A DNA stretch of 37,373 bases from Nitrososphaera sp. AFS. Lineage in GTDB: Archaea; Thermoproteota; Nitrososphaeria; Nitrososphaerales; Nitrososphaeraceae. The DNA lies in assembly GCF_009898475.1 (NCBI RefSeq), contig NZ_QURE01000001.1, positions 1-37,373 on the forward strand, in the 5' to 3' direction. The position numbers were made by a program, and so were the translations under genes. The notes beneath the pieces are model-generated. The model was not told the DNA's origin. It searched no databases and saw nothing but the letters and a program-made list of their open reading frames with translations. How positions within the stretch are numbered: position 1 is the first letter of the stretch; each line of letters opens with the position of its first letter. Positions 1 through 37,373 of the stretch are shown here, in pieces.

Positions 1-993
<993 letters not shown>

Positions 994-1384
994 GCACCTG
1001 CTATAAACTAGGTGTAGTCGTGGAGGTAAATGCGCATTTGAACACGTAGAATTGTTGTGGGTCAGATTGTAGGTAGATCTATACGTGGCAGATCCTTATT
1101 TTTCTAAAATTAAATGTTATCAATGAGAGTATTTTTGCTAAAGGGCATTTCGTAACGGTTCTAAGTACAGTTAGGATCTGTAGCACAGAGCTACTGAAGG
1201 ACAACTTAGAATGAAAAGATATTCTGGATGAGTCACGAATTGCAACTCACCCAGAATTGTTCCCCATCGGTTTGGTCGATGCGATTAAACATTGATGATC
1301 ATGTAATTTAAACCATACTTACCAAATAGACTCATATCCTAGCAAAAGGACAGAGACGAAGATATTTTAAAGAGGAGGATGTAT
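994..1384. other. 23S downstream spacer with hairpins, no gene
   Basis: No convincing gene. It holds a small hairpin at 995-1014 (CACCT/AGGTG), one at 1180-1194 (GTAGC/GCTAC), and a long imperfect hairpin at 1221-1257. These may belong to rRNA trailer processing or transcription termination. A TTTAAAC box at 1307-1313 could be the promoter of the following gene. Confidence 0.5.
1221..1257. repeat. 13-bp-arm inverted repeat downstream of 23S
   Basis: Arms ATTCTGGATGAGT (1221-1233) and ACTCACCCAGAAT (1245-1257) are complementary except for one A/C mismatch, with an 11-nt loop. It lies about 230 nt past the presumed 23S end. It could be a processing or termination structure of the rRNA transcript, or a small RNA. 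Confidence 0.55.
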
Positions 1385-1699
1385 ATGAATTGTCTAGCAT
1401 TGAGCGGAGACAATAAACAGTTTCTTTCGCAACAGCTACTATGGATTGGAATTTCTTTAGGCATAAGTCTCGCTATTTCATTTTTAATACCCTTTCCTTA
1501 TTCCTTGCCCATAATTATCGCAGTTTTTATTTTGCTTAGCTTCTATGTAAGGAAGAGAACTCTAAAGAGGATGGGCATGTCTGGTGCATCAATGTTTGGT
1601 TATAATTCGCTGAGCTATTATTGTATGAATTGTGGAACAAAGCACAATCAAGCCTCTTGTCCAAAGTGCGGATCAAAAATGAAAAGAGTGGGCTCATAA
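1385..1699 (+). CDS. Small membrane protein with C-terminal zinc ribbon (unknown function)
   Basis: A 104-residue protein. I choose the ATG at 1385 over the in-frame ATG at 1379 because the GGAGG at 1374-1378 abuts the first ATG but lies 6 nt before the second. The N-terminal half has one long or two short hydrophobic helices (about residues 16-52) followed by a basic KRTLKR stretch. The C-terminus has a zinc-ribbon motif CMNCG...CPKCG. This is the layout of small archaeal membrane-anchored zinc-ribbon proteins whose role is unknown. It stands alone between the rRNA and the TBP gene, on the same strand. Function is not assigned. Confidence 0.75.
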   Translation: MNCLALSGDNKQFLSQQLLWIGISLGISLAISFLIPFPYSLPIIIAVFILLSFYVRKRTLKRMGMSGASMFGYNSLSYYCMNCGTKHNQASCPKCGSKMKRVGS

Positions 1700-2049
1700 G
1701 AGGCAATTAGCATACACTTTTTGATCGATTGCGGCTACATCAAGCTGCGAGAGCATCTGCATATGTGCTGTGCGGTACAAGAAAGGTAGATACTATCACG
1801 CCAAAATATGGGTTCTGCCAGCTGTGGATGAAATCATGCTAACCAAAATTCCAACGTTTAGTAGTCTGCCTGAACCGAACGCACTAGTTTATCACAAAAT
1901 GCAAATGTTCACATCACTACATCACTAATAGTTAGGTCAGTTGTATTTAGTCCCAATTTGTAAAACATACTATCGAGATTCGTTTCTCGTTGAATTCTAA
2001 TATTCTAGGTAAGCCTTGTAGCTCCGTGCTTTTCAGGTACAAACGCAGG
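1700..2049. other. Intergenic stretch, nothing recognised
   Basis: No open frame with protein-like character, no tRNA and no strong hairpin seen. Its right end merges into the TBP promoter. Confidence 0.5.
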
Positions 2050-2072
2050 TATATATACAGCCGGTTTATAAA
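2050..2072 (+). promoter_or_regulatory. TBP gene promoter with two TATA-like boxes
   Basis: The palindrome GTATATATAC (2050-2059) is centred about 29 nt before the TBP start codon, the spacing expected for a leaderless archaeal transcript. A second perfect TATA-like box, TTTATAAA (2065-2072), lies between it and the start, too close to drive a leaderless message. The second box could be a place where TBP represses its own gene; that is inference. Confidence 0.5.
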
Positions 2073-2083
2073 GCCCATGTAGT

Positions 2084-2647
2084 ATGCCTCAAACAAAACC
2101 CATTGTCAGCATAGAAAATGTGGTTGCGTCGGCGACAGTAAACCAAACGGTAAACTTAAACTTAATTACACAAATATTTCCAGATGTAGAATATCATCCT
2201 GATCAATTCCCAGGGCTTGTTTTCAGGTTGAAATCGCCGAAAACAGCCACACTCATATTTAGCTCAGGGAAGATGGTATGTACTGGTGCAAAATCGGAAG
2301 AGCAGGCCATTAAGGCCGTGAGAAATGTAGTTCAAAAATTAAAAAAGGGAGGAATTCCGGTTGAACATGAACCACAGATTGAAATTCAGAACATAGTTGC
2401 TTCTGCTAGTTTGGGCGGCAAAATTCATTTAGAGCTTGCTGCGAGAGTTCTTCCTAGGAGCATGTATGAACCTGAACAATTCCCAGGTTTAATACACAGG
2501 ATGCTGGACCCAAAAACAGTGATCCTCCTTTTTGCAAGTGGTAAATTGGTTTGTACAGGAGCAAAAAAAGAGAGCGAGGTATACAGGGCCGTCCACAACC
2601 TCCATATGTTATTGGAAGAAAAGAACCTTATGATATATGAAAGCTGA
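2084..2647 (+). CDS. tbp: TATA-box-binding protein TBP
   Basis: A 187-residue general transcription factor that binds the TATA box and, with TFB, recruits RNA polymerase to promoters. The sequence is two direct repeats of the TBP fold: residues ~6-90 and ~97-182. Each has the hallmark order P-(E/D)-QFPGL near its middle and a SSGK-V-CTGAKSE or ASGKLVCTGAKKE segment near its end. Length matches archaeal TBPs (about 180-190). The start at 2084 is the only ATG before the conserved IENVVASATV segment and lies ~29 nt from a TATA box, which suits a leaderless mRNA. It is followed by the LarA-like gene on the same strand after 86 nt. Confidence 0.97.
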   Translation: MPQTKPIVSIENVVASATVNQTVNLNLITQIFPDVEYHPDQFPGLVFRLKSPKTATLIFSSGKMVCTGAKSEEQAIKAVRNVVQKLKKGGIPVEHEPQIEIQNIVASASLGGKIHLELAARVLPRSMYEPEQFPGLIHRMLDPKTVILLFASGKLVCTGAKKESEVYRAVHNLHMLLEEKNLMIYES

Positions 2648-2733
2648 TGGAACCGTTAGTTGTGTTCATCAGAATTTCTGCCTGTGAGATTTAGATATGC
2701 CAGAGCCTTAACTCGGAAGATATCGAAAAAGGC

Positions 2734-3831
2734 ATGCCAGAGATTTGGCTCAAATATGGTAATACACAGGTCGCACTTAATATAAAATTAGAGAACCTAC
2801 AAGCAGAAATCTCGCCCGAGGTCCAGAACATTTCAGAGGATGAGATTATCAGGGAACTACACTCCATACCCTTATCCAGCAAAACGTTAGTCTTAACTCT
2901 GTCTGAGTCTCCGGCTGTTAATAGAGTTGCCTCTATGCTTAGCCAGATGAGTGAAGCTAAGGGTTATCAACCACCTGAGATTAAAACTCTAGAAAGGGCT
3001 GCCACACACGATTCAGAGAAAGGGTTTAACATAGGAACTGCGGATTCTCCGCTATATCTTAATAAACAATATAGCGATGTCGTATTTATTTCGAGAGTAT
3101 CTTACGATCCATTGTTTGGGTTTAGCGGTACACCAACTTTGCTTTTGCGAAGATACATGTACTCTCAAATGCTGAAAGCTTATGAGTCAAGGAATTGCGA
3201 TATTCCAACGCCAGGAGCTAGGTGTCCTCCTCTTGAAGAGGCGCTAACTAGTTCCTCTAGTATTACTGCTTATTCTTTAGAGGTTGTCGAATCCGGCTCA
3301 ATCATATTAGGAGTTTTCGCAGGCAAGGTGGCCGATGCCTTTAGAAAGGCCATAGAAAACTTATCCTCAACTGAGATTGCAGTAGAGCAAACAAAATCTT
3401 TAATCCTGAGTGGCACTGATGAATCGGACATCGATTTATCTACATCATTGAACCTGCTTTGGAATTCTGCTCATGTGATTCAGGAGGAAGGTTCAGCTGT
3501 TTTATTGGCTGAAAATCGAAGAGGTCTGGGTAAAGGAGCTCTTAAAATGTTTCTGGAGGGAAAGCTAAGAGTTGATGACATAGCCAGACACGGGTTCTAT
3601 ACTGAAGGTTTAGAACATCTCCTGTACCTCCAGAATCTACGAGAGAGATACCAACTAGGTATTCTATCCACTCTGCCACAATGGTATCTGTCAAAATTAG
3701 GCCTTGAGAGTTACAGAGGAACGAGAGAACTTTTAAGCAGATTGTTGAGTAGATATGGAAAGAAAAGCAAGATACTGGTCTCACGAATAGGTTATGCTCA
3801 CCTGCTAAAGACGGATCGCGATGTAAGATAA
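2734..3831 (+). CDS. LarA-like (nickel lactate racemase family, DUF2088) protein, cofactor residues apparently lost
   Basis: A 365-residue protein I relate to the LarA family by three segments: ADSPLYLNKQYSDVVFIS...GFSG (about 103-132), ILGVFAGKVADAFRKA (about 191-206), and AENRRGLGKGALKMFL (259-274), the last matching the LarA C-terminal AEC-DGLG-E-F block. The C-terminal region 285-355 also follows the LarA pattern. However, LarA binds its nickel pincer cofactor covalently to a lysine (K184 in L. plantarum) in an SGG-x-K motif, ten residues after a catalytic histidine (H174). Here that motif reads SGTPT, with T135 at the lysine and D125 at the histidine. No GTHR-type motif is visible either. 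So it is probably a non-racemase paralogue. Its place directly after TBP hints at another role. Family membership is inferred by eye and should be tested by profile search. Confidence 0.7.
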   Translation: MPEIWLKYGNTQVALNIKLENLQAEISPEVQNISEDEIIRELHSIPLSSKTLVLTLSESPAVNRVASMLSQMSEAKGYQPPEIKTLERAATHDSEKGFNIGTADSPLYLNKQYSDVVFISRVSYDPLFGFSGTPTLLLRRYMYSQMLKAYESRNCDIPTPGARCPPLEEALTSSSSITAYSLEVVESGSIILGVFAGKVADAFRKAIENLSSTEIAVEQTKSLILSGTDESDIDLSTSLNLLWNSAHVIQEEGSAVLLAENRRGLGKGALKMFLEGKLRVDDIARHGFYTEGLEHLLYLQNLRERYQLGILSTLPQWYLSKLGLESYRGTRELLSRLLSRYGKKSKILVSRIGYAHLLKTDRDVR

Positions 3832-4733
3832 GGTTCGACTTAATCGCGTTCAGATTGCGAGAGAGCACCTCTGACAACTCTTGCTTCATTGACGAAGTAC
3901 CACTACCGTCATCTCACTTAATAGAATGATACCTTGTTGACCTAAACTTAAATAATAATAATTCAGCCAATAAGTGGAACAAAATACATTTTTATCCAAT
4001 AATCCGTGCTGGCTTTGGCGTTGGCAGTGAGAATGATTGCCTCCGATCTAGCTGTTTAGTTTTAGCCTAAACAACTAAACGCTAACGATACGGCCATAGC
4101 TTTAGCTTAAACGACTGCGAATAAATTGATTCACGAGCTATATTGTTCCTCTCAAACACCGATAGATTATTTATTCAAAAGTTGGGTTACGGAATTAGAT
4201 TCTACCCAGCACAAAAGTTATTGTCGTTCATTAGGGGAGCAGAATTGTCCGACGAGAAAGGAGAAAATGTGCCAAGTTGAGGTTGTTTACACCGATGGTA
4301 TAAGCAAACATCTATGCCATTATACCTCTAAAGCATAGAGAATAAATCGGCGTTTGGCCAAAAGGAGAAATCTTGTCATTCTTATCTGGAATAATCACAT
4401 ACCTATGGGCTCCACATAGCAATCGATGGATTTCAGATGCGGTTTCGTAATTGATTGAAGTGACGAAGCCGAAAAATGGACACATGAGATATGAATTATT
4501 GAAAAAAATTGGTACTATTAAGTTATTTAGGCGACTGGTCACCTTCAGCAGCAGAAGATAATGAGTCTTTTATTGAGCTACTCTACCTCCGAATTTTATA
4601 GATACATGCATAAGAAATATTCATTTTTTCAATATCCTTATATATCCATTTGAGGAACAAGTGAAGATTTCGTGATGACTCAAATTCAAATAGCCGTCCG
4701 TCATCTAATTGACTTAGGGGTATAATCTAAGAA
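3832..4733. other. 900-nt intergenic region without a supported gene
   Basis: Two short open frames (about 70 and 76 codons, opposite strands) exist but neither looks like a known protein. A hairpin with arms GTTTAGTT (4054-4061) and AACTAAAC (4073-4080) is present. The near-palindromes TTTAGCCTAAAC (4060-4071) and TTTAGCTTAAAC (4101-4112) repeat 41 nt apart. A TATA-like TTATATAT at 4638-4645 could serve the rpoH operon with a leader of about 65 nt. Confidence 0.5.
4054..4080. repeat. 8-bp perfect inverted repeat
   Basis: GTTTAGTT and AACTAAAC flank an 11-nt loop. Part of it is echoed by a related near-palindrome at 4101-4112. It may be a terminator for the upstream gene or a binding site; there is no further evidence. 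Confidence 0.4.
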
Positions 4734-4985
4734 ATGTCGAGCGATAAAAAAACGGTAGAGATTACCAACCATACGTATCAGCCAAAGCATGAGATTCTAG
4801 CTAAGGATCAGGCACAAGAAATTTTAAAAAAATACAATACAAAACCGGCACAGTTACCTTATATTATGATGGATGATAAAGGAATAGAGAATTTGGACGT
4901 TCGGCCCGGCGATGTAATTAAAATAACCAGAAAAAGTGCAACCGCAGGTGAAAGTGTATATTACCGCTATGTCGTAGAATCTTGA
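4734..4985 (+). CDS. rpoH: DNA-directed RNA polymerase subunit H (Rpb5-like)
   Basis: An 83-residue archaeal RpoH, equal to the C-terminal domain of eukaryotic Rpb5, part of the polymerase jaw near incoming DNA. Diagnostic segments are PKHEILAKDQAQEILKKYN near residues 18-36, QLPYIMMDD, and the closing GDVIKITRKSATAGESVYYRYVV, typical of the family. Length is normal. It heads the rpoH-rpoB-rpoA operon, 10 nt before rpoB, the standard archaeal order. Confidence 0.96.
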   Translation: MSSDKKTVEITNHTYQPKHEILAKDQAQEILKKYNTKPAQLPYIMMDDKGIENLDVRPGDVIKITRKSATAGESVYYRYVVES

Positions 4986-4995
4986 GTTTATTATA

Positions 4996-7900
4996 ATGTG
5001 GCCCATAATTAATGATCTACTGCGAAGAGACGGAATTGCTAGACAACATCTGAATTCATACAATGAGTTCATGGAACGGGGACTTCAGAGCATCATTGAT
5101 GAGGTCGGAGAAATTGAAATAGAAACAGCGGAGTACCCATACAAAATCAAGCTTGGAAAGATCAAACTACAGCAACCCCGCATTATGGAACTTGATGGAT
5201 CTATCACACACGTTGCACCCATGGAAGCTAGACTACGCAATCTAACTTATGCCTCACCCATTATGCTTGAATGCAGCATCGTAGAAGATGGTAAAATCTT
5301 GGAGTCTAGATTTATTCATATCGGCGATATGCCAGTAATGGTCAAATCAAATGCATGCATCCTGCACACTTTGTCTGAACCTAAGCTTGTGGAGGTAGGC
5401 GAAGACCCCCGCGATCCTGGCGGCTATTTCGTGATAAATGGATCGGAACGTGTGATCGTGGGCTTGGAAGATCTTTCGTATAACAAGATCATTGTAGACA
5501 CAGAGGAAACGTCGGGAGCCCTACTTTACAAGGCCAAGGTCTATTCTTCAATTGTAGGCTATAGGGCCAAGCTAGAACTGATAATGCGGCCTGACGGGTC
5601 TGTGGTTGGTAAGATTCCTGGTTCTCCTGTTGACATTCCTTTAATTACACTCGTTCGAGCCCTTGGACTGGAGTCAGATAGGGACATAGCAAACGCTGTT
5701 ACATTAAACCGAACCATCCAGGATGAGCTTGAACCATCTTTTGAAAAAGCTGGAGAAATAGTGTCAAGCAGGGATGCTATTGTCTACATAAGTAAAAGAA
5801 TTGCGCCTGGAATGCTTGAGGAGTTTCAAATAAAGCGAGCAGAAACCCTACTTGATTGGGGTTTGTTACCACATTTAGGTAAAAACCCTGACAATCGGCA
5901 TGAAAAGGCATTATTCTTGGGAGAAGCAGCTAGTAAGTTGGTAGAATTGAAGTTAGGTTGGGTAGACGCTGATGACAAAGATCATTATGGAAACAAAGTA
6001 ATCAAATTTGCAGGTCAGATGCTTGCAGATCTGTTCAGGACTGCTTTCAGGAATCTTATCCGAGACATGAAGTATCAGCTCGAGCGTTCAGGCCAAAAAA
6101 GAGGCATCAATGCGGTCGCAGCCGCCGTAAGACCAGGCATAATCTCCGATAAGCTTAACAATGCTATTGCGACAGGAAACTGGGGCAGGGGTAGAGTCGG
6201 TGTCACACAGCTGCTTGATAGAACCAATTACATGTCAACAATCAGCCATCTACGTAGGATACAATCTCCGTTAAGTAGAAGTCAACCCAACTTTGAGGCG
6301 CGTGATTTACACGCCACACATTTTGGTAGAATATGCCCGGCTGAAACACCCGAGGGTTCTAATTGTGGCCTTGTAAAGAACCTGGCACTTTCCGCTGTGA
6401 TTTCAGTTAGCGTGTCATCAGCCGAAATTGTAGAAAAACTATTTGAATTAGGCGTGGAACATGTCGATGAAGCTAACGAGGGGCTAAGGAGCATTGGTGC
6501 TAGAATATTTGTAGATGGGCGGTTGATCGGATATGCAGAAGATGGACAGCGTTTGTCTAATATCCTGAAAGATATGAGGAGGACCGGAAAAATTCATCCC
6601 CACGTGGGTATTTACTTTTATTCTTCAGCCAACGAAAATGCGACTAGACGACTATACGTAAGTTGTAACGCTGGCAGAGTACTCAGACCATTGGCGGTAG
6701 TCAAAGATGGCAAGGTACTTGTGACTAATGAGATAATTGAGAAGATAAATAAAAAATTCTTGTCTTGGACTGACCTCCTTTATATGGGAATGATTGAGTT
6801 AGTTGATGCAAACGAAGAAGAAAATTGCTATGTTGCTATTGAAGCTGCACAGTTAGAAAATTCACATACTCACTTAGAGATATTTTCATCAGCGATCTTA
6901 GGTGTAGGAGCGTCAATTATTCCATATCCGGAGCATAATCAATCTCCGAGAAACACATATGAAAGTGCCATGGCCAAACAAAGTCTAGGTTTCTCTACTC
7001 CATTAATGAATGCTAGCACTTACGTAAGACAGCATTTTATGCTTTATGCTCAGACTCCGATGGTGAGCACCAAGGCAATAAGCCTCCTAGGTCTAGATGA
7101 TAGGCCTACCGGTCAGAACTGCGTCGTCGCTGTTTTACCTTTCGAAGGTTACAATATCGAGGATGCAATCGTGTTCAACAAATCCTCAGTTGAACGTGGC
7201 CTTGGCCGCACTTTCTTCTATAGAGTGTACGAAGCAGAGTCTAAACAGTATCCTGGAGGCATGAAAGATACATTCGAGCTTCCCTCCTCAGATGCAAATG
7301 TACGGGGATTTAGAGGAGAGAGAGCGTACAGGTTACTGGAGCAAGACGGCGCGATAATGCATGAAGCTGTCGTCACCGGCGGTGACATTTTAATTGGAAG
7401 AACCTCTCCGCCACGATTTATGGAGGAATACAAGGAATTTGAGGTGAAGGGTCCGTATCGTAGGGACACATCTGTAGGAGTAAGGCCATCAGAAAATGGG
7501 GTAGTGGATACAGTTATCATGACTCAGTCCATTGAAGGAGGGAAAATGTACAAAATTAGAGTGCGTGACATGCGAATCCCGGAAATTGGTGACAAGTTCG
7601 CTTCGAGGCATGGTCAGAAGGGTGTAATTGGTATGCTCGTCAATCAAGAAGATCTTCCTTATACTGAAGATGGAGTTGTGCCTGACATCATGATTAATCC
7701 CCATGCATTCCCATCCCGTATGACTGTTGGGCAATTCATGGAATCTTTGGGAGGAAAAGCCGCATCATTGAGATGTCGCACTGTTGATGGATCAGCTTTC
7801 CTGGGAGAAAAATTAGATGACTTGAGACCAATTTTGGAGGAGCACGGCTTCAAATATAGCGGCAAAGAAGTCATGTATGAGGGTAGGACAGGCAAAAAGT

Positions 7901-8325
7901 TTCCTGCTGAAGTATACATTGGTGTAGTGTACTACCAAAAATTGCATCATATGGTCGCAGACAAAATACACAGTAGAGCAAGAGGCCAAGTCCAAATGCT
8001 AACTAAACAACCCACTGAAGGTAGAGCTCGAGGAGGAGGGCTGAGGTTCGGAGAAATGGAACGGGATTGTCTAATTGCTTACGGAGCATCGATGATGCTT
8101 AAGGACAGATTGTTGGAGGAGTCAGACAAAGCTGAGGTTAATATTTGTGAAAGATGCGGCCTGTTAGCTTACTATGATGTTAAACAAAGACGGTATATCT
8201 GCAGAGTAGACGGAGATAAAGCTAAGATCTCTTCGGTGGTTATCGCGTATGCCTTTAAACTTTTATTACAAGAAATGATGAGTCTTAACATCGCTCCTCG
8301 GCTGCTAGCTAGGGAGAAGGTGTAG
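4996..8325 (+). CDS. rpoB: DNA-directed RNA polymerase subunit B (unsplit)
   Basis: An 1109-residue second-largest polymerase subunit in one piece; many methanogens and halophiles split it into B'' and B'. It forms half the active-site cleft. Visible landmarks are the fork-region segment DRTNYMSTISHLRRIQSPL, the ETPEGSNCGLVKNL motif, EGYNIEDAIVFNKSS, and GDKFASRHGQKGVIG with H872. The C-terminal clamp zinc site shows C1051, C1054 and C1069, but the fourth expected cysteine is D1072 (CRVDGD). The start at 4996 gives a normal N-terminus. It lies between rpoH and rpoA in the expected operon. Confidence 0.98.
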   Translation: MWPIINDLLRRDGIARQHLNSYNEFMERGLQSIIDEVGEIEIETAEYPYKIKLGKIKLQQPRIMELDGSITHVAPMEARLRNLTYASPIMLECSIVEDGKILESRFIHIGDMPVMVKSNACILHTLSEPKLVEVGEDPRDPGGYFVINGSERVIVGLEDLSYNKIIVDTEETSGALLYKAKVYSSIVGYRAKLELIMRPDGSVVGKIPGSPVDIPLITLVRALGLESDRDIANAVTLNRTIQDELEPSFEKAGEIVSSRDAIVYISKRIAPGMLEEFQIKRAETLLDWGLLPHLGKNPDNRHEKALFLGEAASKLVELKLGWVDADDKDHYGNKVIKFAGQMLADLFRTAFRNLIRDMKYQLERSGQKRGINAVAAAVRPGIISDKLNNAIATGNWGRGRVGVTQLLDRTNYMSTISHLRRIQSPLSRSQPNFEARDLHATHFGRICPAETPEGSNCGLVKNLALSAVISVSVSSAEIVEKLFELGVEHVDEANEGLRSIGARIFVDGRLIGYAEDGQRLSNILKDMRRTGKIHPHVGIYFYSSANENATRRLYVSCNAGRVLRPLAVVKDGKVLVTNEIIEKINKKFLSWTDLLYMGMIELVDANEEENCYVAIEAAQLENSHTHLEIFSSAILGVGASIIPYPEHNQSPRNTYESAMAKQSLGFSTPLMNASTYVRQHFMLYAQTPMVSTKAISLLGLDDRPTGQNCVVAVLPFEGYNIEDAIVFNKSSVERGLGRTFFYRVYEAESKQYPGGMKDTFELPSSDANVRGFRGERAYRLLEQDGAIMHEAVVTGGDILIGRTSPPRFMEEYKEFEVKGPYRRDTSVGVRPSENGVVDTVIMTQSIEGGKMYKIRVRDMRIPEIGDKFASRHGQKGVIGMLVNQEDLPYTEDGVVPDIMINPHAFPSRMTVGQFMESLGGKAASLRCRTVDGSAFLGEKLDDLRPILEEHGFKYSGKEVMYEGRTGKKFPAEVYIGVVYYQKLHHMVADKIHSRARGQVQMLTKQPTEGRARGGGLRFGEMERDCLIAYGASMMLKDRLLEESDKAEVNICERCGLLAYYDVKQRRYICRVDGDKAKISSVVIAYAFKLLLQEMMSLNIAPRLLAREKV

Positions 8326-8337
8326 GAGGGACGATAT

Positions 8338-11300
8338 ATGGAACAACCGCTTAAGGTTCTTGGTGGAATCAAATTCAGTGTCTGGTCGCCGGTGGAAATT
8401 CGAAAATTCAGTGTTGCTGAGATAACAGCTCCAGAGACATACGATGAGGATGGCATGCCAGTCCAAGGCGGATTGATGGATAATAGGCTAGGGACGTTAG
8501 AGCCTGGACAGAAGTGCGCAACTTGTGGTAACACTTCGGCCAAATGTCCTGGCCATTTCGGGCATATAGAACTTGCAGAGCCAGTTCTCCATATTGCTTT
8601 TGTCGATGACATTCACAAACTGCTCGTGATAACTTGTCGTTCGTGTAATAGACTAAAACTAAATTCAGAAGAACTAGCCAAATATCAGAATTTGAGAGAT
8701 GGCAAAGCTGCTTATGCGGTCATCACTTTGGAAAATGTAAAAGCTGATATAATTGAGAAGGCCAAAAAAGTTCACATCTGTCCTCACTGCCAAAAAGAAC
8801 AGAATGACCTAGTTTTTACCAAGCCAACAATCTTTGTTGAGAAAACCGAAGCTGGTGAAAACCGATTACTACCTATTACGATAAGGGAACGTTTAGTGCA
8901 TATCTCTAATGAGGATCTGGCACTCTTGGGTTATGACCCCTCGACAGCAAGGCCGGAATGGTTTGTACTGCAAGTCTTACCCGTTCCTCCTGTCACTGTG
9001 AGACCTTCTATAATCCTAGAGACTGGAATTAGGTCAGAAGATGATCTGACACATAAACTTGTTGATATCATTCGAGTGAATCAGAGACTTAAGGAAAGTA
9101 AGGAAGCTGGCACACCACCACTCATCGTTCAGGATCTGGTGGACCTATTACAGTACCACGTTACCACATATTTTGATAATGAAGTTTCAGGCATTCCACA
9201 AGCACATCACAGGTCAGGCAGACCACTTAAGACTCTTACCCAAAGGTTAAAGGGCAAAGAAGGGCGATTTAGAGGCTCACTCTCCGGGAAAAGGGTTGAT
9301 TTCTCTAGCAGAACTGTAATTTCTCCTGATCCGAATTTGGAGATCTCTCAAGTGGGGGTCCCAGTCGATGTGGCTAAAAAGCTTACGATTGCTCAAACGG
9401 TCTCTCAATGGAATGAAGAAGAGTTAAAAAAACTTGTCATCAATGGCCCAAATATCTATCCAGGAGCAAATTATATCATAAGACCTGACGGGGTCAAAAT
9501 TAGATTGGATTACGTTAATGATAGAAAGGTGATTGCAGAATCACTTTCCTCAGGTTATATGGTTGAAAGGCATCTTGCGGAAGGTGATATAGTCATTTTC
9601 AACAGGCAACCCTCGTTGCATCGTATGTCAATAATGGCACACTACGTAAGGGTACTCCCATATCGCACTTTTAGGCTCCATCCGGCTGTTTGCCCACCAT
9701 ACAACGCCGACTTTGACGGGGACGAAATGAATCTTCATATCCCGCAAAGCGAGGAAGCGAGGGCTGAGGCGGCATTGCTGATGAGGGTCCAAGACCAGCT
9801 CATCTCCCCTAGGTATGGCGGTCCCATTATTGGCGGAATAAGAGATTTTATTACTGGAGCTTTCATTCTAACGAGTGATAACACAACACTGACAAGGGAA
9901 GAATTTGCGAATTTGGCTCTTGTTGGTGGGTACAAGGGACCTCTTCCAGAACCTGGAGTCAACAAAGATGGTCAAGGACTATTCTCCGGGAAGCAATTAT
10001 TCACTCTTTTTCTCCCACGAGATTTTAACTTTGTAATCACATCTAAATGGAACAAGGCGACTAAAGGAGAAGGCAAGGATGTAGTAATAAGGAACGGAGA
10101 ATTACTCAGTGGGGTCATTGATAAAGCTTCAATCGGAGCTGAGGAACCTGACAGCGTTTTACACAGAATAGTCAAAGATTACGGAAATGACGTTGCAAGG
10201 AAATTTTTGGATTCAATTTTAGTGATGCTGAAAACGTTCATCACTTACAGGGGCTTTTCTTATGGGTACTCTGATTTATGGCTAGAGCCAGAAAAAAAGC
10301 AGGAAATTTCAAATGTTATTCATAAAGCATATGAAAAAGTTTACGAGCTCATACAACAGTATAAGGACGGTTCACTCCCGCTAACACGAGGCTTGGCAGC
10401 TGAAGAAGCATTGGAGCTATATGTGGTCAATGAATTGTCCAGAGCAAGAGATAGAGCAGGAAAAACGGCAGACAGAGCGTTTCCGGATAATAATTCAGGT
10501 GTCATTATGGCGTCGACCGGTGCAAGGGGGTCGACACTGAATATCGGCCAAATGACTGCGGCGTTAGGACAACAGTCTATTAGAGGAAGACGAATCTATA
10601 AAGGCTATCGTTATAGGGCTCTACCCCATTTTAAAACTAATGATACAAACCCGGATGCAAAGGGTTTCGTCAAATCAAATTATAGAGATGGGCTAAACCC
10701 GCTAGAGTTCTTTTTTCATGCCATGGGCGGCCGAGAAGGCTTGGTCGATACTGCGGTCAGAACCCAACAGTCAGGCTATATGCAGCGACGCCTGATAAAT
10801 GCTCTTGAGCATCTCAAAATCGAATACGATCGGACTGTTCGCGATCCTCATGGAAATATTATACAGTACTTGTATGGCGAAGATGGCATTGATCCTGCGA
10901 AAAGCGACCATGGAGAGGCAGTGAACATTTCTAGGTTGATAGTCAGTGAGCATCTGGAAGATGATGGTAAAATCGCTACCGATAAAGAGCTTCAGGAGGC
11001 CATTTCCATTTATTCGAACGAGCTGAATCCTAAAATTAAGTCAGACTTGTATACGTTTCTTTCTGAGAATAAAATTAGTAAAGATGGGCTGAAAAGGGTA
11101 ATGCGAAAAGCACTTGATCTTATTGATAGAGCTATGGCTGAGCCAGGAGAGGCAGCAGGAGTTGTGACCGCTCAATCTATCGGGGAACCTGGTACACAAA
11201 TGACACTGAGAACATTTCATTTTGCTGGGGTAAAAGAGAGAAATGTGACGTTAGGACTTCCAAGGCTAATTGAGCTGGTTGACGCTAGGAAAAAACCAGT

Positions 11301-12144
11301 GACGCCGACGATGGACATATACTTAGATGCTAAACATCGAGTGAGCCGGGAGAAAGCGCTAGAGGTAGCTCGAGAAATAATATTTACTCGGGTGAATGAT
11401 TTAATTGAAAAGACAGATGTCGACTATGCTGGGATCCTTACCTTTCATTTATCTGAGCTCAAGCTTGTGGAGAGAGGTTGCGAGTTGCAAGATGCTTATC
11501 AAGTTTTGAAAGGCTCGAAGAAAAAATACGAAGTCTCAATTAATGAGACAAAGTTTCTTATAAAGGTGGCCATACCCGGCGAGCCAGATGCTCAGACTTT
11601 GTTAGCACTAAAGAACAAAATGCTTAATGCTAGAGTCAAAGGTGTGCCGGATATCGAACGGGTCACAATTGTGAAGCAAGAGGAGGAATGGGTTATTCAA
11701 ACTGCAGGATCTAACTTGGCAAAGGTTGTGGCAGTTGATGGTATTGACACATCTAGAATAACAACAAATAATGTCTATGAAATTTGGCAGACTCTCGGGA
11801 TAGAAGCCGCTAGAACGGCTTTAGTAAAGGAAATTACTAATACGCTGGAAGAACAAGGTTTGGAAGTCGATATACGTCATATAATGCTGGTGGCTGACCT
11901 CATGACTTCAAAGGGATATCTTCAGCAGATTGGCAGACACGGCATCGCGGGCACTAAAACATCGGTACTGGCAAGGGCAGCATTCGAAATTACGGTTCCG
12001 ACAATAGCCAAGGCGTCACTTGAAGGCCAAGTAGAGACGCTGAGAGGTGTAACAGAAAACGTTATAGTGGGTGCTACTGTTCCAATAGGAACCGGTATGG
12101 TTGATCTGTATATGCAGGTGAAAGACAAAAATGAAAGTGATTGA
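8338..12144 (+). CDS. rpoA: DNA-directed RNA polymerase subunit A, A' and A'' fused
   Basis: A 1268-residue largest polymerase subunit that carries the catalytic centre. Most archaea split it into rpoA1 and rpoA2; here one frame covers both, a trait reported for thaumarchaea and some relatives. Visible are the N-terminal zinc motif CATCG...CPGHFGH near residues 59-77, a second CRSC...CPHC pair, the metal-binding NADFDGDEMN near 455-464, and the bridge-helix/trigger-loop segment from about 934 onward (EPGEAAGVVTAQSIGEPGTQ). The usual A'/A'' junction falls at about residues 860-920 and is continuous. A GGAGGG at 8327-8332 sits 5 nt before the ATG. Its end overlaps rpl30e by 14 nt. Confidence 0.98.
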   Translation: MEQPLKVLGGIKFSVWSPVEIRKFSVAEITAPETYDEDGMPVQGGLMDNRLGTLEPGQKCATCGNTSAKCPGHFGHIELAEPVLHIAFVDDIHKLLVITCRSCNRLKLNSEELAKYQNLRDGKAAYAVITLENVKADIIEKAKKVHICPHCQKEQNDLVFTKPTIFVEKTEAGENRLLPITIRERLVHISNEDLALLGYDPSTARPEWFVLQVLPVPPVTVRPSIILETGIRSEDDLTHKLVDIIRVNQRLKESKEAGTPPLIVQDLVDLLQYHVTTYFDNEVSGIPQAHHRSGRPLKTLTQRLKGKEGRFRGSLSGKRVDFSSRTVISPDPNLEISQVGVPVDVAKKLTIAQTVSQWNEEELKKLVINGPNIYPGANYIIRPDGVKIRLDYVNDRKVIAESLSSGYMVERHLAEGDIVIFNRQPSLHRMSIMAHYVRVLPYRTFRLHPAVCPPYNADFDGDEMNLHIPQSEEARAEAALLMRVQDQLISPRYGGPIIGGIRDFITGAFILTSDNTTLTREEFANLALVGGYKGPLPEPGVNKDGQGLFSGKQLFTLFLPRDFNFVITSKWNKATKGEGKDVVIRNGELLSGVIDKASIGAEEPDSVLHRIVKDYGNDVARKFLDSILVMLKTFITYRGFSYGYSDLWLEPEKKQEISNVIHKAYEKVYELIQQYKDGSLPLTRGLAAEEALELYVVNELSRARDRAGKTADRAFPDNNSGVIMASTGARGSTLNIGQMTAALGQQSIRGRRIYKGYRYRALPHFKTNDTNPDAKGFVKSNYRDGLNPLEFFFHAMGGREGLVDTAVRTQQSGYMQRRLINALEHLKIEYDRTVRDPHGNIIQYLYGEDGIDPAKSDHGEAVNISRLIVSEHLEDDGKIATDKELQEAISIYSNELNPKIKSDLYTFLSENKISKDGLKRVMRKALDLIDRAMAEPGEAAGVVTAQSIGEPGTQMTLRTFHFAGVKERNVTLGLPRLIELVDARKKPVTPTMDIYLDAKHRVSREKALEVAREIIFTRVNDLIEKTDVDYAGILTFHLSELKLVERGCELQDAYQVLKGSKKKYEVSINETKFLIKVAIPGEPDAQTLLALKNKMLNARVKGVPDIERVTIVKQEEEWVIQTAGSNLAKVVAVDGIDTSRITTNNVYEIWQTLGIEAARTALVKEITNTLEEQGLEVDIRHIMLVADLMTSKGYLQQIGRHGIAGTKTSVLARAAFEITVPTIAKASLEGQVETLRGVTENVIVGATVPIGTGMVDLYMQVKDKNESD

Positions 12145-12400
12145 GAAGGCCCTAAGAGATGCGGCAAATAACAATTCAGTCAAATGCGGCACAAAGGAAG
12201 TAATGAAATCGATAAAGGGATCGAATCTTATCGTAATTTCGAAGTCCATCGATAATAAGGCTCTACAATATCTTGAGGAGCATGCGGTCTCGATGGGTAT
12301 AAAGATTTACCAATTCGAAGGTAATTCTATGCAATTAGGCAAATATTGTGGCAAACCATTTAGAACCTCGGTTGTTTCCATAAAATCTGATCAGATATGA
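12131..12400 (+). CDS. rpl30e: Ribosomal protein L30e
   Basis: An 89-residue member of the L7Ae/L30e RNA-binding family, a large-subunit protein. Features are an N-terminal helix with VKCGTKEVMKSIKGSNLIVIS, the central SKSIDNKALQYLEEHA and the closing LGKYCGKPFRTSVVSI, matching L30e. The start overlaps the end of rpoA by 14 nt and is preceded by AGGTGA about 9 nt upstream, so translation is probably coupled. Order rpoA-rpl30e-nusA is standard in archaea, but here an unusual gap of 267 nt follows. Confidence 0.93.
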   Translation: MKVIEKALRDAANNNSVKCGTKEVMKSIKGSNLIVISKSIDNKALQYLEEHAVSMGIKIYQFEGNSMQLGKYCGKPFRTSVVSIKSDQI

Positions 12401-12667
12401 ATTCACTTCGATCTCAGTCGTCCTACCCGTTGCCTGCAAACATTGGAATCCAAAAGGCCTACAAGAAATGGCCCATGATTTGTGTATACACGTCATACCA
12501 CTTTCAGAATGGGTTTTTTCAATCGAACTTTGTTTCGATTTCGGAATGGAAAACGGTAATAGTCGCTTAATGTATCTCAACAAGCGTCAAGACTTAAATT
12601 GGACTCTAACAATCAGCATGAGTTGTCATTTGAAGGTTTCAAATTGTATTTATCAGAGGCTCGAGAT
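12401..12667. other. Unusual gap between rpl30e and nusA with palindrome and hairpin
   Basis: These genes normally abut. The gap holds a perfect 10-nt palindrome GTGTATACAC (12482-12491) and a perfect hairpin AATCGAA/TTCGATT (12521-12527 and 12534-12540, 6-nt loop), preceded by a T-run at about 12514-12519. A 67-codon open frame overlapping this stretch does not look like a protein. The hairpin may terminate or attenuate transcription before nusA, or the palindrome may be part of a new promoter. Confidence 0.45.
12521..12540. repeat. Perfect 7-bp hairpin upstream of nusA
   Basis: Arms AATCGAA and TTCGATT with loop CTTTGT. A run of six T residues precedes it. It is placed inside the rpl30e-nusA gap and could act as an attenuator. 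Confidence 0.45.
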
Positions 12668-13144
12668 ATGACTGAAAAGATAAAGCTTACTACTGATGAG
12701 CTGCGTTTGATATCATTATTTCAAAGTGTTACAAGTGCAAGTGCTAGGGATTGCATTGTAGACGAAAAAATGGAGCGTGTTATATTTATAGTAAACAGAG
12801 GTCACATGGGGTTAGCTATAGGCAAAGGTGGAACAACTATCAAACAGCTACAAAACGTCGTCACCAAAAAAGTTGAGCTTGTTGAGTATTCCGATGATCC
12901 TTCAGAATTCATACGTAACATACTAAATTCGGATATGGTTAACGACATAAAGATTAATGAGCGCTCTGACGGGTCAAGGCAGGCTATTGTATCGGTTGAT
13001 CCAAAAAGGAAAGGCGTAGTCGTTGGCAGGGAAGGCAGGAACGCAGAAAAGGCTCGATTATTAGCAAAGCGATATTTCCAAATCTCAAACGTTTTAATAG
13101 TAAGTCCAGAACAAAGTGCAGAGAGGACAAATCAGGTGAGCTAA
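12668..13144 (+). CDS. nusA: NusA-like transcription termination/antitermination KH protein
   Basis: A 158-residue archaeal NusA, made only of two KH RNA-binding domains and lacking the bacterial N-terminal and S1 domains. The first KH domain has VNRGHMGLAIGKGGTTIKQL and the second VVVGREGRNAEKARLLAKR, both with GXXG loops. I choose the ATG at 12668 over an in-frame TTG at 12599. From 12668 the protein begins MTEKIKLTTDELRLISLF as in other archaeal NusA proteins, and a GAGG lies about 9 nt upstream. Its stop directly abuts the rps12 start, a typical pair. Confidence 0.92.
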   Translation: MTEKIKLTTDELRLISLFQSVTSASARDCIVDEKMERVIFIVNRGHMGLAIGKGGTTIKQLQNVVTKKVELVEYSDDPSEFIRNILNSDMVNDIKINERSDGSRQAIVSVDPKRKGVVVGREGRNAEKARLLAKRYFQISNVLIVSPEQSAERTNQVS

Positions 13145-13582
13145 ATGGCAAAGTCCCCATTAGGTCTGTTTGCTGGCCGAGTTTTGCGAACAAAGAGAAA
13201 TCGCGCTAGGTGGGCAAACAAATACTACAAACGGCGTATGTTGATGCTCGACAAAAAGGCAAACCCATTAGAGGGTGCGCCTCAGGCCCGCGGTATAGTA
13301 CTTGAGAAAGTTGGAATAGAATCAAAGCAGCCAAACTCAGCTGTTAGAAAATGTGTTAGGGTGCAGTTAATTAAGAATGGAAAATCGATTACAGCCTTTT
13401 TGCCTAGAGATGGGGCTTTGAATTTTGTCGACGAGCATGACGAAGTGCTCTTAGAGGGTATCGGGGGATCAATGGGTGGAGCAATGGGAGACATACCGGG
13501 AGTACGTTGGCAGGTGTTTAAGGTAAATGCAGTATCTCTAAACGAATTGGTGCGTGGTAAAAAGGAGAAACCAAGGCGATAA
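13145..13582 (+). CDS. rps12: Ribosomal protein S12 (uS12)
   Basis: A 145-residue small-subunit protein of the decoding centre. The signature [15 protein letters not shown] near residues 60-74 and the loop [18 protein letters not shown] near 106-123 identify it. Length is right for archaeal S12. It starts on the base after the nusA stop with AGGTGAG at 13134-13140 as ribosome-binding site, and is followed 2 nt later by rps7. Confidence 0.98.
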
Positions 13583-13584
13583 AA

Positions 13585-14190
13585 ATGAGTGGCAAAGAGC
13601 ATGTCAATATTTTACTATTCAACAAATGGGACACAAATAAAATTCAGATAAAAGACTTAGGCCTACAAAAGGTGATCTCTTTGAAACCAGCTGTAATTCC
13701 TCTCACATCAGGAAGGCACGAACGCCAGAGATTTAGAAAGGCCGAAGTGAACATCGTGGAAAGACTAGCCAACAAGATGATGCACTTTGGAAAAAGGTAT
13801 GCAAAAAATACTGGAAGAATGGGGGGAAAGAAGGCCAAAATGTTAACAGTGATTCGAACCGCCTTTGACATGATCTATGTACAGACAGGGAAGAATCCAT
13901 TGGAATTGCTAGTGAGTGCGATAGAAAACGCTTCACCAAATGAAGACACTACCCGTATCGTTTATGGGGGTGTCGTATATCATGTTTCTGTGGATGTTGC
14001 ACCTCTACGGCGAGTTGATCTAGCTCTAAGGTTCATTGCTGAAGGAGTACGCGAGTCCAGCTACTCGAATTCTCAAACAATCGATGAGGTGTTAGCAAAA
14101 GAGATTGTTTCAGCTTCTGTCAACGATATGTCAAGTCACGCGATAAAGAAGAAAAATGAGCAGGAACGTGTTGCAATGGCGTCTAGATAA
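13585..14190 (+). CDS. rps7: Ribosomal protein S7 (uS7)
   Basis: A 201-residue primary binder of the 3' major domain of 16S rRNA. Recognisable parts are NIVERLANKMMHFGKRYAKNTGRMGGKK, NPLELLVSAIENASPNEDTTRIVYGG, and VDVAPLRRVDLALRFIAEG. Length and order (rps12-rps7) are normal. In many archaea elongation-factor genes and rps10 follow; here the operon ends and a gene of unknown function with its own TATA box follows. Confidence 0.97.
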   Translation: MSGKEHVNILLFNKWDTNKIQIKDLGLQKVISLKPAVIPLTSGRHERQRFRKAEVNIVERLANKMMHFGKRYAKNTGRMGGKKAKMLTVIRTAFDMIYVQTGKNPLELLVSAIENASPNEDTTRIVYGGVVYHVSVDVAPLRRVDLALRFIAEGVRESSYSNSQTIDEVLAKEIVSASVNDMSSHAIKKKNEQERVAMASR

Positions 14191-14287
14191 GTTAATTAGC
14201 CTATTATTGTAAGGTAATGCATAATTTTGTAACTGCATTTTAACCTTGCATTCGCCCATTGAGCACATGACGAAGTATCCTACTAAA

Positions 14288-14295
14288 GTTAAATA
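14288..14295 (+). promoter_or_regulatory. TATA-like box before the 376-residue unknown gene
   Basis: GTTAAATA is centred about 30 nt upstream of the ATG at 14322, which fits a leaderless transcript independent of the ribosomal operon. Confidence 0.45.
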
Positions 14296-14321
14296 ACGAC
14301 CTAATATACTGAAACCCATAC

Positions 14322-15452
14322 ATGAGTAGTAAGGATGGCTTTATTTTTAAAAAGAGTGCCTTAATGAGCACAAAATCAGGAAAAGACATTTTAAGGCATG
14401 TTCTACTTCGAGAAAAGGGTTACCAACAGTTTCACAAATATGATCAAAACAGTGAGCAGGAGTTCAGAGAATTCACGAAGCGATACCTGCTTTCATTACA
14501 TACACAAATAATTTCTGACCCTAACCCTACAGCCACCCTTAGAAAGTTTACGGAAGAAATGGGCAGCCCAGAACTGGGCTTAGAGGAAAATAAGATCGAT
14601 GAAATTAAGACAAGGATATCAAAACCCGAGGTTCTGGCCGATCGTGTTGACAGGATATTGAATTCTAACTTTGTGATCATGACATTCCCCGTTTTGCGTG
14701 CATTATTTGACGGAGCAGCAAAGTATCAGAAGGAAACTATCTCACCGGAAACCAGAAATACGCTGATAGACGGACACATAATTGCAATTGATTTGAGTGA
14801 GCCAATGGATAGGATAGTCGATAAGGATGAAGACAACGATTACTTGGATGATTACAAACTCATGAATCCTTATATACTGGAAATTGCAAGACAAAAAATT
14901 TCACAGGGAGGGGACTCGGTATTGAAGGCCTTCGAAGAAGGCTTCAAAGATGCAAGGATCGGCCAGTTTATTGACACTAAGCTGAAGACTAGGCCTGAAT
15001 CAATTAGCGATGAAAACATGATTGGATGCTACAAAAAATACCGCGCGATTATGGGAACTGCCGGCAGGAACATGGCACTCAATCGCAAGCCTTTGGCTGA
15101 TATTTTTCATTTAGGCATGGCAAAGGCAGGAGAATCAGTTGGTTGCGGAAACGAAATCCAGGATGCCATTCGGAATGGCCGCATTAAAATCCCGTCTTGG
15201 CCACTATTCTTTTCAATACTGAGCGGAGACGTAAAAAGAGGATTTGAGCTTACAATAAAGAAGGGTAAGGCCTACCTTGAAGAGGCCAAACTAGCTATTG
15301 ATGTACTCCCTGAAGATTTTGAACATAAACAGTTCCTAGAGTTCTTGTTGTTAACTGTCAGTCATTACAATCAATATTGGTTCAATGAGTTGAACCGCAG
15401 GGATCTCTTTGCGCTGCTGCAGAAAAATCTCAATGGTACTGTTAAAGTTTGA
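14322..15452 (+). CDS. Uncharacterised 376-residue helical protein
   Basis: I do not recognise this protein. It is rich in charged residues and predicted mostly helical, with no signal peptide or membrane segment. An acidic patch DKDEDNDYLDDY lies at about 168-178. The middle contains paired TFPVLRALFDGAAKY (121-135) and a C-terminal hydrophobic helix FLEFLLLTVSHYNQYW near 338-353. Cysteines are only two (C236, C275), so it is not a zinc protein. Base use resembles its neighbours, which argues against recent transfer. The TATA box 30 nt upstream suggests its own promoter. It sits between the rps7 operon and the carboxylase operon; that context gives no clear job. Confidence 0.85.
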   Translation: MSSKDGFIFKKSALMSTKSGKDILRHVLLREKGYQQFHKYDQNSEQEFREFTKRYLLSLHTQIISDPNPTATLRKFTEEMGSPELGLEENKIDEIKTRISKPEVLADRVDRILNSNFVIMTFPVLRALFDGAAKYQKETISPETRNTLIDGHIIAIDLSEPMDRIVDKDEDNDYLDDYKLMNPYILEIARQKISQGGDSVLKAFEEGFKDARIGQFIDTKLKTRPESISDENMIGCYKKYRAIMGTAGRNMALNRKPLADIFHLGMAKAGESVGCGNEIQDAIRNGRIKIPSWPLFFSILSGDVKRGFELTIKKGKAYLEEAKLAIDVLPEDFEHKQFLEFLLLTVSHYNQYWFNELNRRDLFALLQKNLNGTVKV

Positions 15453-16010
15453 TTATGAGATATTTCTGTCCGAGTTAGCATGCAAGGTTTGTATCTTTAT
15501 TGGGGCTCTATTAATGTTTAAAACAATGAAATCTAAGTTAGCTTGCCTAACAAAGCTCCTAAATATCTGAATGTGGTAATTTACGAACTATGTACGCTTC
15601 GTATTGAGTCAGGTATTTCCTTGAATAACGAAGCGAATTCACGCCTAACCTCTTCCAAATTGTCTATACTTGTATGTACCAATCACAATGGGCTATCCAT
15701 AAATGATATCCAATCACCATAGGTCTATTGCTAACATTCAGCGGGGAACTATGTACGTTTGTTAATCTAGAAGAAAACTGGGTATTAACTATTCACTTTC
15801 GGTCGTGTCAGTAAGATTTGATATAAGCTGTACTCCATATAAAATGAGCGTAACGGCCATAGGGTTACGAATCAATTGCATTTATTTTTAGCTAAGATAA
15901 CAGATAAAAGACAATTCTCTCGCTCAAAAATCAATCACATATTTGGGTGCGCTTCAATGCCATTCATCAAATAGTAAAGAATAAAATCGGAACCACCCAA
16001 AACCCAATGA
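15453..16010. other. 558-nt intergenic region with a 12-nt direct repeat and hairpins
   Basis: No gene recognised. GAACTATGTACG occurs exactly twice, at 15585-15596 and 15745-15756. Next to the first copy, GCTTCGT (15596-15602) and ACGAAGC (15628-15634) form an inverted repeat. A small hairpin GTAAC/GTTAC lies at 15850-15868. A TATA-like GAATAAAA at 15979-15986 fits the following small gene. Confidence 0.5.
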
Positions 16011-16223
16011 ATGTCAAGTGACTATGAACGAGACATTGCAAAGTTGCTTGTAGAAAAAAGTCTGGAGTTAGAATCACTAAAAAAAAACCCACAAACCCAT
16101 GCCTTTAAGATCCAAACTCTGGTGGGGGAGATCGAAGCTTTGCAAGCCGTATTCGAAAACTATAACTTGGGAATGAACTACTTTCGTAGGGCTAAGGGTG
16201 GACGAGCTGGACTGAGAGAGTGA
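16011..16223 (+). CDS. Small coiled-coil protein of unknown function
   Basis: A 70-residue protein with a continuous charged helix (residues 4-55, leucine and valine spaced in heptad fashion) ending in a basic glycine-rich tail RRAKGGRAGLRE. It has no cysteines and no membrane segment. GAATAAAA centred 28 nt upstream of the ATG fits a leaderless message, which together with protein-like composition supports a real gene. It precedes the carboxylase operon by 120 nt but has a separate promoter. Function unknown. Confidence 0.6.
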   Translation: MSSDYERDIAKLLVEKSLELESLKKNPQTHAFKIQTLVGEIEALQAVFENYNLGMNYFRRAKGGRAGLRE

Positions 16224-16306
16224 TCTTCCACGCGTCGGGTTGAGCAACGCATATGTTACCTGATATCCTATTAATAGGGAGTCAATACGGAAAATGTTGT
16301 AATGAA

Positions 16307-16314
16307 TTTATATA
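16307..16314 (+). promoter_or_regulatory. TATA box of the acyl-CoA carboxylase operon
   Basis: TTTATATA centred about 33 nt before the ATG at 16344. It is likely the start of a transcript covering all three carboxylase genes. Confidence 0.55.
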
Positions 16315-16343
16315 TCGAGTACTACCAGTAAATTCACTTCTAA

Positions 16344-17885
16344 ATGCACGAAGAAAAAATCAAAAAGCTATATCAACTTAAAAAGCTAGCCGAAGGAGGA
16401 GGAGGCCAGGAAAAGATCGATGCGCAGCACTCCAAAGGCAAATTGACAGCAAGAGAGCGTATAGAAATTCTCTTAGATCCGAATACTTTTGTTGAAATTG
16501 ATAAATATGTAACACATAGGAGTGAAGACGCAAATGAGAAGAAATATTACGGTGACGGGGTCGTTACTGGGTTCGGCCTTGTGAACGGACGCCAGGTCTT
16601 CATTTATGCTTATGATTTTACCGTTTTGGGAGGGTCATTGGGAGAAATGGCTGGAAGGAAAATTTCAAAAATAATGGAACATGCAATGGATTGCGGTGCT
16701 CCGATTTTAGGAATAATAGACTCAGGAGGTGCCAGGATTCAGGAGGGAGTTATGAGCCTGGACGGGTACGGAGGAATATTTTTTAAGAATATGATGGCCT
16801 CTGGTGTTATTCCACAAATTACCGCAAGTATAGGTCCTTGTGCAGGAGGAGCTGTCTACTCTCCTGCTATGACTGATTTTGTGATAATGGTAGAAAAAGT
16901 TGGGCAAATGTTCGTGACGGGGCCAGAGGTAGTGAAGGAAGTCTTAAGTCAAGATGTATCATTCGAAGATTTGGGAGGCGCAAAAACTCACGCAACCAAA
17001 TCGGGGGTCGCACATTTTGTTGCCAAAAATGAATACGACTGCATTGATAAGATCCGTACACTGTTGTCCTTCTTGCCTCAGAATAATAGTGAAGAAGCGC
17101 CATTTGTAGAGACGTCTGATGACATAAACAGGGTTGATCCGAAGCTACTAAGTATCCTGCCTGAAAATCCTTATGAGCAGTATGACATGAAGCAAATTAT
17201 AAAGTTGATAGCTGATAGAGGGGAATTTTTTGAAATCCATGAATTATTTGCAGAAAATATCATTGTCGGGTTTGCCAGAATGGCTGGAAGGTCTGTGGGA
17301 ATTGTTGCCAATCAGCCGATGTACCTGGCAGGAGCGTTGGATATTAATTCATCGTCTAAAGCAGCTAGGTTCATTAGATTTTGCGATTCATTCAACATCC
17401 CTATTGTAACACTCGTTGATACTCCCGGATATTTGCCAGGTACTGATCAAGAAAGTAACGGGATTATAAGACATGGTAGTAAGCTTCTGTATGCCTATTG
17501 TGAAGCAACTGTTCCCAAAATTACTTGCATAATTGGAAAAGCCTATGGGGGAGCGTACATTGCAATGGGGAGCAAGAATTTAGGAACCGATGTAAATTAT
17601 GCATGGCCCACTGCTGAGATTGCAGTTCTCGGTCCGGAAGCAGCTATAACAATTATACACAGAAGAGATCTAAAACATTCACCTGATGCTGCAGCAACTA
17701 AAAGAAAATTGGTAAAGGATTTTCGCGATAAATTTGCCAATCCTTACATTGCTGCAGAAAAAGGCATTATTGACGCAGTGATAGATCCAATGGAAACACG
17801 GCCAATGATAATTCATGCGCTAGTAGCATTTTCTAACAAGCGAGAGTCTAGACCGGTAAGAAAACATGGAAACATAAATTTGTAA
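16344..17885 (+). CDS. Acetyl/propionyl-CoA carboxylase, carboxyltransferase subunit
   Basis: A 513-residue carboxyltransferase that moves the carboxyl group from carboxybiotin to acetyl-CoA or propionyl-CoA. It has both crotonase-fold halves. Half one includes the GKLTARERIEILLD entry, SGGARIQEG and GPCAGGAVYSPAM. Half two includes NQPMYLAGALDINSSSKAARF, VDTPGYLPGTDQE, and GGAYIAMGSKNLGTD ending with WPTAEIAVLGPEAA. Length is normal for the propionyl-CoA carboxylase beta family. In thaumarchaea this enzyme performs both carboxylations of the 3-hydroxypropionate/4-hydroxybutyrate cycle; that role is inferred from the lineage. It leads an operon with the biotin carboxylase and biotin carrier genes. 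Confidence 0.95.
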   Translation: MHEEKIKKLYQLKKLAEGGGGQEKIDAQHSKGKLTARERIEILLDPNTFVEIDKYVTHRSEDANEKKYYGDGVVTGFGLVNGRQVFIYAYDFTVLGGSLGEMAGRKISKIMEHAMDCGAPILGIIDSGGARIQEGVMSLDGYGGIFFKNMMASGVIPQITASIGPCAGGAVYSPAMTDFVIMVEKVGQMFVTGPEVVKEVLSQDVSFEDLGGAKTHATKSGVAHFVAKNEYDCIDKIRTLLSFLPQNNSEEAPFVETSDDINRVDPKLLSILPENPYEQYDMKQIIKLIADRGEFFEIHELFAENIIVGFARMAGRSVGIVANQPMYLAGALDINSSSKAARFIRFCDSFNIPIVTLVDTPGYLPGTDQESNGIIRHGSKLLYAYCEATVPKITCIIGKAYGGAYIAMGSKNLGTDVNYAWPTAEIAVLGPEAAITIIHRRDLKHSPDAAATKRKLVKDFRDKFANPYIAAEKGIIDAVIDPMETRPMIIHALVAFSNKRESRPVRKHGNINL

Positions 17886-17910
17886 TCAAGTGGTGGGATT
17901 ATTGGCTCAA

Positions 17911-19425
17911 ATGATTTCAAGCGTTCTAATTGCAAACAGGGGCGAGATTGCCCTTAGAATTATCAGGGCCAATAGGGAGCTGGGTATTAAGAGCATTGCT
18001 ATTTATTCAGATGAAGACATACGCTCTGCCCATGTAAGAAATGCCGATGAAGCTTACCATATTGGCCCAGCCGCTGCTTCGGAAAGCTATCTTAATGTGA
18101 AGAAGATTATCGAGACAGCGACCGCTGCTGGAGCAGACGCGATTCATCCCGGTTATGGTTTTCTATCTGAGAACGACACCTTTGCGGACGCTTGCGAGAA
18201 AAAGGGTATAGTCTTCATAGGGCCGAGAGGAAAGGCTATGACCATGACCGGCGACAAGATGAAATGCAAGGAATTAATGAAGAAAGCAAATGTTCCTGTC
18301 ATCCCAGGAAGCGAAGGAGTCATCGATGATGTTGACTTAGCAGAACGCGTAGCTCATGATATAGGCTACCCTGTCCTATTGAAGTCAGCATTCGGTGGAG
18401 GTGGGAGAGGGATCAGGCTAGCAAGGAATGAAAATCAATTGAGGCAGGAATTTGAGATGGCTGCTGCTGAATCGAAGGCCGCATTCGGAAAGGCGTCGTT
18501 GTACGTAGAGAAAAGTCTTGAGGGCATTAGGCATATAGAATTTCAGATTGTTCGAGATTCAAATGGAAATACTAGACATCTATTCGAACGTGAATGCTCG
18601 GTTCAGAGAAGGCATCAGAAATTGATTGAGATGGCCCCATCTCCAGTTGTTAACGCTGAAATTAGAAAAAGAATGGGAGAGATAGCAGTTAGAGCAGGAG
18701 AAGCAGTTGATTATCTGAACGCAGGTACCGTGGAATTCTTGCGAGATAAAGATGGTAACTTTTATTTCATCGAGATCAATTCTAGACTGCAAGTCGAGCA
18801 TCCGGTAACAGAGGTTATTACCGGCTTAGATCTCGTAAAACTTCAAATCGCAATTGCTCAAGGACAAGAAATTTCCTTTGACCAAGAGGACCTAAAGCTG
18901 CATGGATATGCCATTGAATGCAGAATAAATGCCGAAGACCCATTCAATGATTTTGCACCCTCTATCGGCACGGTCGGCCGGTGTAACCTACCTCACGGGC
19001 CAGGAATTAGAGTCGATAGCTATCTTTTTTCGGGATGTTCTGTATCCGGCTATTATGATTCTCTAGTAGCTAAGGTAATCGTGTGGGGCAGGGATTATCA
19101 AGAAGCTCGTGCAAGGATGAAAAATGCACTCAGAGAGTTTGAAGCTGAAGGAATAAACACGACCATCCCCTTGCATGAAACTATAATGAATAATGCTGAT
19201 TTCATACGAGGAGATCTGTCTACCGATTATCTCGACAGGCTTAAAATACTTGATATAATGGAGAAAGAGCACATTGAGAAGGTGAAAAGAAACACACCTG
19301 CAGCAGTAGCAGCGGTACTCTTGCAATCAGATGTGGATCGCAGGAACCCAGAAGTAGTCCAAGATATGAGAAACGCAAGGACACGTGGTTGGAAAAATAT
19401 CGGAAGGAATTCTTTTGGAATTTAA
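17911..19425 (+). CDS. accC: Acetyl/propionyl-CoA carboxylase, biotin carboxylase subunit
   Basis: A 504-residue biotin carboxylase that uses ATP and bicarbonate to carboxylate biotin on its carrier. It shows the N-terminal VLIANRGEIALRIIRANRELG, HPGYGFLSEN, the ATP-grasp glycine loop FGGGGRGIR, and the catalytic EINSRLQVEHPVTE. I prefer the ATG at 17911 because it puts Met right before the conserved SSVLIANRGEIA; a GTG at 17890 would add seven residues with no family match. The C-terminal end extends past the usual ~450 residues with a charged tail. It lies between the carboxyltransferase and carrier genes and overlaps the latter. Confidence 0.95.
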   Translation: MISSVLIANRGEIALRIIRANRELGIKSIAIYSDEDIRSAHVRNADEAYHIGPAAASESYLNVKKIIETATAAGADAIHPGYGFLSENDTFADACEKKGIVFIGPRGKAMTMTGDKMKCKELMKKANVPVIPGSEGVIDDVDLAERVAHDIGYPVLLKSAFGGGGRGIRLARNENQLRQEFEMAAAESKAAFGKASLYVEKSLEGIRHIEFQIVRDSNGNTRHLFERECSVQRRHQKLIEMAPSPVVNAEIRKRMGEIAVRAGEAVDYLNAGTVEFLRDKDGNFYFIEINSRLQVEHPVTEVITGLDLVKLQIAIAQGQEISFDQEDLKLHGYAIECRINAEDPFNDFAPSIGTVGRCNLPHGPGIRVDSYLFSGCSVSGYYDSLVAKVIVWGRDYQEARARMKNALREFEAEGINTTIPLHETIMNNADFIRGDLSTDYLDRLKILDIMEKEHIEKVKRNTPAAVAAVLLQSDVDRRNPEVVQDMRNARTRGWKNIGRNSFGI

Positions 19426-19924
19426 AATAGGAGAAACTAAACAGGAAATAAACGGAGAAATCATCCATGCTTTGGGGGACGGATCTATTCTCCTCAGAAT
19501 AAATCAGAAAAGTTACGAGGTTCGATTAGTCAAGTCGAGCGCTGACGAAATTGAATTTTTCTTTGAAAATTCCTTTCATTATGTCAAGAAGATAAGCTCT
19601 ACTAGTTCAGGGATAATGATTGTTCTTGATGGAGTACCAATTACATTGAGAAAACACTTCAAGTTGGATGAGTTGATTCGTGATACTTCATCTTCAAAAG
19701 TGACGACAGAAAACAATAACCTGACAAGTCAAATTCCTGGTAGAGTTGTTAATATAGTAGCAAGCATAGGGACATCAGTCAAAACTGGCGACTCTATAGT
19801 CATTCTGGAGTCTATGAAGATGCAGGTTGCTGTTAAGTCACACAAAGATGGAATCATTAGGGATATATTGGTGAAAAAGGGTGCTACGGTCAGCAGAAAT
19901 GATGTGATCTCAGTTATCGAATGA
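19415..19924 (+). CDS. Biotin carboxyl carrier protein of acyl-CoA carboxylase
   Basis: A carrier protein of about 169 residues whose C-terminal biotinyl domain (last ~75 residues) shuttles carboxybiotin between the two enzymes. The biotinylation motif ESMKMQV is intact; the modified lysine is residue 135 counted from the start chosen here. The domain opens with SQIPGRVVNIVASIGTSVKTGD, as usual. No ATG is available. A TTG at 19415 has GGAAGG 6-7 nt upstream and overlaps accC by only 11 nt; a GTG at 19385 would overlap by 41 nt. I prefer the TTG. The N-terminal ~90 residues resemble the beta domain of propionyl-CoA carboxylase subunits. Confidence 0.92.
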   Translation: MEFKIGETKQEINGEIIHALGDGSILLRINQKSYEVRLVKSSADEIEFFFENSFHYVKKISSTSSGIMIVLDGVPITLRKHFKLDELIRDTSSSKVTTENNNLTSQIPGRVVNIVASIGTSVKTGDSIVILESMKMQVAVKSHKDGIIRDILVKKGATVSRNDVISVIE

Positions 19925-20106
19925 TCAATACCTATGATTTGGTTACAATGTGCCAATCGAATCAGAATTATTATCTGTACAGATGCTTAATTTATTTGGA
20001 CATGGGCCACCTAAGACATCGACTTAAAATCCACTTAAATAGGGCTACGCCTAAATATCAAACATAAGGCGAAATATCAATGAGATTGTAAATTAATAAT
20101 TTAGCT

Positions 20107-21294
20107 CTACTTGCTCTTATCAAATGGAGAATGGGTTCGGAGCTCTGCTATGATGTCTGCTAAAATGGGAATAACCCGATCTATTTCCCCTTTGGTATTA
20201 AGAATGCTAATGCTTAGACGGAGCGATCCAGTTAGTTCCGCGTACGAAAATCCCATTGCCTTCAAGACATGCGATGGTTTTTGATGTTTTGAAGAACATG
20301 CTGAACCAGTTGAAGCTGCGATTCCATGCTCATCCAATTGGGTCACAAGATCTTCTCCTTGAACCCCCGTGAATGTAAAGTGGGCAATATTGGGAATTCT
20401 CTCCTCTGTAGAACAATTCACACGAGAGTCTGGGATCTTATCCAGGACGTGGAAAATCAGATAATCTCTAAGTGCAACTAACGATGCTCTGTGTTCTTCC
20501 AGTCTAGAGGACGTAATTTCGCAAGCTTTGGCGAAACCAATAATGCCATGTACATTTTCCGTTCCAGATCTAAAATCTGATTCCTGCCCACCACCGCTTA
20601 CAATAGGATCCAGCATCAATCCTTCTTTCAAATACAGAGCTCCAACACCTTTAGGTCCATGAATTTTATGAGAAGACATTGAAAGGAGGTCAACGTCCAG
20701 CAGTTTAACGTCAACTGGTATTTTTCCAATAGCTTGGACTGCGTCTGTGTGAAAAAGACCCCCATACTGATGGGTTATTGCCGCCAGTTCTTTGACAGGT
20801 TGTATAGTACCAACTTCATTATTCGATAGCATTATACTAACTAATGCGACTCCGTCTGAAGGGATCGTCTTTTTCAAGTTCTCGGGTTCGATTCGACCAT
20901 TTATGGTGGTTGGAACGAGGAGCACATTGAATCCATTTTCTTCAAGGTCTCTTACAGCCCCTAAAACGGATTCATGTTCAATTGAACTTGCGATTACGCA
21001 ATTTCTTTTCGGATCTAACCTTTTTAGCCGGCTCGATATCCCTTTAATAGCAAGATTGTTCGCTTCAGTTCCTCCTGATGTGAAAACTATTTCCTTCTTT
21101 TTGGCTCCTATCAACGAGGCGACGCGACTTCTTGCTTTCTCGACAGCTTGAAATGATTCTCTTCCAAGCCTGTGTAAAGAGGAAGGATTACCATAAAGCC
21201 ATTTGAGGTATGGTAATATTTCAGTGGTGACCTCATCCAATAAAGGAGTCGAGGCAGCGTTATCAAGATAAATTGGCTTATTCATATTATCCAT
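20107..21294 (-). CDS. nifS: Cysteine desulfurase (NifS/IscS family)
   Basis: A 395-residue PLP enzyme that removes sulfur from cysteine, holding it as a persulfide for sulfur donors. It has YLDNAASTP at the N-terminus, SGGTEANNLAI (73-83), H107 in SIEHESV, the PLP lysine K210 in SSHKIHGPKG, and the catalytic C333 in the loop STGSACSSKHQ. The residue run before the loop fits the NifS/IscS group rather than SufS. It is the last gene of larC-larE-nifS, six bases after larE, so it probably feeds sulfur to LarE or repairs an Fe-S cluster on it. A general Fe-S supply role is equally possible. Confidence 0.95.
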   Translation of the reverse strand: MDNMNKPIYLDNAASTPLLDEVTTEILPYLKWLYGNPSSLHRLGRESFQAVEKARSRVASLIGAKKKEIVFTSGGTEANNLAIKGISSRLKRLDPKRNCVIASSIEHESVLGAVRDLEENGFNVLLVPTTINGRIEPENLKKTIPSDGVALVSIMLSNNEVGTIQPVKELAAITHQYGGLFHTDAVQAIGKIPVDVKLLDVDLLSMSSHKIHGPKGVGALYLKEGLMLDPIVSGGGQESDFRSGTENVHGIIGFAKACEITSSRLEEHRASLVALRDYLIFHVLDKIPDSRVNCSTEERIPNIAHFTFTGVQGEDLVTQLDEHGIAASTGSACSSKHQKPSHVLKAMGFSYAELTGSLRLSISILNTKGEIDRVIPILADIIAELRTHSPFDKSK

Positions 21295-21300
21295 TTTTTA

Positions 21301-22110
21301 TTAAGAAGCCGGATTCATACTACCGGTACGATAACCTCTTGCGTCAAGTGTGATATATCTGAACCCAAGGTTTTGCAAAAGAGTATCCATGGTACCCAGT
21401 TTGGTGGCATCAAATAACTTGGAGAGATCCTCACTTGGAACTTCAACTCTTGCGATATCTCCGTGATCCCGGACTCGGACCTGTCGGACACAAAACAATT
21501 TCTTTACGATACTCTCAGCCTTCTCAATTCGTTCGAGTTTTTCATAAGTAACTATCGAGCCCTTTTCAATACGTGAAGCAAGACAGGAATTTGAAGGTTT
21601 ATCGTGAATCGACAGTTTAAAGGCTCGAGCTAATGTTCTAACTTGGGTTTTTGAAATTCCTAATTCGGCCAATGGACTTCTTACGTTATATTCCCTTAAT
21701 GCCCTAATACCTGGTCTAATATCTGATACATCATCTATGTGAGTACCGTCGACGATGAGGTCGGCGTTTAATATGGCCGCCTCCCGGATTAGTCTCGATC
21801 CCAGCTCAGTGCGACAATGATAACATCTTAATTCGTCATTCTTTGCGAATTTGGGATTTGATACTTCATCGTACTCAATCATCTTGTGGCTAATTCCTAT
21901 CTCTTTTGCAAGGGTTATTGCGGATGAGAGTTCTTCCTTAGATAAGGTTTTATAGTTCGCTGTGACCGCAGTAGCGTTATCGTTGAGAGCTATTTTAGCC
22001 GCACACGCAACCACGGCGCTATCAACTCCTCCTGACAGCGCAACTACCACTTTCCTGCCGTTACTTGAAAACCACTGGACTAGCTCCTGAGAGCAATCGT
22101 TGTAGGTCAT
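21301..22110 (-). CDS. larE: LarE, ATP-dependent sulfur transferase for nickel pincer cofactor
   Basis: A 269-residue PP-loop ATPase that adenylates and sulfurates pyridinium-3,5-dicarboxylate mononucleotide in cofactor synthesis. The ATP PP-loop SGGVDS is at 26-31, and the family motif KPSNSCLASRI holds C176, the position of the sulfur-giving cysteine of L. plantarum LarE. Two more cysteines lie in the CYHC motif (C96, C99). Family knowledge says LarE proteins with three such cysteines can hold an Fe-S cluster and act catalytically instead of sacrificing their own sulfur; that this applies here is inference. Encoded three bases after larC and six before nifS, so one transcript is likely. Confidence 0.92.
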   Translation of the reverse strand: MTYNDCSQELVQWFSSNGRKVVVALSGGVDSAVVACAAKIALNDNATAVTANYKTLSKEELSSAITLAKEIGISHKMIEYDEVSNPKFAKNDELRCYHCRTELGSRLIREAAILNADLIVDGTHIDDVSDIRPGIRALREYNVRSPLAELGISKTQVRTLARAFKLSIHDKPSNSCLASRIEKGSIVTYEKLERIEKAESIVKKLFCVRQVRVRDHGDIARVEVPSEDLSKLFDATKLGTMDTLLQNLGFRYITLDARGYRTGSMNPAS

Positions 22111-22113
22111 TTA

Positions 22114-23358
22114 TTATATACCACTTATTTTGACGGCTATATCTGAGGAAATTAATTCCAAAGCCTTTTTGACCGACAGGCCAGTCTGCTGAGCAACTTG
22201 CTTTACGTCATCGAACTCAGGCTTGAAACTTACTAACTTGGAGTCTGATCCTTTTGTAATCTTGACTCGGATTCGGAAATCTAACCCAGAAACCCTCACC
22301 ATCATGGTAACGATACTCCTAGGACTAGAAACCCTGCTGATATCTTGAATACTGGCTCCTAGTGTACCTGTTTCCATGAAAAGACATGTCACTATGCTGT
22401 TCAATTTAGAATGATCACATATAATTCTAATCAGGTTAGAGGGCCTATTTTTTTTTGTTATGCCTGGTATAACAATAATGTCCTTTACCATTCCAGAGGA
22501 CAGCCGTTCAATCAAATTTCCAATAACCTCTCCCGAAATGTCATCTACCACAGTCTCCACAAGGCAGACAGAGTCAGTTTGTAATTTATTTAAGAGCGGT
22601 GTTTCTCCTACTACTATCCTTAAAATATTCGGATGATCGAATATTTTCTGTCCAGCGCCGTAACCTACCATGGTAGGCATGAAGTTTGGATAATGATAAA
22701 CACTCTCAGTCGCAAGGTTGGCTAGGAGTGCAGCGCCTGTCGGCGTGGTCATTTCTGCTTCAGCTTGACCGCCAAAGAGCATGAATTGCCTTCCTTTGAA
22801 TATTTCCAGAATAGCACTAGTGGGATTGTAGACAGTACCATGCGAGAAAGTTACTGTGCCTCCTCCGATGGCTATCCTAGTAGATACGAATTTAGTACCA
22901 AGTAGCTTCAAATCTTGCAACGCTAGAGCGCAACCGATCAGGTCTACAAAAGTATCTATGCTTGAGGTTTCATCGAGATGCACCTGGTCAGGCTCTATTC
23001 CATGTACTCTTGCTTCAGCTGCGATTATGGTTTTCAGGGTTTCCAAGGCGAAGATTTTGGCTCTCTGATCTAAACCTAGGTAATCACAACACTTAGTTAA
23101 TGACCGATACATCTCAATGCCCTGGCGGTGGTTTAAGTCATCTGTGTATTCTAACTTAAGAGAAGTCGCTGCGAAGCCATGGGAAGTAGTTTTAAAGAAG
23201 TCAACATTCCTTATTCTACTCCCCGCTAAAAAATTTTGACAATCGAATATGGCATCTTTGATCTTAGTTTGGTTTAAACCCAAATCGACTAAACTGGCTA
23301 AAAGCATATCACCTGAGATTCCAGAAGTTTGAGAGTCGATTACTGCGATCCTTGGCAC
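22114..23358 (-). CDS. larC: LarC, nickel insertion protein for pincer cofactor
   Basis: A 414-residue protein of the LarC (DUF111) family, which uses CTP to insert nickel into the sulfurated pyridinium nucleotide. Segments typical of the family are SGISGDMLLASLVDLG at the start, VHLDETSSIDTFVDLIG near 125-141, FSHGTVYNPTSAILEIFKG, and TTPTGAALLA near 203-212. In L. plantarum the gene is split into larC1/larC2 and joined by frameshifting; here it is one uninterrupted frame. The only start before a stop is GTG at 23358, with CTTATATC 28 nt upstream, consistent with a leaderless message. It is the first gene of larC-larE-nifS. Confidence 0.92.
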   Translation of the reverse strand: MPRIAVIDSQTSGISGDMLLASLVDLGLNQTKIKDAIFDCQNFLAGSRIRNVDFFKTTSHGFAATSLKLEYTDDLNHRQGIEMYRSLTKCCDYLGLDQRAKIFALETLKTIIAAEARVHGIEPDQVHLDETSSIDTFVDLIGCALALQDLKLLGTKFVSTRIAIGGGTVTFSHGTVYNPTSAILEIFKGRQFMLFGGQAEAEMTTPTGAALLANLATESVYHYPNFMPTMVGYGAGQKIFDHPNILRIVVGETPLLNKLQTDSVCLVETVVDDISGEVIGNLIERLSSGMVKDIIVIPGITKKNRPSNLIRIICDHSKLNSIVTCLFMETGTLGASIQDISRVSSPRSIVTMMVRVSGLDFRIRVKITKGSDSKLVSFKPEFDDVKQVAQQTGLSVKKALELISSDIAVKISGI

Positions 23359-23370
23359 GAGCTCACAGTG

Positions 23371-23391
23371 GCGATATTGTCCTTATATCGC
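23371..23391. promoter_or_regulatory. Perfect inverted repeat in larC/mdh divergent promoter
   Basis: GCGATAT (23371-23377) and ATATCGC (23385-23391) are exact reverse complements with a 7-nt spacer. The site covers the larC TATA box (minus-strand GATATAAG, 23383-23390), so a bound regulator could block larC-larE-nifS. Possible ligands such as nickel or a hydroxyacid are speculation. Confidence 0.5.
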
Positions 23392-23427
23392 TTGCTTTGC
23401 GTGCAGTAGAATTTTTACCGCGGCTAA

Positions 23428-23437
23428 AAACTTTTAA
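23428..23437 (+). promoter_or_regulatory. TATA-like box for mdh-larB
   Basis: AAAACTTTTA centred near 23433 lies about 28-29 nt before the mdh ATG, matching a leaderless transcript. Confidence 0.45.
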
Positions 23438-23461
23438 CCACATACCCTACTCTATTTAGGA

Positions 23462-24385
23462 ATGGCCATTACTGTGATTGGATCAGGAAGAGTCGGTGCT
23501 TCGATCGCCTTGAACTGTGCTGTAAACGATCTCGATGACATATTATTGTTAGACGTCATTCAGGGACTGCCCCAAGGTGAGGCGATGGACATTAATCATC
23601 AATTATCAGAAATGGGTATAGATAGACTAGTACGTGGAAGCAGTAATTATGCTGATATTGGCAAATCAGATATAATTGTACTAGTTGCAGGTTTAGGAAG
23701 AAAGCCGGGGATGACCAGAATGGACCTATTGAATACGAATGCTGCTATTGTGAACGACGTCTCAAAGAAGATTGCTAGTCATGCTAAAGACTCGACTTTA
23801 ATCGTAGTCACTAACCCTCTGGATCCTATGACCTATCTAGCTTTAAAGGCATCAGGTCTGCCGAATTCTCGAGTTATCGGAATGGGTGGGCTCCTAGACT
23901 TGTCGAGATTTAAGAGCTTCGTTCATTCGAGTGTAGGGATATCACGTAGCTCTATCCAAGCGATCGTAATCGGCGAGCATGGCGAGAATATGCTTCCATT
24001 GGTGAGATTTTGCTCAATAGGAGGAATACCCCTTGAACAATTCGTGGATCGCTCCACTCAATCAAGTATATTTGAAAAGACACGTAGTGTGGCTGCTGAA
24101 GTTATATCCCTAAAGGGGGCGACGATTCACGCGCCGGGCAATGCAGTTGCAAAAATGATAGAAGCGATAATCAAAAATAAGAATTCGCTAATACCTGTAT
24201 CTGCGTTCCTGGAAGGAGAATACGGTGTCAAAGATGTTTGTATAGGAGTTCCAGCTGTGATAGGTAGGAATGGAATACAGAAAATAATCGACCTGCCACT
24301 CAACCCTGCCGAACAGGAGTTGTTTCTAAAAGGTGTGAGGAACGTTCAAGAAGCGATTAGATCGGTGAGACCGCTTATGGCCTAG
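23462..24385 (+). CDS. mdh: Malate dehydrogenase (L-lactate/malate dehydrogenase family)
   Basis: A 307-residue NAD(P)-linked dehydrogenase that interconverts malate and oxaloacetate. It has the Rossmann motif GSGRVGASIA and D31 (after LLL, the NAD-ribose acidic residue), R80 in GLGRKPGMTR, R86, N118 in TNPLD, R149, and catalytic H173 in GEHGENMLP. R80 sits where lactate dehydrogenases have Gln, so malate is the likely substrate. Length is normal. It lies divergently from larC and 36 nt before larB, inside the nickel-pincer cofactor module, suggesting linkage to a 2-hydroxyacid racemase. It may equally be the cell's general malate dehydrogenase. Confidence 0.92.
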   Translation: MAITVIGSGRVGASIALNCAVNDLDDILLLDVIQGLPQGEAMDINHQLSEMGIDRLVRGSSNYADIGKSDIIVLVAGLGRKPGMTRMDLLNTNAAIVNDVSKKIASHAKDSTLIVVTNPLDPMTYLALKASGLPNSRVIGMGGLLDLSRFKSFVHSSVGISRSSIQAIVIGEHGENMLPLVRFCSIGGIPLEQFVDRSTQSSIFEKTRSVAAEVISLKGATIHAPGNAVAKMIEAIIKNKNSLIPVSAFLEGEYGVKDVCIGVPAVIGRNGIQKIIDLPLNPAEQELFLKGVRNVQEAIRSVRPLMA

Positions 24386-24421
24386 ATTTTTATTTCGATA
24401 GGGCTAAATTTCAACAAACGG

Positions 24422-25219
24422 ATGGATTTGGGGACTATTTTAACGCAATATTTACATGGTCAGATTTCAATCTCTGAAGTGCAAAAAGAAATTTCAATTC
24501 ATTCTATAGAACAAGTTGGACAAAACCTTGCTAACTTGGATTTGAAACGGGAATTAAGAAGGGGCATACCTGAGGTAGTCCTAGGCGAAGGGAAAACGTC
24601 GCGAGATATAGTAAAGATTGTTCTCTCTGCACTTAAAATGAATAGCGCTGTTGTTGTCAGCCGAATCAGGAGAGAGGATCTATCGACTATCTGTAGGGCT
24701 CTGAAGCGTCGTAGAAATCGAGTGGAGATTGGAAAAAATAGTACGACGATTTTGGCCAGGACGGGTTTTGTGAAGAAGCGATCTTCAGGCGGAAAAATTG
24801 GGATTATATCCGCTGGGACTTCTGATATGGCTGTAGCCGAAGAGGCTCGCCTAATAGCTGAAGCGATGGGCTGTTCTGCCATCGTACGCTATGACGTTGG
24901 AATTGCTGGAATCCACAGACTGTTTCCTGCATTGAAAGAAATGATCGCTGCTAGCGTAGATGCCATAGTAGTTGTTGCAGGGATGGAAGGTGCTCTAGCA
25001 TCCGTTGTGTCAGCCATGGTTAATGTGCCAGTAGTTGGTGTCCCTACCTCGGTAGGATACGGTTTTGGTTCTGCCGGACTTGCGGCCCTTTCTTGTATGC
25101 TTCAGAGCTGCGCAATCGGACTAGCTGTCTTTAATATAGATAATGGTATCGGTGCTGGGGCATTTGCTGCTCTTATTGCTAATAGAATGGCTTCTAATTC
25201 AAATAAAATTAAGATTTAA
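24422..25219 (+). CDS. larB: LarB, nicotinate adenine dinucleotide carboxylase/hydrolase
   Basis: A 265-residue LarB, the enzyme that starts pincer-cofactor synthesis by carboxylating nicotinic acid adenine dinucleotide and releasing AMP. It belongs to the PurE-like (AIR carboxylase) superfamily, often misannotated as such. Motifs seen are SAGTSDMAVAEEA (near 130-142), VGIAGIHRLFPAL (near 158-170), VVVAGMEGALASVVSAM and VPVVGVPTSVGYG (near 200-214). The last motif and the C-terminal half match LarB rather than PurE. The start lies 36 nt after mdh, same strand; the rest of the pathway (LarC, LarE) is divergent just upstream. Confidence 0.92.
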   Translation: MDLGTILTQYLHGQISISEVQKEISIHSIEQVGQNLANLDLKRELRRGIPEVVLGEGKTSRDIVKIVLSALKMNSAVVVSRIRREDLSTICRALKRRRNRVEIGKNSTTILARTGFVKKRSSGGKIGIISAGTSDMAVAEEARLIAEAMGCSAIVRYDVGIAGIHRLFPALKEMIAASVDAIVVVAGMEGALASVVSAMVNVPVVGVPTSVGYGFGSAGLAALSCMLQSCAIGLAVFNIDNGIGAGAFAALIANRMASNSNKIKI

Positions 25220-25244
25220 TAGAGAACACACCATTGCTAAAACG

Positions 25245-25252
25245 TTTATAAG
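25245..25252 (+). promoter_or_regulatory. TATA box of the rpl18 ribosomal operon
   Basis: TTTATAAG lies about 48 nt before the rpl18 start, leaving a leader of about 20 nt with an AGAGG ribosome-binding element in it. It separates this operon from larB. Confidence 0.5.
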
Positions 25253-25296
25253 TGCATCACGCAGTCCGTCCGTCAGAACGAAGAGGAATGTAGTTT

Positions 25297-25908
25297 ATGG
25301 TTTATCATGCTGTGCTTAGGAGGAACCGACAAAATAGGACTAACTATAGAAAAAGGGCGGCTTTATTACTTGGACGACGATCCTTCGTATCAATTACTGT
25401 AAGCAACCAAAACGTCATGGCTCAAGTCTTAAACGCGTCTTTAAACGGTGATAGGGTTGTGACCTCAGTTCAAAGTAGACAGCTCATGAAATACGGGTGG
25501 AAAGGCTCTATGAATAACCTTCCAGCGTGTTATCTTACAGGGTATCTTTTAGGTATTAAATCCCTCGAAAAAGGTGTAGACCATCTGATACTTTACACTG
25601 GTAGAAAATCTTACACTTCTGGAATCGCCGCTTGTCTAAAAGGAATTGTTGATGCAGGTGTCACTATACCCATCTCAGAGTCGTCGTTACCCGATGCCGA
25701 GCGAATTAGAGGATCGCACATCGCGCGGTATGCGGAATTATTGAAGAAAGATACGGATAAATATAATGTGCAGTTCTCGAACATTTTGAAGAATGGTTGG
25801 ACACCAGAGAATTATCCTGATCACTTTGAGGAGATTAAATCCAAAATGAGAAATACCGGACCCACAGACAACCAGGTAGCGAGCAATAATACTGAAAATG
25901 TTGGTTGA
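25297..25908 (+). CDS. rpl18: Ribosomal protein L18 (uL18)
   Basis: A 203-residue 5S-rRNA-binding large-subunit protein. The start of the protein, RRNRQNRTNYRKRAALLLGR, matches archaeal L18, as do the segment YGWKGSMNNLPACYLTGYLLG and the ILYTGRKSYTSGIAACLKG region. Length fits archaeal uL18. It leads rpl18-rps5-rpl30-rpl15-secY. In most other archaea rpl32e and rpl19e come directly before rpl18; here larB stands there, so the operon is broken at this point. Confidence 0.95.
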   Translation: MVYHAVLRRNRQNRTNYRKRAALLLGRRSFVSITVSNQNVMAQVLNASLNGDRVVTSVQSRQLMKYGWKGSMNNLPACYLTGYLLGIKSLEKGVDHLILYTGRKSYTSGIAACLKGIVDAGVTIPISESSLPDAERIRGSHIARYAELLKKDTDKYNVQFSNILKNGWTPENYPDHFEEIKSKMRNTGPTDNQVASNNTENVG

Positions 25909-25935
25909 GAAGATGACAGGAGCTCGAATCTAGGC

Positions 25936-26556
25936 ATGAGTAGATATTCGCGGCAGCAGGAACATCAAGTTGAGTGGCAGCCTCGTACGACGTTAGGGAA
26001 GATGGTCTCAGAAGGCAAAATTAGTACAATGGACGAAATATTTGAAAATGGAATGAGGATTCAGGAACCAGAGATCGTCAAACACCTCTTACCTGAGATT
26101 AAAAGTCAGGTTGTCCACGTCGGCATAGTTCAAAAGCAAACTGATGCTGGGGAGATGACGAGATTTAACGCCTTGGTAGCAGTTGGAAACGAAGCTGGAT
26201 GGTTTGGAATCGGGAAAGGAAAAGCTTCTCAAATGAGGATATCCATTGATAAAGCCACCATGGCCGCTCATCTTAACGTTATACCTGTGAAACTTGGCTG
26301 CGGAAGTTGGGAATGTAGGTGTAACCAACTCCATTCCATTCCCTTTAGAGTTAGGGGAAAAGGAGGAAGTGTGGGAGTTGAAATAATTCCTGGTCCCAGG
26401 GGTCTGAGTCTAGTCGCTGGTGAAAACATTAAGTCGCTCCTTAAGTTAGCCGGTCTAAAGGATGCATGGACTAAATCATTTGGTTCAACCAATACGATGT
26501 CATCTACCACTAAAGCGATCTTCGCTGCTCTTCGTAAGACATACGTCACAGGATGA
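25936..26556 (+). CDS. rps5: Ribosomal protein S5 (uS5)
   Basis: A 206-residue small-subunit protein of decoding fidelity. The double-stranded-RNA-like N-terminal domain shows RFNALVAVGNEAGWFGIGKGKA, followed by the CGSWECRCNQLHSIPFRVRGKGGSVGVEIIPGPRG linker and the C-terminal GLKDAWTKSFGSTNTMSSTTKAIFAALRKT. These match archaeal S5; length is normal. It follows rpl18 after 27 nt and precedes rpl30 by 6 nt. Confidence 0.96.
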   Translation: MSRYSRQQEHQVEWQPRTTLGKMVSEGKISTMDEIFENGMRIQEPEIVKHLLPEIKSQVVHVGIVQKQTDAGEMTRFNALVAVGNEAGWFGIGKGKASQMRISIDKATMAAHLNVIPVKLGCGSWECRCNQLHSIPFRVRGKGGSVGVEIIPGPRGLSLVAGENIKSLLKLAGLKDAWTKSFGSTNTMSSTTKAIFAALRKTYVTG

Positions 26557-26562
26557 TATAAG

Positions 26563-27021
26563 ATGGCTTACCTCGTAGTGAGAATTAGAGGAACGGTTAA
26601 CGTTCCGTCATTTGCCACTGCTACATTACGATATCTCAACCTTACCAAAAAATATCGAGCAACTCTATTACCAGAAAATGCGCAGTCTTTAGGAATGTTG
26701 AGAAAGGTAAAGAATATTGTTGCGTGGACTATTGCCGATCCAACGATTATTGTGGAATTATTACAAAAGCGAGCCCGAAAGCCTGGTCAAAATCACGAGT
26801 CAGATTTTGATCTCCCTCATGGATTTGATAGCATAGAGCCACTAGCTTTGGCAATATCTGAAAATAGGCTATCAATGTCGGATATACCAGGCTTGAAACC
26901 TTGGTTTCCTCTACACCCTCCTAGAGGGGGCTTTAAACGAAAGACAAAGACACAATACAAGGAAGGTGGAGTGCTTGGTGAAGATAAAGTCCTGATTGAT
27001 ATCGTCAGGAAAATGCTATGA
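26563..27021 (+). CDS. rpl30: Ribosomal protein L30 (uL30)
   Basis: A 152-residue archaeal uL30, longer than the bacterial form because of its C-terminal extension. It begins AYLVVRIRGTVNVPSF, has LRYLNLTKKYRATLLPEN, and ends in LHPPRGGFKRKTKTQYKEGG, all typical of archaeal L30. Order rps5-rpl30-rpl15 is the usual one. It lies 6 nt after rps5. Confidence 0.94.
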   Translation: MAYLVVRIRGTVNVPSFATATLRYLNLTKKYRATLLPENAQSLGMLRKVKNIVAWTIADPTIIVELLQKRARKPGQNHESDFDLPHGFDSIEPLALAISENRLSMSDIPGLKPWFPLHPPRGGFKRKTKTQYKEGGVLGEDKVLIDIVRKML

Positions 27022-27094
27022 AGCAGAGCAAGACTTAAGTAAGGTATTAGGATGAAAATAGTTCGCATTCAAACAAAGAGATGCATTATTAATT

Positions 27095-27538
27095 ATGGCT
27101 ACTCGATTTAGAAAAAGTAGAAGACAAAGGGGGACGCGATACTGTGGATGGGGTCAGATAGGACAACATCGTCAATCCGGTAGCCGAGGTGGAGTTGGGG
27201 CGGCTGGCAAACACAAGCATTACTGGATCCGCACAGTAATCCAAGAGCCAAATCACTTTGGACATGATTCATTTTATTCTTCAGGTCGACCACATGTAAG
27301 CAAGTGGCTAAACGTACGAGATGTGGATGGCCTTATGGAACATCATGGTGTCATTAGGGAAAATGATACAATGCCAAGTTTGGATCTGAGCTCGTTAGGA
27401 TATGATAAATTACTTGGAGGCGGGAAAATCAGAGGTAGAGTGACGTTGCATATAGGAAAGGTATCTGGCACGGCAAAGCAAAAGGTAGAAGCAGCCGGTG
27501 GTGAGGTGTTAGCGTGGCATGAGCACAATACAGAATGA
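27095..27538 (+). CDS. rpl15: Ribosomal protein L15 (uL15)
   Basis: A 147-residue large-subunit protein with the basic, glycine-rich start RKSRRQRGTRYCGWGQIGQHR and GSRGGVGAAGKHKHYW, and the C-terminal KVSGTAKQKVEAAGGEVL, typical of archaeal uL15. Its end overlaps the secY start by 20 nt, so the two are probably translationally coupled. The gap of 73 nt before it is larger than elsewhere in the operon. Confidence 0.95.
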   Translation: MATRFRKSRRQRGTRYCGWGQIGQHRQSGSRGGVGAAGKHKHYWIRTVIQEPNHFGHDSFYSSGRPHVSKWLNVRDVDGLMEHHGVIRENDTMPSLDLSSLGYDKLLGGGKIRGRVTLHIGKVSGTAKQKVEAAGGEVLAWHEHNTE

Positions 27539-28952
27539 TGAGAGTATTTTCAGACGCGTCATAAAAAAGATCTCTGCCTATATTCCTCAGGTAGAGAAAC
27601 CTAAGAAGAAGATAACGCTAACAGAGAAATTCGTATGGAGCGGTATTGCTCTTTTCGCATATCTGATTATGGGTCAGATACCACTTTACGGTGTGACCAG
27701 TGATCCCAAATTCGACTTCCTCGCTTTTGCTAGAGTTATTTTTGCGGCCCAGCAGGGTACCTTACTAGAACTGGGTATAGGCCCAATCGTCACTGCCGGG
27801 TTATTGATGCAGTTGTTGAAGGGATCAGAATTAGTCAAACTTAACTTCAAAAATCCGGATGATAGATCTCTTTTTACTTCCGCTACGAAAATTGTTACTA
27901 TAGTGGTCATAATTGCAGAGGGCACGCTATACGGCACTAGCGTATATGGTCATTTAGTTGCTAGTCCTCTGTTTGTTCCTATATTGGTCGGTCAGCTAAT
28001 TGGGGCTAGCGTAATAGTCATGTTCCTGGATGAGATGGTTCAAAAAGGCTGGGGACTAGGTTCAGGCATAAGCCTCTTTATTATGGCTGGAGTAGCACAG
28101 GGAATTCTTTGGAGCATATTTAGTCCGGTACCAGCTCAAGACGGTCCAGTTGGTATTGTTCCGTATATGATTCATTCAGCTGCAAACGGTCATTTCGCCG
28201 ACTCCTTCTTTAGATCAGGCCAGCTACCAAGTATCTTTGGTCTAATTGTGACGGCAATAGTGCTGCTGATTTTAGTGTATGTGCAGGGTATACATATAGA
28301 TATACCAATAGTATCGACCAAATATCGAGGCTTCACAGCGGTATACCCTATAAAGCTACTTTACACTTCTAATATACCTGTGATCTTATCCTCGGCGCTG
28401 CTGGCTAATGCAGTTTTCATGGGCCAGATGCTATGGGCAAATTATAACCCTCAAAATGATAATCCTGTTTTCAACTATTTAGCGCAGTTTGATCCAGGCA
28501 GGCCACAGACACCAACCGGAGGACTCCTTTATTATACGACTTCTCCACAGAGTTTAGACACTGCGGCACAAGACCCTGTTAGAGCCGTTGTGTATGTTAT
28601 TTTCATGACCACGATTATAACCATATTTGGGAGACTGTGGGTGGAGCTTGGTGGCCTTTCTGCCAAATCTGCGGCAAAGAATTTACTTGATGCTGACGTT
28701 CAAGTACCTGGCTTTAGAAGAGCGGAGGGTTCTGTACAGATACTTCTACACAAATATATCCCATCAGTGACGATTATAGGATCGATTATTATTGGCCTCT
28801 TAGCATCTGCTTCTAATGTTCTCAACGTCTTTGGCTCCGGCATAGGGATCCTATTAATGGTCGACATTTTAGTCAATTATTATAATTTGTTGATTAAAGA
28901 ACAAGTTGACGTACATATGCCTAAGCTGGCGACACTTCTTGGTAGAAAATAG
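27519..28952 (+). CDS. secY: Protein translocase subunit SecY
   Basis: A 477-residue membrane channel subunit for protein export, with about ten hydrophobic helices. The plug region IGPIVTAGLLMQLLKGSEL and the cytosolic loops (GWGLGSGISLFIMAGVAQG) fit archaeal SecY; the C-terminal tail NLLIKEQVDVHMPKLATLLGR is also typical. The conserved loop KYRGFTAVYPIKLLYTSNIPVI binds the ribosome and SecA-equivalent partners. Placement after rpl15 is standard for the end of the spc operon. Confidence 0.96.
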   Translation: MSTIQNDESIFRRVIKKISAYIPQVEKPKKKITLTEKFVWSGIALFAYLIMGQIPLYGVTSDPKFDFLAFARVIFAAQQGTLLELGIGPIVTAGLLMQLLKGSELVKLNFKNPDDRSLFTSATKIVTIVVIIAEGTLYGTSVYGHLVASPLFVPILVGQLIGASVIVMFLDEMVQKGWGLGSGISLFIMAGVAQGILWSIFSPVPAQDGPVGIVPYMIHSAANGHFADSFFRSGQLPSIFGLIVTAIVLLILVYVQGIHIDIPIVSTKYRGFTAVYPIKLLYTSNIPVILSSALLANAVFMGQMLWANYNPQNDNPVFNYLAQFDPGRPQTPTGGLLYYTTSPQSLDTAAQDPVRAVVYVIFMTTIITIFGRLWVELGGLSAKSAAKNLLDADVQVPGFRRAEGSVQILLHKYIPSVTIIGSIIIGLLASASNVLNVFGSGIGILLMVDILVNYYNLLIKEQVDVHMPKLATLLGRK

Positions 28953-29538
28953 CACTAGGAGAGTTATAATAGTCGGCTTACCAGGGGTCGGAAAAACTAC
29001 TTTAATTTCCAAAGCAGTTGAGCTCTTAAAAAAGAGAGATTGTGAGTCTACTGTTGTCATTTTTGGGAGCTTGATGTTAGAAGAATCACGAGAGTTACAT
29101 CTTACCAATCGAGATCAAATGAGGAGGCTCTCTGTTGATGAGCAACGTCGTTTACAGCAAAGAGCTGCGGGCAGAATTGCGGCCATGAAAGAAGATCTCA
29201 TAATTATTGATACTCATCTTTTAATAAGTACGGAGGAGGGCTACTATCCTGGGCTTCCATTGGATCTTCTTGACACCATCAAACCAACGAATATAATAAT
29301 GATCTCGGCCGACCCTGCAGATATCCTTGAACGCAGAACACAAGACAAGAGTCGTGATAGAGATATCCGTCAAGAGATGGACATCAGAGACGAATTAGAG
29401 ATTTCAAAGACTATGATTGCATGTTGCTCGTTAGTATCAGGTTGTTCTTTCATTTCGATTATGAATAATAATAATGAAATTGATAAGGCAGCGGCTTCAT
29501 TAGCTAGCTGTCTATTGGGAAATTCCGGGAAAATATGA
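28906..29538 (+). CDS. adkA: Archaeal-type adenylate kinase
   Basis: An adenylate kinase of the archaeal AdkA family, converting ATP and AMP to ADP. The P-loop GLPGVGKTT, FGSLMLEESRELHL, the DQMRRLSVDEQRRLQ segment and IIDTHLLISTEEGYYPGLP match AdkA. The ATG at 28906 overlaps secY by 47 nt and puts the P-loop 23 residues in, much deeper than usual; a TTG at 28939 would give a start about 12 residues before the P-loop. The start is therefore uncertain. It follows secY as in many archaea and overlaps the next gene by 4 nt. Confidence 0.9.
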   Translation: MTYICLSWRHFLVENSTRRVIIVGLPGVGKTTLISKAVELLKKRDCESTVVIFGSLMLEESRELHLTNRDQMRRLSVDEQRRLQQRAAGRIAAMKEDLIIIDTHLLISTEEGYYPGLPLDLLDTIKPTNIIMISADPADILERRTQDKSRDRDIRQEMDIRDELEISKTMIACCSLVSGCSFISIMNNNNEIDKAAASLASCLLGNSGKI

Positions 29539-30143
29539 ATACAATAGATCAACTGCTAATGCAGTTGCCTGGACTTGCTCCTCATTACACTAAGCATCCT
29601 TTCTTCCACGACATGGTTACAGCGATGATCGTCGCTTCACTTATATCAATTGGCTTGAATATTGCGATTGCCATGCTTAGAAAGAAGACCACAGACTTTG
29701 AAAAAATGGGTCAAGTTATGAGAGAGACGAACGAGTGGCGCAAGCAATATACTGCAGCGATCAAGAAGCAAGACAGGCCAAGAATTGAAGAGCTGAAAAA
29801 AAAACAAGCGTATGTAAACAAAATGAGTATGGAGATGCAGCAACAGCAAATGCGTCCTATGTTGCTTTACATGATCCCATCGTTTATGCTTTGGATCTTT
29901 GTTTTTCCGGCAATATTCGGTGCGACTACAGCTATTTCTCCGATCCAAGTGCCTTGGATTATGTGCAGCACATCGCAAGTATTGTCAGATAGTCAGATTG
30001 ATAATACCGGCACTCACAAGGGCCCTTGTCTCATGCCTGGAGAGGTCTTTTTATGGGGATGGTTTCTTATAACCTCCTTTGCTTTTAGCGGAATCATCTC
30101 GAAAGTTACAAAGACAACTATGCCTAGTTTGACGGGGAACTGA
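29535..30143 (+). CDS. EMC3/DUF106 (YidC-like) membrane insertase
   Basis: A 202-residue archaeal member of the YidC/Oxa1/EMC3 superfamily, thought to help insert membrane proteins alongside SecY. It has three hydrophobic helices, at about 28-48, 108-130 and 170-188, and a charged helical hairpin at about 52-105 between the first two, the layout of archaeal DUF106 proteins. The amphipathic cytosolic segment is rich in glutamine and methionine (MSMEMQQQQMRPM). Order secY-adk-DUF106-cmk is conserved in archaea and supports the call. Confidence 0.88.
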   Translation: MNTIDQLLMQLPGLAPHYTKHPFFHDMVTAMIVASLISIGLNIAIAMLRKKTTDFEKMGQVMRETNEWRKQYTAAIKKQDRPRIEELKKKQAYVNKMSMEMQQQQMRPMLLYMIPSFMLWIFVFPAIFGATTAISPIQVPWIMCSTSQVLSDSQIDNTGTHKGPCLMPGEVFLWGWFLITSFAFSGIISKVTKTTMPSLTGN

Positions 30144-30149
30144 TGTGCA

Positions 30150-30722
30150 ATAGCGAGAAAGCGAAGCATCATAATTTCCGGCTGGCCGGCAGTTGGAAAA
30201 ACCACAGTTGCAGAACAGCTTGCAAAAGAATTTGGGCTCTCAATTTTCAATGGAGGGGATATTTTGAAGGATTTGGCAAGCGAAAAAGGATTTAACGTAG
30301 CCGGCAAAGATTGGTGGGATAGCGAAGAGGCTAATAAATTCATGCTAGAAAGACAGAGTAACCTGTATTTCGATAAGGAAGTAGATCGAAGGTTGATTGA
30401 AATGGCAGTTTCAGGAAATGTGGTTATTACAAGTTATACTTTGCCATGGCTGACAGATTCTGCAGTAAAGATTTGGCTGCGGGGCTCCGAGCATAGCAGA
30501 GCCAAAAGGATGGCTAATAGGGATGGCATAAATGTCTTCGACGCCGAAAAGATCGTGCGGCAAAGAGATAACGATAACAAGAGGATCTATTGGAAACTCT
30601 ACAATATCGGATTTGGAGATGACCTCTCGGTTTTTGATTTTATCCTGAACACAGATCTTCTAGACTTACAAATTCTGATTGATCTAACTAAGAAGATCGT
30701 CGGACACATTTTGATCCCATGA
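30150..30722 (+). CDS. cmk: Cytidylate kinase (start codon is not a standard one)
   Basis: A cytidylate kinase, phosphorylating CMP and dCMP. The P-loop SGWPAVGKTTVAEQLA begins at 30177, before any ATG, GTG or TTG in frame; the first such codon is TTG at 30264, after the P-loop, which would destroy the enzyme. Upstream of the P-loop the frame reaches the TGA of the DUF106 gene at 30141-30143. The ATA at 30150 gives ARKRSIIISGWPAVGKTT, a normal archaeal Cmk N-terminus of 190 residues. So either ATA is the start, or a base is wrong or mutated (ATG to ATA). The rest matches Cmk: NGGDILKDLA, WLRGSEHSRAKRMANRDG, and YYWKLYNIGF-like segment RIYWKLYNIGF. Confidence 0.85.
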   Translation: MARKRSIIISGWPAVGKTTVAEQLAKEFGLSIFNGGDILKDLASEKGFNVAGKDWWDSEEANKFMLERQSNLYFDKEVDRRLIEMAVSGNVVITSYTLPWLTDSAVKIWLRGSEHSRAKRMANRDGINVFDAEKIVRQRDNDNKRIYWKLYNIGFGDDLSVFDFILNTDLLDLQILIDLTKKIVGHILIP

Positions 30723-30731
30723 CGTGAGAAG

Positions 30732-31754
30732 ATGTCTGGCTTAAATATTCCTCAGCTTCGTGATCTCCTAAAGATAGACGATGATATTACGGATGAAGCT
30801 TATGGCTACTATCCGGATAGAAGGCCTGTAGAGGTGCTACTTGAATACGGGTTGATACCGGTCGATAAACCGGCAGGACCTTCAAGTCACGAAATAGTTG
30901 CCTGGATAAAGAAGATCTTAGGGATCAGAACCGCAGGGCATAGCGGGACTCTAGATCCTGGTACTACTGGTCTTCTTCCCGTTGGGTTGGGAGAAGGGAC
31001 CAAGGCGCTATCGGTTTTGCTTTTGGGTCCGAAGGAGTACTATGCACTTGCGCGTATGCATGCCAAGGTAGATGAAAATGCTTTGCAAGCAATCATTCGA
31101 GAATTCACAGGAGAAATATTCCAACGACCACCCCAGCGTTCCTCAGTAAAGCGAGCCACTCGCGTCCGCTCAATTTATGAATTCCAACAATTGGAACAAT
31201 GTGACCGTCTAGTACTGCTCAGGATCCTTTGCCAGTCTGGTACTTACATCAGGAAGGCGATTTATGATTTAGGGGAAGTGCTTGGTGGAGGTGCCACAAT
31301 GATAGAGCTCAGAAGAACTCGTGTGAGCAACCTCTCAGAGGTCAGAGATGAGTTCATCAGGCTTCATGACCTAGCAGACGGTTTTCTTTTATATAAAGAG
31401 AAGAAGGAGGATAATAAGCTCAGGCGGCTTGTAAGACCTATCGAAAGTTGTCTCGAGGGCTTACCAGGAGTAGTAGTTAGGGATACGGCTGTCGACGCAC
31501 TTTGTCACGGGGCCCAGCTTGCCGTCCCCGGGATAGTTGCAGCTCCCAAAGACTTGACCCCAAATCAATTGGTTGGAATATATACTATGAAAGGAGAGAT
31601 TATAGGATTAGCTGAATCCGTGATGTCTGTAGATGAGATCAAAGAGAAGGATTCCGGAATTGCTTTTCAAATAAGAAGAATAATTCTAAAGCCAAATACT
31701 TACCCAAGAGCATGGCGCTCTAGCAATAGGTATGTCGAAAAAACATCCTCATAG
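30732..31754 (+). CDS. cbf5: tRNA/rRNA pseudouridine synthase Cbf5 (dyskerin homologue)
   Basis: A 340-residue TruB-family pseudouridine synthase, the catalytic subunit of archaeal H/ACA ribonucleoproteins that modify rRNA and tRNA under guide RNA. The catalytic aspartate is D75 in SGTLDPGTTGLLPV. The N-terminal VDKPAGPSSHEIVAWIKK and the SGTYIRKAIYDLGEVLGGGA segment match, and a PUA RNA-binding domain fills the last 90 residues (VRDTAVDALCHGAQLAVPGI onward). It starts 9 nt after cmk. No rpl14e lies between them, unlike the order in many euryarchaea and crenarchaea. Confidence 0.97.
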   Translation: MSGLNIPQLRDLLKIDDDITDEAYGYYPDRRPVEVLLEYGLIPVDKPAGPSSHEIVAWIKKILGIRTAGHSGTLDPGTTGLLPVGLGEGTKALSVLLLGPKEYYALARMHAKVDENALQAIIREFTGEIFQRPPQRSSVKRATRVRSIYEFQQLEQCDRLVLLRILCQSGTYIRKAIYDLGEVLGGGATMIELRRTRVSNLSEVRDEFIRLHDLADGFLLYKEKKEDNKLRRLVRPIESCLEGLPGVVVRDTAVDALCHGAQLAVPGIVAAPKDLTPNQLVGIYTMKGEIIGLAESVMSVDEIKEKDSGIAFQIRRIILKPNTYPRAWRSSNRYVEKTSS

Positions 31755-31938
31755 ATTTTTGTTTACTAGTTGAGTCCATTTGTAATCTAGGCGGGTTACT
31801 TAGAATGCAAATCTCTATAATTCGTCTTGATATTCGAGGTGAAGTTCAATTAGCTGCTAAGATTATACCACAAGAAAATTGTGCTAATTGATTTGGAACA
31901 TAATTTCAAATAAAAGGATATGAAGGAGTTTCTTACTT

Positions 31939-31947
31939 CTTATATTC
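31939..31947 (+). promoter_or_regulatory. TATA-like box before the zinc-finger gene
   Basis: CTTATATTC is centred about 32 nt before the TTG start at 31975, consistent with a leaderless transcript. Confidence 0.4.
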
Positions 31948-31974
31948 GATAGGTTTCTATTGAGTTAGCAGGCC

Positions 31975-32145
31975 TTGAATAGTGATGATCTAAAAGTAAT
32001 TTGGATATGCAGGGAATGCGGGAGTAGCTTCGTCTTTAGATCTGACGTAGAGGATCATGAGGAGAATGAAGGCCATTCGAAGATCTCCAAGCACCTGATT
32101 TCAAATATGGGTTTGGATGTTGATGTTGGACTAGAACAGATCTAG
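31975..32145 (+). CDS. Small C2H2 zinc-finger protein
   Basis: A 56-residue protein not marked as a long frame because its only start is TTG at 31975 (a stop at 31966-31968 precedes it). It carries a textbook C2H2 finger: C12, C15, H28, H34 (C-x2-C-x12-H-x5-H), with a conserved-looking aromatic (F19) and FRSDVEDHEE in the helix. Small single-finger C2H2 proteins are common in archaea, where some bind DNA. It lies between cbf5 and tRNA-Ser with its own TATA-like box. A C/D-box-like sequence overlaps it by chance. Function unknown; a regulatory role is a guess. Confidence 0.6.
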   Translation: MNSDDLKVIWICRECGSSFVFRSDVEDHEENEGHSKISKHLISNMGLDVDVGLEQI

Positions 32146-32156
32146 CTGTTGAATAG

Positions 32157-32167
32157 TTAATATATTT
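32157..32167 (+). promoter_or_regulatory. TATA box of tRNA-Ser
   Basis: TTAATATATTT is centred about 30 nt before the first base of the tRNA. Confidence 0.5.
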
Positions 32168-32191
32168 CACTGACTTACGAAGGGCTGTTAT

Positions 32192-32288
32192 GCCGGGGTC
32201 GCCTAGCCTGGGAGGGCGCAAGCCTGGAACTCTTACAGCAAGCTTGTGATCCGCAAGGGTCCCGAGGGTTCAAATCCCTCTCCCGGCG
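32192..32288 (+). tRNA. tRNA-Ser (anticodon GGA) with 11-nt intron
   Basis: A type II tRNA. The acceptor stem GCCGGGG (32192-32198) pairs with TCCCGGC (32281-32287) with one G-U pair; the discriminator G fits serine. D stem GCCT/GGGC, anticodon stem CAAGC/GCTTG, a long variable arm GATCC-GCAA-GGGTC, and T stem GAGGG/CCCTC are all visible. The anticodon loop is 18 nt instead of 7. An 11-nt intron (32230-32240) after position 37 restores loop CTGGAAA with anticodon GGA (32226-32228). C-T-G before and C-A-G inside the intron pair, leaving 3-nt bulges at both cut sites, a relaxed bulge-helix-bulge motif. CCA is not encoded. Confidence 0.9.
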
Positions 32289-32360
32289 CTTTATTTGAGT
32301 GTGTTTCCTCATTTTTTACGGTTTTCCAACATTCTTTTTTTAGTTGCAAAGACAATGTAG

Positions 32361-32456
32361 GGCCTCACCACGAAACTAGAATTAAGCGACAGTAAAGTGG
32401 TCGATGCCATAGAAAGATTAGAAGGATCGATTGACTCAATAATAGAACATGAATGA
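32361..32456 (+). other. Startless protein-like 31-codon frame
   Basis: The frame reads GLTTKLELSDSKVVDAIERL and then EGSIDSIIEHE before a stop, an amphipathic helical peptide. The only in-frame ATG (32355) is followed immediately by TAG (32358). It may be the end of a decayed gene, the result of a sequence error, or chance. Confidence 0.2.
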
Positions 32457-33385
32457 AGTTATACAAAAAAATTTAAGACAATCGTATTGAATCCTGCCAA
32501 TGCTAGCATTCTTTCGGATTGTTTGGTTGGACACCAAAATGAGTAAAGTGAAATGAATAATTTGACTCCTTTCCTTCTTAAGTCACAGCAAACAGGAGAA
32601 GATATCCAAGGTTGTCTTGATACCAGTACATGGCAACCGCTCTTACGATCCATCCCACAAGTATACTACCACTCGCAATAGGATCCAAATAGTTTTTTCG
32701 TAATTCTCAGATTGCTCTAGACTCCAGATAAATCAGTTCCTACAAAAGGATTAACCTGCACTTCACCTGAGGGATAAAGTCGCTCCCAAGCCACCAAAAA
32801 TCTCGTTATCATGATTCACGACCAGCCATCAATATCAGAAGTAAAATGTAAGTTAGATTGATGTGGATGGAACAGAAGTCTGGTGCGACGAATCAAATTA
32901 CTCTCTAGTCGCTTTTTGTAAGGGAAAAAATAAATCGAATGAAATTGAGAACACCACTTGAGGCATTGTTTGTGACCTCCTACCTCACCCGGTTTGGAGT
33001 CCAGATAGTGGATCAATGGCAGAATCCTCCAAAGCTAAGCAACGTGAATGTTCGAACTAGAAAGCTTGTGCATTTCCTCATGTCTCCGAAGCACACTGGT
33101 TAGTAGACTAAATTCCACTTGCCCCGAGCGCGAACTTAATTGAAAGTGCGGAAAATTTGTAACCAAAAGCGATTCTGTGCAATTCTAATACGTCGTTGTA
33201 AGGTCGGGCAATTGGTCTCTAACATTTGAAGTAGCTCGACAGTAGTTCCTTTCTATTGAATTGAAGTAGGCAATAAACCTTTGAGCTGTACAAAGGCAAC
33301 TGGCACTAGAGGGACTGGGACTTCTTTAGTAATGAAGCGGGACTGGTTGAAATTTATTAGATCGTGTCAAAACCCTTGTTTATTC

Positions 33386-33406
33386 ACAAATTAGAGAGTA
33401 ATTTGT
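33386..33406. repeat. 8-bp perfect hairpin
   Basis: ACAAATTA (33386-33393) and TAATTTGT (33399-33406) with a 5-nt loop GAGAG, in the gene-poor region. Confidence 0.4.
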
Positions 33407-33502
33407 AAATTCCAATTAAAACAAGTTATGGATTGAGATATGTTCCAAAAGTCTTCCCAGTATTTCAGTTACCTTTGCTATGTTGACGAACGGTTTTTAT
33501 TC

Positions 33503-33549
33503 GAGCCTCGTCTGGGCTCTACTTTCAAAACTGCTCTAATTTGAGCAGT
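33503..33549. repeat. Two adjacent stable hairpins (possible small RNA)
   Basis: GAGCC/GGCTC (33503-33507 and 33515-33519) is followed after 10 nt by ACTGCTC/GAGCAGT (33530-33536 and 33543-33549). Both are perfect. A TTTTTAT at 33494-33500 precedes them. They may be part of a small RNA or a long leader of the downstream flavoprotein gene. Confidence 0.4.
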
Positions 33550-33664
33550 CCTCATATCACTGAACGAGATCATACTAGTCGCTATGATACATTGAGATCT
33601 TGACAACTGATTTCTTATACTTCAGTCTCAAGGTTGAATTGGCCTTAGGTCACTTAGTACTTAA

Positions 33665-33673
33665 GTTTAAATA
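33665..33673 (+). promoter_or_regulatory. TATA-like box of the flavoprotein gene
   Basis: GTTTAAATA is centred about 36 nt upstream of the ATG at 33705, giving a short leader. Confidence 0.45.
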
Positions 33674-33704
33674 GAGTACAAACTTCTTTCGCGATGGTCA
33701 GACG

Positions 33705-35165
33705 ATGTCGTCAGGCACACGGGATTATGATATTATAGTGGCAGGAGGTGGACTCGCAGGCATGATAGTCGCATCTTCTGCTGCTCATTATTCAAAAGGG
33801 TCACTTAAGATTCTAGTTGTAGATAGAAACCTTTTGTCTAATCTTGGGAGAAAGACTGTGACAGGTTGGATATGCGGCGACGCGGTAGGGAAAAAAAGTG
33901 TTGATTATATGTCGAATCGTCTCGGAATTAACTGGAGCTACCCCGAAATTGAGCACCCCGTAAAAGGGGTAATAGCATATTCGCCAGATCATAAGACCTC
34001 AGTTTCGTTTGATGGTGAAGGATACATGCTTAACCGGAAGCTGCTGCCTCAGAAGCAGTTGAAAGAAGCAACAAAGAGAGGAGTCCTTGTGGCCGATCTG
34101 ATAGCCATTCGTGGCTTATTATACGACGACGGAAATGTAATAGGAATCCAAGGTGAAGACCTAGCGAATAAATCTATTTTCAAAAAGAGTGCAAGGCTGG
34201 TTATCGATTGTACTGGTGTGACTTCAGTCCTCAGGACGAACCTCAATATCAAGTCTTATATTGAGAAGAGGATAGACAGAGACGACCTGGAGGCGACCGG
34301 CAGGTATATCTACGATTTCGACATTGGAAGGAACGATGAGTCATATTTCCATCCAGATTATTGCATTATTCATTTGGATCAGCATCTAGCTCCGGGCGGC
34401 TATGGATGGGTTTTTCCAAAAGGTAAAGGTAAGGTCAATGTAGGTGTCGGCGTACAGCCCAAAGCCCTTGATAATAGAAATAAAGCTTTAGGACTTAAGA
34501 ATAATCTTAAAATGCTCATAGATGATTATGTAAGCTGTAATCCCGCCATTAGCAATGCCAGGCTTGCCATAGGAGAGGTTGACGATGGGAACGGTTGGGG
34601 AACATGGTCTGTCTCAGTCAGAAGGCAAAACGACTGCATGGTAGCAAATGGTTACATGATTGTAGGAGATGCAGCGTGGATGCCTAAGCCTCTAGATGCA
34701 GGAGGGATTGGTCCTGCAATTATTGCCGCAACAATTGCAGGTAAAAACGCGGTAGCAGCGCTAGAAGCAAAAGACACTACAGAGGAGGGTTTGTGGGAGT
34801 ACAATAAGGATTATGTTAACGAGTATGGCTATAAGACTGCTGGCTTGGAGGTATTTCGGCGTTTGCTACAAGGGCTGACTAACGACCAAATCGATTATGG
34901 TATGAAACATTTCCTATCAAAAATGGATGTTGACAAAATAACGAATGGCGAACATCCAGAATTTAGCACTGTAAATAAAGTGGGGATGCTAATTCGAGGT
35001 GCGCTAAACAGAAAACTTGCCGAAAATCTTAAACAAACAGCAATAGCTAATGAGCAATTAGTCGAGCATTATCGCAATTATCCCGTCGATCCCAAGCAAT
35101 TCCCTCAGTGGCAAATAAGGCTCCATAACATATTAAATGACTCTTTCACAAAATTTCGTAATTAG
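33705..35165 (+). CDS. Geranylgeranyl reductase family FAD-dependent oxidoreductase
   Basis: A 486-residue FAD protein of the geranylgeranyl reductase/digeranylgeranylglycerophospholipid reductase group, enzymes that saturate isoprenoid chains of archaeal lipids. The N-terminal dinucleotide motif is VAGGGLAGMIVASSAA and the glutamate position is replaced by D at VVDRN. Further motifs are VTGWICGDAVGKK, GGYGWVFPKGKGKVNVGVG, and GDAAWMPKPLDAGGIGPAI, the FAD C-terminal motif. Length exceeds the usual ~400 because of a ~80-residue C-terminal tail. Family membership is firm, exact substrate is not; menaquinone side-chain reduction is another option. It has its own promoter and no operon partner. 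Confidence 0.88.
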   Translation: MSSGTRDYDIIVAGGGLAGMIVASSAAHYSKGSLKILVVDRNLLSNLGRKTVTGWICGDAVGKKSVDYMSNRLGINWSYPEIEHPVKGVIAYSPDHKTSVSFDGEGYMLNRKLLPQKQLKEATKRGVLVADLIAIRGLLYDDGNVIGIQGEDLANKSIFKKSARLVIDCTGVTSVLRTNLNIKSYIEKRIDRDDLEATGRYIYDFDIGRNDESYFHPDYCIIHLDQHLAPGGYGWVFPKGKGKVNVGVGVQPKALDNRNKALGLKNNLKMLIDDYVSCNPAISNARLAIGEVDDGNGWGTWSVSVRRQNDCMVANGYMIVGDAAWMPKPLDAGGIGPAIIAATIAGKNAVAALEAKDTTEEGLWEYNKDYVNEYGYKTAGLEVFRRLLQGLTNDQIDYGMKHFLSKMDVDKITNGEHPEFSTVNKVGMLIRGALNRKLAENLKQTAIANEQLVEHYRNYPVDPKQFPQWQIRLHNILNDSFTKFRN

Positions 35166-35311
35166 AGAGCTCATTTGATAGGAACCGACATAGCCCTCAA
35201 TACGTGTGGTGCTGGCCCATAGACGGCGTATAGCCGTTTTTCTAGAACAAGCTCCAAGTTCAACCAGGTACACTCAAATGTAAATGAACAATAATCACAA
35301 ATTGCAAATTA
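35166..35311. other. Short spacer between converging genes
   Basis: The flavoprotein gene and the minus-strand small gene converge here. AGACGGCGTATAGCCGTTTT around 35220-35239 contains an imperfect GGCGTATAGCC stem followed by four T residues, a possible terminator. Confidence 0.35.
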
Positions 35312-35539
35312 TTAAAAGTCAAAGGAGGAAAGCATGCAGTGGGGAATACTCAGATATACATCCCTTCCATCATACCTTTCAACCTTCGATTTGGGAATAA
35401 TGTATTCACGAAATTTTGCACCATGATCAATTATAACTATGCTGTCGCGAAACTCTGCAATCGCAATTCCACAAGGGCTTGCATCACTAGTTACTACTTT
35501 TCTTGCCTTAGTTAGTTCTCGCCAGTCCAAACAGTCCAC
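35312..35539 (-). CDS. Small PRC-barrel-like protein
   Basis: A 75-residue protein with the pattern of the small PRC-barrel-like proteins that are frequent in thaumarchaea. It shows a short N-terminal segment, a KVVTSDASPCGIAIAEF strand pair, then DSIVIIDHGAKFREYIIPKSKVERYDGRDVYLSI with the alternating hydrophobic pattern of a beta barrel and the YIPKS-V-RYDG-like core. The start is GTG at 35539, supported by AAGGTGA about 7 nt upstream; a stop lies in frame just before it. A TATA-like box on the same strand lies at 35589-35597. Members of this family have no agreed function. Gene reality is likely, function unknown. Confidence 0.6.
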   Translation of the reverse strand: MDCLDWRELTKARKVVTSDASPCGIAIAEFRDSIVIIDHGAKFREYIIPKSKVERYDGRDVYLSIPHCMLSSFDF

Positions 35540-35683
35540 GAAATCTCACCTTCGGTCAATTTTTGTATCTGCGCTCCTGTAGTTAAAATTATAAAAGAAT
35601 TGATGAAGATAATACGAGTAGACAAAATTATTTGACAATAATGATTTATGTTTTGTGTAAGAAAAAAAATGGAACAACTTCAA

Positions 35684-35690
35684 TTTATAG
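35684..35690 (+). promoter_or_regulatory. TATA-like box before RNA candidate
   Basis: TTTATAG lies about 29 nt before the first stem of the RNA candidate at 35716, correct archaeal promoter spacing with no protein start nearby. Confidence 0.35.
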
Positions 35691-35715
35691 AATCGGCAGA
35701 CCAGCTAAACAATTT

Positions 35716-35860
35716 GCGCTCGATACCGAAGCCTAATCTCAGCTTCTAAACTGAACCCAAACCAGGATTTCCTCCCAGACTGTCTAGCCCAACTTACTCT
35801 AGGCACAAGTCCGAGAGGTAGCTCCGGTTTGGGAACAAAAGAAGACAGAGGACCAAGCGC
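35716..35860 (+). ncRNA. Candidate structured non-coding RNA
   Basis: A nested set of complementary stretches. The closing stem is GCGCT/AGCGC (35716-35720 and 35856-35860). Inside are GAAGC/GCTTC (35728-35732 and 35742-35746), competing with CTTCT/AGAAG (35743-35747 and 35840-35844). The main stem is CCCAAACC-A-GGA with TCCGGTTTGGG (35756-35767 and 35823-35833), 11 pairs with one bulged A. Within it lie CCTC/GAGG (about 35771-35774 and 35814-35817) and GTCTAG/CTAGGC (a six-pair hairpin near 35782-35803). A TATA-like box precedes it by 29 nt. It matches no RNA family I know: no 5S, SRP, RNase P or tRNA hallmark. Strand is inferred from the TATA box. Confidence 0.4.
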
Positions 35861-36160
35861 TCTTGTTGTCGCGAAGTACGTTATGGCACAAATTAGCCTC
35901 TCGTCTCACCGATTCCATCTACCATGTCGCAAGCAGGTTACTCGGGTTGGACAACTGCAAAGCAAGTTTTACCTTTAGGAATCGAGTAAGACTGTTCAAA
36001 TACAAAATTCGAATTGGCTCTGGTTCGATTTGAGACATACATTTCCAACATTATCACAAATATTCAAAGTTACAAATCCGACATGTCATCATCTGTGTTC
36101 TAGGCCAAACCTTATTCCTACATCGGGCCTGCTAATAATGCTCTACACACGATTGCTGAG

Positions 36161-36169
36161 ATTTATAAA
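36161..36169 (+). promoter_or_regulatory. TATA box of the Elf1-like gene
   Basis: ATTTATAAA is centred about 36 nt upstream of the ATG at 36201, consistent with a very short leader. Confidence 0.5.
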
Positions 36170-36200
36170 CCTATTAAGGGTATCAAACAGACAATTAGGC

Positions 36201-36374
36201 ATGGGTGGCAGAAAAAGAAAAACGATAATAAGACCACAACGTAAAACTCGAAGCACTCAAGGGCGGTGTCCAAAGTGCAGTACCATTGTCAAGTTCTTAG
36301 TGAGTGGACCGGTCGGCAAGGAAATCTATGAATGCAGCGGATGTATGACAAAATATCCGATCGATGAGCTATAG
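36201..36374 (+). CDS. Elf1-like zinc-ribbon protein
   Basis: A 57-residue protein that begins MGGRKRKTIIRPQRK, a basic start like that of transcription elongation factor Elf1, followed by a zinc ribbon CPKC-x18-CSGC. Eukaryotic Elf1 and archaeal relatives bind RNA polymerase near the DNA entry side. I choose the ATG at 36201 because the upstream frame to 36030 is not protein-like and a TATA box fits this start. It is shorter than most archaeal Elf1 homologues (about 70-100), ending soon after the second cysteine pair. The Elf1 label is tentative; a generic zinc-ribbon protein is the alternative. Confidence 0.6.
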   Translation: MGGRKRKTIIRPQRKTRSTQGRCPKCSTIVKFLVSGPVGKEIYECSGCMTKYPIDEL

Positions 36375-36798
36375 CGAGGCTGCAAGGAGCTTGCGTATCA
36401 GTTTCCCTATTTTTGGAGATCATTTGGCTTCTAATCAGGCTACCGATTAAATCCTCGCAGCTAGGTATAACTACGCACGATAAATGTTTCTACATTCATC
36501 GTTATTTTCCATAATAGTTTGGACCAGCTTAATGATGTTTAGCATGGTTAAATGGCATAAGTCTTCTAATCTAGAACTAGCATTTCATAAAAACTATATA
36601 ACCAGTTGACAGCTCAATTAGAAAATATGCTGTTTGGTATAAGTTTACCTATTTAGGCTTATTTGGCGTTCCATCGTGCAAGCGTACCTCAAGTTTTCGG
36701 TTAAATAAAAGCGTTATTTCTCAGATGTATACCCTAATAGTAAACATGTAGTAATTGGCAATAGAGAATTTATAGTAGTTTGAAACGTAATTTGTATG
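36375..36798. other. Intergenic region, no gene seen
   Basis: AT-rich, without a protein-like frame or strong hairpin. AATTTATAG at 36767-36775 is the likely TATA box for the following tRNA, 28 nt before it. Confidence 0.5.
36767..36775 (+). promoter_or_regulatory. TATA box of tRNA-Ala
   Basis: AATTTATAG is centred 28 nt before the first base of the tRNA at 36799. Confidence 0.5.
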
Positions 36799-36870
36799 GG
36801 GCTGATAGTTCAGGGGTAGAATGTGCGCTTCGCAAGTGCAAGGTCGTGGGTTCAAATCCCACTCAGTCCA
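36799..36870 (+). tRNA. tRNA-Ala (anticodon CGC)
   Basis: A 72-nt intron-free cloverleaf. Acceptor GGGCTGA pairs with TCAGTCC and includes the G3-U70 pair that marks alanine tRNAs; the discriminator is A. D arm GTTC/GAAT, anticodon stem TGCGC/GTGCA with loop TTCGCAA (anticodon CGC), and T stem GTGGG/CCCAC around TTCAAAT are present. CCA is not encoded. Confidence 0.95.
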
Positions 36871-37373
36871 TCATAGGTCACCTTCAATGAAAAGGATAAA
36901 GCTCTAGAAGTAAGAATGTTAAATAAACTTCTTATTTGTCGTACTTTTGACACCGTTGCTACACAGTGGTTTTGGCTCCTGTTACGACATGTTATGGGTT
37001 AAACTGAAAAAGACTGTGTTTAATATGGAACTGCAGTCAAATGATATTAAATTTACGCTTTGCTTCGTAAATTCAGCCTGGATAACTATAATTTATATAA
37101 ATTAAGTCCATTAGTAAATCTGGCTATTTATACTTCCGATTGGATCAACAATATTGCTAGCGCCAAAAAGGTACAACTCGTGCATGAACTTTGCCAGACT
37201 ATAAAATTAAAATAGATGTGAAAAGTTATCCCTTCAGGGACACTAGTTGGATACAGAATTCAAGTGCGACGGCAAACCCAAGTGAGTTATATGTTAGAAT
37301 ACCAAAATCTATCTAAAAAGGTGATTGGACATGAAGCTTCCCACGTTTGATAATGAGCAGTTATAGTATACAC
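36871..37373. other. Right-end region, no gene seen
   Basis: AT-rich with no protein-like frame reaching the window edge. A perfect hairpin AATTTACG/CGTAAATT with an 8-nt loop lies at 37050-37073. A frame starting at 37331 ends after 11 codons. Confidence 0.5.
37050..37073. repeat. 8-bp perfect hairpin near right end
   Basis: AATTTACG (37050-37057) and CGTAAATT (37066-37073) with an 8-nt loop CTTTGCTT. Role unknown. Confidence 0.4.

Follow-up and report, generated by a model that had tools for sequence, protein, structure and literature searches.

Long rods closed by pairing between their 5' and 3' ends are formed by SRP RNA and by bacterial 6S RNA. The element described here, a candidate structured RNA on the minus strand of the window (the whole 37,373-nt stretch of DNA that was analysed), resembles both in its end-closed long rod. 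It is unlike them in that it gave no match at gathering score to SRP, 6S or any other RNA in Rfam, and in that the SRP RNA of this genome lies on another contig. Orphan candidate structured RNAs obtained by comparative genomics were reported by Weinberg et al. 2010 (PMC2864571), and they share with our element the intergenic position, the non-coding character, a stable fold and some pair-keeping changes. Unlike such candidates, the element rests on two sequences, too few for a proper covariation test. The candidates of Weinberg et al. reportedly rest on alignments of more homologues.

The window is archaeal, as indicated by an archaeal 23S rRNA matched by Rfam at positions 1-1004. The element sits in a 660-bp spacer with a 75-aa open reading frame on one side and a divergent zinc-ribbon gene on the other, and a tRNA-Ala(CGC) gene, located at 36799-36870 by both ARAGORN and Rfam, lies beyond the zinc-ribbon gene. 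The features of the region are the following.

35312-35539, minus strand: 75-aa open reading frame, downstream of the element on the same strand, conserved
35662-35669, minus strand: T8 tract past the 3' end of the element, a possible archaeal terminator
35684-35690, plus strand: TTTATAG, the "TATA box" of the original prediction, judged not to be a promoter
35689-35917, minus strand: candidate structured RNA of about 229 nt with predicted ends, a rod closed by end pairing
35689-35701, minus strand: 3' arm of the closing stem, partner of 35903-35916
35708-35723, minus strand: 3' arm of the core helix, partner of 35853-35867
35756-35833, minus strand: distal hairpin, with arms 35756-35781 and 35808-35833
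35853-35867, minus strand: 5' arm of the core helix (AACAA, a small loop, then GCGCUUGG), pairing with 35708-35723
35903-35916, minus strand: 5' arm of the closing stem, pairing with 35689-35701
36201-36374, plus strand: zinc-ribbon gene of 57 aa, the divergently transcribed flank

The 75-aa product is conserved within the genus, being 69-89% identical to four other aligned orthologues, and showed no Pfam match above the cut-off (best UreE_N, E 0.26). Six loci were recovered when the genome contigs were scanned with this protein, and two copies occur in one assembly (L057, L058). The gene is preceded by a TATA-like box at 35585-35597. About 30 bp upstream of this box, positions 35627-35642 form a perfect dyad, ATTATT-TGAC-AATAAT, within a 30-nt block that is 93% identical to G001, another species of the same genus (probably Ca. 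Nitrosopolaris). Among the loci compared the dyad is exact in the window and G001 only, and from its sequence it looks like a putative regulator binding site. Of 70 family genomes, 67 gave a match to the 57-aa zinc-ribbon protein, a weak one in three of them (best E 5e-4 to 9e-6); the protein showed sub-threshold Pfam similarity to the zinc ribbons of Zn_ribbon_4, RPB9 and Elf1.

Segment 35686-35920 folded with z -5.64 on the minus strand and z -3.65 on the plus strand, and none of 200 dinucleotide shuffles was as good on either strand; the trimmed unit 35689-35917 gave z -5.58 on the minus strand. A scan of the window (614 segments of 235 nt on both strands, on a grid from 1101, past the rRNA, with two element segments put in by hand besides the grid) returned the minus-strand element as the most extreme segment (z -7.2, 25 shuffles), followed by a segment at 1219 on the minus strand (-4.2) and a grid segment overlapping the element (-3.7). 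The GC content of the element is 0.49 versus 0.27 and 0.39 in its flanks, and that of the tRNA-Ala is 0.54.

The original prediction had read the candidate from the plus strand, over 148 nt (35713-35860). The stems it listed are all present there: a 5-bp closing stem GCGCT/AGCGC (35716-35720 with 35856-35860), an 11-bp stem with one bulge (CCCAAACC-A-GGA with TCC-GGTTTGGG, 35756-35767 with 35823-35833) and, inside the latter, a 6-bp hairpin. The stability of those 148 nt is moderate only, with z -2.58 and 4 of 200 shuffles as good. The stretch does fold, as had been proposed, but the significant fold is larger and lies on the other strand, so the strand and ends first given were probably wrong.

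The same prediction had supplied the RNA with its own TATA box. The motif TTTATAG is indeed present at 35684-35690, and its promoter role is unsupported. The window contains it 9 times versus 7.8 expected, and as many copies were found in 35 of 100 shuffles. Its position overlaps the rod base of the larger fold, and in the only homologue, G001, the sequence there is TTAATCAG. Because of this chance frequency, the overlap with the rod base and the loss in the homologue, we find no promoter evidence in the motif, which moreover belongs to the plus strand, the strand that folds less well. Inspection by eye of the region before the 5' end of the minus-strand element revealed no TATA-like box common to both species, G001 having TATATATAG and the window lacking it. 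An intergenic fold thus calls for a test of its strand before any promoter is attributed to it.

Known RNA families were searched at the locus. No Rfam match reached gathering score at the element, and over 35400-36200 at E up to 10 only mir-427 (RF03364) was returned, with 28.4 bits and E 0.0027 versus a gathering score of 70 bits, a generic long hairpin. Archaeal SRP RNA (RF01857) had no match here to E 10, and archaeal RNase P RNA (RF00373) and 5S rRNA (RF00001) had none here either; the genome's single matches to the three families lie on contigs C71 (103.6 bits), C66 (175.4 bits) and C78 (76 bits), respectively. The tRNAs found in the window with ARAGORN or RF00005 are confined to 36799-36870 and 32192-32288; the latter, 97 nt long, was matched by Rfam and missed by ARAGORN, perhaps on account of an intron. 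The proposal of a new structured RNA distinct from tRNA, 5S, SRP and RNase P RNA therefore survives, as a candidate, in the lack of a gathering match and the location of those RNAs elsewhere.

A coding sequence was likewise considered and set aside, as the two longest stop-to-stop frames over the element gave no Pfam match. Since, in addition, the alignment of the element with its G001 homologue is interrupted internally by gaps 5, 13 and 17 columns long, the description of the stretch as gene-free holds as far as tested. Phage and plasmid collections contained no match to the element at E up to 0.01, and one 17-base pattern had no match in viral contigs. Titles and abstract openings among the literature matches listed held no description of the element, which leaves its absence from print unproven.

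The distribution of the element is narrow. A DNA search of 61 genomes (its own and 60 relatives) at E up to 0.001 detected it in the window and G001 only, and in G001 the order of reductase gene, 75-aa ORF, element, zinc ribbon and tRNA-Ala is the same. When the G001 element was the query and the E cut-off was 0.1, the 70 family genomes gave, besides the window and the query itself, 16 short matches with E of at least 0.011. A covariance model built from the two sequences gave as next best a match of 15.3 bits (E 0.05) from a different genus (genome G014) when run with stricter filters on the 70 family genomes, and one of 13.3 bits (E 0.018) at L035 1119-1197, from the same-genus genome G002, when run over 37 sources. 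The latter fit covers 79 nt with the interior of the model deleted and lies on the far side of the 75-aa gene; both matches were taken as noise.

Five further loci (G002, G005, L037, L057 and L056) carry the 75-aa gene with an alignable 60-100 bp before it and show no alignable element beyond, L056 spanning about 730 bp before the gene; L037 and L057 are both copies in the G004 assembly, L057 putatively so. In the 6 kb of G003 that were covered, the 75-aa gene was not found. Within the genus, a related sequence replaces the element at L036 (about 4140-4656), L035 (about 1733-2156) and L056 (about 1-330); it carries an ORF fragment, apparently disrupted at some of these loci on visual inspection.

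The check for compensatory changes, based on two sequences and therefore on a single homologue, gave a mixed answer, in that the rod is supported and the whole fold is not. As a whole, the G001 counterpart folds near the shuffled level (z -1.40, -1.17 and -1.21 on the minus-equivalent strand, -1.45 on the other), so that the stability expected of a structured RNA is found in the window (z -5.58, minus) and is missing in the homologue (z -1.17), whose GC content rises only slightly (0.41 versus 0.36 and 0.34 in the flanks). In the alignment of the window with G001, conservation is lower in paired columns (0.66) than in unpaired columns (0.75), and the consensus energy of the whole structure is not significant (316 of 1500 randomisations). 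Column shuffling, applied earlier as a control, gave 5 of 200 on the minus and 38 of 200 on the plus strand, but this procedure also destroys the window's own fold.

The long-range rod is retained. Folds predicted separately for the two species have 13 pairs in common, all in one core helix, in which 13 of 13 pairs are kept versus 8.1 expected, with 1 of 400 randomisations as good; these figures are optimistic, the helix having been picked once the folds were seen. Its small internal loop reads GA in the window and GC in G001, opposite AAA. The closing stem has 12 consensus pairs in the two species, with three two-sided changes, two one-sided and none broken, on a structure derived from the same two sequences used to score the changes. 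The full minus consensus comprises 48 pairs, seven of them changed on both sides. When limited to arm-to-arm pairs, the minus rod has 37 pairs and six two-sided changes, reached in 1 and 5 of 1500 substitution randomisations, versus 15 pairs and four two-sided changes for the plus rod, reached in 153 and 23 of 1500; this test was framed post hoc, with the consensus already seen, and its figures are optimistic.

The fold in the window is thus non-random and prefers one strand, its synteny is common to two species and its arm-to-arm pairing is retained. We read the element as a lineage-restricted structured small RNA of a single small Ca. Nitrosopolaris clade, transcribed from the minus strand of the spacer that separates two divergent genes, with a probability of about 0.48.

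The chief rival, somewhat unlikely in our estimate, is a decaying DNA palindrome, either a miniature inverted-repeat element or an inverted repeat produced by template switching, shared by two related species and devoid of any RNA role. The arms of the distal hairpin, 26 nt long and 73% complementary, are indeed nested as an inverted repeat within the one formed by the terminal arms, and a palindrome agrees with the folding of both strands beyond their shuffles and with the pairing of the window's arms above shuffled ones on both (1 and 2 of 300 on the minus strand, 0 and 0 on the plus). The stable distal hairpin, moreover, lies partly in segments missing from G001, which is gapped within both of its arms, and the exact minimum-energy pairs of the window are retained at the chance rate (39 of 62 versus 39.6 expected). 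In G001, however, arm pairing is clearly kept on one strand only: the arms alone were matched by 8 of 300 shuffles in duplex energy and 6 of 300 in expected arm pairs on the minus-equivalent strand, versus 103 and 29 of 300 on the other, where the result is not clear. The minus fold also contains 11 G-U pairs, and its symmetric loops are free of A-C mismatches, a pattern that minimum-energy folding favours anyway.

The marks of a miniature inverted-repeat element were lacking as well. The element is single-copy, the assembly (89.56% complete) holding besides it seven matches of 14-24 nt with E 1.7-5.8. Its end pattern is not repeated beyond chance, with 10 genome matches at up to two mismatches, itself included, versus 10 for the reversed control, and no target-site duplication was seen at the element by eye.

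Another reading, which appears unlikely, is a fold arisen by chance in diverging intergenic DNA whose slight conservation would reflect its place between two divergent promoters. It would account for the unremarkable counterpart in G001, the whole stability signal coming from one species, and for the modest excess of identity to G001, which per 30 nt is 0.5-0.8 in the arms of the element versus 0.27-0.63 in the spacer at 35920-36129. Against it, the z values of -5.6 to -7.2 fall outside those of the other window segments and of 612 segments taken from upstream of the zinc-ribbon gene at 28 loci in the family, the best of which reached -4.66 (L021); this moderately strong fold was rejected as a relative, having neither a covariance-model match nor an Rfam name. 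Least probable of all is that the element serves the 75-aa gene as a structured 5' leader or attenuator. It does lie on the same strand, about 150 nt upstream of the start codon, with its synteny kept in both element-bearing species. But the TATA-like box and the GGAGCGCAGATA stretch before the gene are kept not only in G001 but also in most loci without the element (G002, G005, L056 and L057, with L037 lacking the box), so that transcription of the gene seems to begin at a start of its own, downstream of the element, and the element, judged from these alignments, seems to be separate from it.

As a small RNA of the minus strand, the molecule would close on itself by pairing of its 5' and 3' ends (35903-35916 with 35689-35701), the core helix (35853-35867 with 35708-35723) would extend the rod, and the fast-changing distal hairpin would fill the middle. 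The transcript may end at the U-tract, ahead of the next gene's own promoter; the corresponding T8 tract is not conserved in G001. Base-paired ends could protect the molecule as a stable free RNA, and a protein may bind at the conserved core helix, small internal loop included. We regard as quite unlikely the further proposal of a new rod-shaped RNA in cold-soil ammonia-oxidising archaea, with a new predicted protein-binding core helix, that either arose within Ca. Nitrosopolaris or changes too fast for its relatives elsewhere to be recognised.

At present the element is one weakly supported candidate among many similar orphan structured RNAs. Transcription of the element would make it a lineage-specific structured small RNA of polar and alpine ammonia-oxidising archaea.
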